54,364 nucleotides of DNA. Source: Deltaproteobacteria bacterium (GTDB lineage Bacteria > Desulfobacterota > Syntrophobacteria > Syntrophobacterales > Syntrophobacteraceae). The notes below the pieces were generated by a model. That model was given only the letters and a program-made list of their open reading frames with translations, did not search any database and was not told where the DNA came from. Positions 1 through 54,364 of the stretch are shown one piece after another; position 1 is the first letter of the stretch, and each line of letters opens with the position of its first letter. The stretch is from assembly GCA_021777755.1 (NCBI GenBank), contig JAJYDE010000024.1, forward strand, positions 1 through 54,364. Reading direction: 5' to 3'. Both the position numbers and the translations under genes were made by a program.

Positions 1-12
1 TAATTGAACTTT

Positions 13-1248
13 TCATTTTATCCCGTTAAGCACCGACCTGTAGATTTGAACCTGGTTCTCAGCAATCTTTCGGGGGTCGTTCCGGGCGAGGGCAGTTTCC
101 CTTCCCCTGCGAGATAGGTCTTCGGCCAGCTTGGAATCGCTGAGAACCCTCCAGAGTTGATGGGCGCACATTATTTCGTCTCCAGCCGGGTAAAAGAGCG
201 CTGTATCTTCATCCTTCCCAAGCCAAGCTGTTCCCCCCGAAAACGAAGTGACAACCGGTACGCCAAGAAACATCGCCTCAGCAAACGCCACGCAATAGGT
301 CTCGCAGTGACTTGGGACGACAGCCGCGCCACATCCCTTCAGTACTTCGACTATTTGGCTCGCTGTCAGGGGACCAAGCCATTCCACGTTTCCTGACAGG
401 CCATTTTTTCTAATAATACCCTCAAGCCATTTAATGTATCCTTGCCGACGATGTCCCCTCAGTTGATGCCCCCCGGCAATCTTAAGTCTTACGGACGGGA
501 TTCGATCACGTAGAATGGCTATCGCGCGGATTGCGTCGTGCAGGCCTTTAGAAGGCGGTGAGCTATTTGCTGAAGTAAAAATGCTGAAGCTGCCGGTCGA
601 TTCCCACGGTTGCGACTCGTAAAAGGAATCTCTCAGAGGGAGTTCCGTGTGAAAGAGGTTGCACGTAGGGTTCACTGACCTGACCCACGCCTCAACCCAC
701 AGTGATTGGGCCGCAATATTCGAGTGGTTGGCAATGATCTCGTTTTCAATTGGTGCCCAATCAGCGAACTTCTTCTTCAAGTGAAAGATGGTGGCGTTTC
801 GCAGGATTTCTCTCACGCCCGTACAAGAAAGAATCTCCCTCCAGGAGAGGCCGCCCTCGAACACGCGTGAACTCGGTCTTTTCAGCCCTTGAATCTCCAA
901 CAGAGACGGATATGCAAGGTGTTTTCTGGCAGTGAGCAACCCCCAAAAGTATTCCGTACCCCAGACATGCACGAGATCGGGTTGAAATTCTTTGGCCGCC
1001 TTGACAACCATCTCGACGGTTGACTTCGCCGGCACATAGTTCTTTCTGGAATTGTGGACACCAGGAATAAGCCATTGGCACACCTCTCGATAATCCTGGC
1101 GCACTGAGCTCGAAACCGGTGCGAGAGCAACATTTCCCAGAGTCACCATGCCCGTGCGAAGAAGATGAGGCGCTGCCGCGCGTAGCCAACTCCCGCCTCC
1201 TTGGTCGCGATCCGTCAAAACACATGGGCTAAGCCAGAGAACTCTCAC
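13..1248 (-). CDS. Glycosyltransferase family 4 (GT-B fold)
   Basis: Likely transfers a sugar from a nucleotide-sugar donor during surface polysaccharide assembly in the cytoplasm; donor and acceptor cannot be read from sequence. The 411-residue protein has the two-Rossmann GT-B layout. The C-terminal half carries the usual GT4 signature: a strand after SIFTSANSSPPSKGL, then KIAGG, GNVEWLGPL, and the E-x7-E region PSHCETYCVAFAEAMFLG followed by GVPVVTS. The start is GTG (1246-1248), with GAGGGG about nine bases upstream. It is the last gene seen of a leftward polysaccharide cluster, 206 bp after the membrane acyltransferase; the intervening 206 bp shows nothing I recognise. The cluster probably continues off the left edge. 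Confidence 0.85.
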   Translation of the reverse strand: MRVLWLSPCVLTDRDQGGGSWLRAAAPHLLRTGMVTLGNVALAPVSSSVRQDYREVCQWLIPGVHNSRKNYVPAKSTVEMVVKAAKEFQPDLVHVWGTEYFWGLLTARKHLAYPSLLEIQGLKRPSSRVFEGGLSWREILSCTGVREILRNATIFHLKKKFADWAPIENEIIANHSNIAAQSLWVEAWVRSVNPTCNLFHTELPLRDSFYESQPWESTGSFSIFTSANSSPPSKGLHDAIRAIAILRDRIPSVRLKIAGGHQLRGHRRQGYIKWLEGIIRKNGLSGNVEWLGPLTASQIVEVLKGCGAAVVPSHCETYCVAFAEAMFLGVPVVTSFSGGTAWLGKDEDTALFYPAGDEIMCAHQLWRVLSDSKLAEDLSRRGRETALARNDPRKIAENQVQIYRSVLNGIK

Positions 1249-1454
1249 TCACGATCCCCTCTATGGATTCCGAAAAACTGACCAACATAAGTGCTCTCTC
1301 GGATGTAGTCTCAAATGTAAAAAATAAACGTAGCAAGAATCCGATGAGAAAGGACGACCCAGGGCCAGGGTTATCAATACAGGGACGACACTCCTTGGGG
1401 AATGACAGTCGATCTTGCTGACCCGACTTGTCAACCTGGACACAAAAGATGAGA

Positions 1455-2582
1455 CTACATGCTTTTACCTGCAAGCCATCTATAATGGTGGATTGCGATT
1501 TGCTCAAAATAGCGGCTGAATATGTATGACAGCCGGGGAGCCACAAGCAAACTGACGGCCACGGAAAGACACGAAACAAAGGCACATATTGACATCACGC
1601 TTGCAAATGAGTTGGTTGCATACGATACAAATAGACCACAAAGCGGAGAGTTAAAATAATGATAGAACCATCCATTTATACATAACAGCCACAGAGTATT
1701 TTGACCAATCAGTTGGAGCGGTCTATTGAATGGAGTAAGATACGCAACAAGTATTATTGCAAGTGATCCACATACCGCTGTCAGAGGAAATAGAAAAATA
1801 TTTCCGTGATTGAATGCAGCGATATCCACAACTTTATCCGGGCCGCTGAATGTGTTTAGAGAATACGTGAGTACAGTGATAGCACAAAGAAGTATCATCG
1901 CCGCCGCCATTTTTAAGAGCGCGGCTCTGTCGGTGGATGTTCGTAAGAAGGAAGCATTTTTTAAAATCATGCCCAAGTGATAAAAAGGATACATAATGAT
2001 GGCTTCGTGAAGCATCCAGAATCTTCCAGAGATACCAAAAATCTTGGAGAATTCAGCGGAATTCCGCGTCACAATCCATCCGATAAGATAGACAACGATC
2101 AAAAAGCAGGACGCCGCTTTAGGCTTCAAAATATGACGATAAATATAACCAATTACCTCAACCGTAAACAGGCACACTATGAACCATAATAAGGCGTTAT
2201 ATACCGAGTCACCCCGCAAAAGGGCGATGGGCGCAAAAAGATACCGCCTGAGGCCGATATTTGCCCCTGTTGCGATGTGCCAACCTATCCAAAGCGGAGC
2301 GGATACGGCGTTTAAAAACAACCAGGGCAGCAATCTGGCTCTTGCCCTGTTTTTCATGAACTGCTGAAAGCCGAGGTGGTCGAGATTCTTGAATGAATAT
2401 CCAGCCAGAATAAAGAACAAAGGCATGTGAAAAGAATAAATCAGCTTGTACTGGGAAAACGCGGCTCCAAAGTTGGTGAGGCCATAGAGCTGCTCTACAA
2501 AATGGCCGTAAAAAACCAATATCATTCCATATGCTTTTGCGCAGTCGAGCCACCACAATCTTTCGTTTATATTAGGGAACAA
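1455..2582 (-). CDS. Membrane acyltransferase, acyltransferase-3 family
   Basis: An integral-membrane O-acyltransferase that probably decorates a surface glycan with acetyl or another acyl group. The 375-residue protein begins with the family hallmark RLWWLDCAKAYGMILVFYGH, which contains the catalytic-type histidine, followed by SFHMPLFFILAGYSF; about ten hydrophobic segments fill the rest, as in OatA/WecH-type acyltransferases. The start appears to be TTG (2580-2582), needed to keep the conserved N-terminus. Its DNA is visibly more AT-rich than the flanking housekeeping genes, typical of horizontally exchanged polysaccharide genes. It sits 124 bp downstream of the glycosyltransferase at 2707-3669 on the same strand. 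Confidence 0.83.
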   Translation of the reverse strand: MFPNINERLWWLDCAKAYGMILVFYGHFVEQLYGLTNFGAAFSQYKLIYSFHMPLFFILAGYSFKNLDHLGFQQFMKNRARARLLPWLFLNAVSAPLWIGWHIATGANIGLRRYLFAPIALLRGDSVYNALLWFIVCLFTVEVIGYIYRHILKPKAASCFLIVVYLIGWIVTRNSAEFSKIFGISGRFWMLHEAIIMYPFYHLGMILKNASFLRTSTDRAALLKMAAAMILLCAITVLTYSLNTFSGPDKVVDIAAFNHGNIFLFPLTAVCGSLAIILVAYLTPFNRPLQLIGQNTLWLLCINGWFYHYFNSPLCGLFVSYATNSFASVMSICAFVSCLSVAVSLLVAPRLSYIFSRYFEQIAIHHYRWLAGKSM

Positions 2583-2706
2583 GGGACTTGGGCCTTCTCT
2601 GTGAATCGGCTGTTTGCCATTGAGCGATTAGTCTTGCCAGTTTCTTCGGATTCATTTTTTGCCTGTCTGCGATACTTGCGCGATTCAAAGAAAAAGTCAT
2701 TCCGGA

Positions 2707-3669
2707 CTATTGAAAAAGGTCGGCCATGGTCCCCGCCGTCCGGCGCAAAAGATAAGCGCAACGGCTCTTGGCGGAAAGGCTGCGATAAATCTTCCTTTCC
2801 AGGCTTCTCTGCGGCTGAGAATCCGCGTAAACAAAAACCGGATGACGCAATGGGAAATGTAGCCTCTCAACCTTAAGATTTTTGAAAATTGGATTGTCGA
2901 TACTTTTTGTATGCGTGCTCTCTGCATCAAAGCCAATATTTTGCATCAAATTCTTCTCGGGAACGATGCACAGCCCATTTTGCGCGAAACAGGCCATATT
3001 CCATTGAAAATCCCAGTTATTATATTGACCGTTCTTGAATTTCAGAAACTTCCTGTACTGTTGTATCCATTGGTAACGATGAGGAAAATAGGATTTCAGT
3101 ACAGAAAGCGCCTCTGCATCGCCGTATCGGTGCATGTCGGGGGTAAAATACTTCCATGCGCGACGCCATGTGCCCCACCCGCCGCCGCACAGGAACGCCC
3201 GGCTGAAGTGATAATCGTAAGGATATTCCCGCGACACGTATGGAGAAAGGGAGGATAACTGCATAATTCGCCGGTCATTGAAATAGCGCTCGAAAAGTGC
3301 CGCGCAAAATTCGAAAAAATCGGGATGGACGAGACAATCATCCTCGAGAATAATTCCGTATTCCACATGTTGAAAAAACCAGTCGATGGCCCCGGATACG
3401 GCCGGATCGCAACCTGTGTTGTGCTCGAGAAATCTCCTTTCGAGGTTGCAATCCCAATCTATGTTGAGAACTTCCTCTCTTGCAAGCCGGCAGCTTTCAG
3501 TATCCGGGGGGCAATCGGGCCGGGGACCGTCGGCCGCGACAAAGAGCCGCTTTGGCTTGACCTGGCGCAAATTCTCGATCACCGCTCTTGTCTTGGCCGG
3601 CCTGTTAAATATCGTCAGAAGAACGGGAATCTCGCTGCTGGTGTTCGGGAACCCATCAATGCGCCTCAT
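2707..3669 (-). CDS. Glycosyltransferase, GT-A fold (GNT-I/GT2-like)
   Basis: Probable nucleotide-sugar-dependent glycosyltransferase. It opens with PVLLTIFNRPAKTRAVIENL, the GT-A entry strand and helix, and has the metal/nucleotide motif EDDC in YGIILEDDCLVHPDFFEF (about residues 115-130). The downstream region GGGWGTWRRAWKYF resembles bacterial proteins annotated as sugar transferases related to GNT-I or hemolysin-activation-like glycosyltransferases. At 320 residues it is a plausible full length. It lies between the hexapeptide acetyltransferase and the acyltransferase of the same leftward cluster, so a role in the same glycan is inferred. Acceptor and linkage cannot be predicted. Confidence 0.75.
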   Translation of the reverse strand: MRRIDGFPNTSSEIPVLLTIFNRPAKTRAVIENLRQVKPKRLFVAADGPRPDCPPDTESCRLAREEVLNIDWDCNLERRFLEHNTGCDPAVSGAIDWFFQHVEYGIILEDDCLVHPDFFEFCAALFERYFNDRRIMQLSSLSPYVSREYPYDYHFSRAFLCGGGWGTWRRAWKYFTPDMHRYGDAEALSVLKSYFPHRYQWIQQYRKFLKFKNGQYNNWDFQWNMACFAQNGLCIVPEKNLMQNIGFDAESTHTKSIDNPIFKNLKVERLHFPLRHPVFVYADSQPQRSLERKIYRSLSAKSRCAYLLRRTAGTMADLFQ

Positions 3670-3747
3670 TCAGCAACGCTCCCGCCATCTCTGGCATTTG
3701 CTCCCGCCAAGAAAGAATCATTGGTCTGAAATGTGCGCTTCCCTGTT

Positions 3748-4314
3748 CTAAAACACATAGTTGACGTATTTTTCCGTTGCATTGGCATTTTGTTTGATAA
3801 CAGCCGGGTTTCCGATAACAACCGAGTTGCTCGGTACGTCAAAATTGACATACGCATTGGGCGCGATGAGAACATTGTCTCCAATGACGATCCTTCCGAC
3901 CACCACGGCCCCGACTCCGATAAAAACCCGGTTGCCGATCTTCGGGCATCCTGTTTTCTTGCCCCTGTTCATTTGGCCGATCGTAACAACATGACCAAGG
4001 GTGCAATTGTCCCCTATTTCCGCTTTCCCATTTATCACAACAGGCCCTCGGTGACCTATATAAAGCCCCTTTCCTATAGTTGTATTAGCTGGTATCTGAA
4101 AGCCGTATTTATTTGTGTAGTGTAAAAGCAGCGCTCTATAAAAAAACCCTCTGACCGAGTGTTTAGGATATATCGCGGCATGCCGCAAAATGTATGTATA
4201 CCTGAATCCCGGCATGGGAGGGAAAAGTGCCTTGAGGAAAAAACATTTGGCCTTCGCGCCGTTGTACCTGAAGAAGTCGGCCCGGAGATACTCCCCGAGG
4301 TCTTTTCGTTCCAT
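3748..4314 (-). CDS. Hexapeptide-repeat acetyltransferase (serine acetyltransferase-like)
   Basis: A left-handed beta-helix acyltransferase of the CysE/WbbJ type. The 188-residue protein has a helical N-terminus (ERKDLGEYLRADFFRY) and then imperfect hexapeptide repeats (TTIGKGLYIGHRGPVVING, AEIGDNCTLGHVVTIGQ, CPKIGNRVFIGVGAVVVG, IVIGDNVLIAPNAYV). It is shorter than housekeeping CysE (about 270 residues), matching the short form found in exopolysaccharide clusters, so acetylation of a sugar or lipid-linked intermediate is more likely than cysteine synthesis. The ribosome-binding sequence GAGGGG overlaps the 3' end of the deacetylase gene, which stops three bases upstream, implying translational coupling. 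Confidence 0.85.
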   Translation of the reverse strand: MERKDLGEYLRADFFRYNGAKAKCFFLKALFPPMPGFRYTYILRHAAIYPKHSVRGFFYRALLLHYTNKYGFQIPANTTIGKGLYIGHRGPVVINGKAEIGDNCTLGHVVTIGQMNRGKKTGCPKIGNRVFIGVGAVVVGRIVIGDNVLIAPNAYVNFDVPSNSVVIGNPAVIKQNANATEKYVNYVF

Positions 4315-4317
4315 TTT

Positions 4318-5097
4318 CTACCCCTCGGAGGCGCTGGCGACTCTCGAAACCTTATCGAGCAAAGCCCGGCACAACCTGCGCGCTCCGGTTTCGATGGGCC
4401 TTCGCATCAAACGCGATCGAAAATCTTTCAACCCCATCTCACGAGTCATAGTCACACGGGGGAGAAGATAGGTGTTGGCGGATGCAGTGCGCATCCAGCC
4501 CCCCACGGCCAGGGCGCATTCATAGCCGGCGGCCTTGACGGTCTCGACAACCCGCGGCGACCATTGGCCCCAGGGGTAGGAAAAAACGCGGAAGGATTCA
4601 CCGAGAAAGCCAAGTCGGTCACAAGAATCGGTGAGTTCTCGAAGCATCTCGGCTTCGTCCAGGAGGGGCAGATTCGCGTGCGTCGCCGTATGGCTGCCAA
4701 GACTCATGCCCCGCGCCTTTATCGCGCGGACCTCATCTTCGGTCATGAGCCGGCCCCGCGCCGCGGCTCCGTTCCACAATGCACGCCCCCCCAACATATC
4801 GGTTACCAGAAAAACGGTCGCGGGCGCCCCCCGATCGGATAATACCGGCAGCGCATCGGTAAAAAAGTCCTGGTAGCCGTCATCGAAGGTCAAAACCACC
4901 TTTTTTAGCAAATCCCCGTGACTGCGGGCCCGCAGCGCTTGGAGAAGAAAGGAGAGGGTAACGATTTCGAAGCCGTGGTCGGAAAGCCAGGAGAGCTGCT
5001 CCCGGAAAGTCTCGACCGTAACCGAGTACAGGTCATCGGGATTGTCGGCGATGGAATGATACATCAATATGGATGGTCCAACACTTAAAACGGACAT
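4318..5097 (-). CDS. Polysaccharide deacetylase (NodB / carbohydrate esterase 4)
   Basis: Removes N- or O-acetyl groups from a polysaccharide or sugar-lipid intermediate. CE4 motifs are visible: MYHSI near the N-terminus, the metal-binding aspartates in VVLTFDDGYQDFF, the zinc-ligand pair in LGSHTATHANL (H-x3-H), and the later strand SYPWGQWSP. I place the start at ATG 5095-5097 (MSVLSVGPSIL) rather than at an upstream codon near 5166, because the family begins close to the SILMYHSI strand and GGGGAG precedes this ATG by a few bases. It is the first gene of the leftward polysaccharide operon, about 375 bp downstream of a sigma70-like promoter. Confidence 0.88.
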   Translation of the reverse strand: MSVLSVGPSILMYHSIADNPDDLYSVTVETFREQLSWLSDHGFEIVTLSFLLQALRARSHGDLLKKVVLTFDDGYQDFFTDALPVLSDRGAPATVFLVTDMLGGRALWNGAAARGRLMTEDEVRAIKARGMSLGSHTATHANLPLLDEAEMLRELTDSCDRLGFLGESFRVFSYPWGQWSPRVVETVKAAGYECALAVGGWMRTASANTYLLPRVTMTREMGLKDFRSRLMRRPIETGARRLCRALLDKVSRVASASEG

Positions 5098-5940
5098 GGC
5101 TCCCCGGTAATAAACCCGCGCGAAATGACAGCCGCCCCTCCTCAAAGGAACAGGGCCGGAACTCACCCGACTCCCCCGAAGGTACAGCTCCGCATACTCG
5201 GTTACCTATCCAGGGGACGAAACGCTCGAAAAATCACCTTTTCCGGAGCCGCTCCAAGCCTGAGCATGCTCGGAAAGGCCCGGTCATTTGCGCCGGGCAC
5301 TCACCCCGACAATCGTCATGACCTGAAAAACGGCCGGACAGCTCCGCCCGCCAGATCGCTCATTTCGCCCCGTCAAAAAGGCCCCGCCCCGGAAAAGCCA
5401 TAGTCTTGGGATAAGAGTAAAAAAGGTGCCCACAATGATGTCGAAACGATTCATTCAGTTCGATATATTTGTTGCCATAATAATAATGATACCAAGTAGA
5501 AAGTCAACATAGATGTCTACGACCTGATTGACGGCCGTATGACACCCGCCTCGAAGTCATTAAAATTATATCTACTTTTAAATCTTTCCTCCCGGCGTTG
5601 ATTTCCGCGACCCAACTGCCACACTTTTGCTATTTTGGCAGGCCGAGCCACCCCTTACCTTTTATCACGCCTGCTCATATTATCGGCTGATTTTTCAAAA
5701 ACTTTAATCCTTTTCCTCCCAACCGGTCTCCGGGATCTAACGAACAAGGCCTTCGACAGGTCTTTTCGCCCCGGTCCCCAGGCTCATTGGATGCGGCGAC
5801 CAGAAGCGGCAACCCCGCGGGGACCGGCTCATCAGGCCCGCAAGGCGAGACAACAGGCCGATTTCATGATGCGGATGCGGAGGAAGGTTAAGGGATGCTC
5901 GAAGAGCGCAGATTAAATGAATGACCTCATCGGCTCCCAT
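5098..5940. other. Gene-free stretch before the polysaccharide operon
   Basis: No convincing coding region on either strand: open frames here are short, proline/arginine-rich and lack family features. It holds the promoter near 5480-5507 and its GC-rich leader. A 15-bp sequence, CCGGCTCATCAGGCC, occurs near 5825 and again near 6012 on the other side of the tRNA terminator. Confidence 0.5.
5480..5507 (-). promoter_or_regulatory. Predicted sigma70 promoter for polysaccharide operon
   Basis: Reading leftward, TTGACT (5502-5507) and TATTAT (5480-5485) are separated by 16 bp in an AT-rich island. The next gene in that direction is the deacetylase at 5097, implying an untranslated leader of roughly 375 bases. 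Prediction from consensus match only. Confidence 0.5.
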
Positions 5941-5965
5941 AAAGCAAAAGCCCCGCGAGGGGGCT
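5941..5965 (-). terminator. Rho-independent terminator after tRNA-Ala
   Basis: On the minus strand AGCCCC, a five-base loop and GGGGCT (5949-5965) form a perfect 6-bp hairpin followed by a T-rich run (TTTTGCTTT). It lies about 150 bp downstream of the tRNA-Ala gene in the same direction. Confidence 0.7.
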
Positions 5966-6118
5966 TAGCAACCCGAGGTCGAAACCCCGGGGGGAGATCA
6001 AAGGTATTTGCGCCGGCTCATCAGGCCGGCCCATGCGGCAGACAAGGGGAAGGACCCGCGGGGACTCCGAAAATCGCCTCAGCACGCCCTCAAAACGAAC
6101 CAACGGCCAGCATGAAGA

Positions 6119-6191
6119 TGGAGATGAAGGGATTCGAACCCTCGACCTCAGACTTGCGAAGCCTGCGCTCTCCCAACTGAGCTACATCCCC
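6119..6191 (-). tRNA. tRNA-Ala (anticodon CGC)
   Basis: The minus strand folds into a complete cloverleaf of 73 bases. Acceptor arm GGGGATG pairs with CATCTCC (one G-U). The D arm is GTAGCTCAGTTGGGAGAGC. The anticodon stem CAGGC/GTCTG encloses loop TTCGCAA with anticodon CGC, reading GCG alanine codons. The T arm carries TTCGAAC. CCA is not encoded: the bases after the discriminator A read TCT. It lies between the aminotransferase gene and the polysaccharide operon. Confidence 0.95.
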
Positions 6192-6465
6192 GGTGGTTGG
6201 AGAACATACCTTTTTATGAATGCGGTGTCAAGAAATCAGCGCCCGAATCAAGAAGCACCTCATCCATTTTGCCATGCAACCGTTTTTGCATCATAACTCG
6301 AAATAAGTGAACATTGCCCATTGATGCCACACCCCCTCGACGTGCGCCCCGACACGCGGAAGGAGCCCAGCCTTCGGGTCCGACCAACGGGTTGGTCCGG
6401 CCAGCTCGATCCGGTTTTAACACAAGAGAACAAAACCACTTAAGAAGAACAAAATCCGGATGGCT

Positions 6466-7569
6466 CTATACTCTACAGCCGCGGATGGCGGCGACGATCG
6501 CGGCGGCCTCATCGGGGGTCAAGCCGTGATGAACGGGCAGGGCCAATATCTTTTCCGCCAGATTTTCGGTCACCGGCAGGGAGGTCTTTCCGTAGAGCTG
6601 CTCGAACACCGGCTGCTGGTGGAGGCCACGGGGGTAATGGACCCCGGTTGCGATTCCCTGAGCCATCAAACGTTGCGCCAGCCCGTCACGGTCCAGGCCG
6701 AACTCTTCGGGATCAACGACGATACAGTACTGATGCCAGGCGTGCAGTGAATGGGCAGTGACAGCTTGGGGGCGGATTCCGAGCACCCCGGAGAGGCCAT
6801 CGTTTAAAATCGCGGCATTTCCGCGCCGTACGGCAAGCATATCGTCCAGCCGCTTCAACTGCTCGCGACCTATGGCGGCCTCCACGTCGGTCATGCGATA
6901 GTTTAGCCCCATAATCGTGTGATAGTATTTTCCCGTCTGGCCGTGCGAGCGCAAAGAGCGCATCTTGTGATCGTATTCGGGGTTATCGGTGCAGGTCATT
7001 CCCCCCTCGCCGACGAACATGTTTTTAGAGGGATAGAACGAGTAGCAGACAAAGTCGCCAAAAGAGCCGATGTCGCGCCCTTCAAATTGAGCTCCGTGGG
7101 CCTGGGCGGCGTCCCAGACGATTGCAAGACCGTGTCGGCGAGCGAAATTGCCCAAGGCCTCCACGTCACAAGAGTTGCCAAAAAGATGGACTGGCGCAAT
7201 CGCCCTGGTTTTGGGTGTGAGACGTCGTTCGGCGTCTTTGAGATCAAGGAGAAAGGTGTCGGGGTCGATGTCGCACAAAACGGGCTTTCCGCCCGCCATG
7301 GTCACCATGCTCCCGGTGGCGATGAATGTGAAGGAGGGGACGAGGACCTCGTCGCCGGGCTGGAGTATCGCCATATAGGCGAGATGAAGGGCCGCGGAGC
7401 CGTTTGCGCTGGATACGGCGAACTTTGCGCCCGTCTTTTCAGCAAATTCCCGCTCGAAGGCGTCGCATTCCTTGCCCTGGCGCAACGCCCCGGACCTTAG
7501 GACCCGCACCGCCGCATCTATTTCGTTTTCGGTGAGTTTGATCTCCGATATCCCGATGTTGTTTTTCAT
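6466..7569 (-). CDS. DegT/DnrJ/EryC1/StrS-family sugar aminotransferase
   Basis: A PLP-dependent aminotransferase that makes an amino-deoxy-sugar nucleotide, most likely for the neighbouring surface polysaccharide. Fold-type I features include the substrate loop GALRQGKECDAFEREFAE, cofactor-region aspartate in VWDAAQAHGA, and the Schiff-base lysine in SFYPSKNMFVGEGG. The proposed ATG at 7567-7569 (MKNNIGISEIKLTENE) has AGGTGG just upstream; a longer reading to 7647 would run into a dispersed repeat and adds no conserved sequence. The product is about 367 residues, normal for the family. It is monocistronic in this window, with tRNA-Ala downstream on the same strand. Confidence 0.9.
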   Translation of the reverse strand: MKNNIGISEIKLTENEIDAAVRVLRSGALRQGKECDAFEREFAEKTGAKFAVSSANGSAALHLAYMAILQPGDEVLVPSFTFIATGSMVTMAGGKPVLCDIDPDTFLLDLKDAERRLTPKTRAIAPVHLFGNSCDVEALGNFARRHGLAIVWDAAQAHGAQFEGRDIGSFGDFVCYSFYPSKNMFVGEGGMTCTDNPEYDHKMRSLRSHGQTGKYYHTIMGLNYRMTDVEAAIGREQLKRLDDMLAVRRGNAAILNDGLSGVLGIRPQAVTAHSLHAWHQYCIVVDPEEFGLDRDGLAQRLMAQGIATGVHYPRGLHQQPVFEQLYGKTSLPVTENLAEKILALPVHHGLTPDEAAAIVAAIRGCRV

Positions 7570-7640
7570 TTCGAGTCCACCTGTCTGTATATCTGCTGAA
7601 GAATATGCATAAGTTGTCACGATACAATACCATAAAACAG

Positions 7641-7722
7641 ATTCCAATCCACCACCCGTTCACCCGCTTTTTCCCATTCTGGTTGCCGTTCATATTGCCG
7701 CGTCAGGTTGCGGCTTTGCGGC
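7641..7722 (+). repeat. Dispersed repeat, part A (copy 1)
   Basis: About 80 bp matching 40468-40545 in reverse orientation. The core CCCGCTTTTTCCCATTCTGG is identical in both copies, with scattered substitutions on each side. It lies immediately upstream of the aminotransferase gene and is followed about 265 bp later by part B in the same relative order as in the second copy. Confidence 0.7.
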
Positions 7723-7985
7723 TCAAAAACCCCTTGTGATATAAAACCCCCGCGGATTCAACCGTTATCCGTCTGCCGTGCCTTACGACCAGCGGACCCG
7801 GTAACAGTGTTCTTTGAAAAAATAATCGTTCCACTCATCCCGCGTCCATCCCATGAGGAACTCGGGGGCGCCCGCGTTCACTCGACGCCTTTTCACCCCG
7901 CAGGTTAAAAACCGGAATCGAGGTGGCAATCAGCCATCGGCAAACTTGCCGCGCTTCCTGCCCGAAATTGCCCATTGCCGATCTT

Positions 7986-8221
7986 CATCCGCCCCCCGTT
8001 CTATCGCCTATTCACGCACTCGCCTCTTCTCCCTGCGTTTTACCCCTTTTTTTCTCATGCTGTTATCCTCGCTGTTCTTGCGCTGTTATTTGCGCTGATA
8101 ATTTTTGCAACCAATCAGGATTAACAAATTAAATCAACAGGATGGGCAAATCGGCAGAAAAAAATATTTTCAAAAACAGCCTGAAAGCTCTCTTAGGTCG
8201 GCCATAATTGCAAAAAGGGGG
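7986..8221 (+). repeat. Dispersed repeat, part B (copy 1)
   Basis: About 235 bp matching 39801-40023 in reverse orientation. The left end is very similar for roughly 80-100 bp (CATCCGCCCCCC, GTTCTATCGCC, CATGCTGTTA); the right end shares GGCCATAATTGCAAAAAGGG. The middle has diverged. No open frame is conserved across the copies. Confidence 0.75.
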
Positions 8222-8277
8222 ATGCGAGTTTCTAAATGAATTTCATGCGACTGCCCTGGACAGGGTCGGGATCGACC

Positions 8278-8685
8278 TTAAAAAAGCCTCTTGACCCAGA
8301 CAAGACTCAGGTTGAGGTTGATGTCGTATTTACAGAAACGCTCGATGCCCCCGTTTTCGGGCGAGGCGTGGCGAAGATCGAGAAGACGGTCGAAATCCTT
8401 CTCGATGATGATGTTGCAAAAATCCACCGAGACCGAACGAACCAGGCTCAGTTCCTCTTCGTTCCAAAGGCTGCTGGCGATATCTCCGACCCCGGTCTCG
8501 AGCATGTCGGTCCCGCACACCTTGAAACACGCCCCGCAACCGCACCGATGGATGGAATCGAAATCGGAGGGAATGGGATGGCCGTCCTCGCAGAAGGGGC
8601 AAACGATGATATGAATGCCCCGCGCCCTTCGAGAGAGGGTTTTTGAAAATAACGACCGGAGCAACTCTTCTGCTTTAATGCCCAT
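8278..8685 (-). CDS. Small cysteine-rich protein, unknown function
   Basis: A possible 135-residue protein with no family I recognise. It has two close cysteine pairs separated by about 20 residues, CPFC and CGCGACFKVC, looking like a zinc ribbon or knuckle around residues 29-58, followed by a mixed helical C-terminal half (VSVDFCNIIIEKDFDRLLDLRHA). It stands alone between a dispersed repeat and nth, with opposite strand to nth. Reasons to believe it: ordered Cys spacing and balanced composition. Reasons for doubt: no visible strong ribosome-binding site and isolated position. Confidence 0.5.
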   Translation of the reverse strand: MGIKAEELLRSLFSKTLSRRARGIHIIVCPFCEDGHPIPSDFDSIHRCGCGACFKVCGTDMLETGVGDIASSLWNEEELSLVRSVSVDFCNIIIEKDFDRLLDLRHASPENGGIERFCKYDINLNLSLVWVKRLF

Positions 8686-8830
8686 TTGTGACCTGTCCTA
8701 ACCTGTTATCCTCCCTGGAAAATCAGGGGCGCTAATCCTCATTTCGGCTTGAAACGGCCGGGAATTTGACTTACAAAGCTAATCTCCGTGCTATCTTTTG
8801 CCAAGTCGCTTTGAATCACAGGAGAATGCT

Positions 8831-9523
8831 TTGGGCGGCATAAATATCAATTCGGACAAGGTAAAGTCAATCCTGAAAATACTCGATCAACTCTATCCCG
8901 ATCCAAAATGCTCGCTCGACTTCGACACCCCATTCCAGCTGATGGTGGCCACCATCCTTTCGGCCCAGTGCACCGACGAGCGGGTAAACATCGTAACGCC
9001 TCCCCTGTTCCTCAAGTATCCATCGGCCAAAGCCATTGCCGAAGCCCCTCTGGAAGAACTGGAACAGGATATCAGATCGACCGGCTTTTATCATAACAAG
9101 GCGCTGGCGATCAAAAAAAGCAGCACGCTCCTTGTCGAGCGGTTCGGCGGCAAGATGCCGCGGGATATGGAGTCGCTTGTCGCACTTCCGGGCATCGGGC
9201 GAAAGACGGCCAACGTGATCCTGGGCAACGCTTTTGGAATCCCCGGCATAGCGGTCGATACGCACGTTTCGCGGGTATCGACCCGGCTGGGTTTAACGCG
9301 GGCAAAAGACCCGGACAAAATCGAGCAGGACCTCAACGCTATTTTAGAAAAGACCAGGTGGGTAAAATTTTCACACCAGTTGATTCAACACGGCAGAAAA
9401 GTTTGCACGGCTAAAAAACCGCGCTGTTCCATCTGCCCGCTACAACCTCACTGCGACTACGGAAACGATCCGGCCACGACTAAAATCCAGGCGGAGCCAC
9501 CCGGAAATCCGCTCAGGCGATAA
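8831..9523 (+). CDS. nth: Endonuclease III, DNA glycosylase/AP lyase
   Basis: Base-excision repair enzyme removing oxidised pyrimidines and cleaving abasic sites. The 230-residue protein has the helix-hairpin-helix LPGIGRKTANVIL with catalytic lysine (K125), the catalytic aspartate in AVDTHVSR (D143), and the C-terminal 4Fe-4S loop CTAKKPRCSICPLQPHC with spacing C-x6-C-x2-C-x5-C. I place the start at TTG 8831, preceded by AGGAG six bases upstream; an upstream TTG at 8798 has no such site. Its 3' end overlaps that of the convergent PP-loop gene by 11 bp. Confidence 0.95.
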   Translation: MGGININSDKVKSILKILDQLYPDPKCSLDFDTPFQLMVATILSAQCTDERVNIVTPPLFLKYPSAKAIAEAPLEELEQDIRSTGFYHNKALAIKKSSTLLVERFGGKMPRDMESLVALPGIGRKTANVILGNAFGIPGIAVDTHVSRVSTRLGLTRAKDPDKIEQDLNAILEKTRWVKFSHQLIQHGRKVCTAKKPRCSICPLQPHCDYGNDPATTKIQAEPPGNPLRR

Positions 9524-10499
9524 GCAGGCCCCTGAAAAATTCCTTGGGTCTTGAGACGGCGCGGACATCTCCGGCCGCCGCGCCCTCCCGCCACTCCATC
9601 CGGACCTCTTTTCCTTCAGGTGCGTCGCCGTAGGAAACCGCGATCGAGGCGGCCTCCTCCAGATCGATCGGTCCGGCCGGGGGCAGTATGACACACGTCG
9701 GGCCGCGATGCTCCCGGGCTTTCAAAACAATATCCCGCGCACCCGCCAGGCTTTCCAGCTTGAGATTTTCGCTCTCATTTCGCCCGACCATGCAGAGGGT
9801 TTTGTTTCGAAGAAAAAAGGCGCGACCCCATTTGATCATCTCGACCTCGTGAACGCTCGCCCCGGGATCAATTTCGAGCAGCTTGCGAAGCCTGTTGGCA
9901 AAACTTTCGTTTGTCAGTATGCAACCGCCCCCCGGCTGGGGGTATCCCTTGAGGCCGTATTTTTGGGCAAGCTCCCTTTGGGGTCTTCGCGAACGGCCCT
10001 GGATGGCGAGCAGCTGGTTTCTATCAATCAGGCCTTCTTCCTCGACAATGGTGGGGGGAAGAAGTTTGGCGCTTAGCGGCCTCAGAATGCGCCCGAGAAG
10101 GCCGGAGAGTTTTTCAACGCTTCTTAGCGAGTCCCGTCGCTGACTCATGGGACGCTGGCTGAGCACCTCGCCCGTGAAGAGGAAATCGGCCCCCTCGGCT
10201 TGAAGAATTTTTGCCGCCTCCCTTAGCATCAGCCCGTGACAGTCGATACAGGGATTGAGCCGACTACCGTAACCGTACCGGGGGTTTTTGAGCATTTCGA
10301 GGTGAACCGCGGAAATATCGACGGGACGCATTTCTATTTCGGCCATTCGACCCGCGGCCATGCCTTCGGAAGGTCCGAAAAAAGGCGTTACAAAAGTGAG
10401 CCCCAGCAGGTCGATCTGCTGGTCCTGGAGCACTTTTACAGCCAGTATGGAGTCGAGGCCCCCCGAAAGGAGTCCGATGCCCTTTGCTTTACGGGCCAT
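9513..10499 (-). CDS. PP-loop ATPase, tRNA thiolation-like (ThiI/MnmA-related)
   Basis: Probably an adenylating sulfur-transfer enzyme acting on tRNA. The N-terminus has the PP-loop LLSGGLDSILAVKVL (about residues 10-24). A CxxC motif follows in RLNPCIDCHGLML, with an R-x-G-like element GEVLSQRPMSQRRDSLR, and a third conserved-looking cysteine in PQPGGGCILT, an arrangement reminiscent of thiolases that hold a Fe-S cluster on three cysteines. The C-terminal third (RNESENLKLESLAGARDIVLKAREHRGP) resembles the extra domain of deltaproteobacterial proteins often labelled 2-thiouridylase-like. It is 328 residues, shorter than MnmA plus tail or full ThiI, and lacks a visible THUMP domain. The exact modified base is unknown. 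Confidence 0.75.
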   Translation of the reverse strand: MARKAKGIGLLSGGLDSILAVKVLQDQQIDLLGLTFVTPFFGPSEGMAAGRMAEIEMRPVDISAVHLEMLKNPRYGYGSRLNPCIDCHGLMLREAAKILQAEGADFLFTGEVLSQRPMSQRRDSLRSVEKLSGLLGRILRPLSAKLLPPTIVEEEGLIDRNQLLAIQGRSRRPQRELAQKYGLKGYPQPGGGCILTNESFANRLRKLLEIDPGASVHEVEMIKWGRAFFLRNKTLCMVGRNESENLKLESLAGARDIVLKAREHRGPTCVILPPAGPIDLEEAASIAVSYGDAPEGKEVRMEWREGAAAGDVRAVSRPKEFFRGLLIA

Positions 10500-10526
10500 T
10501 TAGTCCGCCTTCCGAATTCAGGGGCA

Positions 10527-11696
10527 CTAGCCGGCGGTCTTCGCCCGAGCAACCGTGGGCAGCATATTCTGCGGCTCTCCCAGCACAAAGTCGCCGCTTT
10601 CGATCCATCCTTTGAGGATTGTGGCGATTTCTTTTGCCCGAACGTAGCTCGAAAGCGGTACGGTCGGGATCTCCCGACCCTCGACACCGATGGAACCCGA
10701 CCTCAGTTGAGCGTAGTTGACTTCGCAGATCGGTTCCTGGCGAGTAAAACTATAGTCTTTCACCTGTGTCACGATATCTTCGTCGGCTACGGAGGTAAAA
10801 AAGGCCATCTCCTCATCCAGGATGGGAATCGGGATTCCCACTCCCACCATGAGAGAGCAGCCGTATCCCAGAATACTTGCCCCCAGGAGCCACCGGGGGT
10901 TCATTTCCTTGAGGTCGCCCATCAGCATGAGCGTTCCAGCCGGAGAGCGGGGCGTGCCGTTTGGAAGCCGGGCGATTTCGGGTTTGTGCTGGCTTCCGTT
11001 CCACGTTATGAATCCTTGGGCGCCCCCGAGAAAAATACGGGTGCCAAGGCCAAGCGTCCTGTAATAGGGATCGTTTAGCAAGGGGCTGAGCTGGCCGGCC
11101 GAACAGTAGTTGGCGTTTCCAAGATTTGGCTTAAGCGCCCCCATGTAGGTGTAGATTATTTTCTTTGAGACGTTCACCGCGCAATTATAGTTTTGATAGG
11201 CGTTTCTTGGGTTGCAAAGCACGGCGTAGGGCAAATCTTTAAGAGTGACCTGTTTGTCCACCGCACGGTTGGGGTAGCAATCGGTCCCGTAGCTTTCAGC
11301 GCGCAGATGCACCACCTTGCCGCTCACCAGGTCCTCGATGACATGCCCGCCCCCATATTCGAATGTGCCGGGGTGAACCTTGTTGAGCGGATCGTCCGCG
11401 ACCGGTTCGGTCGCGCCGATGTAAAGATCGACGGCCGCAAGCCCCCCGTAAGCCGGAACATTATTGAGCCAGACCTTCGAAGCCTTGATGGGAGGATTGG
11501 TATGGCCGAAATTTATGAAGGCCCCCGAGGAGCACATGGGAGCAAATGTCCCCGTGGTGACCACATCGACCTCCTTTGCGGCCGCGGCGGTCCCCTTCTT
11601 CCTCACTATGCCAACCATATCTTCGGCGGTAACGACAACAGCGCTGCCGTTTCGAATTTTCTCGTTTATCTCCGCAAAGGATTTGCTCGTTCCCAT
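10527..11696 (-). CDS. DUF39 homocysteine-biosynthesis (HcyBio) protein
   Basis: Family known from methanogens (MA1821 type) and anaerobes to be needed for making homocysteine from aspartate semialdehyde and a sulfide source. The 389-residue protein matches throughout: KSFAEINEKIRNGSAVVVTAEDM, the cysteine region TTGTFAPMCSSGAFINFGH, GGGHVIEDLVSGK, ESYGTDCYPNR, GANYCSAGQLSPL-like segment, FLGGAQGFITWNGSQH. In many genomes it is adjacent to or fused with a NIL/ferredoxin-domain partner (MA1822 type); no such gene lies next to it here, so the partner would have to be elsewhere. It is 27 bp downstream of the PP-loop gene start on the same strand orientation. Confidence 0.88.
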   Translation of the reverse strand: MGTSKSFAEINEKIRNGSAVVVTAEDMVGIVRKKGTAAAAKEVDVVTTGTFAPMCSSGAFINFGHTNPPIKASKVWLNNVPAYGGLAAVDLYIGATEPVADDPLNKVHPGTFEYGGGHVIEDLVSGKVVHLRAESYGTDCYPNRAVDKQVTLKDLPYAVLCNPRNAYQNYNCAVNVSKKIIYTYMGALKPNLGNANYCSAGQLSPLLNDPYYRTLGLGTRIFLGGAQGFITWNGSQHKPEIARLPNGTPRSPAGTLMLMGDLKEMNPRWLLGASILGYGCSLMVGVGIPIPILDEEMAFFTSVADEDIVTQVKDYSFTRQEPICEVNYAQLRSGSIGVEGREIPTVPLSSYVRAKEIATILKGWIESGDFVLGEPQNMLPTVARAKTAG

Positions 11697-11915
11697 TTTC
11701 CGCTCCCGTCATCGATCGGCGCCAAAGGGGCCGGTAAGGAATTTTCCAGTCATGATAACCCCGTGCGAAGGCGATGGCAACAAACTTGAGAGCACAAACT
11801 CGAGGGCCAATTTATGGCGAACAAGGCATATTGAACAGAGAAGAACCGGGAAGACCGATCGGGGCGGGGGGCGGCGGCCCTTGCCGGACCACCCCCCGAT
11901 TGTAATTCCACAGCG

Positions 11916-12326
11916 TTACTTCGCGGACTGAGGCGACTCTTTGAGGCTTTTCGCCGGCTTTGCCTCCTTCTTAAGGTGCAAACGCTTTTTGCCGTGCTTC
12001 AGCTGCTTTTTCAAAGACTTTTTCGCCCTGACCTTCTTCACGTGGTGTTTGCCCGAAATGGCCGCCTTTTCATGCGCAACGGTCTTCTCCGATTTCAGGG
12101 GTTTTACGGTCTTCGCCTCCGCGGCACTCGGGCCTTCGGGCACCGTCTTTTCGGCCTGGACCCGGGGTGCGGGCGTCGTTACCGGGGCCGGAGCTTTCAC
12201 CTCCGTTTTCGCCTTACCCATATCCGAAGGCGCAGCCGGGTTGGTCGATGTCTGCGCAAAGGCGGGACCACATGCAAAAGCCATCGAAATCATGCCTACA
12301 CCAAGAATTGACGCCAGTTTTTTCAT
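11916..12326 (-). CDS. Secreted lysine/alanine/proline-rich protein
   Basis: A 136-residue protein with a clear Sec signal peptide (MKKLASILGVGMISMAFA, cleavage probably after PAFA), followed by an Ala/Pro/Thr-rich linker and a strongly basic tail of Lys-rich segments (KKVRAKKSLKKQLKHGKKRL). It is low-complexity and no domain is recognisable. Such exported basic proteins could bind anionic polymer or nucleic acid at the cell surface, but that is speculation. It stands alone between DUF39 and ppdK, all leftward, with a GC-rich inverted repeat around 11858-11900 that may terminate it. Confidence 0.75.
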   Translation of the reverse strand: MKKLASILGVGMISMAFACGPAFAQTSTNPAAPSDMGKAKTEVKAPAPVTTPAPRVQAEKTVPEGPSAAEAKTVKPLKSEKTVAHEKAAISGKHHVKKVRAKKSLKKQLKHGKKRLHLKKEAKPAKSLKESPQSAK

Positions 12327-12720
12327 CGTGTTCTCCCTGAAATTTTGTCTAATGTCCGTCTTTTTTCCAAGTTCAAACTATCCAGCGACTCAACTCTATC
12401 GCAACTCGCATGCCAGCGACGGAAAGCTCTTTAAATAATCGCTATGATCCTGATATTGCGGCTAAAAAAACTGTGACCGACAATGGTGCGGGCTTTATCC
12501 GAGAATGGATGGGATGAAAGTTACCAAAATTTTCCCACGCGGAGAGAAAAATGCAAAAAAAGTGTCAGGACGGCCTGGAACCGACGCGCCGGTCAGCGTC
12601 CCATCGGCGCCCGGAGGGGCGGGAAGAAAAAAGGCCCCGTTTTGCGGGGTATACAAAAAAGGAACCGGGCAGCGAAGAGTGCTCCACTACCCGGCTTCCA
12701 AACATCATTTAAGTTCGACC
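12327..12720. other. Gene-free stretch between ppdK and the lysine-rich gene
   Basis: Contains the ppdK terminator at 12626-12649 and presumably the promoter of the lysine-rich secreted protein close to 12330-12450. No coding region recognised on either strand. Confidence 0.5.
12626..12649 (-). terminator. Rho-independent terminator of ppdK
   Basis: Minus strand reads CCCCG, loop CAAAA, CGGGG (12635-12649), then CC and a run of Ts (12626-12632). It lies about 70 bp after the ppdK stop codon. Confidence 0.8.
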
Positions 12721-15501
12721 TCAGGAGGACGCACCGGCCTTTTTAACCGAATTATTCACACTCCGGTTGCCCTTGAGTTCCTTTAATGCCGCCTGGGCCG
12801 CGGCAAGCCTTGCGATCGGCACCCGAAAGGGCGAACAGCTGACATAATTGAGGCCCAGATGGTGGCAAATCCCTATGGATTTGGGGTCGCCACCATGTTC
12901 TCCACAGATGCCGACTTCGAGATCAGGACGCGTTTTTCTGCCCTTCTCGACCGCCTGCCGCATGATTTCGGCCACTCCATCCTCGTCGATGCTGACAAAG
13001 GGGTTTTCGGGCAAAATCCCGTCTCGAATATAGTCGATCAGAAATCCCTTTTCCGCGTCATCCCTGCTTATTCCGAAGACCATCTGGGTAAGATCGTTTG
13101 TGCCAAAGGAGAAAAACTCCGCATACTCGGCCATTTGGTTCGCGGTAAGGGCCGCGCGCGGGATCTCGATCATGGTGCCGAACTTGTAATCGACATTCCG
13201 GGACTGTTCATCCATGACCTTCTTTGCCACCGCTTCGAGCGTGGACCGTTGCATCCTCAGTTCGTTCACGTGGCCGGTAAGGGGGATCATGATCTCCGGG
13301 TGGACCTCTATGCCCCGGGAGGCGCACTGGCAAGCGGCCTCAAAGATGGCTCTCACTTGCATTTGAGTAAGTTCCGGCATCTTGAGCCCCAGGCGCACGC
13401 CGCGAAGCCCCAGCATGGGATTGGCCTCATGGAGGGCTTCCACCGATTTCAGGACGCGCTGATGCTCTTCGATCATGCTTAGCAGTTCATTGATTTCGTG
13501 CAAGTCCCTGGCATGCTGAAGCTTTATCTTGCAGTCCGCAAGCTGGGCGGCAAGCGTTTCGGCACTGGGCAGAAATTCATGGAGCGGCGGGTCGATAAGG
13601 CGAATTATGACCGGCAGCCCGTCCATTTCCCTGAAAAGCCCCGCAAAATCTTCGCGCTGGTAGGGCAACAGAGCATCCAGGGCTTCTCGGCTCTCCACGG
13701 GGTCCTTTGTCATGATGAGCTTTTGAACCAGGGGAAGCCGTTCGGTTTGGAAAAACATGTGCTCCGTGCGGCAAAGGCCTATGCCTCTTGCGCCGAATTC
13801 ACGGGCCCGTTTGGCGTCGTGAGGATAATCGGCGTTGGTCCACACCTGAAGCCTGGAATGTTCGTCGGCCCATTCGAGCAGCTTGATCAGGGACGGATCG
13901 GATATATCGGGTATCATGGTTTCGAGCTGTCCCAGAAAAACCTCGCCCGTTGAGCCGTCAATGGAAATCCAGTCCCCTTCATTTACCACCTGGCCGCCCA
14001 CGGTCATCATGCGGCGACCGACATTGATATCGAGAGTTGCAACACCCACCACGGCGGGTTTGCCAAACTGGCGGGCCACAAGGGCCGCGTGGCTTGTACG
14101 CCCGCCCCGGCTGGTGAGAATGCCTTCGGCTGCCAGCATCCCGTGGACATCATCGGGCTTGGTCTCCGGCCGCACCATGATCACCTTCTTGCCCTCTTTT
14201 TTGGCCCAGGATTCGGCGAGGTCGGCGGTAAAGGCCACCATCCCCACAGCGGCCCCGGGGGAGACGTTCAAACCGCTTGCCAAAAATTTCCCCTCGGATT
14301 TGGCGGCCTGTTTGGACGATATGTTGAACTGCGGGTGCAGGAAAAAATCCACCTGATCGGTTGTGACCCGCTTTTCGACGGCTTCCTGGCGGCTGATGAG
14401 CCCCTCCTGCGCCATATCGACCGCGATACGTACGGCCGCCTCGGCCGAACGTTTGGCATCCCGGGTCTGAAGCATCCACAAAACGCCCTTCTCCACGGTG
14501 AATTCAATGTCCTGGACGTTGCTGTAGTGCTGTTCGAGCTTGTTTGCGATTCCCAGCAACTGCTTCCACGCCTCGGGAAGCGAATCGGCCATTTGTTCGA
14601 TCGGAAGGGTGGCGCGAATGCCCGCGACCACGTCTTCACCCTGGGCGTTGATCAGGAAGTCCCCCTCGATCTTCTTGTCACCGTTTGTGACATTGCGGGT
14701 GGTGGCCACCCCCGTGGCACTGGTCTGGCCCATGTTCCCGAATACCATGGTCACAATGTTGACCGCGGTGCCAAGATCATGGGCAATCTTGGCCGCATTG
14801 CGATAATCGATGGCCCGCTTTCCATTCCAGGACTTGAAGACCGCCTCGGTAGCCAGACGAAGCTGTTCTACGGGATCAACCGGGAAAGCCACATGGCTGT
14901 GATGCTGGAATATCGCCTTGAAACGCTCGCAAACAGCTTTCCAGTCCTCGGCCGAAAACTCCGTGTCGCTTTTGACCCCGCGAGCCTTCACAAACTCCTC
15001 TATCACTTCCTCGAAGGGCTCGTCGGGAACTTCCATCACCACCGAACCAAACATCTGTATCAGACGGCGGTAGGAGTCATAGACAAAGCGAGGGTCTCCG
15101 GTAGCCTCGATCATGCCTTTTACCGTATCATCGTTGAGCCCGATATTCAGCACCGTGTCCATCATGCCCGGCATGGAAAACTTGGCGCCCGAACGGCATG
15201 AAACCAGCAAAGGTCTTTTGGCGTCTCCGAACTTCTTTCCGGTCTTTTTCTCCACTTCGCAAAGCGCGGCCAGCTCCTGCTCCCACATCGCGTCAGGAAA
15301 ACTCATCCCTTCAGCCAGATAGGAGTTGCAGGCTTCGGTAGTTACGGTGAAACCGGGCGGGACCGGCAAGCCTAGCCTGGTCATCTCGGCCAGATTCGCG
15401 CCCTTGCCCCCCAAAAGCCCCTTTACATCCTCCCAGTCACTACCGACATAAGACGCCGCCTGATCGAGTTCGCCGAACAAATAGACCCATTTTTTCGCCA
15501 T
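12721..15501 (-). CDS. ppdK: Pyruvate, phosphate dikinase
   Basis: Interconverts pyruvate, ATP and phosphate with phosphoenolpyruvate, AMP and pyrophosphate, serving gluconeogenesis or PPi-linked glycolysis in many anaerobes. The 926-residue length is typical. Domain order: ATP-grasp N-terminal part with GGKGANLAEM (residues 31-40) and the phosphate-loop region SCRSGAKFSMPGMMDTVLN; swivelling phosphohistidine domain with catalytic His471 in GGRTSHAALVARQFGKPAV; C-terminal PEP/pyruvate TIM barrel with GIGLCRTEHMF and the cysteine loop VGICGEHGGDP. The ATG start (15501) has GGAG upstream. It is monocistronic with its own terminator and diverges from maeB across about 400 bp; the pair suggests a shared pyruvate/C4 node. 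Confidence 0.97.
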   Translation of the reverse strand: MAKKWVYLFGELDQAASYVGSDWEDVKGLLGGKGANLAEMTRLGLPVPPGFTVTTEACNSYLAEGMSFPDAMWEQELAALCEVEKKTGKKFGDAKRPLLVSCRSGAKFSMPGMMDTVLNIGLNDDTVKGMIEATGDPRFVYDSYRRLIQMFGSVVMEVPDEPFEEVIEEFVKARGVKSDTEFSAEDWKAVCERFKAIFQHHSHVAFPVDPVEQLRLATEAVFKSWNGKRAIDYRNAAKIAHDLGTAVNIVTMVFGNMGQTSATGVATTRNVTNGDKKIEGDFLINAQGEDVVAGIRATLPIEQMADSLPEAWKQLLGIANKLEQHYSNVQDIEFTVEKGVLWMLQTRDAKRSAEAAVRIAVDMAQEGLISRQEAVEKRVTTDQVDFFLHPQFNISSKQAAKSEGKFLASGLNVSPGAAVGMVAFTADLAESWAKKEGKKVIMVRPETKPDDVHGMLAAEGILTSRGGRTSHAALVARQFGKPAVVGVATLDINVGRRMMTVGGQVVNEGDWISIDGSTGEVFLGQLETMIPDISDPSLIKLLEWADEHSRLQVWTNADYPHDAKRAREFGARGIGLCRTEHMFFQTERLPLVQKLIMTKDPVESREALDALLPYQREDFAGLFREMDGLPVIIRLIDPPLHEFLPSAETLAAQLADCKIKLQHARDLHEINELLSMIEEHQRVLKSVEALHEANPMLGLRGVRLGLKMPELTQMQVRAIFEAACQCASRGIEVHPEIMIPLTGHVNELRMQRSTLEAVAKKVMDEQSRNVDYKFGTMIEIPRAALTANQMAEYAEFFSFGTNDLTQMVFGISRDDAEKGFLIDYIRDGILPENPFVSIDEDGVAEIMRQAVEKGRKTRPDLEVGICGEHGGDPKSIGICHHLGLNYVSCSPFRVPIARLAAAQAALKELKGNRSVNNSVKKAGASS

Positions 15502-15907
15502 AACCAGTGCTCCATCGCAAATTTGGTATTAATGGAAATTTAAAGCCTAGCCGAAATACCAGAGTGAGTTAAAATGAAAAAAACTGCCCGGATATTGCGT
15601 GCCATGGACGGCATCTTAGCCCTTTGAGGTCCAAAGGCGGCGAGCGCATAAAGGCATTGAGGGCAGAGCAAATACACCGGCCCAATTATGTTGATAATTC
15701 GAGCCTCTGTCAATATTCTCCTAACCACGCGCCAAAATTCTCTTGATTCCGGGGGCACAATAGCTGCAAAATAGCTATATTCGGAGGGACCGGCCTATGG
15801 CAGGCGGCACGCCTTGATTATATTGTGAAAAATGTCACCACGGCGACTCTCCATTCTCGTTCCTTTCCAACTGCGGCTGGCCAAGCCCCACAAACGAGGA
15901 GCACCCG
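15502..15907. other. Divergent promoter region between ppdK and maeB
   Basis: About 400 bp without a credible gene. A 72-codon minus-strand frame at 15540-15758 lacks any recognisable feature and is not annotated. The stretch must hold the promoters of the divergent ppdK and maeB genes; I see AT-rich candidates near 15810 but no strong consensus pair. Confidence 0.45.
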
Positions 15908-18193
15908 ATGGTTCATAAAAACGATGCCTTGAAATATCACAGTGAAGGGCGCGCGGGCAAAATCGAGGTAAAACCCATAAAGCCGTGCTTTACGCAGCGT
16001 GATCTCTCGATGGCCTATACGCCGGGGGTGGCCGAACCATGCCGGGAGATCGAAGGCTCACCCGAAAGGGTCTTCGATTATACCATCAGAGGGAACCTGG
16101 TGGCGGTTATAACCAACGGCACCGCCGTTCTCGGGCTGGGAGACATCGGACCTCTGGCGGCAAAACCGGTAATGGAAGGCAAGGCGGTCCTTTTCAAAAG
16201 ATTTGCCGACATAGACGTGTTCGATATCGAGTTGAACACCAAGGACCCCGATGAGATCATCAAGGCGGTGCAGCTTCTCGAGCCGACCTTCGGGGGTATA
16301 AACCTCGAAGACATAAAGGCGCCCGAATGCTTCTACATCGAAGAGCGTCTGCGGGAAACGATGAATATACCGGTCTTTCATGACGACCAGCACGGCACGG
16401 CGATCATTTCCTCGGCCGCCCTTATGAACGCGGTGGAGTTGCAGGGGAAGAAAATCGATGAGGTAAAGGTGGTGATTTCGGGGGCCGGTGCCGCCGGCAT
16501 TGCATGCGCCAGCCTCTATGTCCGCATTGGAGTAAAAAGAGAAAACATATTCATCGTGGACTCCAAAGGCCTCATCTACCAGGGCCGCAAGGAAGGAATG
16601 AACCCCTACAAGGCGCGGTTTGCAAATGGCGAAAAACCGATGAGCCTCTCGGATTTGATGAAAGGGGCCGATGTGTTCGCCGGCGTATCGGCGGCGGGTT
16701 TGATTTCAAAAGAAATGGTAAAGAGTATGGCCGATCGGCCCATCATTTTCGCCCTGGCCAATCCGGACCCCGAAATCAACTACCCCGAGGCAAAGAGCGT
16801 TCGCAGCGACCTGATCATGGCCACCGGACGCTCCGACTTCCCCAACCAGGTAAACAACGTTTTGGGTTTTCCCTACATCTTCCGGGGGGCCTTGGACGTA
16901 AGAGCGGTGGCGATAAACGAGGAGATGAAGATCGGGGCGGTTAAAGCCCTGGCCAACCTGGCCAAAGAAGACGTCCCGGATTCTGTTTTGAGGGCCTACG
17001 GGGCCGAAAGGCTGGAATACGGCCCCAATTACATCATCCCCAAGCCCTTCGACCCTCGCGTGCTGATCCACGAAGGAATCGCCGTGGCCAAAGCGGCGGT
17101 GGCAACCGGAGTGGCCAGGGCGCCGATAAGCGACTGGGACGAGTACCGCGACCGTCTGGAGAGCCGGCTGGGGCGCGCCCAGGAGATCATGCGGCATATC
17201 ATTCACAAGGCCAAAACCGACCCCAAGCGGATAGTGTTCCTCGAAGGGGCAGATCCAAAGATCCTTAGAGCCGGCCAGATTCTTTTGGACGAGGGGATAG
17301 CCAAACCCATACTGCTGGGCAACAAAGACGAGATCCGGAGCAAGGCGCAGGAACTGCACCTGGAGATCGAGGCGGCGCAGATCGTCGATCCCAAAGATTC
17401 GGACCTGATCGACAAGTACGCCGAAGATCTGTTCAGATCGCGATGCAGAAAAGGCATGACACTCGATAAGGCAAAAAAGCTCATCACCACGAGCAACAAT
17501 TATTTCGGCTCCATGATGGTAAAACTTTGTGATGCCGACGGCCTGGTGGGAGGAGTCAACAAGGACTATCCGGACACCATCCGGCCGGCCCTTCACACAC
17601 TTCCCCTGGAGAAGGGGACCTCGGTCATAGCCGGGGTCTACATGATGGTTTTCCAAAAGGAACTGATGTTTTTCGCCGACACGACCGTCAATATCGACCC
17701 TTCGGCCGAGCAACTGGCCGAAATTGCCATCTGCACGGCCGACACCGTAAAACAACTCGATATCGAGCCTCGGGTGGCAATGCTCACCTTCAGCAACTTC
17801 GGCAGCACCCGTCATCCCCGCACGGAAAAGGTGGCCGAGGCCACCCGGATCGTAAAGCAACGCCGTCCCGACATCACGATAGACGGTGAGATGCAGGCCG
17901 ATACGGCCGTAATGCCCGAGATTCTAAATGAGGTCTACGATTTCAATACCTTGCGAAAACAGGCCAATGTCCTGATCTTTCCCTCGCTCGAGGCCGGAAA
18001 TATCGCCTACAAACTCATGGCCCGACTGGGGGGCGCAAAGGCGATCGGACCAATTCTCATGGGCACCAGCGAAGCCATCCACGTAATCGAGCGCCACTCC
18101 ACGGTGGAAGACATCGTCAACACCACCGCCCTTGCGGTCGTCGACGCCCAGGATCACAAAAAATGCGTTTTGCCCGAGAGCAACCGGGCATAG
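15908..18193 (+). CDS. maeB: Malic enzyme with C-terminal phosphotransacetylase domain
   Basis: Oxidative decarboxylation of malate to pyruvate with NAD(P)+. The 761-residue protein has the malic N domain ([15 protein letters not shown], then the fingerprint [14 protein letters not shown]), the NAD-binding Rossmann domain ([14 protein letters not shown], about residues 190-205), and a phosphate-acetyltransferase-like domain from about residue 430 to the end ([15 protein letters not shown], later [18 protein letters not shown] and [11 protein letters not shown]). In studied enterobacterial MaeB the PTA-like part is regulatory and senses acetyl-CoA, not catalytic. ATG 15908 follows GAGGAG. It faces the divergent ppdK; together they connect C4 acids and PEP. 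Confidence 0.96.
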
Positions 18194-18211
18194 GACGCAA
18201 AAAGAGCGGGG

Positions 18212-18232
18212 GGAGAAGCGAGCCGCTTCTCC
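18212..18232. terminator. Inverted repeat after maeB, probable terminator
   Basis: GGAGAAGCG and CGCTTCTCC form a perfect 9-bp stem around an AGC loop, 18 bp after the maeB stop and between the convergent maeB and nagZ genes. There is no T run on either strand, so intrinsic termination is uncertain. Confidence 0.45.
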
Positions 18233-18296
18233 TCCGGCCCTCCGCCGGGCTGAAAAACACCGCATGTCTCCGCTTGCAAAACCATACTTCTCCGGA

Positions 18297-19301
18297 CTAT
18301 CGAATTTGCCGCTCTTTGCCCCTTTCATGGAAGCGCCTCAATTTCTCGATCCTTTGCACCGACAGGCCATGAAAGCCCCGCAGCGAAGAGTCCGCCTGAA
18401 GCTGGTCGCAGAGAGCGCGGTACATCGGTTCGATATTTTCGCTCTTCTGGCAGAGCAAAAAGAAATCTATCGAGCAGGCAAGCCCCAGGCGGGCGGAATC
18501 CGCGGGGGAAAAATTTTCGCAGATCGCCGCCATGTCCAGATCGTCGGCGAAAAGGACACCGCTAAAGCCCATGCGTTGCCGAAGCAGCAGGCCGCAGATT
18601 TCATTTGAAAAAGTCGCGGGGAGCCCCGGATCGACCGAAGGGTAAACCGCATGCGAGGTCATCATGCAGTTTACGCCCGCCTTCACGGCGGCGCTGAAGG
18701 GAACCAGATCGCGCCGGAAGTCCTCCTCGCGATCACCTTCGATGACGGGGGCAAAATGGTGCGGATCGAGCCGGGCGCGTCCAAGACCGGGGAAATGCTT
18801 TGCCGTGGCGGAAATCCCCTTCGCCTGGAGGGTTTCTATAAAAACCGTTGCAAGCTCGGACACCTTCTCGGGGGTAGAGCCAAAGGAACGCGAGGTCATG
18901 AAGTGATTTTCGGGATCGTCAACGATGTCCATTACGGGGGCGAAATTGATCTCAACCCCGATCTCCTTAAGGTCGCGCGCGCATATCGCCGCCCATTCGG
19001 CAACGGACTCCCGCCCCTTTTCGGCCAGCGACCGCGCCGAAGGAAGAGAACTGAAGTGCGATGCAAGCCTTTGGACGCTCCCGCCTTCCTGATCGATCGC
19101 AAACAGCAGGGGACGTCCGCATTCTTCCATCGCGCAGGCCCGCGCGCTCGATACGAGCGCTTTCAGCTGTTCCCGCCCCTCGATGTTTCTTTTGAAAAGT
19201 ACAGCCCCCGACGGATGATATTCCCTGATAAGATGCCTCAACTCCTGATCTATGTCGAGCCCCTTGAAGCCGATAAAAAGATGATCGCCCGCCTCACTCA
19301 T
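18297..19301 (-). CDS. nagZ: Beta-N-acetylhexosaminidase NagZ (GH3)
   Basis: Cleaves GlcNAc from anhydro-muropeptides in peptidoglycan recycling. GH3 features: GAVLFKRNIEG, the substrate/metal region LFAIDQEGGSVQRL, and the catalytic loop KHFPGLGRARLDPHH, which keeps the Asp-x-His dyad of NagZ although the usual second His of KHFPGHG is Leu. The nucleophile region is FADDLDM. I prefer ATG 19299-19301 (MSEAGDHLFIGF), preceded by GAGGG; an ATG at 19325 overlaps the stop of the upstream MBL gene (ATGA) and may couple translation. It is the last gene of the six-gene leftward run beginning at fmdB. Confidence 0.9.
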   Translation of the reverse strand: MSEAGDHLFIGFKGLDIDQELRHLIREYHPSGAVLFKRNIEGREQLKALVSSARACAMEECGRPLLFAIDQEGGSVQRLASHFSSLPSARSLAEKGRESVAEWAAICARDLKEIGVEINFAPVMDIVDDPENHFMTSRSFGSTPEKVSELATVFIETLQAKGISATAKHFPGLGRARLDPHHFAPVIEGDREEDFRRDLVPFSAAVKAGVNCMMTSHAVYPSVDPGLPATFSNEICGLLLRQRMGFSGVLFADDLDMAAICENFSPADSARLGLACSIDFFLLCQKSENIEPMYRALCDQLQADSSLRGFHGLSVQRIEKLRRFHERGKERQIR

Positions 19302-19321
19302 GTTCTTGTTTCCCTCAATTC

Positions 19322-20065
19322 TCATTTCATGTCGCGGATTCTGACATCGGTCGCCGGCTGGTCGCCAAGCATCGCTTTCAGCTTTTTTACATCCGTATTG
19401 CCGTAGCGGTAGGGATAAAACACGGCGGGTTTTATCAACCTGACCGCATCAACCGCCATTTCCAAAGGCATGGTGTCGGGCGTCGCCACCGGGAGAAACG
19501 CCGCATCGATATGGCCAAGATCTTCCATCGCGGGAATTTTCTCCGTATCGCCTGCGATGTAGACTCGCTTGTCGCCGAACGCGATAACGTAGCCGTTGCC
19601 GATTCCCTTGAAATTATAAGGATACCCCGAAGGGCAAATATCCACGATATTGTAAGCCGGAACACAGCGTACCTTAAGCCCCCGGATCACCTTGACGTCG
19701 CCGTTTTTCATCACAAGCCCCTCCCGATAGCGCAGGGCGCAAATTTCAGGAAGCACGACCATGGTATTGTCGTCGCTCAACTCCTTCAGGGCCTTCAAAT
19801 CGAAATGGTCTTTGTGCTGATTGGTTAAAAATACGGTATCGGCCTTGGGCAGCTTGGAAAAATCCGCCGCCCCCGACCATGGGTCGATGTAGATGAATCT
19901 GCCCCGAAAATGCATCCTGAGGGATGAGTGTCCCAGAAAAGTGATCTCCAAAGGGCCCTCAGAGGTCTTGATCGTATCGGTTTGAAAACTATCGGCGCCT
20001 TTTGCCAAACCTGCCGACAGAAGCAGAATGCATAATAGGGGAAAAAGGAATTTTAATACTTTCAT
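19322..20065 (-). CDS. Secreted metallo-beta-lactamase-fold protein (UlaG-like)
   Basis: Exported MBL-fold hydrolase of unknown substrate. The N-terminus is a signal peptide (KFLFPLLCILLLSAGLAKG). The fold is marked by ITFLGHSSLRMHF, IYIDPWSG, VYIAGDTEKIPAM and FLPV. The usual T-H-x-H-x-D-H zinc motif reads T-N-Q-H-K-D-H (about residue 80), so the first histidine ligand is Asn while the His-x-Asp-His part survives; metal binding may be altered. The gene stops four bases inside the next start (ATGA overlap) and begins eight bases after the CoA-transferase gene, so it belongs to the hemC operon. Confidence 0.8.
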   Translation of the reverse strand: MKVLKFLFPLLCILLLSAGLAKGADSFQTDTIKTSEGPLEITFLGHSSLRMHFRGRFIYIDPWSGAADFSKLPKADTVFLTNQHKDHFDLKALKELSDDNTMVVLPEICALRYREGLVMKNGDVKVIRGLKVRCVPAYNIVDICPSGYPYNFKGIGNGYVIAFGDKRVYIAGDTEKIPAMEDLGHIDAAFLPVATPDTMPLEMAVDAVRLIKPAVFYPYRYGNTDVKKLKAMLGDQPATDVRIRDMK

Positions 20066-20073
20066 AAGAAGAT

Positions 20074-21249
20074 TTATACCGTTCCGGCGCGTTCAAGCTC
20101 CTCGATCTCGGACGGCGAATATCCCAATTCTTCGAGAATCGGGCGTGTATGTTCGCCAAGTCCGGGGGCATGAGATTTCAAGGCCCCGGGCGTAAGAGAA
20201 AACTTGGGAGCTATCCCCAGTTGTTTGTATGCGCCCCAGGAGGCGTGAACAAGATCGACAACCATCGCCCGTTCCCGCATAAGAGGAGTTTCCATCGCCT
20301 CATCCAGGTTAAGAACCGGCTCGCAGCAACAGTCGACCTGCCTGAAAAATTCAACCCACTCGGCCATGGTCTTTTCAAGAAAAAATTCGGAAATGCTCCG
20401 GCCCAGTTCCTTCTGGTGCTCTCCGGGCTGGAAATAGAGCGAGTTTTCCCATTCGGGTCTGCTGGCGGCCTGGCAAAACGCCTTCCAAAACCGGGGTTCG
20501 AGCGCCCCCAGGGCCATATATCTCCCGTCGGCCGTCCGGTAGATGTCGTAGCAGGCGATTCCCTGGTTGAGCATGCCATCGCCGGTTGAAGGCACCTCGG
20601 CGTCGGCGATGAACTTTCCCAACCGCATGCAGTTCCAGGCAAAAGCGCCGTCGGCCATCGAAATATCTATGAACTGCCCCTTTCCCAGCCTCTGGCGGGC
20701 AAACAGGGCGGCCATGATGGAAAAGGCCGCCATGAGCGACCCCCCGCCAAGATCGGCTATCTGGACCCCGCTAAGTGTGGGGCGTTCTTTTCCGCTGTGG
20801 GAGAGCACACCGCTCACGGCAAGATAGTTGATATCGTGGCCGGCCTTGTGCGCATAAATTCCTCCCGTGCCGTAGCCGCTTATGGAGCAATAGACAAGGT
20901 GCGGGTTGATCCGCTCAAGGCTTGGATAATCCAGTCCCAGCTTCTTCATGACTCCGGGCCGGAAACCTTCGAGCACCACATCGGCGGTCGCGGCCAACTT
21001 TTCGAATATCGCCCTGCCTTCCGGGTCTTTGAGATTGAGGGTACAGGACCTCTTATTGCGGTTTAGCACCGTGTGATACCCGCTGCTCCCCCCGATTTTC
21101 GGGGGCCATTCCCGGATGTAGTCGCCGATCTTCGGGTCTTCGACCTTGATCACATCGGCTCCGAGGTCGGCCATGAGCATCGAACAGAACGGACCGGGCA
21201 AAAGCCGGGAAAGATCGAGCACCTTTAATCCCGACAGAGCTTCTTGCAT
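20074..21249 (-). CDS. CaiB/BaiF family (class III) CoA-transferase
   Basis: Class III CoA-transferase or alpha-methylacyl-CoA racemase-like enzyme of organic-acid metabolism. The 391-residue protein shows LKVLDLSRLLPGPFCSMLMADLGADVIKVEDP at the N-terminus, LNRNKRSCTLNLKDPEGR, the catalytic-type aspartate region GHDINYLAVSGVL, and a FIDISMADGAF strand. Start ATG 21249. It lies three bases after cobA-hemD and eight before the MBL gene, so it is co-transcribed with heme genes, an unexpected pairing. The acyl-CoA substrate is not predictable; amino-acid or aromatic/fatty acid degradation are family roles. Confidence 0.9.
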   Translation of the reverse strand: MQEALSGLKVLDLSRLLPGPFCSMLMADLGADVIKVEDPKIGDYIREWPPKIGGSSGYHTVLNRNKRSCTLNLKDPEGRAIFEKLAATADVVLEGFRPGVMKKLGLDYPSLERINPHLVYCSISGYGTGGIYAHKAGHDINYLAVSGVLSHSGKERPTLSGVQIADLGGGSLMAAFSIMAALFARQRLGKGQFIDISMADGAFAWNCMRLGKFIADAEVPSTGDGMLNQGIACYDIYRTADGRYMALGALEPRFWKAFCQAASRPEWENSLYFQPGEHQKELGRSISEFFLEKTMAEWVEFFRQVDCCCEPVLNLDEAMETPLMRERAMVVDLVHASWGAYKQLGIAPKFSLTPGALKSHAPGLGEHTRPILEELGYSPSEIEELERAGTV

Positions 21250-21252
21250 CGA

Positions 21253-22806
21253 TCAACTCCTCGAAAAATGGGCCACAATGGCCTCGGCCAGCCCCCCGAT
21301 AGTGTACTCGGAAGGCATGATGGAAGTCTTGAGTCCGAACCCGGCGGCTGTTTGCGCCGTGACCGGGCCGATGCAGGCAATCACCGTCCCGCCTTTGCAC
21401 TGTTGGAATTCGTCTTTTCCAACCATGGTGAAGAAATTGGAAACGGTTGAAGAGGAGGTGAAGGTGAGGCAGTCTATCCGGCCATCGGTCAATAGCGAGC
21501 GGACCTTTTGAGCGTCGCGTTCGGGAAGAACGGTTTGGTAGGCCGGGACCACGTCAACCCTTGCGCCCTGTTCTCGAAGCGTTTCGGGAAGGATTTCCCG
21601 GGCCACCATGGCGCGGGGCATGAGGAATCGTTTACCGGCCGCATTATAGCCGGACAGGGCCTCCAATACGGCTTCGGCCCGGTATTCCGAGGGAACCAGG
21701 TCAGGGTGCAACATGACCGCTTCGAGCGCCTCGGCCGTCTTGGGACCGATTGCTCCAAGGCGGACGCCGCTTAGCGCCCGGGCGTCTTTTCCCGCCCGCC
21801 GCATCCTGCCTATGAAGGATTTGACGCCATTTACGCTTGTAAAAATAATCCAGTCGTAGTCCGAAAGAACGCTTATCGCCGTATCGAGCGGGTCCCACGA
21901 CGGAGGGGGAACCACCTCGATTGTTGGAAACTCGATGCACTGGGCGCCCAGTTCCTCCAGTTTCGCCCTGAAATCGCTCGACTGCTCCCTTGCCCGCGTG
22001 ACCACGATCTTTCGTCCGAATAAGGGTCTGCGCTCAAACCAGTTGAGTTCCTCGCGACATTTTATGACTTCTCCCACGACGATGATGGCCGGCGGCTGCA
22101 AGTTGGCCTCTTTGACCTTATCCACGATATCGGCAAGAGTTCCCGCAACGGTTTGCTGCATGGGTGTGGTGCCCCAGCGAACCAGCGCTATCGGGGTGTC
22201 GGCGGACCTGCCGTTTGCAACGAGTTTTTGGCATATGTCGGGGAGGTTTTTTACCCCCATGAAAAAAACCAGGGTACCTACGCCCGTGGCGATCTTGTCC
22301 CAGGCAATTTTGGAGTCCGAGTCCTCTTTATCCGCCCTTTCGTGGCCGGTAATGAAGGCGATGGTGGAGGTAAGGTCCCGGTGGGAAAGGGGAATGCCCG
22401 CATAGGCGGGAACAGCGGCCGCGGCCGATACGCCGGGCACGACTTCGAATTCGACGCCGGCTTCCAGAAGCGCCTGCGCCTCCTCGCCTCCCCGGCCGAA
22501 AATGTAGGGGTCCCCGCCCTTTAGCCGAACGACCAGATTTTCACGCCCCTTTTCGACCAGCAGCGTATTGATGCCCTCCTGCCCCAGGGTGTGCGCTCCG
22601 CCCTTTTTGCCCACGTAGATGCGCTCGGCGTCGGTGGGAGCGAATTTTAGCAGTTCCTCGTTAGCCAGGTAGTCGAAAATCACCACTTCGGCCCTTTCGA
22701 GGACTTGCCTGCCCTTCAGGGTAAAAAGGCCCGGATCCCCCGGACCCGCGCCAACCAGATAAACCTTGCCTTTTTTCACCGTGTTCTCTTTTCCATCCGA
22801 ATTCAT
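21253..22806 (-). CDS. cobA-hemD: Fused uroporphyrinogen-III C-methyltransferase / uroporphyrinogen-III synthase
   Basis: Bifunctional tetrapyrrole enzyme: HemD cyclises hydroxymethylbilane to uroporphyrinogen III, and the SUMT half methylates it to precorrin-2 with S-adenosylmethionine, feeding siroheme, cobalamin and, in many anaerobes, heme by the siroheme route. The SUMT domain spans about residues 12-255 (VYLVGAGPGDPGLFTLKG, VRLKGGDPYIFGRGGEE, VPGVSAAAAVPAYAGIPL). The HemD domain spans about 262-517 (KIVVTRAREQSSDFRAKL, DWIIFTSVNGVKSF, LTFTSSSTVSNF). The start overlaps the hemC stop by four bases. No separate hemA/hemB appears in the window. Confidence 0.95.
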   Translation of the reverse strand: MNSDGKENTVKKGKVYLVGAGPGDPGLFTLKGRQVLERAEVVIFDYLANEELLKFAPTDAERIYVGKKGGAHTLGQEGINTLLVEKGRENLVVRLKGGDPYIFGRGGEEAQALLEAGVEFEVVPGVSAAAAVPAYAGIPLSHRDLTSTIAFITGHERADKEDSDSKIAWDKIATGVGTLVFFMGVKNLPDICQKLVANGRSADTPIALVRWGTTPMQQTVAGTLADIVDKVKEANLQPPAIIVVGEVIKCREELNWFERRPLFGRKIVVTRAREQSSDFRAKLEELGAQCIEFPTIEVVPPPSWDPLDTAISVLSDYDWIIFTSVNGVKSFIGRMRRAGKDARALSGVRLGAIGPKTAEALEAVMLHPDLVPSEYRAEAVLEALSGYNAAGKRFLMPRAMVAREILPETLREQGARVDVVPAYQTVLPERDAQKVRSLLTDGRIDCLTFTSSSTVSNFFTMVGKDEFQQCKGGTVIACIGPVTAQTAAGFGLKTSIMPSEYTIGGLAEAIVAHFSRS

Positions 22807-23750
22807 ACACCGCCCGGACCCGTTTCAGAAGCGCGGCAGACTTCATCGAGGATCTGTCTTGCCCCCTTGCCCAGAAGTTCTTCGGCCACCTTCTTGCCGA
22901 GCGCCACCACATCTTCGAACGGCGCCGATCCCAGCGCCCGAAACATCTGCCGGCCATCGAGAGAAGCGACCAGCCCGAAGAGTTCGACGACTTTTCCGGC
23001 AATTCGGGCATATCCGCCGATAGGGACCTGGCAGCCGCCTCCCAGTTCCAGCAGAAGGCTCCGTTCGGCCCGCACCGCGGTCGCGGTTTCAAAGTGATCC
23101 AGGGGTTCGAGAAGACGCCTTATGGCGGGGTCTTCCAACCTGGTCTCAATCGCAAGCGCCCCCTGTCCGACGGCCGGGATGAACTCGACCGGGTCCATCA
23201 ATACGCTCGCCCTGGCTCCCCACTCCATTCGGTTCAGACCTGCCGCGGCCAGGATGATTGCGTCAAACCGGCCTTCATCGAGCTTTCGAAGCCGCGTATC
23301 CAGGTTTCCGCGAAGATCCCGGATTTCAAAATCCGGGCGCATGGCACGCATCTGCGCAGCCCGCCTCAAACTACTGGTGCCGATGAGCGCACCCCCGGGC
23401 AAATCGGCCATCTTTTCGCCATCCCGGATAATCAGGGCGTCGCGCGGGTCTTCCCTCTCGGGCAGGGCCGCTATTACCAGGCCTTCGGGCAAATCGGCCG
23501 GAACGTCCTTCATACTGTGGATCGCAAGGTCGGCGGAGCCCTCCAGAAGCGCGTCCTCGATTTCCTTGACAAAAAGGCCCTTGCCCCCCACTTTGGCCAA
23601 AGGCGCGTCCGTTATCTTGTCACCGGTGGTCTTTATGATCTGAAGTTCGAACCGGATGTCAGGCCAGAACCTCTCAAGGGCGGCTTTCATCATCCCGCTC
23701 TGCCTGAGAGCGAGCATGCTGCCTCGTGTGGCTATCCGGACAAGTTCCAT
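22803..23750 (-). CDS. hemC: Porphobilinogen deaminase (hydroxymethylbilane synthase)
   Basis: Polymerises four porphobilinogens into hydroxymethylbilane. The 315-residue protein starts MELVRIATRGSMLALRQS; the catalytic aspartate lies in HSMKDVP (D82), the arginine-rich substrate pocket in GTSSLRRAAQMRAMRP, and the dipyrromethane cofactor is attached to Cys240 in GGGCQVPIGGYA. It is directly upstream of cobA-hemD with an ATGA overlap, giving consecutive pathway steps, and follows the small FmdB-like zinc-ribbon gene by 21 bp. Confidence 0.97.
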   Translation of the reverse strand: MELVRIATRGSMLALRQSGMMKAALERFWPDIRFELQIIKTTGDKITDAPLAKVGGKGLFVKEIEDALLEGSADLAIHSMKDVPADLPEGLVIAALPEREDPRDALIIRDGEKMADLPGGALIGTSSLRRAAQMRAMRPDFEIRDLRGNLDTRLRKLDEGRFDAIILAAAGLNRMEWGARASVLMDPVEFIPAVGQGALAIETRLEDPAIRRLLEPLDHFETATAVRAERSLLLELGGGCQVPIGGYARIAGKVVELFGLVASLDGRQMFRALGSAPFEDVVALGKKVAEELLGKGARQILDEVCRASETGPGGV

Positions 23751-23771
23751 GGCAAGTAGAATTTTCCCTTC

Positions 23772-24008
23772 CTAGTGGCAGGTGGCGCAGCTTCCACCCG
23801 AGCATCCGGCGCAACCCGAAGCCGTGGAGGAGGCCACCCGGCTGCTTGCCGCCCCTTTGTCCCCGCCGCTTTTGAACCCGCAAACCGACATCACCTTGTT
23901 GATGTTGGCAGACTGGCACTTGGGACAGCCAACCGGTTCGTCACCTCGAAAGACAAGCTTTTCAAAACGCTCGCAGCACTCGCAGCACTCATATTCGTAT
24001 ATCGGCAT
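23772..24008 (-). CDS. FmdB-family zinc-ribbon protein
   Basis: Small putative regulatory/zinc-ribbon protein (78 residues) of the FmdB/CxxC-CxxC-SSSS family. It starts MPIYEYECCECCERFEKL, with the second knuckle GCPKCQSANINKV, and has the usual low-complexity Ser/Gly/Cys tail ending in CAGCSGGSCATCH. ATG 24006-24008 has GGAGG upstream; a longer reading to 24035 adds nothing conserved. It is the first gene of the hemC operon, and the inverted heptad-repeat arrays lie just upstream, where its promoter should be. Confidence 0.88.
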   Translation of the reverse strand: MPIYEYECCECCERFEKLVFRGDEPVGCPKCQSANINKVMSVCGFKSGGDKGAASSRVASSTASGCAGCSGGSCATCH

Positions 24009-24100
24009 CTTTAAAACCTCCGCGGAAGCCGTCAAACAGTAAGTAGACAGTAGGATTTAAAATAACATGTCGAAAGACAAGGTCCAACCTAAAAGAAGGC

Positions 24101-24191
24101 AGCGGGGAGCGAGTAGCGGGGAGCGAGTAGCGGGGAGCGAGTAGCGGGGAGCGAGTAGCGGGGAGCGAGTAGCGGGGAGTGAAGAGCGGGC
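24101..24191 (-). repeat. Heptad tandem array 1
   Basis: Thirteen contiguous 7-bp units. On the plus strand they alternate AGCGGGG and AGCGAGT, ending with AGTGAAG and AGCGGGC. Read on the minus strand they are GCTCCCC and GCTACTC, that is, the same GCTNCYY family as array 2 but in opposite orientation. It lies 90 bp upstream of fmdB. Confidence 0.95.
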
Positions 24192-24257
24192 GGGTGCGTG
24201 TCGGTTGCTGGAAGGTTCCGATCCGCGCCCCCTTCCGGGGGTACATTACCGCCATCC

Positions 24258-24529
24258 GCTACTCGCCACTTGCTACCCGCTCCTTGCTCCTTGCTACCCG
24301 CTACCCGCTCCTTGCTACCCGCTCCTTGCTACCCGCTCCTTGCTACCCGCTCCTTGCTACCCGCTCCTTGCTACCCGCTCCTTGCTACCCGCTCCTTGCT
24401 ACCCGCTCCCCGCTCCTTGCTACCCGCTCCTTGCTACCCGCTCCTTGCTACCCGCTCCCCGCTCCTTGCTACCCGCTCCTTGCTCCCCGCTCCCCGCTCC
24501 TTGCTCCCCGCTCCCCGCTCCCCGCTACC
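24258..24529 (+). repeat. Heptad tandem array 2
   Basis: Thirty-eight contiguous 7-bp units plus six bases, nearly all one of three variants: GCTACCC, GCTCCTT and GCTCCCC; the first two units are GCTACTC and GCCACTT. The first half mostly alternates GCTACCC/GCTCCTT; the right end is richer in GCTCCCC. The last partial unit contains the stop codon (24525-24527, minus strand) of the upstream gene. Sixty-six bases separate it from the oppositely oriented array 1. Confidence 0.95.
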
Positions 24530-25490
24530 GCCTTTCAATCTCTTCCAAAACCGCGGCCATCAACAGCGGAAACATGATTTCGTGGTGGCCGGTAAGACTT
24601 ATACCCGTACCGCCTCCCATCGTGGGCCTTTGCACCACGTTTACCATCGGCCTGTACTGACGCAGGAAGTCCATGTTGACCGTGGTAAGGGCTTCGAGCG
24701 AAAACCCCAGGTTTCCGGCCACACTGACAGCCTTCAAGAATACTTCCGGGATCACAACCGCCGAACCGAGGTTTATGAAAACCCCGTGTTGAAGGGTCGA
24801 AACAAGGGAGCAAAACAGGCGGAAGTCCCGGTAGGTAAGTGCCCCCATGGCCGCACCGTCCATTTCCGGATGCATGTGTATAATGTCTGTCCCGATGGCG
24901 ACATGGACGGTCACGGGCACATGGTTCCGGGCGGCGACGGCGAGAATGCTGAGGTTTGCAAAGGGAGTATTTTCGGCGAGAAGGGCCTTTCCGACCGCCC
25001 CGCCAAGGCCTTGCCCGCCCCGGGAATAGGCCCGGGACACGGCCCCCAGGATGAATTCGGCGGTCTCGCGCGCCATGCCGAACTCGCCGCTCCCGAGATG
25101 GGCCGCGACATCTTCGGAAGTCTTCCCCGCCAGGGCGATTTCCACGTCGTGGATCATCCCGGCTCCGTTCATCGCAACTCCCGAAAAGATGCCCCGTTCG
25201 ATGGCCTCGATAATCAAAGGACTCACGCCGACCTTGATGGGATGGGCACCCATTCCCAAAATGACCGTCTTTCCGCTTCCGGCGGCCGCGGATACGGCCG
25301 AGGCCGCTTTTCGCAGGTCCCGGGCCGCAAGGATATCGGGAAGTGATTCCATGAAGCGGCCAAAAGAGTCGCCGGCCGCGGTCGGGTGTGCAAAATCGGC
25401 CGTCGTCACCTTGCTTTGCCGCTCATAGAGGCTTGACGTCTTGATTGCGCCCAATTCCAGGGGTACCCAGTCGAGTTTGCGCGCTCCCAT
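24525..25490 (-). CDS. Conserved-looking protein of unknown function
   Basis: A 321-residue soluble protein I do not recognise with certainty. It contains glycine-rich, well-ordered segments: ADFAHPTAAGDSFGRF, VILGMGAHPIKVGVSP, GVAMNGAGMIHDVEIAL, VPVTVHVAIGTDIIHMHPEMDG, INLGSAVVIPEVFLKA and PTMGGGTGISLTGHHEIM. The pattern of nucleotide-binding-like loops faintly resembles the deoxyhypusine-synthase-type NAD fold, but I would not name it so without a profile search. It follows murA by nine bases on the same strand, so is co-transcribed with murA and prmC. Its stop codon lies in the first unit of a heptad-repeat array. Confidence 0.75.
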   Translation of the reverse strand: MGARKLDWVPLELGAIKTSSLYERQSKVTTADFAHPTAAGDSFGRFMESLPDILAARDLRKAASAVSAAAGSGKTVILGMGAHPIKVGVSPLIIEAIERGIFSGVAMNGAGMIHDVEIALAGKTSEDVAAHLGSGEFGMARETAEFILGAVSRAYSRGGQGLGGAVGKALLAENTPFANLSILAVAARNHVPVTVHVAIGTDIIHMHPEMDGAAMGALTYRDFRLFCSLVSTLQHGVFINLGSAVVIPEVFLKAVSVAGNLGFSLEALTTVNMDFLRQYRPMVNVVQRPTMGGGTGISLTGHHEIMFPLLMAAVLEEIERR

Positions 25491-25499
25491 CGGCAGTCC

Positions 25500-26759
25500 C
25501 TATTCTCCTTTTCCGCTCACCCGTTCGATTCTGGCACCCACGGCGGAAAGCTTTTTCTCTATGGCCTCGTAGCCGCGATCCAGATGATAGATCCGAGTAA
25601 TCTCGGTTGTGCCCTCAGCCGCCAGGGCGGCCAGAACAAGTGAAGCCGAAGCCCGCAGATCGGTGGCCATGACCGGGGCGCCGGAGAGTTTTTTCACTCC
25701 GCGCACGATGGCCGTCCTGCCGTCGAGCTCAATATCGGCCCCCATGCGCTCCATTTCCAGCACGTGCATGAAGCGGTTTTCGAAGATGCGCTCCTCGATG
25801 AGGCTCACCCCGTCCCCGATGGTCATGAGCGCCATGAACTGAGCCTGCATGTCCGTCGGAAAACCCGGATAAGGCCGGGTATCCACATTCACGCTGCATA
25901 TCCTCCCATTGCCCCGCACATCGATAAAATCATCCCCGATTTCCATGGAAATCCCCGCATCGACAAATTTTTGCGATACGGACAGGATATGCTCCGGCCT
26001 CAAGCCCTTGAGCCGCAAAGACCCTCCCGTTATGGCGGCGGCGGCAAGGTAGGTGCCCGCTTCGATCCTGTCCGGAATGACCTCGCAGCATGCCGGATGA
26101 AGCTCAGCCACCCCCGTAATGGTGATCTCATCGCCTCCGGCGCCCTCGATTTGCGCCCCCATGAGCCTCAGGTAGTCCGCCAGGGCGACCACTTCGGGCT
26201 CCCGGGCCGCGTTTTCCAAAACCGTCACACCATCGGCCAGGCAAGCCGCCATCATGATATTTTCGGTCCCGGTCACCGTAACCTGTTCAAAAACTATCCG
26301 CGCCCCCCGCAGCCTCTTTGCCTCGCCCACCACGTAGCCGTGCTCGAGGGCTATTTCCACCCCCATCTGTTCGAGAGCCTTGAGGTGCAAATTGATGGGC
26401 CGCGCGCCTATGGCGCACCCGCCCGGAAGCGAAACGCGCGCCCGGCGGTAGCGGGCAAGCATCGGTCCCAGCACCAGTACCGAGGCTCTCATCGTCTTGA
26501 CCAGTTCGTAGGGGGCCGTTAGGGTGTGAATATCGGAGGTGTCGATTTCGAGGTCCGTAGCGTGTTCGCAAACCGCACCCATATGGGCGAGGAGCGACCT
26601 CATGGTCATAATGTCGCGAAGACGCGGCACATTGCTGAGGCGGTGTTTTCCGCAGGCGATAAGAGTCGCGGCCATAAGAGGCAATGCGCAGTTTTTTGCC
26701 CCGCTGATGCGAATCTCGCCGCCAAGAGGCGCACCTCCTTCGACTAACAGTTTGTCCAT
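25500..26759 (-). CDS. murA: UDP-N-acetylglucosamine 1-carboxyvinyltransferase
   Basis: First committed step of peptidoglycan synthesis: transfers enolpyruvate from PEP to UDP-GlcNAc. The 419-residue protein (counting from ATG 26757-26759) has K22 in [14 protein letters not shown] and the catalytic, fosfomycin-targeted Cys115 in [25 protein letters not shown] and the C-terminal [10 protein letters not shown] are also typical. A TTG three codons upstream is possible but GAGGG is better spaced for the ATG. It begins six bases after the prmC stop codon. Confidence 0.97.
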
Positions 26760-26764
26760 TACCT

Positions 26765-27622
26765 TCAAACCCTCACGTACAGGACCCTTCGTATGCCCGA
26801 ATAGTCCTCGATGAACTCAAATCGGTCCGCCCAAGGCCCCAGGTGGGCGGCTTGCAGCATTTCCGCCTGTCCCAGACCTATCTCCATCAGCAAAGAGCCC
26901 CCGGGCTTCAAATGAGCTTCGAATCCTTGGATAATCCTTTTGATAACCAGAAGCCCGCCGTCCCCGCCCCCTCGCAGGGCGAGCGAGGGCTCATAATTGG
27001 CAATTTCGGGCGCAAGGTCAAGAAATTCCGCATCGGAAACATAGGGGGGATTTGTAACTATGATGTCGAAAAGCCCTCGGGCCTCGAAAGCCTCGAAGAG
27101 ATCCGCGGCGACAAAGGAAATCCGGCCCTCGACCCCGTTATTGGCGGCGTTCCTGCGGGCAAGCTCGATTGCGGGCAAGGATCTATCGGCCGCCACGACC
27201 CGTATGCTTTCGCGTTCATGGGCAAGGGCCACCGCAATGGCTCCGGACCCCGTACCAAGGTCCAAAACGAGGGCGGGTTTATCTCCGGCAAGCTCAAGGG
27301 CCTTTTCAACGATCACCTCGGTTTCGGGCCGCGGGATAAGAACCGCCGGCCCCACCTCGAAGTCCAGCGACCAGAACTCCTGCTTGCAGGTAATGTACTG
27401 GGTGGGCTCGCAACCGCCCCTTCTGCGAATGAAACTCCGGTACCGGGCCAGTTCCTCGCCAGACAGGGGCCTATCGAAATTGAGATAGAGCCCGACCCGC
27501 TCCAACCCCAGAACGTGAGACAGAAGCACTTCCGCATCCGCTCTCGGCTGCAAGCACCCCTTGCTCTTCAAATACCCGGTCGTCCACTGGATGACCCTGA
27601 GGACCGTCCATTGCTCCTCCAT
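26765..27622 (-). CDS. prmC: Peptide chain release factor N5-glutamine methyltransferase
   Basis: Methylates the GGQ glutamine of release factors RF1/RF2. The protein has the N-terminal helical domain ([27 protein letters not shown]), then the SAM fold with [43 protein letters not shown] and the catalytic NPPY motif in [12 protein letters not shown] choose ATG 27620-27622 ([10 protein letters not shown]), giving 285 residues; a longer frame to 27727 would overlap the GGDEF gene and lacks family similarity. Upstream of murA in the same run. Confidence 0.95.
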
Positions 27623-27639
27623 TACCGCAACACCCACCT

Positions 27640-28323
27640 TCAATTTTCTTCGGAGGAAAATAGTGCGCTCTTTTCCTCGCTCGAGACTTCCTCGGCCACC
27701 GCCACGGGTAGCGACTGCTCGGCGCATACGCGGTCCCGGCCAGTGTTTTTGGCCTGGTACAAAAGCCGGTCGGCCCTGTCTATAAATGAACTGAGAGTCT
27801 CCTCGTCGGTGTGCTTGAAGACCGCAACACCAAAACTTGCGCTGATGTCCAATTTTTTATCACCAAACACCACGGGACTGGTGCGCACGATTTTATGCAG
27901 CCGGTTCGCGATGCCAACCGCCTGCCGGATCGAGGCATTGGGCAAAATAAGAGCAAATTCCTCACCGCCGTATCGACAGGCAATATCTATGACGCGCAAA
28001 TGCTCCTTGAGCAGTTTCCCCATGGAGGAAAGGACCGCGTTTCCGCCTTCATGTCCATAGCGGGTGTTGAAGTCCTTGAAATGATCCAGGTCCAACATGA
28101 TGAACCCGGTCGGCAGTTTGGTGCGCCTGGTCCTTTCCATCTCCATTTCAAGAGATCTTTGCATATACCGGTAGTTAAAGAGGCCGGTAAGCGCGTCCCC
28201 CCAGGACAGCTCCTCAAGCTTGCGGCAGCGCTCGTGCAAAAGTTCGATTTCCACTATCAGCGGGCAATGTTCAACCCGGCATCCCTGCGCCGCGCACGCC
28301 CCTTTGAGGTCGAGTTTGCTCAA
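27640..28323 (-). CDS. GGDEF-domain diguanylate cyclase
   Basis: Makes cyclic di-GMP from GTP. From the TTG start at 28321-28323, preceded by GGGAGG, the protein is 227 residues. It has the active-site motif GGEEF (residues 119-123) and an intact inhibitory I-site RVID (110-113) at the right five-residue distance, plus DALTGLFNYRYM and LDLDHFKDFNTRYGHEGG. The short N-terminus has an odd cysteine series (C-x4-C-x4-C: ACAAQGCRVEHC) that could bind metal or sense redox. No other sensor or membrane segment is present. It lies between the U32 peptidase and prmC genes. Confidence 0.93.
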   Translation of the reverse strand: MSKLDLKGACAAQGCRVEHCPLIVEIELLHERCRKLEELSWGDALTGLFNYRYMQRSLEMEMERTRRTKLPTGFIMLDLDHFKDFNTRYGHEGGNAVLSSMGKLLKEHLRVIDIACRYGGEEFALILPNASIRQAVGIANRLHKIVRTSPVVFGDKKLDISASFGVAVFKHTDEETLSSFIDRADRLLYQAKNTGRDRVCAEQSLPVAVAEEVSSEEKSALFSSEEN

Positions 28324-28358
28324 ATGCGCCTCCCGCAAAATGAAGTGCTCACGTCAAT

Positions 28359-29687
28359 TTACATCATTGCCCGGCCAAGCTCAAGGGACTCCTCGCCCCT
28401 CGCGGCGCCCCCGGTTGATACCCTCACCGCCTGAAAGGCGAAGACCGCGAAATCCACGCAAAACCGTATGAGCATGTTCGGCTGGGCCATTGTAAGGCCA
28501 TTGCCATTGAGATCCTCGAAGGCCCCGAGCACATGAAAGGAACTGGACCCGTCGGGATTTAAAAACTCCAGTTCCTGGCCTGAGAGAAGCCTGGACCTCG
28601 CCTCGAAAAAAATTTTTTCTCCCGGCCGATATCCCACCTGTTGGTCCCCCGTCCCCGGACGCACAAGCCCCCCAAGCGTATGAGTTTGGATATAGGAGAT
28701 TCGGGTTTCCACATCGGGCTTTCGGTCGGTGTCCCCGGCAAAAAGGCCGCCTTTAGTGTAAGGACGATGGCTGATTTTTTCCAAATCATCCACCCAGGCT
28801 GGTTCGACCGTATATCGCCCCCGCTCGCAGCGGTCAATCGCCTGCCTGTAGGCCCGCGTTACGCTCGCCACGTAGAGTGCCCCTTTCATGCGTCCTTCGA
28901 TCTTGAGCGAATCGATCCCCAGGCCGACAAGGGCTCCGATCTCCTCCAACAGGCACAGGTCTTTGGAATTGAGAATATAGGCGCCCCGTGAATCCTGCTC
29001 CACCTGGAAATATTCTCCGGGCCGTTTTTCTTCCACCAGGGTCCAGGACCATCGACACGGCTGGGTGCAAAATCCGCTGTTGGCGCTCCGGGCAACCGAA
29101 GAAGACCCGGCAGGGTTTAAGAAGGCGCTCATCAGGCAGCGGCCCGAATAGGACATGCACATCGCCCCGTGAACGAATATTTCGATTTCGGCCTCCGTTG
29201 CCTCGACGATCTCCGCGATTTCGGAAAGACTCAATTCGCGAGCCGGGTTTATCCTCCGCACCCCCTGCTCCTGCCAGAAACGCACGCTCAAAGCATTGGT
29301 CGTATTCGCCTGGGTGCTAAGGTGCACGGCAACACCGGGGGCGTACTTTCGGGCAAGCATCAAAACACCCGGATCCGAGATTATGAGCGCGTCAATTCGA
29401 ATGGCCTGAAGATACTCCAGAAAGGAGGGCATTTTGGCAAGGTCGCTCCCGCGCGCAAAAATATTTGCGGTCACGTAGATTTTCTTGCCCAAACCGTGGG
29501 CCATACGACTTGCCGCCGCCAGCTGGTCCCTGTCGAGATTATGGGCAAACCCGCGCAGTCCGAAGTCTTTGCCTGAAGTGTAGACGGCATCCGCGCCGTA
29601 GAGGAAGGCCATCCTCAACTTCTCCAGGCTTCCCCCCGGGGAAAGCAGTTCGGGCTTCACGGCTTTTTTTCGAGTAGATCGCTCCAT
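28359..29687 (-). CDS. Peptidase U32 family protein (TrhP/RlhA-like)
   Basis: U32-family protein; characterised members (TrhP/YegQ, RlhA/YdcP) hydroxylate tRNA or 23S rRNA with prephenate-linked chemistry rather than act as proteases, whereas others are called collagenase-like. The 442-residue protein has PELLSPGGSLEKLRMAFLYGADAVY at the N-terminus and the cysteine-rich signature EIFVHGAMCMSYSGRCLMS with downstream CTQPCRW, consistent with a four-cysteine cluster. It also has DLCLLEEIGALVGLGIDSLKIEGR. It heads the leftward run U32-GGDEF-prmC-murA. Confidence 0.9.
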   Translation of the reverse strand: MERSTRKKAVKPELLSPGGSLEKLRMAFLYGADAVYTSGKDFGLRGFAHNLDRDQLAAASRMAHGLGKKIYVTANIFARGSDLAKMPSFLEYLQAIRIDALIISDPGVLMLARKYAPGVAVHLSTQANTTNALSVRFWQEQGVRRINPARELSLSEIAEIVEATEAEIEIFVHGAMCMSYSGRCLMSAFLNPAGSSSVARSANSGFCTQPCRWSWTLVEEKRPGEYFQVEQDSRGAYILNSKDLCLLEEIGALVGLGIDSLKIEGRMKGALYVASVTRAYRQAIDRCERGRYTVEPAWVDDLEKISHRPYTKGGLFAGDTDRKPDVETRISYIQTHTLGGLVRPGTGDQQVGYRPGEKIFFEARSRLLSGQELEFLNPDGSSSFHVLGAFEDLNGNGLTMAQPNMLIRFCVDFAVFAFQAVRVSTGGAARGEESLELGRAMM

Positions 29688-29844
29688 TTTCGCCTAATCT
29701 CACATGCCTTGGTGGAAACAGGTTTTTTTGTTTTATTCTAAACGGATCGCGGGGATTTGACAAACGGTGCGTGGCAAACCGCGGGGAGCAAACCTCAAAG
29801 AGCCCATTTAATACCCGAGGCGGCGCTAAGAGCCGGACGCATGT

Positions 29845-29893
29845 TATAATTGTTCGATGTTTGCCAATATTGATGGGCAGCAGGCCGGCTGCC
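29845..29893 (+). promoter_or_regulatory. Possible dprA promoter (-10) and leader hairpin
   Basis: An extended -10 TGTTATAAT ends at 29850 upstream of dprA; the -35 is weak. A perfect 6-bp hairpin GGCAGC/GCTGCC (29876-29893) follows in the leader, 28 bp before the start codon. Consensus match only. Confidence 0.3.
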
Positions 29894-29920
29894 GTTGTAT
29901 AGTGAAGACTCGGGGGGGCC

Positions 29921-31153
29921 TTGAGCTTCACCCCGCGGGAGGAAAAAATCGAAAAGAAGCAGACCGGTTCGGGTGGCTCGCGCCCGGATCATGAAAAAAT
30001 TGCCTGGCTTGGCCTCAAGCTGGTCCCGGGTCTTGGCAACAGGACCATCCTGCGTCTGGTGGAGCTTTTCGGCTCGGCCGAAAAGGTGCTCGCCGCCGGG
30101 TTCGAGCAATTGAGCCTGAGCGGTTCCCTCCGGGATAAGGCCCTTGGCGCCCTTGCCGCAAAGCAGTTCGCAAGGGACCCGGAAGCCGAGTGGAAATATC
30201 TTGAAAAAAATGGACTCCGGATGGTCTGTCTAGGCGATGAGGACTATCCCGCAAACCTGGCGCAAATTCCCGATCCGCCGGCGGTCTTGTTCGTCTCGGG
30301 AGATCTTTTGCCCCGCGACCTGGCCTCCATTGCCGTGGTGGGTTCGCGCTACGCTTCCCCGGCGGGAATCCTGTTTGCCGAAAATTTGAGTCGCGATCTG
30401 GCCTCCTGCGGCCTTACGGTTGTAAGCGGCTTCGCGCTGGGCATCGATTCGGCCGCCCATCGCGGAGCCCTCAAGGCCCGGGGCAGGACCCTGGCCGTTT
30501 TGGGCTGCGGGCTCGACGTAAACTACCCTTCGGCCAACGCGGATCTGCGCGGGGACATAGCACGGACCGGGGCTTTGCTTACTGAATTCATCGCCGCCTC
30601 GCCACCGTCAGCGGGCAATTTTCCGGCTCGAAACCGCATCATCAGCGGCCTTTCGCTGGGCGTGACGGTAGTCGAGGCAGCCGAAAGGAGCGGTTCACTC
30701 ATAACCGCTCGCATGGCCCTTGAGCAGGGCCGGGAAGTTTTCGCCGTGCCAGGGATGGCCATGAGCGCTCGCAGCAAGGGTACGCACCGGCTTATCCGTC
30801 AGGGGGCCAAACTGGTGGAAAGCGCGGAGGATATCCTGGAAGAAATCCGGCCGCTTCTTCGCTCAACGCGCTTGCCGGCACCGCGGGGGCTCTGCGCCTC
30901 CGCCGATACCGGCAGTCAAGGCATCGGGGCGCTCGCGGGAAAAACCGAAAGCGAGAGTTCTGTGTCGGAGAAACCCCGCGGAGCGGGCGAGACCAACATT
31001 TTAAAGATCCTCGACGCAGTCCCGATGCATATCGATGAAATCGCTTCACTGGCTGCGATGCCCGTCCAGAGCGCCGCCGCCGTTCTTCTCGAACTGGAAC
31101 TGAAGGGGCTGGTTTCCTCGTTGCCTGGCAAATATTTTCTTGCCCGGCTGTAA
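29921..31153 (+). CDS. dprA: DNA-processing protein DprA
   Basis: Loads RecA on single-stranded DNA during natural transformation. The 410-residue protein has an N-terminal SAM/HhH-like region (LVPGLGNRTILRLVELFGSAEKVL), the extended Rossmann core (VVGSRYASPAGILFAENL, VVSGFALGIDSAAHRGAL, RNRIISGLSLGVTVVEA, GREVFAVPG) and a winged-helix-like C-terminus (KILDAVPMHIDEIASLAAM). The start is probably TTG 29921 behind a G-rich sequence. With ComM at the right edge and prepilin peptidase in between, competence-related functions recur in the window, though not as one operon. Confidence 0.95.
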   Translation: MSFTPREEKIEKKQTGSGGSRPDHEKIAWLGLKLVPGLGNRTILRLVELFGSAEKVLAAGFEQLSLSGSLRDKALGALAAKQFARDPEAEWKYLEKNGLRMVCLGDEDYPANLAQIPDPPAVLFVSGDLLPRDLASIAVVGSRYASPAGILFAENLSRDLASCGLTVVSGFALGIDSAAHRGALKARGRTLAVLGCGLDVNYPSANADLRGDIARTGALLTEFIAASPPSAGNFPARNRIISGLSLGVTVVEAAERSGSLITARMALEQGREVFAVPGMAMSARSKGTHRLIRQGAKLVESAEDILEEIRPLLRSTRLPAPRGLCASADTGSQGIGALAGKTESESSVSEKPRGAGETNILKILDAVPMHIDEIASLAAMPVQSAAAVLLELELKGLVSSLPGKYFLARL

Positions 31154-31189
31154 TTGAGATTTGATTCAACAAGCGGGAAGGACACGATC

Positions 31190-31588
31190 ATGACGCAGGG
31201 TAAGGTCCGAATTTTAATGGCCAAACTGGGGGAGGGGTATGAGCCGGCCATCATGAAACTTGGCGGCGCCTTCAGCGAGGCCGGTTTTGAAGTCATCTAC
31301 ACAACCATTCAGGACCCGCAAACAATTGTCACCGCGGCCCTTCAAGAATCGGCCGATCATATAGGAATTACAATTCTTCCCGGAGCGGACATTGCCGATT
31401 TTTCCAAAATCTTCGAGTTGCTCGCCAAAGAGGAGCTTTCGCAAATCAAGGTGACGGCGGGTGGTTTTCTCGAAGATGAAGACATTCCCAAAATCAAGGA
31501 AATGGGCGTGGTCGAATTTTTCCCCAAAGGCACCTCTTACGCCGAACTCATTGAATGGAGCAGGCGCCATATCAAACGGGCGTATTGA
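31190..31588 (+). CDS. Stand-alone cobalamin-binding-like domain protein
   Basis: A 132-residue protein matching the C-terminal B12-binding domain of methylmalonyl-CoA-type mutases along its length: KVRILMAKLGEG, EAGFEVIYTTIQDPQTIV, ADHIGITILPGADIADF, VTAGGFLEDEDIPKIKEMGV, FFPKGTSYAELIEW. The cobalt-ligating D-x-H-x-x-G motif that normally follows strand 1 is absent; the loop reads KLGEGYEPAIMK. Thus it should not bind cobalamin in the His-on mode and may be a relic, a regulator or a subunit binding another ligand. ATG 31190 follows GGAAGGA. It lies 36 bp after dprA. Confidence 0.85.
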   Translation: MTQGKVRILMAKLGEGYEPAIMKLGGAFSEAGFEVIYTTIQDPQTIVTAALQESADHIGITILPGADIADFSKIFELLAKEELSQIKVTAGGFLEDEDIPKIKEMGVVEFFPKGTSYAELIEWSRRHIKRAY

Positions 31589-31621
31589 GCGCCGGGGGCG
31601 CACGGCCTCCGGCCTCAAATC

Positions 31622-32074
31622 TCATGTTCTTGCCTTCCCGGTGATCTGTTCGATGACCACCCGTATGCACAAAAGGTCGGGAAGTTTTTTGAGCGCCAAT
31701 TCCCTTCCTTTTTCCCTGTATTCCGGGGAGTACTTATCTACCAGCGCGAGAAGGAGTGCGAGCTTTTCTTCGCCCTCCACCACATTGGCCCGGCCAAAAA
31801 CGATAACACTCTCATAATCGGTTGAAAATTGGTCGGGTAAAACAGTCGCTTTGCCGACGACACAAAACGAAACCCTGTTGTCCCTTCGGACACGGTCCAG
31901 TTTTTCGCCCTCCGGGGCGCAATGAAAAACGATGCTGTCGCCGGTGTAAACGTAGTTTAGCGCAACCCCGTAGGGGAATCGGTCCTCACCGTTCATGGAC
32001 AAAACCCCCCAAATGCCTTCCGCGAGAATCTTGTCCATTCGGGCGCGATCGATGGCTCTTTCTCTGCGTCTCAT
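31622..32074 (-). CDS. PNPOx-like flavin-binding protein (NimA type)
   Basis: Member of the pyridoxamine 5'-phosphate oxidase-like split-barrel superfamily, probably FMN or heme/F420-type cofactor binding; related proteins include NimA. The 150-residue product reads RRRERAIDRARMDKILAEGIWGVLSMNGEDRFPYGVALNYVY, IVFHCAPEGEKLDRVRRDNRVSFCVVG and YESVIVFGRANVVEG. ATG 32072-32074 follows a G-rich stretch (GGGGGGCGGG). Substrate unknown. It lies convergent with the B12-like gene and downstream of a DksA-like gene. Confidence 0.85.
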   Translation of the reverse strand: MRRRERAIDRARMDKILAEGIWGVLSMNGEDRFPYGVALNYVYTGDSIVFHCAPEGEKLDRVRRDNRVSFCVVGKATVLPDQFSTDYESVIVFGRANVVEGEEKLALLLALVDKYSPEYREKGRELALKKLPDLLCIRVVIEQITGKART

Positions 32075-32154
32075 TTCCCGCCCCCCGCCTGCAATCAAGG
32101 ATTGCCATCCGCCTTGGCAGGGACATCGCCCGCCTCGAAAAGCAACCGGAACCC

Positions 32155-32421
32155 TCACTTCAGTTGGCTGTCCTTGCTGCCTCGCCGATTAAAAAATTCA
32201 ACTGGCCGTTGCCTCTTTTCCCGTTCCGCCTGGCATCTCACACAGCATCGCACTCCGGGCATTGCTCTGCGACGTCCCTGGGGAATTTCGGCCTCGCATT
32301 CCTCGCAACGGGTTAAACTCTCGCCGTCGGGCAGCCTGCTTTTTGCCAACTGGACGGCGGATTCCACAGTGGCATCCATTTGTTCCCGCACCGCATCATC
32401 GCTTGACCAGCCAACCGCCAT
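32155..32421 (-). CDS. DksA/TraR-type zinc-finger protein
   Basis: An 88-residue short TraR-like member of the DksA family, which binds the RNA polymerase secondary channel and alters promoter choice. The four-cysteine finger reads CEECEAEIP then GVRCCVRCQ, with RRRAMPG between, the family's typical spacing. The N-terminal coiled coil is short (DDAVREQMDATVESAVQLAKSRL), so it resembles the phage/plasmid TraR size class rather than full DksA (about 150 residues). Confidence 0.88.
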   Translation of the reverse strand: MAVGWSSDDAVREQMDATVESAVQLAKSRLPDGESLTRCEECEAEIPQGRRRAMPGVRCCVRCQAEREKRQRPVEFFNRRGSKDSQLK

Positions 32422-32446
32422 GACAGACTCCTTCCAAACCGGGCCA

Positions 32447-33454
32447 TTAAAAATCAGCGTCGAGAACTATGCGGTAACGAGCCTTGCCGGCGTGAAGCCG
32501 AGCGAAGGCCTCGTTTATTTCGCTCATCGGGAAATGCTCGGTCTTTGGAAGAATATCATGGCGCGCGGCAAAGTCCAGCATGGTCGCCATATCGGTTGGC
32601 GAACCGGTGGGTGAACCCGAAATGCTGCGCTGCCCCGTGATAAGGGAGAAGGCCGCGACCGGAATAGGTTCGAGCACCGCGCCCACGACATGAAGACGCC
32701 CCTTGGGGTTGAGTGTGGCTATCATCGCGTCCCAATCGAGTTTCACATTAACCGTGCTGATGAGAAGATCGAAAGAACCGGCAAGATTTCTGATCGCCTC
32801 CGAGTCTTTGCTCGAAAAGACGTGGTTTGCTCCAAAGCTCCGTGCCTCGTCGAACTTGCTTTCGCTCGAAGTAAATGCGGTGACATCGCAACCGAAGGCG
32901 GCCGCAAATTTCACGGCCATGTGGCCCAACCCGCCGATTCCTATGACCCCCACCCGGTCGGTGGGCCGGGCATAAGTGGCCAGGGGCGTAAATACTGTTA
33001 CACCGCCGCAGAGAAGCGGGCCCGCGTTGGCCCGGTCCAGCTTTTCGGGCAGCGGTATTGCCCAAGCCCAGTGCGCGCGAACATGAGAGGCAAACCCGCC
33101 GCTATGACCGATAATCGTTGCTTGCGCCCGGGAACAGAGGTTATGGCTTCCCGACATGCACTGGCGGCAGTGCATGCAGCTTCCCGCGTTCCAGCCAACA
33201 CCCACGCGTTGCCCGACCGCAAGCCCCCTCACCGCGGGGCCGGCGTTCGTGATCCTGCCCACGACCTCATGGCCCAGAACCACCGGGTATCGCGAAATGC
33301 CCCATTCGTTGTTCCAAACGGATAGATCGGAGTGGCACAAACCGCAATTTTCCACGGCAACTTCGACATCCTCGGCCCCGAGAGGACCGAGGTCGGCCGT
33401 TTCGAGCACCAGCGCCTCTTTGGGCGCCTTTGCAACCCATGCTTTGTACTTCAT
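32447..33454 (-). CDS. Zinc-dependent alcohol dehydrogenase (CAD/YahK-like)
   Basis: NADP(H)-linked medium-chain alcohol dehydrogenase/aldehyde reductase. The 335-residue protein has the catalytic zinc ligands in CGLCHSDLSVW and GHEVVGRITN, the structural zinc lobe CMHCRQCMSGSHNLC, and the Rossmann motif GIGGLGHMAVKFAA. The order and length fit the cinnamyl-alcohol-dehydrogenase-like group used for broad aldehyde reduction. It lies 25 bp upstream of the DksA-like gene on the same strand. Confidence 0.92.
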   Translation of the reverse strand: MKYKAWVAKAPKEALVLETADLGPLGAEDVEVAVENCGLCHSDLSVWNNEWGISRYPVVLGHEVVGRITNAGPAVRGLAVGQRVGVGWNAGSCMHCRQCMSGSHNLCSRAQATIIGHSGGFASHVRAHWAWAIPLPEKLDRANAGPLLCGGVTVFTPLATYARPTDRVGVIGIGGLGHMAVKFAAAFGCDVTAFTSSESKFDEARSFGANHVFSSKDSEAIRNLAGSFDLLISTVNVKLDWDAMIATLNPKGRLHVVGAVLEPIPVAAFSLITGQRSISGSPTGSPTDMATMLDFAARHDILPKTEHFPMSEINEAFARLHAGKARYRIVLDADF

Positions 33455-33641
33455 AGGGAGTCTCCTGTTGGTGAGAACGAATTCATTATTATCTTGCCCC
33501 TGGAAACGCCACTAAACCTAATCAGCCTTTAAAGCCCAAGCAACGGCCCCTTGAGGACATAAGGGCTTGCGCGATCAATTCGTGAGCGGTATGGTTAAGA
33601 AAAATTCCATTTTGCACCACGCCACTCGAAGGAGAATTTCC

Positions 33642-34610
33642 ATGGTTGAAATGCTTTTTCCCAACCTGTACCGGATAGAGATTCCGCTTCCCGGAAGCCC
33701 TCTGGGTTGGGTAAATTCCTATATAGTGAAGGACCCTACGAGAAACCTCATCATCGATACGGGTTTGAATCGAAAGGAATGCCTCGACGCCATGCTGGCG
33801 GGTTTGGCCCAAATAGGCATCGACCTTGAAAATTGCGATTTCTATATAACCCACTTGCACGCCGACCACTTCGCCCTTGCCCAGTTGCTCTTCGATGAAA
33901 ACACGAAAGTGTATATGAACGAACCGGACAAGACATACCTGGAGAATTGGTCGAGCTGGGAGCCGATTACCAAATTCTATGCCATGCATGGTTTTCCCGC
34001 CGATGAAATCGATTTGGCGATCAGCAGCCATCCGGCCCAAAAATACGGATCGGATCGACTTCCCGTAATGAGCGGCGTAAAAGAGGGAGACAGCTTCGGC
34101 CGCGGAGGTTTCAACTTCACGGCCGTAGCCACCCCCGGACACACCCCCGGCCATACCTGTCTTTATGAACCCGAGAAAAAGCTTCTCATCTCCGGGGACC
34201 ACATCCTTACGGACATAACGCCCAATATTGGCTGCTGGAGCGATGGAATCAATCCGCTGAAGCTCTATTTGGAAAGCCTGGAAAAGATTTACCGGATGAG
34301 GGTGGATGTTGTGCTTCCCGGACACAGGCGCATTTTAAACGATTGCAGAGGACGGATAGAAGAGTTGCGCCAACATCACATCGAAAGGCTCGATGAAGTG
34401 CTCTCGATTCTTGGAAGCGGCCCCTTAAGCGGCTATGAGACCGCCTCCCGGATGAGTTGGGATATCGACAGCAGTTCCTTCTCCGATTTCCCGGTGCAAC
34501 AAAAATGGTTCGCCACCTCCGAGGCCATCGCTCATTTGCAGTATCTCGAAGAGGAGGAGAAAATCCTCAGGCACGAGCAGGGCGGCCGCAGGCTGTTTTC
34601 ATTGGCATGA
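33642..34610 (+). CDS. MBL-fold hydrolase with C-terminal winged helix
   Basis: Beta-lactamase-fold metal hydrolase with complete zinc motif THLHADHF, then TPGHTPGHTCLY and SGDHILTD. A C-terminal domain from about residue 245 (IEELRQHHIERLDEVLSIL, then IAHLQYLEEEEKI) is helical/winged-helix-like as in LACTB2-type family members. ATG 33642 follows AAGGAG; a longer reading to 33567 adds no conserved sequence. Substrate unknown; thioester or RNA hydrolysis are known in relatives. Confidence 0.9.
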   Translation: MVEMLFPNLYRIEIPLPGSPLGWVNSYIVKDPTRNLIIDTGLNRKECLDAMLAGLAQIGIDLENCDFYITHLHADHFALAQLLFDENTKVYMNEPDKTYLENWSSWEPITKFYAMHGFPADEIDLAISSHPAQKYGSDRLPVMSGVKEGDSFGRGGFNFTAVATPGHTPGHTCLYEPEKKLLISGDHILTDITPNIGCWSDGINPLKLYLESLEKIYRMRVDVVLPGHRRILNDCRGRIEELRQHHIERLDEVLSILGSGPLSGYETASRMSWDIDSSSFSDFPVQQKWFATSEAIAHLQYLEEEEKILRHEQGGRRLFSLA

Positions 34611-35128
34611 ACCGAATGGGAGCGCATCGGCAGGCTCTAAAGAGTTAATTTAAATAGCCCTCCGCATGCCTTCTCAGAAGATAAAGCCGCTCGATGCCCC
34701 TCATGCGGGCGTGGCCGAGCATGCTCGAATACCTGTTTTTCCTCAAGGATCGGCCTCGCCATATTGGATTTGAGCCATGATCCCCCCTTTGGGACTTTGC
34801 TTCTGTTTTATCCGGTAATATCAGTGCTCCAGACAATAATTTTTTGACGAGTTGCCTGTCGCCAAGCCTCCCGGAGAGTGTGCCGAAGGAAATCGCAATG
34901 GATTTTCCATCAAATCTGTGTACCATTGGCCCGGTTTTGGGTATTCTTCGGCGGCAAGGTCGCGGGAGAAGGTGCCCGGCACAGCAGCGGCGCCTCACGA
35001 TTTTGGTTCGAACGTAAACTCGTGGGCTTGTTTCTCGGCCGGGAAAGTATTTTATTCCTGGATTATAATACGCAAAATTCGGGGGCGCCTCGCCCCTTGA
35101 TTTCCAAATACTCAACCGAGGTTGTTTG
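34611..35128. other. Gene-free stretch upstream of topA
   Basis: About 515 bp with no credible coding region; a minus-strand 175-codon frame crosses the topA start and has no recognisable motif. It presumably carries the topA promoter. I see no clear riboswitch, repeat or tRNA here. Confidence 0.45.
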
Positions 35129-37423
35129 ATGTCAAAATCTCTACTGATAGTCGAATCCCCAACCAAGGCCAAAACTCTCGAACGCTATCTGGGCAAGGAC
35201 TTTATCGTCAAAGCCAGCGTTGGCCACATAAAAGATCTTCCCGGCAACAAACTCGGGGTGAGTCTGGACGCTGAATTCAAACCTCAGTACCAGGTGCTCA
35301 GGGGAAAGAAAAAAATCATCGATGAGCTCAAGAAGGCCGCCTCCAAAGCGGATTTGGTTTACCTGGGCCCCGACCCCGACAGGGAGGGGGAAGCCATAGC
35401 CTGGCATATCGCCGAAGAGATCGGCGCCATGGGCAAACCAGTCAAAAGGGTTCTTTTCTATGAACTGACGCGCAAGGCGATCCTGGAGGCGATCGAAAAA
35501 CCGAATGAACTCGACCTGAAGCTTTATGAGGCACAGCAGGCGCGGCGAATCCTCGACCGGCTCGTAGGCTATATGATTTCGCCCCTTCTATGGGAAAAAG
35601 TGCGGGCGGGTCTCAGTGCCGGCCGGGTGCAGTCGGTGGCCTTGAGGTTGATTTGCGAGCGCGAAGACGAGATCTACGCCTTTGAAAAAGAAGAATACTG
35701 GACCATCGAAGCAAGGCTGGCTCCCCTTGCCGATGGCCAATCCCCCCCCCCCGCCTTCTCGGCCCAGCTCATACGGTTTAAGAAGAAAAAATGCACGATT
35801 GCTTCCGGAGACGATGCCGAAAAGCACCTTCGGGCTCTGGACTCGGTCAGCTGGCAGGTGGGCACGGTAGAAAAAAAGCAGCGCGCCAAGAACCCCTCGC
35901 CTCCCTTTATTACCAGTACACTCCAGCAGGATGCGGCCCGCAAATTCCACTTTTCGGCCAAACAGACGATGAGCATCGCCCAGAAGCTCTATGAAGGGAT
36001 CGAAATAGGAAACGAAGGCGCGGTCGGCCTCATCACCTATATGCGTACCGACTCGACCAGGCTCTCCCAGGACTCGACCCAGGCGGTAAGAGAGTTTATC
36101 GCCAACCGTTGGGGAGATGAGTACCTGCCGGCAAAAGCGGTTGCCTATAAATCGAAGGAAACCGCCCAGGGCGCCCACGAAGCGATTCGCCCAACGGACG
36201 TGGCCCGCACGCCGGAAATGATGGCGAAGTTTCTAAGCCGCGAGCAGGCGAACCTCTATTCGCTCATCTGGAAAAGGTTTGTGGCCTGCCAGATGACCCC
36301 GGCGCTCATAAATCAGACCACCGTCGATATCGTCGCGGGCGACCACCTCTTCCGGGCAACCGGCTCGGTGATCGCTTTCCCCGGCTTTTTGACCCTTTAT
36401 GAAGAGGGAAAAGACGAACCCGAAAACGGCAAGGCCGAAGAAAGGCTGCCGGATCTAACCGAAGGCCAAGCCCTGGATCTTCTCAAGATCGAACCCAAGC
36501 AGCACTTCACCCAGCCTCCGCCAAGGTTTACGGAGGCAACTCTCATAAAGACCCTCGAAGACCTCGGGATCGGGCGACCGAGCACCTACGCGACGATTAT
36601 CTCCACGGTTTTGGAAAGAGAGTATGTTTTGCGCTCGAAACAGCGGCTTATGCCCACCGAACTGGGGATGATCATCAACCGGCTGGTTTCGACCAATTTC
36701 CCCGACATAGTCGACACCCGATTTACCGCCAACATGGAAAAGGATTTGGACCAGGTGGAGCATGGCGGACGGGGCTTCAGCAACCTGTTGGGCGATTTCT
36801 ACGAACCCTTTGCCAAAAGCCTCGAGTCGGCCCGAACAGGCATGGCCAACTTCAAAGGCGCAGGCTGGCCGACCGAACTGGAATGTCCGCGCTGCTCCAA
36901 GCCGCTGACCATTCGCCTCAGCCGCAGCAACGGCGCCTTCCTGGCCTGCAGCGGCTATCCGCAGTGTTCCTATACCTCCGATTATGCAAGGGATGAGAAG
37001 GGACACATTCAGCCCGTGGAGGCCAAAGAACCCGAAGAAACCGGCGAGGTCTGCGAAAAATGCGGCAAACCCATGGCCCTCAAGCGAGGACGCTTCGGCA
37101 CTTTCCTGGCATGCACCGGATACCCGGCCTGCCGCAACACCCGGTCGCCTTCCAGCGGCATACACTGCCCAAGAGAGGGATGTGCGGGCGAACTGGTGGC
37201 CCGCACCGGCAGGCGTGGCCGCTTCTACGGGTGCAATAAATATCCCGAGTGCAAAATGATCTTCCAGGGCGAACCGGTCCAGCAATCCTGCCCTGTTTGC
37301 AAATCTGCCGTGCTGTTTCGCAAGGGCTCGAAGACGGGAAACTCGACCCTGTTTTGTATAAACCCCGCCTGCAAATTCACCAAAAAGGAAGAACAGGCCG
37401 AAGATGAGGCAAAAAACGGATAG
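35129..37423 (+). CDS. topA: DNA topoisomerase I
   Basis: Relaxes negative supercoils by transient single-strand cleavage. The 764-residue protein has the Toprim domain at the N-terminus (LLIVESPTKAKTLERYLG, residues 5-22, and DPDREGEAIAWH), the catalytic tyrosine Y304 in LITYMRTDSTRLS, and a C-terminal string of cysteine zinc ribbons (CPRCSKPLTI, CEKCGKPMAL, CPREGCAGELV, CPVCKSAVLF) from about residue 590. ATG 35129 rather than the preceding TTG codon is taken as start. Confidence 0.97.
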   Translation: MSKSLLIVESPTKAKTLERYLGKDFIVKASVGHIKDLPGNKLGVSLDAEFKPQYQVLRGKKKIIDELKKAASKADLVYLGPDPDREGEAIAWHIAEEIGAMGKPVKRVLFYELTRKAILEAIEKPNELDLKLYEAQQARRILDRLVGYMISPLLWEKVRAGLSAGRVQSVALRLICEREDEIYAFEKEEYWTIEARLAPLADGQSPPPAFSAQLIRFKKKKCTIASGDDAEKHLRALDSVSWQVGTVEKKQRAKNPSPPFITSTLQQDAARKFHFSAKQTMSIAQKLYEGIEIGNEGAVGLITYMRTDSTRLSQDSTQAVREFIANRWGDEYLPAKAVAYKSKETAQGAHEAIRPTDVARTPEMMAKFLSREQANLYSLIWKRFVACQMTPALINQTTVDIVAGDHLFRATGSVIAFPGFLTLYEEGKDEPENGKAEERLPDLTEGQALDLLKIEPKQHFTQPPPRFTEATLIKTLEDLGIGRPSTYATIISTVLEREYVLRSKQRLMPTELGMIINRLVSTNFPDIVDTRFTANMEKDLDQVEHGGRGFSNLLGDFYEPFAKSLESARTGMANFKGAGWPTELECPRCSKPLTIRLSRSNGAFLACSGYPQCSYTSDYARDEKGHIQPVEAKEPEETGEVCEKCGKPMALKRGRFGTFLACTGYPACRNTRSPSSGIHCPREGCAGELVARTGRRGRFYGCNKYPECKMIFQGEPVQQSCPVCKSAVLFRKGSKTGNSTLFCINPACKFTKKEEQAEDEAKNG

Positions 37424-37426
37424 GCA

Positions 37427-38230
37427 ATGAACCAGACCATTGTTGCAGCCATCCCGTTTCTGGGGGGCCGAATCGCGGCCTTTATCACAGGCTGTGTCTT
37501 CGGCAGCTTTTACAATGTGGTCATTCACCGGTTACCATTAGGTGAGTCGATTGTGTCCCCCGGGTCCAGGTGCCCGGGGTGTGGAAACTCCATAGCGGCC
37601 CGTGACAACATACCTCTGCTGAGCTATCTTCTCCTGGGGGGCCGGTGCCGCAACTGCGGATCACGAATATCTTTAAGATATCCCCTCGTGGAGGCCGCAA
37701 GCGGCCTTCTCGCCCTGGCCCTCTTCGACCGCTACGGACTTAGCCCGCAACTGCCGATCGAATTCATTTTTTGCTCCCTGCTTTTGATCATCACGATGAT
37801 CGACTTCGACACCATGCTGATCCCCGACGTTTTGTCACTGCCGGGAATCGCGCTGGGCGCGGGACTTTCCTTTTTCACCCCGCGTCTTTTCTGGTGGCAG
37901 TCCCTGATTGGAATAGCCCTCGGAGGAGGAGTGTTTTACCTGATCGCTGCCGGCTTTTCGTTCGTCAGGCATAAGGAGGGGCTTGGCGGAGGCGATATCA
38001 AGCTGCTCGCCATGATCGGGGCCTTCCTGGGCTGGAAGGGCGTGGTATTTACCATTATGGCGTCCTCCGTTTCAGGCATAATTATTGCTGTCCCGTTGAT
38101 GTGGCGATCGCCAAAAGGACTCGGGGCGCATTTGCCCTTCGGCCCCTTTCTTGCTTTGGGCGCGGTATCCTATATCTTCTGGGGCGAGCTTTTTTACCAC
38201 TGGTACATTTCCACCATGCTCGGGATGTGA
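37427..38230 (+). CDS. Prepilin peptidase (PilD/GspO, A24)
   Basis: Membrane aspartic peptidase that cleaves and N-methylates type IV prepilin/pseudopilin leaders. The 267-residue protein has the N-terminal cytoplasmic domain with two CxxC pairs (C49/C52, C74/C77: CPGCG, CRNCG) and the catalytic aspartates in IDFDTMLIPD (D126) and GGGDIK (D190), with about seven hydrophobic segments. It begins three bases after topA, an unusual neighbour, and its own pilin genes are not in the window. Confidence 0.94.
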   Translation: MNQTIVAAIPFLGGRIAAFITGCVFGSFYNVVIHRLPLGESIVSPGSRCPGCGNSIAARDNIPLLSYLLLGGRCRNCGSRISLRYPLVEAASGLLALALFDRYGLSPQLPIEFIFCSLLLIITMIDFDTMLIPDVLSLPGIALGAGLSFFTPRLFWWQSLIGIALGGGVFYLIAAGFSFVRHKEGLGGGDIKLLAMIGAFLGWKGVVFTIMASSVSGIIIAVPLMWRSPKGLGAHLPFGPFLALGAVSYIFWGELFYHWYISTMLGM

Positions 38231-38237
38231 TAAAAGG

Positions 38238-39014
38238 ATGACGCGCAGCCGATTTTTCGTCGCCGAAGTTTTGGCGCAGACTCAGTTCGAACTGCCCGTG
38301 CAACTTTCGCGTCAATTGGAATCGGTGCTGCGGGCAAGGGCGGGGGAATCCATCGAGCTTCTGGACGGTAGCGGCCAGGCTTGGGAGTGCCTGATAACAG
38401 GGGTCCGGCGCGGCAGGGTCACGGTTTCGGTCTCGGGCAAGCTCGATCGCGCGGGGAAGGAATCGTATCTGCCCATCATGCTGGGCATCGGGATTGCCCG
38501 CCCCGACACAATGGATCTCATCATCCGGCAGGCAACTGAAATGGGTGTGTCACGACTGGGCGTCTTTCGGGCCGCAAGAAGCCAGTACGGCCTTCGAGGC
38601 AAACCCGCTGAACATAAAAGGCAAAGATGGTCGAAAATTGCCACCGAGGCCGTGTGTCAGTGCGGGCGGGCCACGCCCCCTGAAATAGTCCTTTTTGAAG
38701 AATTGGGCGGTTTTTTGACCTCACTTGAAACCGGCCCCCCGGGGGGTTGTTTAAAGCTCTTCGCACTGGAGCGGGAGTCCTGCGCCGGACCCGAAAATCT
38801 GGCCGTTCGCCCTGCGGACGTTGGCCGGGTCGTAGCGGCTCTCGGCCCTGAAGGCGGTTGGGACAGCTCGGAGACTTCGGCCTTGATCGCGGCCGGATTC
38901 GAGCCGGTCAGCCTGGGACCAAGGACATTGCGGATGGAAACGGCTGCCGTTGCCCTTATTTCCTCCATCCAACTGCTTTGGGGAGATATGGGGAAAGGTC
39001 TATCCCCCGGCTGA
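38238..39014 (+). CDS. rsmE: 16S rRNA m3U1498 methyltransferase
   Basis: SPOUT-class methyltransferase modifying U1498 of 16S rRNA. The 259-residue protein begins MTRSRFFVAEVLAQTQFELP with PUA-like N-terminus (ELLDGSGQAWECLI), and the trefoil-knot signatures MDLIIRQATEMGVSRLG, ALGPEGGWDSSETSALIAAGFEPVSLGPRTLRMETAAVA near the C-terminus. ATG 38238 starts seven bases after the prepilin peptidase stop, with AAAAGG just upstream. An internal GAPS-like insertion is not obvious. Confidence 0.95.
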   Translation: MTRSRFFVAEVLAQTQFELPVQLSRQLESVLRARAGESIELLDGSGQAWECLITGVRRGRVTVSVSGKLDRAGKESYLPIMLGIGIARPDTMDLIIRQATEMGVSRLGVFRAARSQYGLRGKPAEHKRQRWSKIATEAVCQCGRATPPEIVLFEELGGFLTSLETGPPGGCLKLFALERESCAGPENLAVRPADVGRVVAALGPEGGWDSSETSALIAAGFEPVSLGPRTLRMETAAVALISSIQLLWGDMGKGLSPG

Positions 39015-39076
39015 TCGGGTCGGGGTTGGCCGGCCAGGTCGCTAAACCTGTTTTGATGGAGCAAGGGAGGACATTC

Positions 39077-39724
39077 ATGAAATGCGATAAATGCGGCTAC
39101 GTCAGTTTCGATCACCTTCTGGAATGTAAAAACTGCCAGGCGAGCATGGCCGCCGCAAGAGAGAGTTTCAATTTCCCAACCGCAAAACCCGCCCCTCCCT
39201 CCCTGCTCGGCTCTCTTCTGCACAACCCCCTTCCCCATATCGATCAACCCTTCCAAGGCCCAGACACCGAAACAAGCGATCCTTTCTCATTCCACGAAGA
39301 AACGGGGGGCGAGCAAGGCGAATTCGGCGTTGCAGCCCCTGGAATTGGCGCGCCAAACGAACAGGAAGAAGATTTCAGCCTGCTCGATATTTCCGATGAG
39401 GAACTCCAGAAGTTGGTCGAACATGACGCCTTTGGAAGCAAAAACAAGACACTTCCACAAGCCTCTGCTCCCGGCGAAATCTCCATGCCCGGCAAAGCCG
39501 ATGATTTAATGGACATGGAAATCAGCCTGGAGGATTTTTTCGAAGACGAAGGCCAAGGGGGCGCGGCTCCCAAGGAAACGGAGAGTACTCCTCCCCCCTC
39601 CGAATCGACCCGAGTCTCTGCGGGCAAACCCGATACGGCGGACGACCTTGAAATCGACCTCTCCGAAAGCGATCTGGAAGACCTTCTAAAACGCCTGGAG
39701 CAAACCACCGGCGGCAAAAATTGA
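39077..39724 (+). CDS. Acidic protein with N-terminal zinc ribbon
   Basis: A 215-residue protein of unknown function. The N-terminus is a compact zinc ribbon (MKCDKCGYVSFDHLLECKNCQ, two CxxC pairs). The rest is low-complexity and very acidic, rich in Asp/Glu/Ser/Pro, with repeated amphipathic acidic motifs (ISDEELQKLVEHD, DLMDMEISLEDFFEDE, DLEIDLSESDLEDLLKRL) that look like short binding motifs. No membrane segment or enzyme domain is visible. Start ATG 39077 after GGGAGG. It follows rsmE by 62 bp and ends in a strong hairpin. Confidence 0.8.
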   Translation: MKCDKCGYVSFDHLLECKNCQASMAAARESFNFPTAKPAPPSLLGSLLHNPLPHIDQPFQGPDTETSDPFSFHEETGGEQGEFGVAAPGIGAPNEQEEDFSLLDISDEELQKLVEHDAFGSKNKTLPQASAPGEISMPGKADDLMDMEISLEDFFEDEGQGGAAPKETESTPPPSESTRVSAGKPDTADDLEIDLSESDLEDLLKRLEQTTGGKN

Positions 39725-39734
39725 GAAAACCGCG

Positions 39735-39769
39735 CCCCGCCAATCCGCCCCCCGAGGGGATTGGCGGGG
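39735..39769 (+). terminator. Strong hairpin after the acidic zinc-ribbon gene
   Basis: A perfect 12-bp stem (39735-39746 with 39758-39769; CCCCGCCAATCC) encloses an 11-base loop, ten bases past the stop codon. No T run follows, so it may act as a transcript end-protector as much as an intrinsic terminator. Confidence 0.55.
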
Positions 39770-39800
39770 GCGCCCGCAAACCGGAATACTTGTTCTGTCA

Positions 39801-40023
39801 CCCCCTTTTTGCAATTATGGCCAATCCGGCGACGACCTCATGCTGTAATGTTTTTTCTCGACCACTTTTCCTAACAGTTCGATTCAATTAATATTTCGGA
39901 ATTTTCCCGCCAAAATTGACGGCGAATTGCCGGCAACACAGGTAACAGCATGGGGAAAAAGGGCGAAAAGCGAAGGCGAAGAGCCAAGCGCGCAAATGGG
40001 CGATAGAACCGGGGGGCGGATGC
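39801..40023 (-). repeat. Dispersed repeat, part B (copy 2)
   Basis: Reverse-orientation copy of 7986-8221. Shared left end (in that orientation) GCATCCGCCCCCC...GTTCTATCGCC and shared right end GGCCATAATTGCAAAAAGGG. It lies immediately downstream of the truncated IS110 transposase remnant. Confidence 0.75.
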
Positions 40024-40077
40024 AAATCAGTGTCTTGAACGCTCCGGGCGGACGTGGGCGCCTGCGAGTGCGCCTCC

Positions 40078-40409
40078 GGGGTTCCGTTTTACGCCAGGGA
40101 ACCCGTTTGGCCTCGCGGGCATTGACCAAAATGACATCGAAGCTCCTGGATTCCAAGCTTTCAAAGACTGGAATCCAATATACGCCGTAAGATTCCATTG
40201 CGCTGGTGGCAATCCCGACCACCTTGAGCCAGTCGACAAGGACGATGAAGATCTGTGGTAAAATTGTTGAATTTACCTGAGGGGGTCGGGATCGTGTTCG
40301 GGCGAAACCGCCACAACGTGAAATTTCGAACCGACAGCAATCCCGCCCCATGAGGGTTCATTGCCCGCAGTTCATTTTTCCCCCCTTTATGGCTCTTTGC
40401 TTTGGCCAT
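40078..40409 (-). pseudogene. IS110-family transposase remnant
   Basis: Only the N-terminal third of a DEDD IS110-type transposase survives. In three frames one can read MAKAKSHKGG...MNPHGAG, then SKFHVVAVSPEHDPDPL, then KFNNFTTDLH, then WLKVVGIATSAMESYGVYW, IPVFESLESRSFDVILVNAR and VPWRKTE, which are consecutive pieces of the family N-terminus including the AMES-x-GVYW motif. At least three small frameshifts separate them, and everything after VPWRKTE is missing. The start codon would be ATG 40407-40409. Not functional. Confidence 0.85.
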
Positions 40410-40467
40410 GATGCTTGCCCTATCGCGAATGTTGATGGGAGGCGGAATGATTTCAAGCGGCGTCCTG

Positions 40468-40545
40468 AAGCGGCAACTGGAGGCGGCAATACAAACGGCG
40501 ACCAGAATGGGAAAAAGCGGGCAGATGGGCGGCTTGGAACCAGTA
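40468..40545 (-). repeat. Dispersed repeat, part A (copy 2)
   Basis: Reverse-orientation copy of 7641-7722, including the identical 20-bp core CCCGCTTTTTCCCATTCTGG. It lies 60-135 bp upstream of the IS110 remnant start codon, where IS110-group elements keep their non-coding end. Confidence 0.7.
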
Positions 40546-40637
40546 TCTATCAGAGTCGCTTTCATGCGACCACACCTGTACGGTTCCGGATTTCGAGTTG
40601 ACAAGCCCCGAGGACTGCGCTAATATCAGGAGCTTGT

Positions 40638-40713
40638 GGCGAGGTAGCTCAGTCGGTAGAGCAGTGGACTGAAAATCCTCGTGTCGACAGTTCGATTCTG
40701 CCCCTCGCCACCA
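40638..40713 (+). tRNA. tRNA-Phe (anticodon GAA)
   Basis: A 76-base tRNA with encoded CCA. Acceptor GGCGAGG pairs perfectly with CCTCGCC. The anticodon loop CTGAAAA carries GAA. The body closely follows the usual bacterial tRNA-Phe. Two non-canonical pairs are seen: a U-U in the anticodon stem (second pair of GTGGA/TCCTC) and an A-C in the T stem (second pair of GACAG/CTGCC). This is the only phenylalanine tRNA visible here. Confidence 0.95.
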
Positions 40714-40725
40714 TCCAAGAGATCA

Positions 40726-40764
40726 AGGGTTACAGTGGGTTAGCTGCTGTGGCCCTTTTTCTTT
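40726..40764 (+). terminator. Rho-independent terminator of tRNA-Phe
   Basis: AGGGTTACAG (40726-40735) pairs with CTGTGGCCCT (40747-40756) in a 10-bp stem with two G-U pairs, followed by TTTTTCTTT. It begins 13 bases after the tRNA CCA end. Confidence 0.8.
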
Positions 40765-40857
40765 GGTGGTGGGAAAAATCGGTGGGTGCAACCGTTTTTG
40801 TAACCGGCCGGCAGGAAAGATACTCTTGCTGTTTTTGCGCGGTGTCACGCGCAACTT

Positions 40858-40909
40858 ATTCGGTGACTTTGAGAACGACATTCGGTGACTGGGAAGAGCA
40901 TTCGGTGAC
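40858..40909 (+). repeat. Left-end transposase-site cluster
   Basis: Three direct copies of ATTCGGTGAC at 40858-40867, 40880-40889 and 40900-40909, spaced 22 and 20 bp, i.e. on about the same face of the helix. Flanking bases AGAGC and AACGAC recur beside copies at the right end. Confidence 0.8.
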
Positions 40910-41084
40910 TAATTCACAAAATTGTCGTTCCCAGGGCGACCGAGGTCACAGGGCTTTTTGACAGGTAACCTTGGAAAAATTAACGGGGGCTAAAAGAGCA
41001 CGAACCTCTCCTGTCCGATTTGATGAGCTAATCGGTTCGGAATAGGTAGCTAGCGGATGAACAGGCTTAAATATACTTACGCCC

Positions 41085-41375
41085 TTATGGCATCCTTGTA
41101 AAGCCATATTCGTGCCGGGCTGCGTAGGCCACATTCGTGCCGACTATCGCGGAGATATTCGTCTCACTGACGTCAACTTTTTGGGTGATGCTGCGCCGAA
41201 GGGTCCCGCTCTGGGCTTTCAGTACCTGGTCCGATAGCTTTTCTCTCACGACCTTGCCTGACAACCGGATGGAAAGATTGGTCACCGCACGCACGAGCCC
41301 TTCGTTCACCTTTCCGGGCATCGCCTCAAGCCGGGCCACAAGTTCTTTATCTCCCACGAGCCAACCCTTGATCAT
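41085..41375 (-). CDS. Phage HK97 gp10-like protein, probably truncated
   Basis: Tail-completion/neck-type phage protein. The 96-residue sequence matches the family start, ELVARLEAMPGKVNEGLVRAV, SGKVVREKLSDQVLKAQSGTLRRSI and AYAARHEYGFTRMP, but stops at the point where gp10 proteins (about 140-150 residues) continue with a beta-rich C-terminus. The start overlaps the stop of the Gp27-like gene by four bases. It is the gene nearest the left end of the element, and only 175 bp separate it from the innermost end site, suggesting that a deletion removed the rest. Confidence 0.75.
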   Translation of the reverse strand: MIKGWLVGDKELVARLEAMPGKVNEGLVRAVTNLSIRLSGKVVREKLSDQVLKAQSGTLRRSITQKVDVSETNISAIVGTNVAYAARHEYGFTRMP

Positions 41376-41635
41376 TCCTGCACCTCCTTCAACCCAGAAA
41401 GAATTTCCGCCCGGCGTTTACGTACCGCTCCACAATAATCCGCAATCGCTGCGTGGCTCAGCTCAAATCCCCTTTCCTTGATCAGTACCTGCGCCTCGTA
41501 AAGAGTTAATTGATTGCGATCCAACCCATCAATAACGTGATCTTGCAAATCAAAAGGAAGGCTCAGAAAGTGGAACTTCGGCTTCCGCCTAGAACTTAGA
41601 ACCAGATCTCGATGATTAGTAATGAGAATGGACAT
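41372..41635 (-). CDS. Mu Gp27-like (DUF3486) small-terminase-type fragment
   Basis: An 87-residue protein whose core FLSLPFDLQDHVIDGLDRNQLTLYEAQVLIKERGFELSHAAIADYCGAVRKR has the helix-turn-helix layout of Mu Gp27/DUF3486 proteins (small terminase of Mu-like phages). Known members are about 170-190 residues; here only the DNA-binding N-terminal half is present, so it may be truncated or reused as a small regulator. It overlaps the gp10-like gene (ATGA). Confidence 0.6.
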   Translation of the reverse strand: MSILITNHRDLVLSSRRKPKFHFLSLPFDLQDHVIDGLDRNQLTLYEAQVLIKERGFELSHAAIADYCGAVRKRRAEILSGLKEVQE

Positions 41636-41707
41636 TGAGCTACTCCCCCCAATTTCCCGCTTTTGCGATTTTATACGGCGCGACTCGATACTTATAATCG
41701 GAAGCGC

Positions 41708-42493
41708 CTAACCCTTCGCCTTCAGCTCCGGGATATAATTTTCAAGCCAGTAAAGGATCTGTGAATCAACAGACCGACGCTCCCGCCTGGAAATATCGTT
41801 AATACGCCGCAGTAATTCTCCGTCTGCGTCGGCAAAGACGAGAGTTATCGAACCATTACAATACCTTGAATTGGCGACAGTTTGAGCCGGCTCGGCGGCC
41901 TGAGAACCAGAATCCTTCTTTTTCCGAAATATCTTTGCCGTAAGGCACGTTGCGCAAATTGTTTTAACAACTGTGGCTCCATGCTTATATGGTTCAAATG
42001 TCCCTTTGCATTCCTTGCAAACACAGGTCTGCTTCGTAGACTCGGCGGCAATCGGCACCCTTCCCTCCTCAGGCTTAGAGCTTTTTTTTTCTATCGATTT
42101 TCTCTTGCGACGATGCTGAGCTATAAGATCCTTCCAGTCAGTACATGACTCGCACGCCGTTGGCATTACGATGCCGGCCAAACGCGCCCTGGCCTCTGGA
42201 CTTCGATCATTAAAACTGAGTGGCTCAGTTAGCCTCTTGCGGCTTCGATTAATTTTGCATTGCTCAGGCGTAAGCCTGCCGAGCTTACAAAGGAACGTAT
42301 TTTGTTCAAGCCATCCGGTAATGGATTTTCGAGGTTCAAACAGGCCGCAGGCGGCACAAGTGAAGTTCTCCCAATCTTGCGAAATCGCATAATCCAAGCA
42401 CTTTTCATAATGCGGACAGAAAACAGACCGCTGGATCTCATCACCAGTTTCAACAGGCCGAACCGCTATAGGATTGAGCAAGTTATCCACCAA
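41708..42493 (-). CDS. Multi-zinc-knuckle, ribbon-helix-helix-type protein
   Basis: A 261-residue protein of unknown function. The N-terminal third holds cysteine/histidine clusters (FCPHYEKCLDYAISQDWENFTCAACGLFE), like a zinc module met in deltaproteobacterial hypothetical proteins. The middle has a basic KRKSIEKKSS linker and a second zinc ribbon (CVCKECKGTFEP...ICATCL). The C-terminus SITLVFADADGELLRRINDISRRE...SQILYWLENYI resembles a ribbon-helix-helix DNA-binding domain. Such a combination suggests a transcription regulator, but no named family is recognised. It follows the tape-measure gene by 47 bp, an odd place for a regulator in a tail region. Confidence 0.7.
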   Translation of the reverse strand: MVDNLLNPIAVRPVETGDEIQRSVFCPHYEKCLDYAISQDWENFTCAACGLFEPRKSITGWLEQNTFLCKLGRLTPEQCKINRSRKRLTEPLSFNDRSPEARARLAGIVMPTACESCTDWKDLIAQHRRKRKSIEKKSSKPEEGRVPIAAESTKQTCVCKECKGTFEPYKHGATVVKTICATCLTAKIFRKKKDSGSQAAEPAQTVANSRYCNGSITLVFADADGELLRRINDISRRERRSVDSQILYWLENYIPELKAKG

Positions 42494-42539
42494 TTTCTAT
42501 CCCGCACCCTATTTAACTGAGCCCCTAGATTCGCCAAGG

Positions 42540-45119
42540 CTATCTCCGAAACGGAATCTTTCCATCTCTAATCATACGTTTGATCAGCCGGTTCAGTTCA
42601 CTGTTCGACCTGCCAAGCTGCTTTTCGAAAGAAGCCGCGTCGGTGGCGTTTATGTGCATGTGCAAGGTCTGGGACCGTCGTTGCGCCTCGCCCACCGTTC
42701 CGCCATCTCCGATAAGGGTTCGCAGTGCATGAGCCGGACCCGCTGGCAACACCATTTCTTGCGGATGCAGCAGCGTTCTGACCTCTCCCGGGACTTCCCA
42801 CCATCCCTGTGCCGCAGATGCCTGCACCATGGCCTGCATGGACAAGACCACGCCTTCTCCCGCCGCCGCCGGTCCGGCCGCCGCAGGCCCCATGACAGGC
42901 GATAAGAATCCGAAGATCCCCGCGAAGGCCGTCGCCGCACTCGATTCGATGGACTTCAGGGCCGCTGCCGCCTGCGCTACGATCCCGTCACTTGCCCCGG
43001 CCGCCTCGGCAGCTGACCTGGTCGCCGCCCCGACTGTCGTAGCTGTCGTCTTTGCCGCTTCCCCCGCGATCCAGGAATCTACGAGCTTTTTGAGAACTCC
43101 GTTTATGACGGCATTGAGGGCGCGTTCCGTGAGTGTCTGCATGGTCTGAAGCATTGTCGTGTGTTTGGTGAGCAGCCCGGTAAGTGCGCTTCCCACCTCG
43201 GAGGCGTAGCCCTCCCACTTGGTCTTTATTTCATTGGTGTAGGCGTTTCCATCCTGCCGCATTTTGAGCAGGTGCTGACTGTTTGCCTTCTCGATCTGCT
43301 GCATTATCTCAAGCTTTTTCTGAGCAATCGAGGTCTCTTCCTCAATGGTCTTGGCCTTGCGCGTTTCGAGCGTCGCAAGTTCATCCTGGTAAGCCTGGAG
43401 TTCTAAAGCGTGGAACTTGTCGTATTGTTCCTTGAGCATGGAATATCGCTGTGAAGCGCTGATTTGACCAAGGCTGTAGAGCTGATTGATCTTTTCTTCT
43501 TCGAGCTTTATGGTCGTCTGCTGGTTTTGCCTTGTAATGGCTGCCGCTGCTTTGGCGGCTTGCTCCGCCTGTTTGTGTTGCTCTTCGAGCTGCTTTTGCT
43601 GTTCCTGGGTCATCGTGCGGTATTCTTCGGCCATCTTGTGCCAGATCTGCCACCAGAGAGCCGAGCCTTGTTGAGTTATGGCGAGTTTTTGGTTCCAGAA
43701 TTCATACTCTTTTTGCGTGGACCAGGCGTTAAGATCGGATTGCGAGTCCTTGATCCGGGCCATTTCTTCTTGGTATTGTGCCAGCAGATCGGAGGAGGAG
43801 GAGGACTTACCGCCGCCCTTGCCGATCTTGCTGAGATCTGCGGGCGCGGTCTTTTCTCCAGGCTCTCCCACGGGCTTATCCGTCCCCGGGGATGGTACGG
43901 CGAGACTTTTGGCCGCCGTATGCGACAGAGCGATGAGCCTTTGCCAGAAGCTCCCCCATGAACTCTCCAGATCATCCAGGGCGGCATTCCACCTGTAGTG
44001 CATAATCTGGCCTACCTCATCCATGATATTGCGAGCTTTCTGGATCTGCCCCTCCATAATCGCCTGGACCGCCATCAATATGCCCTGAAACTCCGTAGCG
44101 ATATTCTGGAAAATCGCCATGATTGCAGTGCCTACCGCCTTCAAAACGCCGAGCAGGTCAGACCAAACCTCCTTGTTGGTGGTAACTGAAAGTTTAAGCG
44201 CCTCCATAGCCAGCCTGAAGGTCTGGACTACGACCACTCCTTTATCAGCGATCCAGGACGTGAATTCCTGAATTGCCGGAAGGATGGCCTCCCCCAGGGC
44301 AATTTCTAACGCGTCGAACTCCAGCTTCAGCTTGTTGACGGTTTCCCGATATTCGATGGTATGCTCGACCCCCTCGGCCCCCATCACCAGGCCAAGTTTT
44401 TGGGCGAGATCAGCAGCTTCCCGCATGACTTTGTTGTTAAGCAAAAGGAGATCGTAGGCCTGCTGAGCAGATCTCCCGAACATGAACTGAGCGACCACGT
44501 CTCGATCCGAACCAGCCCTGTATTCTTCCATCACCTTAACGGCATCGGTCATCAGTGTGGTAAGGGGACGTAAGTGCCCCTGAGCGTCTCTTGTAGCCAG
44601 CCCCAGTTCCTTTAATGCAGCCTCGTTGGCCTTCACTTGGCGCATGAGCTTCATGGACATTTCGCCATACGCTTCGGTGCTGATGCCCACAATATGCAAG
44701 GCCGTGTTGAGCTTCGAGGCCTCCCCCGCAGTAAGGCCCATCGATTCCGAGAGTTCCTTTACATCCTTCGCCCACCCGATCGTTTCGTGAATCGCTTCAC
44801 CGAACGCGAATCCAACGGCTACCAGTTCGAGGCCCTTCTTCATTTTATTCTGGACGCTCTCGAAGGCCCCCGCGACGTGCTCCAGACTTGCCTGGACTGA
44901 TTCGGAAACGCTCTTGAATGACTCGGAAACCGACTTCTGAAGCTCTTTAAATGAGCGCGACGCCTGGTCGTTGGTTTTTCGCGCCGTTTCATTGAGCTTG
45001 TCAAGCGAGGAGTTAACCTGCTGGAGGCTATCACTCACGCTCTGCTTGAGTTGCCCCATCCCCTCGACCAACTGGCCTACGTTGGCTCCGAATTTTACCT
45101 GAGTGCTATCGTCAGCCAT
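42540..45119 (-). CDS. Phage tail tape-measure protein
   Basis: Determines tail length in siphophage- or myophage-type tails. The 859-residue protein begins MADDSTQVKFGANVGQLVEGM, has a long coiled-coil N-terminal region, the family core GLTAGEASKLNTALHIVGISTEAYGEM and FMFGRSAQQAYDLLLL, hydrophobic helices around residues 300-350 (TAIMAIFQNIATEFQGILMA), a long charged helix region, and a glycine/alanine hydrophobic C-terminal stretch (FAGIFGFLSPVMGPAAAGPAAAG). ATG 45119 follows AGGAGG. It is intact and large although the rest of the tail genes are missing. Confidence 0.93.
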   Translation of the reverse strand: MADDSTQVKFGANVGQLVEGMGQLKQSVSDSLQQVNSSLDKLNETARKTNDQASRSFKELQKSVSESFKSVSESVQASLEHVAGAFESVQNKMKKGLELVAVGFAFGEAIHETIGWAKDVKELSESMGLTAGEASKLNTALHIVGISTEAYGEMSMKLMRQVKANEAALKELGLATRDAQGHLRPLTTLMTDAVKVMEEYRAGSDRDVVAQFMFGRSAQQAYDLLLLNNKVMREAADLAQKLGLVMGAEGVEHTIEYRETVNKLKLEFDALEIALGEAILPAIQEFTSWIADKGVVVVQTFRLAMEALKLSVTTNKEVWSDLLGVLKAVGTAIMAIFQNIATEFQGILMAVQAIMEGQIQKARNIMDEVGQIMHYRWNAALDDLESSWGSFWQRLIALSHTAAKSLAVPSPGTDKPVGEPGEKTAPADLSKIGKGGGKSSSSSDLLAQYQEEMARIKDSQSDLNAWSTQKEYEFWNQKLAITQQGSALWWQIWHKMAEEYRTMTQEQQKQLEEQHKQAEQAAKAAAAITRQNQQTTIKLEEEKINQLYSLGQISASQRYSMLKEQYDKFHALELQAYQDELATLETRKAKTIEEETSIAQKKLEIMQQIEKANSQHLLKMRQDGNAYTNEIKTKWEGYASEVGSALTGLLTKHTTMLQTMQTLTERALNAVINGVLKKLVDSWIAGEAAKTTATTVGAATRSAAEAAGASDGIVAQAAAALKSIESSAATAFAGIFGFLSPVMGPAAAGPAAAGEGVVLSMQAMVQASAAQGWWEVPGEVRTLLHPQEMVLPAGPAHALRTLIGDGGTVGEAQRRSQTLHMHINATDAASFEKQLGRSNSELNRLIKRMIRDGKIPFRR

Positions 45120-45265
45120 ATCATATCCTCCTACAGGCAGCCGGGCGGCGTAAACGGGAGCCGGACCAGAATCCGGCCTCGATTACGCTACAAAACAGGA
45201 AGAGAGGGGAGAAGGCCCGGCCGGGATATCATCTCCGCGCAGCATTCACACGACAATTCTCTTTC

Positions 45266-45601
45266 TTAACTTTCCGGCGCGCTTCCTCGATGAAAAGCGG
45301 CGGGATCTGCCAGCCCCACCTCAAGCAGAAGCCGCTCAAGAAAGAGCGCGTCTTTCCACTTTTTAATTTGACGATCTATTTCAAGCACCACTCTCTCAAT
45401 CTCCGAAGCTCCAGGAGGCGTCTTTGGGTATTCGACCCGGAACACGCTGGAGAAGAGATGCTCCTCACAAAATGTTTTCATCCTTTGACATACGTAATGG
45501 GACACCTCGGGGGAAAGTTGAAAGATCCTCAGGTGTATCGACATCTTACTGTCGAAATCGTCCGAGATTGAACAGAGCGAACATTCCATCCCGTTTGCCA
45601 T
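45266..45601 (-). CDS. Small element protein, unknown function
   Basis: A 111-residue protein. The N-terminus has CSLCSISDDFD and a later CQRMKTFCEEH, so a zinc site of two cysteine pairs is possible; the rest is helical (EIERVVLEIDRQIKKWKDALFLERLLLEVGL). It lies 33 bp downstream of the 98-residue gene and 147 bp upstream of the tape-measure gene. Its position matches tail-assembly chaperone genes of other phages, but no slippery sequence or homology was recognised. Confidence 0.55.
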   Translation of the reverse strand: MANGMECSLCSISDDFDSKMSIHLRIFQLSPEVSHYVCQRMKTFCEEHLFSSVFRVEYPKTPPGASEIERVVLEIDRQIKKWKDALFLERLLLEVGLADPAAFHRGSAPES

Positions 45602-45633
45602 TTTCTTGCCCCTCTATTTGAGACTCCGGCCGC

Positions 45634-45930
45634 CTATGAACGTCCCTGGAACAGTCTTTTTCGCGCCTCTTCGATCTGTGCGTTCCCGAATGGCTGTTGG
45701 TTTCTTTCTGCGTTTACTGACGTGGACGCAGCATCGGAAATCATTGACAGCTGTGGGCTCAAAAGTGCCCTGCGCACTTCGATTTCCACGCCCAGTTCCG
45801 ATATTTTCCGCTCGATAGTATCGCAGTCATACCCGGCCGGATAACTCGCCACGATTTTTTTCAGACTGTCTCGTTCCGCTTCCAGGATCTCCAGGCTTTG
45901 CCCGTCCTTTACTGAACCGCTGGTATTCAT
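45634..45930 (-). CDS. Small element protein, coiled coil, unknown function
   Basis: A 98-residue, highly charged helical protein (LEILEAERDSLKKIVASY, then TIERKISELGVEIEVRRALLSPQL). No domain recognised. It starts 45 bp downstream of the 76-residue gene on the same strand. Confidence 0.55.
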   Translation of the reverse strand: MNTSGSVKDGQSLEILEAERDSLKKIVASYPAGYDCDTIERKISELGVEIEVRRALLSPQLSMISDAASTSVNAERNQQPFGNAQIEEARKRLFQGRS

Positions 45931-45974
45931 CGGCCATTCTCCTTGTTCGTCAAGACACTAATTGTAGATCAGAT

Positions 45975-46205
45975 TCACGTCGGCGGTTTATAGCCGGCAT
46001 CTTCAAAGACAGGAGGGAGCTTAGGCCCTTTCAGCGAATCAGCGACCTCGGAGCCCGCGATCACGCTGAACCCCTCATGCTCGACCAGGAATTTAATAGT
46101 GCCCGGCTGAAGATCGTCGGGCAATTCGAGATAACCCGCGGTCACCGAGTGCTCTACCCCCTCGACACTTACGGAATCGATATTTATGGCGGTTCTAAAC
46201 CACAT
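45975..46205 (-). CDS. Small element protein (DUF2635/joining-protein-like?)
   Basis: A 76-residue protein beginning MWFRTAINIDSVSVEGVEH and containing beta-strand-rich text (GTIKFLVEHEGFSVIAG). Small beta proteins of this size precede tail-sheath genes in Mu-like phages, but the match is weak and no sheath gene follows. It lies 86 bp downstream of the coiled-coil gene. Confidence 0.5.
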   Translation of the reverse strand: MWFRTAINIDSVSVEGVEHSVTAGYLELPDDLQPGTIKFLVEHEGFSVIAGSEVADSLKGPKLPPVFEDAGYKPPT

Positions 46206-46291
46206 CCTCCGTTCTCCTCCAATACGTGGGGCGCGAGCTTCGGGATGCCCGCGCCGATCACAGAGCCCCCACCCTCTCGAAGAGCAGGTTT

Positions 46292-46999
46292 CTAGTCGTA
46301 ACTGAAGGGCATGCGCTTCCCGTCGGCATTGAAGTTAAGCGAGGGTTTGAGCGCGAGAATTTCAATTTCAAGCTCAGGATTTTCAAACCAGTTCGGATTC
46401 TTTACCCCAATGGGGAAAATGGGGTATTCCCCCCAATTCAGGCAGCTCTGATCGAGAACAGAGTGTTCTTTCCTCGCCTCTCTTCGGATCGCCAGCATCT
46501 CCGTCACAAGCTTGTTCCACTCCAAAAGCACCTTTCTCATTTTTTCATGGACGACGTCTCGCCTGGCGTACAGCTCGAACCTGGCGAGTTCTCCGTTTAC
46601 GGTATTGAGCTGAAGCTGGATCGCAGAACAGGTGTTATGTGCTCTCCGGAGCGCTGAGGATTTCTCCACAATGATTTTTTGTGAAACCTCGATGTCCGAT
46701 GCAAGAGAGCCCAAAGAAGCGTCTGCGCCCGGAACGTTGCCCTTTGAGAGGCTCTCATGCCTTTTCGCTTGCACCTCCGCAAGCTCTGCCTGGAGTCGCT
46801 TTAGAATTCCCTGCGCCGAATCCAGCTCTCTATGGGCATCTGCGGCTTTCTCATTTTCTCGCTTCAACTGGCCTTCCAGGCGTTTTTTGTCCTCCCCCAA
46901 GCGCCCCTGGTCTCCCAGCTGGAGATGACTACAACAGTTTCTATTTTCATTCGCCGGATTCGGGTAATAATGCCTTCCTGAATGACATACGATCCCCAT
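46292..46999 (-). CDS. Coiled-coil element protein with N-terminal Cys/His segment
   Basis: A 235-residue protein. The N-terminus has closely spaced cysteines and histidines (GIVCHSGRHYYPNPANENRNCCSH), possibly a metal site. Residues about 33-160 form a long heptad-type coiled coil rich in Lys, Glu and Ala (KRLEGQLKRENEKAADAHREL, LKRLQAELAEVQAKRHE). The C-terminus is a compact aromatic stretch (NWGEYPIFPIGVKNPNWFENPELE). No family recognised; scaffold-like or Mu Gam-like roles are possible guesses only. Confidence 0.6.
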   Translation of the reverse strand: MGIVCHSGRHYYPNPANENRNCCSHLQLGDQGRLGEDKKRLEGQLKRENEKAADAHRELDSAQGILKRLQAELAEVQAKRHESLSKGNVPGADASLGSLASDIEVSQKIIVEKSSALRRAHNTCSAIQLQLNTVNGELARFELYARRDVVHEKMRKVLLEWNKLVTEMLAIRREARKEHSVLDQSCLNWGEYPIFPIGVKNPNWFENPELEIEILALKPSLNFNADGKRMPFSYD

Positions 47000-47135
47000 T
47001 CTTTTCTCCTTTTAGTTAGACTTTTCGTTTTCCGCTCAGGGGGGGCCGGGCAGAGGGCATCGAGATTTCACCCCTGACCCGGCTTCAGACTCCCCTCATT
47101 TTTCTTGTCTTGGAGGCATCCGGCCAGCTCCGGCC

Positions 47136-47399
47136 TTACGCATCACGGTTGTAATACTCATGCAAAACCTCTGTAATACGCTCCCCGACAGGCCTAAGAG
47201 CTGCTGAAATACCCCCAATTTCGTCCTTTAGCTCTGAGAGCACATGCGCCATACCTGAGAAGGCGTCCGTGTTTAACTCCCATGCGTCCTCGTCCGTGAC
47301 GATGCCCGAAAGGAAAACATGAGTAAGGGCTAATACCTCCCGCGCCCTCTTGAGCGATTCCAAAATATCCGGGTATTTAGGATCAAATTCTGCAAGCAT
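47136..47399 (-). CDS. Small acidic element protein, unknown function
   Basis: An 87-residue helical acidic protein from ATG 47397-47399 (MLAEFDPKYPDILESLKRAREVLAL). It has the size and composition of short proteins found between the early regulators and head genes of transposable phages, but no named family is recognised. It is preceded by the strong terminator at 47476-47540, so it probably has a separate promoter. Confidence 0.55.
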   Translation of the reverse strand: MLAEFDPKYPDILESLKRAREVLALTHVFLSGIVTDEDAWELNTDAFSGMAHVLSELKDEIGGISAALRPVGERITEVLHEYYNRDA

Positions 47400-47475
47400 C
47401 GATCTGTCTCCCTTTCGCACCCGGCCCAGATCATGTTATGATCGGCCCTGAGGTGCTTCTCACAGATTGTGCCTC

Positions 47476-47540
47476 AAAAAAGAGGGGCTGTATCGGTCCA
47501 TATGGAAGCGCCACTTCCAGGATCGAAAACAGCCCCTCAC
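47476..47540 (-). terminator. Branched rho-independent terminator ending the early genes
   Basis: On the minus strand an outer 10-bp stem (GAGGGGCTGT with ACAGCCCCTC; 47529-47538 with 47482-47491) encloses an inner hairpin TGGAAG/CTTCCA with a 5-base loop, and the outer arm is followed by TTTTTT. It lies 90 bp after the Gp16-like gene and separates the transposition/early genes from the tape-measure region. Confidence 0.8.
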
Positions 47541-47627
47541 CACTGTTACCCCTCAATTTTTTGCACCGGCACGGCGTTGAGGTCCGCCTTTTCGGGAGCT
47601 ACCCTAGCCGATGCAAACCTGATTTCG

Positions 47628-48068
47628 TTAAACGGATACCGCGTTCGCTCCCCCTTCCTTCCGATAGATATTTCCAAGTACGGCCAAAAGACGCTTCATC
47701 TTCGAAACGTCGTTGCACCAGTTAACACTTTCGGCCCCACAGACCGACTTGCAAAGGCCCTTTAGCCTTTCAGGGCCGTTCGGTATTTGTGCCGCCGTGA
47801 CATTTATTCTCGCCCTGAAAGCAAGAATCTGTTCGTCTACCTCGCCCGCTCTTTGCTTCGGCTTCCAGCCTCTGTTTCTGATGGCCGCAATAAGGGCTTG
47901 CAATTGGACATCCGACAGCGCGGCGGAAGTGGATAGGCCGAAACAGCTCTCGAGTAGACTCCTGTAATAATCGTCCGTCCAGCCCATATCTTTTTTTGCG
48001 ATGTGCAGCGTTGCCAAGAGTTTTCTTCTTTCTGCGTCCTGATGGGGCTCATCCGGATTCCTTGCCAT
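47628..48068 (-). CDS. Mu Gp16-like protein (DUF1018)
   Basis: Early protein typical of Mu-like phages, function unclear. From ATG 48066-48068 (MARNPDEPHQDAERRKLL) the 146-residue sequence follows the family: LATLHIAKKDMGWTDDYYRSLLE, SAALSDVQLQALIAAIRNRGWKP, and KMKRLLAVLGNIYRK near the end. It overlaps the 3' end of the winged-helix gene. Confidence 0.85.
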   Translation of the reverse strand: MARNPDEPHQDAERRKLLATLHIAKKDMGWTDDYYRSLLESCFGLSTSAALSDVQLQALIAAIRNRGWKPKQRAGEVDEQILAFRARINVTAAQIPNGPERLKGLCKSVCGAESVNWCNDVSKMKRLLAVLGNIYRKEGGANAVSV

Positions 48069-48588
48069 CTGATTTACCTTTAAGATTTTCATCGCCCACT
48101 TTCTCCTGTTCGTAAGTCAATTCGTTTTTCTTCTGGCTGCCAATAAGGTACTTCAGGTAAAAAGCATCCCGGTCCTTTACTCTGTAAACCTTCTCCGGGC
48201 ACCCGTTAATGTTCTTCTGTTTTCCTGCCGGCACAATTTCGCCCGAAGCTTCGAGCCTACAAATCAATTTGTAAGCAAAATTCCTTGTGCCGTCTGCCAG
48301 GGTAACCAAATCTCTGGCGGAGAACGATCCCGATACGTGCATTGCCCGCAACATTCGCCAAGTTACCGGACTCGGTTTTTGCCAAAGTTTGCAGACGCCC
48401 ACGTAGCTGTAACGCCCAGGTTCAATTTTGATTATTTCACCTCGACCGATCAGATCCGCAAAGACCTGCTGAACCATGAGAGCGTTTGGTTCGCCAATCA
48501 TTCTGGCGACTTCAGAAGCGGAGAAGGCCTTCTTTTTCGGAAGGTCCTTTATATAGTCCCTGACTTTGGAGGTAAGGCCGTCTGTCAT
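48049..48588 (-). CDS. Winged-helix-type element protein
   Basis: A 179-residue protein with two helix-turn-helix/winged segments: KVRDYIKDLPKKKAFSASEVARMIGEPNALMVQQVFADLIGRGEIIKIEPGRY (about residues 8-60) and TWRMLRAMHVSGSFSARDLVTLADGTRNFAYKLICRLEASGEIV (about 76-120). It overlaps the MuB-like stop by four bases and the Gp16-like start, so it is translated within the transposition operon. Probably a DNA-binding accessory or regulator; no family name is offered. Confidence 0.75.
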   Translation of the reverse strand: MTDGLTSKVRDYIKDLPKKKAFSASEVARMIGEPNALMVQQVFADLIGRGEIIKIEPGRYSYVGVCKLWQKPSPVTWRMLRAMHVSGSFSARDLVTLADGTRNFAYKLICRLEASGEIVPAGKQKNINGCPEKVYRVKDRDAFYLKYLIGSQKKNELTYEQEKVGDENLKGKSDGKESG

Positions 48589-49265
48589 TTGCAGATCTCC
48601 CGAACCAGGTCCTCGCTTATTTGTGCTAAACCGCTTGCTTTCATTGTTCTTTCGATCCGCAAGGCGTCTTTAACGACCAACCTGAAATCACCCTGAGAAT
48701 GCCTCGCCAGATCAGTGGCGATCCCGCCTGAGATGTCCTGCCCGAGATTGTTTCGATAAAACTGAATAACGTCAATCGCTGCAACTCGCTGAAAGACCAA
48801 TTCCTGAGACGTCCGGCTGATCAGTCTTCGTTCCTGGGCGAGCTTTCCTTTTAGCGGTTCCTCCCCGATTAATACTATCGGGACGCAACACCTGTCATGC
48901 AGATCGCGCAAAATATTCAGGTGCCGTAGGCTCATACGGTCCGCTTCATCAACCATAATTACGCGACGCGATTCGTTCAGGCTTCGCTCCAGCAGGTCAA
49001 AACATGCCTGTGTTGCCCTGGGCCTCGATCCTGCGGCCGCGAAACAAATCTCCCGAATAATACCGGCATGACTCAGCCAACCTACATAGGAGACATGAAT
49101 CACACGAGAGTTCATGGTGACGATTCGGCGGGCGGCCGTAGTCTTTCCTCTTCCGGCCTGTCCCAGGACCACGGCCATTTCCAGCCCCAATTGATGACTT
49201 AGTAACTCGTCTATCAATGCTTGGAATTTCTGGAAATTTTGTGTAAGGATGAACTGATCACGCAT
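48585..49265 (-). CDS. MuB-like AAA+ ATPase, target selection
   Basis: ATP-dependent DNA-binding protein that activates the transposase and delivers target DNA. The 226-residue protein has Walker A GQAGRGKTT (residues 35-43) and Walker B RVIMVDEAD (101-108), sensor-like VPIVLIGEE and an arginine-finger region RTSQELVFQR. It resembles TniB/MuB-type AAA ATPases of transposable phages and lacks the N-terminal HTH of Mu MuB. It starts 15 bp after the transposase gene. Confidence 0.9.
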   Translation of the reverse strand: MRDQFILTQNFQKFQALIDELLSHQLGLEMAVVLGQAGRGKTTAARRIVTMNSRVIHVSYVGWLSHAGIIREICFAAAGSRPRATQACFDLLERSLNESRRVIMVDEADRMSLRHLNILRDLHDRCCVPIVLIGEEPLKGKLAQERRLISRTSQELVFQRVAAIDVIQFYRNNLGQDISGGIATDLARHSQGDFRLVVKDALRIERTMKASGLAQISEDLVREICK

Positions 49266-49280
49266 TTTTGCTCTCCCGGC

Positions 49281-51500
49281 CTAGTTCGCAACTCTTTGAA
49301 GCGTCATAGAAACTGATTCAGTAATTCCATGTATCTCCTCAAAACATTTCCAATAATCACGTGTATCCTTATCCATCTTCGCTCGTAACTCGGCTATAAA
49401 TTGCAAATCGGAATCTGACAGTTCCGCCCCTCGCTGGATCTCCCCCATTAGGAACTCGTACCGGTCAATCTCGAATTCGAATGTTCGGCCTTTTGTGCCG
49501 GGGCGTTCGATTTCTAAGACGTCTCCCTGCATCAGGTTTCTTTCAAAGGCTTCATTCTCCCGGATCGCGTTCTCAATCTGCTCTGCGGATGGTTCGACAG
49601 AGGCCGCTTCTGTCTCGATCCGTTCCGCCTCGATTTGCTGACGCACGACTTTCGCCGCGGTTTCCAGCTTGGGAAGGGTTGAATATTGAGTAAGATCGGG
49701 GGTTGGTGATGTGAGCCTTTGATATTCATTTTGATACAATTTCCCGAGCCTGGCTTTTTCCTGGATTTTCCGTGTTGCAAGCCCCCTATCCTTCATGCTG
49801 GAATATTCGACGGGCACCGCTCGGCATACGAATTCGGAATCGGCATAGACCAATATCCAGCCGGGATCAAGCGGGTCAAAACGGAGCGAAACTTCCCTGC
49901 CATGAAGAGCGGCAAGGGCCGGATGTTCGTATAGCTTCGCTAAAGCTGTAGTGAAGTGAACCCGGCCCCTGTCAACCGTTCGAGTTTCCCTGAACAGGAA
50001 AAGCAGATCAAGGGCATCCTCTGACACATGGACCGGCCTCCATCCGTCCTCGTAGCAGGCCATCAAACATTGAATGGGTGTGGCCTGGGCAGGTCTGGGC
50101 TTCCAAATCCATTCGTTCAGCACACCCCGATGTGGACGTTCTCGGTTATAGAAAGCAGCCGCTTTGACCACGGTCAACAGGAACTCGGAGAACTTGAGCA
50201 ACTTGCCGGCCTGAGCCAGTTTCTTGCTCTCAAGCTCGTCAACTTCCTGCTCTTCTCCCGAAGCGGACAATCTTTTAACATTTCCGGGCACTTTGAATTT
50301 ATCTCGAAGAAGGGCTTCGAAGTGATGATTGAAGGACTCGATCATCTTTGCTTTTGCGTTTTTCACTATGGCTTTCCGATGATTGATAACAGCCACACCG
50401 GCTATTTCTTCGGGATTTTGATTTTCGATATCGAGCGGAAAATCAACCGCCTCCCCTACAGACATCCCCAGAGCGGAGAGTTCATCGACAACGCTCGTCA
50501 GATATGCAGATACTTCCGGTTTGCCATTGTCCGTATATATTGACTTGAAGGCGCCGAAGCCCCGGCAGCCGAATCGCAATGCCGACCCGATAGCCCGCCC
50601 GTTGTAACGTCTCCCGACCCACAGGCCATAGACCAGCCTGGTCCTGAGGTCCTGGAAGAAATATCCTTCCGGCCGAAAGGGTCTCCCGGTTTCATCGTCC
50701 TGGACCCAAAAGTCAAACCGGTGCTGATCGCCAACGAGGATTTCGAACGGCGCTAAATCAGAGTAGTTGCGCAAAATCGGCGGGAGAAGATTATCAAGGC
50801 CGCGTCTGCCGCTGTCACGAATCGCCACGAGAAGAGGATTCAGCCCCTTATCCAAATGAGAACAAAAGCTTCTGTACCCGCCTATTTTCCAACCCTGCTG
50901 CCTCGCTTCGGCCGCAACCGCCTCAAAGATCGCCTTTTCACTCATCTTTCGATGCGGCCGCTTTAGCGCAAGGCCGATACCGAATTCCAGAGCCACCCTG
51001 TCCCAAGCCTTCGGTTCCCCCTTGTTCTTTTTGGTGTGCCGGTGCGCTGCCAGGCCGCCGCTTTTTTCCCTGGCGATAAATTCATAAACGGTTTTGGGAG
51101 CATGGTTATATTTTGCCGCGACATGTTCGACCCACTTTCGGGATTTCCAGCCGGGAGGAACCTCCTGAGCCTCGCGTACTATTTTCGCACAGTGTTGGAC
51201 GCGGGGGTCTTTGAGAAGATCCTCCGAAAGGCCGCGGGAACCAACATCAATGGTCGAAACATCAGTCCCGCTTTGCAAAAGGATGCCCTGCGTCGGGGAG
51301 GCCGTCGTGATCGAAGAACAGATTGGAAAAGATTTCAAAAAGTTCTTCTGTATCACGGGCGTGAAATCCTTTGAGTCAAAGATCCTCTTGCGATCTTGGA
51401 CCACATAAGGGATCTTTTCACTGGCAAGGATGCGCAGAACGGATCTCTCATGGATTCCCCAGGCGCTGGCCAGGTCGCGAACAGTGAACTTGGATTTCAT
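49281..51500 (-). CDS. MuA-like DDE transposase
   Basis: Catalyses strand transfer of the element. From ATG 51498-51500 the protein is 739 residues. The N-terminal MerR-like/HTH part (KFTVRDLASAWGIHERSVLRILASEKIPY) is followed by a helical region (KWVEHVAAKYNHAPKTVYEFIAREKSGGL) and the retroviral-integrase-like core with the DDE triad at D258 (LVGDQHRFDFW), D324 (SIYTDNGKPE) and E388 (KMIESFNHHFEALL). The C-terminal part is basic and helical (LATRKIQEKARLGKLYQNEYQRL). All catalytic residues are intact, so the enzyme may be active. Confidence 0.95.
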   Translation of the reverse strand: MKSKFTVRDLASAWGIHERSVLRILASEKIPYVVQDRKRIFDSKDFTPVIQKNFLKSFPICSSITTASPTQGILLQSGTDVSTIDVGSRGLSEDLLKDPRVQHCAKIVREAQEVPPGWKSRKWVEHVAAKYNHAPKTVYEFIAREKSGGLAAHRHTKKNKGEPKAWDRVALEFGIGLALKRPHRKMSEKAIFEAVAAEARQQGWKIGGYRSFCSHLDKGLNPLLVAIRDSGRRGLDNLLPPILRNYSDLAPFEILVGDQHRFDFWVQDDETGRPFRPEGYFFQDLRTRLVYGLWVGRRYNGRAIGSALRFGCRGFGAFKSIYTDNGKPEVSAYLTSVVDELSALGMSVGEAVDFPLDIENQNPEEIAGVAVINHRKAIVKNAKAKMIESFNHHFEALLRDKFKVPGNVKRLSASGEEQEVDELESKKLAQAGKLLKFSEFLLTVVKAAAFYNRERPHRGVLNEWIWKPRPAQATPIQCLMACYEDGWRPVHVSEDALDLLFLFRETRTVDRGRVHFTTALAKLYEHPALAALHGREVSLRFDPLDPGWILVYADSEFVCRAVPVEYSSMKDRGLATRKIQEKARLGKLYQNEYQRLTSPTPDLTQYSTLPKLETAAKVVRQQIEAERIETEAASVEPSAEQIENAIRENEAFERNLMQGDVLEIERPGTKGRTFEFEIDRYEFLMGEIQRGAELSDSDLQFIAELRAKMDKDTRDYWKCFEEIHGITESVSMTLQRVAN

Positions 51501-51526
51501 GGAGTTAGATCCCAATTACCAACTCC

Positions 51527-51742
51527 TCACATACTCGACAAAAGAGATTGTTGAATGCCATGCTTAACGAGTACGGCCTCTGCCTTCTTGCTTCTCCGAA
51601 CCCCTCCGCAAACGGCGCTCACCATTGCTCGGGAGGTTCCCGCTTCCCTTCCGACCTCGGCCAGGGAGATGCCCTTCAAAAGAAGGTATCCCCGCATGAA
51701 TCGACGTAGCTCTTTATTTATTGCTGGCTTTTCTCCCATCAA
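51527..51742 (-). CDS. Small DNA-binding protein (Ner-like)
   Basis: A 71-residue basic protein (from TTG 51742; ATG 51739 is equally possible, both after GGAGAA). The core LRRFMRGYLLLKGISLAEVGREAGTSRAMVSAVCGGVRRSKKAEAVL fits a helix-turn-helix of the Ner/Nlp type. It directly precedes the transposase gene, the place of ner in Mu, where Ner down-regulates early transcription. Confidence 0.75.
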   Translation of the reverse strand: MMGEKPAINKELRRFMRGYLLLKGISLAEVGREAGTSRAMVSAVCGGVRRSKKAEAVLVKHGIQQSLLSSM

Positions 51743-51750
51743 CCGTTCTC

Positions 51751-51993
51751 CTAAGCCTTGTTCCGTCGAGGTTCTGGCGTTTTATCGGGTTTGGACGTTC
51801 CATCGGGTTCAAGGGGCGTCCATATTTGATCAAAATCAACTCCCAGGGCCAAAGCAATAGCCCGTTTGGCTCTCCGGGAATCCAACCGGCCATGAATGAC
51901 GGAGCTGAGATGGCTACGGGTAAAGCCGGTTTTCAGCGCAAGTTCAGTGATGGTCATGTCTCTATCGATCAGCAGTTTCTTAATTGCCTTCAT
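51751..51993 (-). CDS. Small HTH regulator of the early promoter
   Basis: An 80-residue protein from ATG 51991-51993 after AGGAG. It is an XRE-like HTH: MKAIKKLLIDRDMTITELALKTGFTRSHLSSVIHGRLDSRRAKRAIALALGV, with a basic Pro-rich tail. It is the first gene of the leftward early operon, transcribed from the promoter at 52054-52081. Together with the Ner-like gene it makes a two-HTH regulatory start. Confidence 0.8.
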   Translation of the reverse strand: MKAIKKLLIDRDMTITELALKTGFTRSHLSSVIHGRLDSRRAKRAIALALGVDFDQIWTPLEPDGTSKPDKTPEPRRNKA

Positions 51994-52028
51994 TGCCGAC
52001 TCCTGGCGAGATGTGCGCAAAATAACTC

Positions 52029-52099
52029 TTGCAAATAAAACGCATGTGCGCTTATCATACCGACACAAGGGTGTTAGTCAAGGGAAAAATGCACCCTTG
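52029..52099. promoter_or_regulatory. Overlapping divergent promoters and operator of the element
   Basis: Leftward promoter: TTGACT (52076-52081, minus strand), 16 bp, TATGAT (52054-52059). Rightward promoter: TTGCAA (52029-52034), 18 bp, TATCAT (52053-52058); its -10 sits on the leftward -10. An inverted repeat CAAGGGTGT/GCACCCTTG (about 52065-52099) covers the leftward -35. Repeated GTGCGC flanks the region at 52013 and 52046. This is the classic arrangement of a lysogeny-type switch; assignment is by consensus only. Confidence 0.65.
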
Positions 52100-52140
52100 G
52101 AGCGCAAAAAACCTAGGCCGCATTGTTACTGAGGAGACAA

Positions 52141-52647
52141 ATGGCGCAAAATTGGGTAGCCCCATCGAACTTAGGCGAGAGAATCAAGCATGTCCGGAAG
52201 ATGAAGGGCCTTTCCCAGGCCGATTTTGCAAAACGCATCGGCGTTAGGCGGGCTCATATTTCCAGGGTTGAATCTGGACAAGCATCCCCTTCAGAGCAAC
52301 TCATCAAGCTTATCGGGCATGAATATAGCATCTCTCTTCGATGGTTAACCGATGGCACCGGAAGGATGGAGCTGAACTTCGCTGAATACAAGGCGCGGCA
52401 GCGAGATATTGATTACGCCGAGGTTAGAACTAAACTTGAAATATTTTTTCACTTTAATATTGCTCCTTATGTGATGAGTTTAGCCGATTGGCTTGAGGAC
52501 TATGTTGGAAAAGAAAATCCAGACCCCTTGCCTCTGGAAATACTTAAGCTGTTGAGGGCAATAAAAGAATATTGCAATTTTGACAGAATTATTACCGTCA
52601 TAGATAAGATCCTAGCTCAATACCCAGAGAGCGGATTCAAAGAATAA
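52141..52647 (+). CDS. XRE-family repressor, candidate immunity repressor
   Basis: A 168-residue protein with an N-terminal XRE/CI-type helix-turn-helix (LGERIKHVRKMKGLSQADFAKRIGVRRAHISRVESGQASPS, about residues 10-50) and an AT-rich, helical C-terminal half of unknown fold (LEIFFHFNIAPYVMSLADWLEDYVG, FDRIITVIDKILAQYPES). There is no LexA/CI protease domain. ATG 52141 follows GAGGAG. It is the only rightward gene of the element and is divergent from the small HTH/transposase operon, so it is the likely repressor of that operon. Confidence 0.85.
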   Translation: MAQNWVAPSNLGERIKHVRKMKGLSQADFAKRIGVRRAHISRVESGQASPSEQLIKLIGHEYSISLRWLTDGTGRMELNFAEYKARQRDIDYAEVRTKLEIFFHFNIAPYVMSLADWLEDYVGKENPDPLPLEILKLLRAIKEYCNFDRIITVIDKILAQYPESGFKE

Positions 52648-53052
52648 CGACATATGTCTTATTTTATCACACTCAGGCGACTTTATAATCTTCCTAAAAA
52701 ACATCTACACAAATCCACTTGACAAGTATTTACTTTTTTGCAAGCATAACCACGCAGCTTTCATCATCATGGTGTTTCTTGTCGAGGCTGGACCTTCAAG
52801 TCCGGCCTCTTCCCGTTTCATCCCCTGGTTCTGGAATGTGCAACCTCCGGAATCGATTCGAACACGATATCATCGGCGCTGGCCACTCAGCCTTCAAACC
52901 AATCCCTTAGCCTGGCGACACCCCGAGGAAGAAGCCCGGCCCAAACAATCCCTCAGCCAGATACTCTCGCGAGGGACAAACAACCTAAATTGGATAATCA
53001 TTATCAGATAGGAATTATTCGATTTGTGTTTTGCGGTTCGCTTATTCGTTGT
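52648..53052. other. Region between repressor and right-end sites
   Basis: AT-rich stretch with TTGACA (52719-52724) that could be a -35 element, followed by a weak candidate -10. No convincing gene: short plus-strand frames at 52719-53011 have no recognisable domain or ribosome-binding site. Confidence 0.4.
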
Positions 53053-53113
53053 AATTTGTCACCGAATGTCGTTCCCGAAGGAGATCGACCGGAACGACAT
53101 TCGGTGACAAATT
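53053..53113. repeat. Right-end 23-bp inverted repeat with end sites
   Basis: A perfect 23-bp inverted repeat (53053-53075 with 53091-53113; begins AATTTGTCACCGAATGTCG) with a 15-bp spacer. It contains GTCACCGAAT (53058-53067) and ATTCGGTGAC (53099-53108), the same 10-mer as the left-end sites. Confidence 0.9.
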
Positions 53114-53205
53114 CCATGTCGTTTTGTCGCGACATTGCCGAATGGTAATTTATTACATAGAACCGCAGCACACGCAACTTTGCGCAGATCACAAAGTGGA
53201 AGTTG

Positions 53206-53215
53206 TCACCGAATG
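53206..53215 (-). repeat. Outermost right-end transposase site
   Basis: GTCACCGAAT, with AGAGC on its outer flank when read on the minus strand, as beside the third left-end copy. Taken as the outer boundary of the element. Confidence 0.6.
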
Positions 53216-54231
53216 CTCTTCTCAACCTGGCGAAATTTGGGAATCGATGTCGTAACCAGTAGGAGGATGTCGTAACCCGGAAACCCGCACCACATCAACC
53301 TTTCAACCTTTTTTCTGGTTTTTCACCCTTTTTCAAAATAAGTTTCCTCTCACACGCGGCGAGCTTCAAATCACGAAGCATTTACGATTTTGTATCGATC
53401 GAAACTATCCTTGTCTTGTGCGCCCCAAGCCTTCCCTGCTAACGCTTCAGGGATTTTCCGCACGGACCATGTCTAGAACCGCGGTCGTCCTGAAATCATG
53501 AACATTTCCGCGGTTGATTTTTGCCGTCTCGCCCGCTTTTACCCAAGATTTTCGAAAATCATCTATTTTCCCATTACCCCTTGGATTGAGAAGATCAGAG
53601 ATTGATCGTTCCGATCTGCGCCCCCCTCACGGGGTCATCTGCTTCTTTTTCGCCCTTTTCCGGGGGTATCGGCCTTACGGCCTCGACCACCGGCTATTGG
53701 CTTCGATCCCTTCCGGGATCAAGATCGTCGCTCCAAAAGAGCAGCACCGATTCCAGCGGTATGGCCGGAAATGAGCCGCATCGATCTGGATCGATTGCCG
53801 CACGTCCGCTGTGTAGCATATGGACATGCTCATCTCGTGCCTGTATTCAACTTGAGTGTTCGTTGATCTAAAACGAGACGCCCGCGCAGGTCATCCTCTT
53901 GTGCAACTCTTTCACGAGTGGTTCGAGTCTTCTGCTATAAGTGCGAAAATTGTATGTGCCCCCACCCCCTTTGCAAAATTTGCAAAAAGGGGAGCGTGGG
54001 AGCGAGCACCGCCATGAGCCCGTTAAAGGCATGAGTGAAACCGAAGTGTGCAATGTGTTCTCCGCACAACACAAGGTTTTGTTACTTCACCCCCGCGCCG
54101 GAATTTCCAAGCTTTTCATGCGATTGACCTGGCATAGCCGCTGTCTGTCATTGCTATTCCATTGAATTCATGTAAATAATATAGATGTAAAAGATCCGGT
54201 CAACGTTAACCCCTTAAGGGGTCGTTATCAC
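53216..54231. other. Gene-free stretch beyond the element
   Basis: About 1 kb without a credible gene. Contains GATGTCGTAAC twice near 53249-53276; GTTCCGATCTGCGCCCCC at 53608-53625, 17 of 18 identical to 24215-24232; an imperfect hairpin of CCCCTTTGCAAA/TTTGCAAAAAGGGG around 53971-53997, and the 12-bp palindrome at 54210. Frames on both strands are short and low in coding character. Confidence 0.5.
54210..54221. promoter_or_regulatory. Palindrome overlapping the ComM ribosome-binding site
   Basis: CCCCTTAAGGGG, a perfect 12-bp palindrome, includes AAGGGG, the best ribosome-binding sequence for the ATG at 54232. In RNA a hairpin here could hide that site; whether it does is unknown. Confidence 0.4.
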
Positions 54232-54364
54232 ATGATCGCCAAGACCTACACATGTTCACTTCTTGGCATCGACGCTGTTCTGGTCGAGGTGGAAGTGGAT
54301 CTTGCCAACGGCCTTCCCACTTTTTCGACTGTCGGGTTGCCCGATAACATCGTAAAGGAGAGCA
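54232..54364 (+). CDS. comM: ComM/YifB-family AAA ATPase, N-terminal part
   Basis: The first 44 codons of a ComM-type protein (Mg-chelatase-like ATPase), a hexameric helicase that promotes branch migration during natural transformation. The visible sequence [42 protein letters not shown] matches the family N-terminus. ATG at 54232 has AAGGGG about ten bases upstream. The gene runs off the right edge. Confidence 0.88.

Follow-up and report, generated by a model that had tools for sequence, protein, structure and literature searches.

Facing heptad arrays between the murA and hemC gene runs of a Desulfobacterota genome belong to a dispersed repeat family with fixed polarity

The two arrays of tandem heptads described here lie between the murA and hemC gene runs of a Syntrophobacteraceae genome (contig JAJYDE010000024.1 of assembly GCA_021777755.1, analysed as a stretch of 54,364 nucleotides, the window). 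They are members of a lineage-specific dispersed family, (RRGNAGC)n, which has many copies, lies almost entirely in intergenic DNA, differs in its units from species to species and keeps a fixed polarity. The position given in the original prediction, made from the sequence of the window, was correct: array 2 starts where a GSU2086-family gene has its stop codon, and array 1 is situated just above the FmdB/hemC run. The features of the locus are listed in Table 1.

Table 1. Features of the locus, in coordinates of the window.
Feature	Position	Strand	Remarks
hemC	22803-23750	-	TIGR00212, 355 bits
FmdB-type zinc-ribbon gene, first of the hemC run	23772-24008	-	PF09723 / TIGR02605
Promoter-like block TTGGAC-N16-TTATTT	24060-24087	-	Conserved in five relatives; upstream of fmdB/hemC
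Array 1	24101-24190	G-rich strand on +	~13 heptads; 14-bp period, 6.4 copies (Tandem Repeats Finder)
Spacer between array 1 and array 2	24191-24257		67 bp; single-copy in the genome
Array 2	24258-24529	G-rich strand on -	~39 heptads; 14-bp period, 20.4 copies (Tandem Repeats Finder)
TAG stop codon of the GSU2086-family gene	24525-24527	-	Within the first heptad of array 2 (sequence)
GSU2086-family gene, downstream of murA	24525-25490	-	NF052581, 399 bits

Both arrays share the unit RRGNAGC, read on the G-rich strand. They had been predicted to hold 13 and 38 units on opposite strands, 66 bp apart; the opposite strands and the size of array 1 were confirmed, whereas array 2 holds about 39 units and the gap is 67 bp. 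Read unit by unit on the - strand, array 1 consists of five GCTCCCC/GCTACTC pairs plus decayed units, and array 2 is made up of 15 GCTCCTT, 14 GCTACCC, 7 GCTCCCC and 3 single variants. On the G-rich strand GGGGAGC thus alternates with GAGTAGC in array 1, while array 2 is chiefly an alternation of AAGGAGC and GGGTAGC, with GGGGAGC close to the gene end. Units two positions apart were identical in 20 of 34 cases, compared to 11.7 in shuffled arrays, so that the alternation exceeds chance. It is the pattern expected from expansion of 14-bp pairs, and the duplication proposed for it in the original prediction is borne out. Both arrays are crisp on the side of the gene or promoter, and their units degrade toward the spacer (GGGGAGT and GAAGAGC at the inner end of array 1; GAGTAGC, AAGTGGC and GGATGGC at that of array 2), a gradient that is only partly significant. 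Within the spacer, CCCCC-GGAA-GGGGG forms a small hairpin, which lacks a T run. Elsewhere in the window, a 20-bp tandem repeat (2.5 copies, 40858-40910) bears no relation to the heptads.

Along the - strand, murA is followed by the GSU2086-family gene, array 2, spacer, array 1, promoter-like block, FmdB-type gene and hemC, and the G-rich strand of array 2 is the sense strand of the GSU2086-family gene upstream. In relatives this gene has different last residues and usually a different stop codon. The arrays had been thought to sit where the hem promoter should be. However, relatives without the arrays keep the block TTGGAC-N16-TTATTT, which is intact in the window, with array 1 stopping about 13 bp from it. 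Since the block is conserved in array-free relatives and lies beyond array 1, the arrays do not replace the hem promoter. A scan of the locus for consensus promoters and terminators gave no match to a consensus sigma-70 promoter or to a terminator; the block is therefore regarded as a putative hem promoter, on the basis of its conservation. Because array 1 ends near this block, and array length and units change between species, a length-variable array might tune hem expression by altering the spacing or the shape of the DNA above the promoter. Yet the array lies outside the block, and arrays of the family occur at many other places in the genome, which makes such tuning very improbable. No evidence was found for the insulator or tuning role specific to hem that had been suggested.

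The search for further arrays in the genome and its relatives, as suggested with the original prediction, was productive. The three-unit pattern had 170 matches in the genome of the window, compared to one for a reversed-pattern control, which is far more than chance would give. This genome, a draft of 103 contigs, has 28 array starts; the counts and the lengths are approximate, since arrays form the ends of several contigs. Contig ends or starts inside heptad arrays were seen at positions 1-261 of record L031, at the end of L033 and in several contigs of genome G005. Short-read assembly thus breaks in the arrays, and array counts are lower bounds. Within the genus, 7 of 11 genomes contained array starts (1 to 90 in each of the seven), and in a sample of the phylum any array was found in 15 of 297 genomes (5%). 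With a simple codon model for gene prediction, 128 of 139 arrays lay outside predicted ORFs. The fourth letter of the unit is mostly T or G in the genome of the window, A or G in G005 and G008, and G or A in G007; this species-specific composition suggests that the units spread or are homogenised within each genome. Loci that bear arrays in several species exist, and are few in the sampled stretches. At one of them (L182, L199 and L258) three species share a facing pair, flanked by the same two genes, in which the units have changed. Arrays also differ in length between species.

Dispersed copies and inverted ends would fit a mobile element, MITE-like or REP-like, with the heptad arrays as its termini. 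The spacer, however, is single-copy, and after masking of the arrays no common core was found among the array loci of the window's genome. The spacer itself has no conserved core, and the shared core or palindrome that marks MITE and REP elements is missing. A Y1/RAYT-type transposase was considered as the driver and rejected: Y1 transposase genes occur similarly in genomes with and without arrays and show no link to array content. We therefore find a mobile element of this kind extremely improbable. Many short arrays of G005 (seen at L162, L171, L176 and L179) terminate in GGGAAGAAAAMC. Just beyond lies a stretch of loose similarity that bears a hairpin (CATGGTTTC and then GGGTGTCCC) and may belong to a larger dispersed element.

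For the analysis of polarity, 80 array regions were drawn from G005, G008 and G007, and the genome of the window added another 12. Loci were picked by array pattern alone, ignoring gene context, and genes were predicted by a codon model rather than taken from annotation. Among the 128 intergenic arrays of these four genomes, 58 overlapped a stop codon or followed it within 30 bp with the G-rich strand as sense, and none had the opposite orientation, counts that come from a sample of loci in which neighbouring arrays are not fully independent. Array starts were concentrated within a few bases of the stop codon. On the start-codon side, 10 arrays lay up to 30 bp upstream with the G-rich strand antisense and none with it sense. 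The gene 5' of the G-rich strand was the nearer neighbour in 94 of 115 arrays (p 3e-12). This preference was strongest between tandem genes with the G-rich strand sense (68 of 70) and weaker where the 5' neighbour was a start (24 of 34). The same analysis of another five genomes, including three that lie outside the genus, gave 18 to 1 at stop codons and 27 of 33 arrays nearer the gene at the G-rich 5' end. The G-rich strand hence begins at a gene boundary and heads into intergenic space. Because it runs away from the nearest boundary, neighbouring arrays face each other: in the four genomes 21 G-then-C pairs were counted against one C-then-G pair, which was located inside a duplicated pair. 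An inverted pair, considered unusual in the original prediction for a place where the hem promoter should be, is accordingly a normal arrangement at gene boundaries, in the RRGNAGC family as well as in the published Xanthomonas heptads.

Several repeat systems of bacteria invite comparison. The STRR of heterocystous cyanobacteria are intergenic tandem heptamers whose definition does not include a pair architecture, and their unit sequences appear to differ from RRGNAGC. REP and BIME elements are likewise intergenic, lie 3' of genes and form stem-loops; REPs are conserved palindromes, unlike the RRGNAGC arrays, which are tandem heptads with unique spacers. The closest match is provided by the G-rich heptads GGGAATC of Xanthomonas and GGGGAYT of Nostoc, which are dispersed and intergenic (Rehm et al. 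2015, PMC4692102). Those heptads lie nearest to the 5' ORF (in Xanthomonas at a mean of 28 nt, compared to 160 nt), read on the sense strand when they overlap or follow stop codons and on the antisense strand before starts, and in Xanthomonas form convergent inverted pairs, with 70 and 75 cases (PMC4692102). The arrays studied here share the tandem 7-bp unit with one G-rich strand, the genome-wide and mostly intergenic dispersal, the G-rich strand nearest the 5' ORF, the sense orientation on the stop side and antisense orientation on the start side and, with the Xanthomonas heptads, the convergent pairs. They differ in unit sequence and in phylum, and are thus of the same kind and of another sequence family. 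Moreover, array 2 exceeds the published maximum of 26 units (PMC4692102), and canonical G-quadruplex motifs are missing from the arrays of the window and from most arrays of its genome. The TAACTGA direct repeats of Beggiatoaceae, cyanobacteria and Bacteroidetes are also dispersed intergenic heptads of unknown origin; however, they lie just upstream of start codons, consist of one fixed unit and are almost never inverted (MacGregor 2015, PMC4679880). In the open-access literature we found no report of such arrays in this bacterial group. The RRGNAGC family is a new case of Rehm-type G-rich heptameric repeats, in Desulfobacterota, and the original assignment to a kind of tandem heptad known in bacteria holds.

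The ability to form a long hairpin, also part of the original prediction, was supported by predicted folds (z about -7.5): the RNA of the locus has a predicted fold of -240 kcal/mol (z -7.6), and the DNA a z of -7.4. Such stability, and the retention of an inverted pair at one locus in three species despite changed units, would agree with a selected RNA hairpin that separates the murA-GSU2086 unit from the hem unit as a terminator or insulator. Against this, in four genomes the arms of a pair match each other no better than arms swapped between loci; the single, weak exception was seen at 42 nt in the genome of the window (p 0.04). Pairing is thus not shown to be selected, and arm-to-arm matching was discarded as proof of a selected hairpin. 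Most arrays of the family also lack a partner, and the window has neither a T run nor a terminator match. Taken together, we consider a selected hairpin rather unlikely. It has been proposed that the heptads of Xanthomonas and Nostoc act as G-quadruplexes (PMC4692102), on DNA or RNA. In the window, the runs of GGGGAGC and GGGTAGC give quadruplex-like motifs with loops of up to 12 nt in both arrays, but no motif of G3+ with loops of up to 7 was found in array 1 or array 2. Canonical motifs occurred in 8 of 12 arrays of G318, but in only 6 of 24 arrays of the window's genome and in none of 8 in G042, and the polarity rule holds with or without the motif. The canonical G-quadruplex was consequently dropped as common denominator of the family, and action of the repeats through such structures appears distinctly unlikely. 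At this locus no support was found for a hairpin under special selection, for a G-quadruplex or for control specific to hem.

The history of the locus was followed through the genus, where the GSU2086-family gene is present in 9 of 11 genomes, including that of the window. None of the eight other carriers (L043-L050, matched by coordinates) has these arrays at the orthologous place. A small ORF occupies the array slot in L047 (G003), L050 (G002) and the more distant L052. In L047 this ORF (4972-5349), which lies between the GSU2086-family gene and fmdB, is a cyclophilin-like gene (PF04126). L043 (G001) retains the end of the same gene as a remnant just after position 4629 (VGKAIGDARMFKCVRDGDLIELDLIG vs VIGKLTGDARAFKAVHDGDLIELEVAR), and the gene is gone from the window. 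Arrays therefore occupy a site of gene loss in part of the genus. The spacer was considered as a further remnant of the lost gene and rejected, its similarity being no higher than that of shuffled sequences. Other contents of the same intergenic region were noted. L049 (UBA696, G009) carries at about 5080-5200, in the fmdB leader, an independent inverted octamer array (GGAATTNA) with the G-rich arm first; G009 holds more octamer arrays, for example at G009:C77:11026-11111, although in the octamer search the reversed control also scored 9. In L046 (G008) three copies of the octamer GAATCGGT immediately follow position 4294, where the GSU2086-family gene has its stop codon; they are possibly a nascent array. 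L045 (G005) has two small ORFs at about 1800-2550, which we take to resemble a toxin-antitoxin pair of the DUF433/DUF5615 type.

The account that we favour, and hold to be probably correct, is that of a dispersed (RRGNAGC)n family whose polarity is set by boundaries, an inverted pair arising from two of them. Copying and slippage, the latter by expansion of 14-bp pairs, would spread and homogenise the family within a genome, and selection would let arrays persist only as far as functional sequence begins. At this locus that limit would be set on one side by the final codon of the GSU2086-family gene and on the other by the hem promoter block. Bounded in this way at both ends, a pair of arrays could grow toward each other and yield the inverted arrangement, although the boundary-seeking direction of growth is read back from the end state. 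The RNA of the upstream gene would then carry a G-rich arm immediately behind the stop codon and a C-rich arm ahead of the hem promoter, arms predicted to fold into a long imperfect hairpin. Such a hairpin may end or stabilise the murA-GSU2086 transcript and part it from the hem unit with its own promoter. This effect would be a by-product or a mild benefit rather than a hem-specific switch.

A different origin, which seems improbable, would be a single undiscovered process that adds G-rich heptads to DNA ends in a fixed direction, akin to telomere addition; both 3' ends of a break would receive units and then join. If true, it would yield exactly G-to-C inverted pairs with a unique spacer. 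Heptads of differing units in Gammaproteobacteria, cyanobacteria and Desulfobacterota share one polarity relative to gene ends, which calls for a common cause, and we found none proposed in the heptad papers cited here. The genus described here, in which the number of array starts per species varies between zero and about 90 and the letters of the unit differ, is a good place to seek it.
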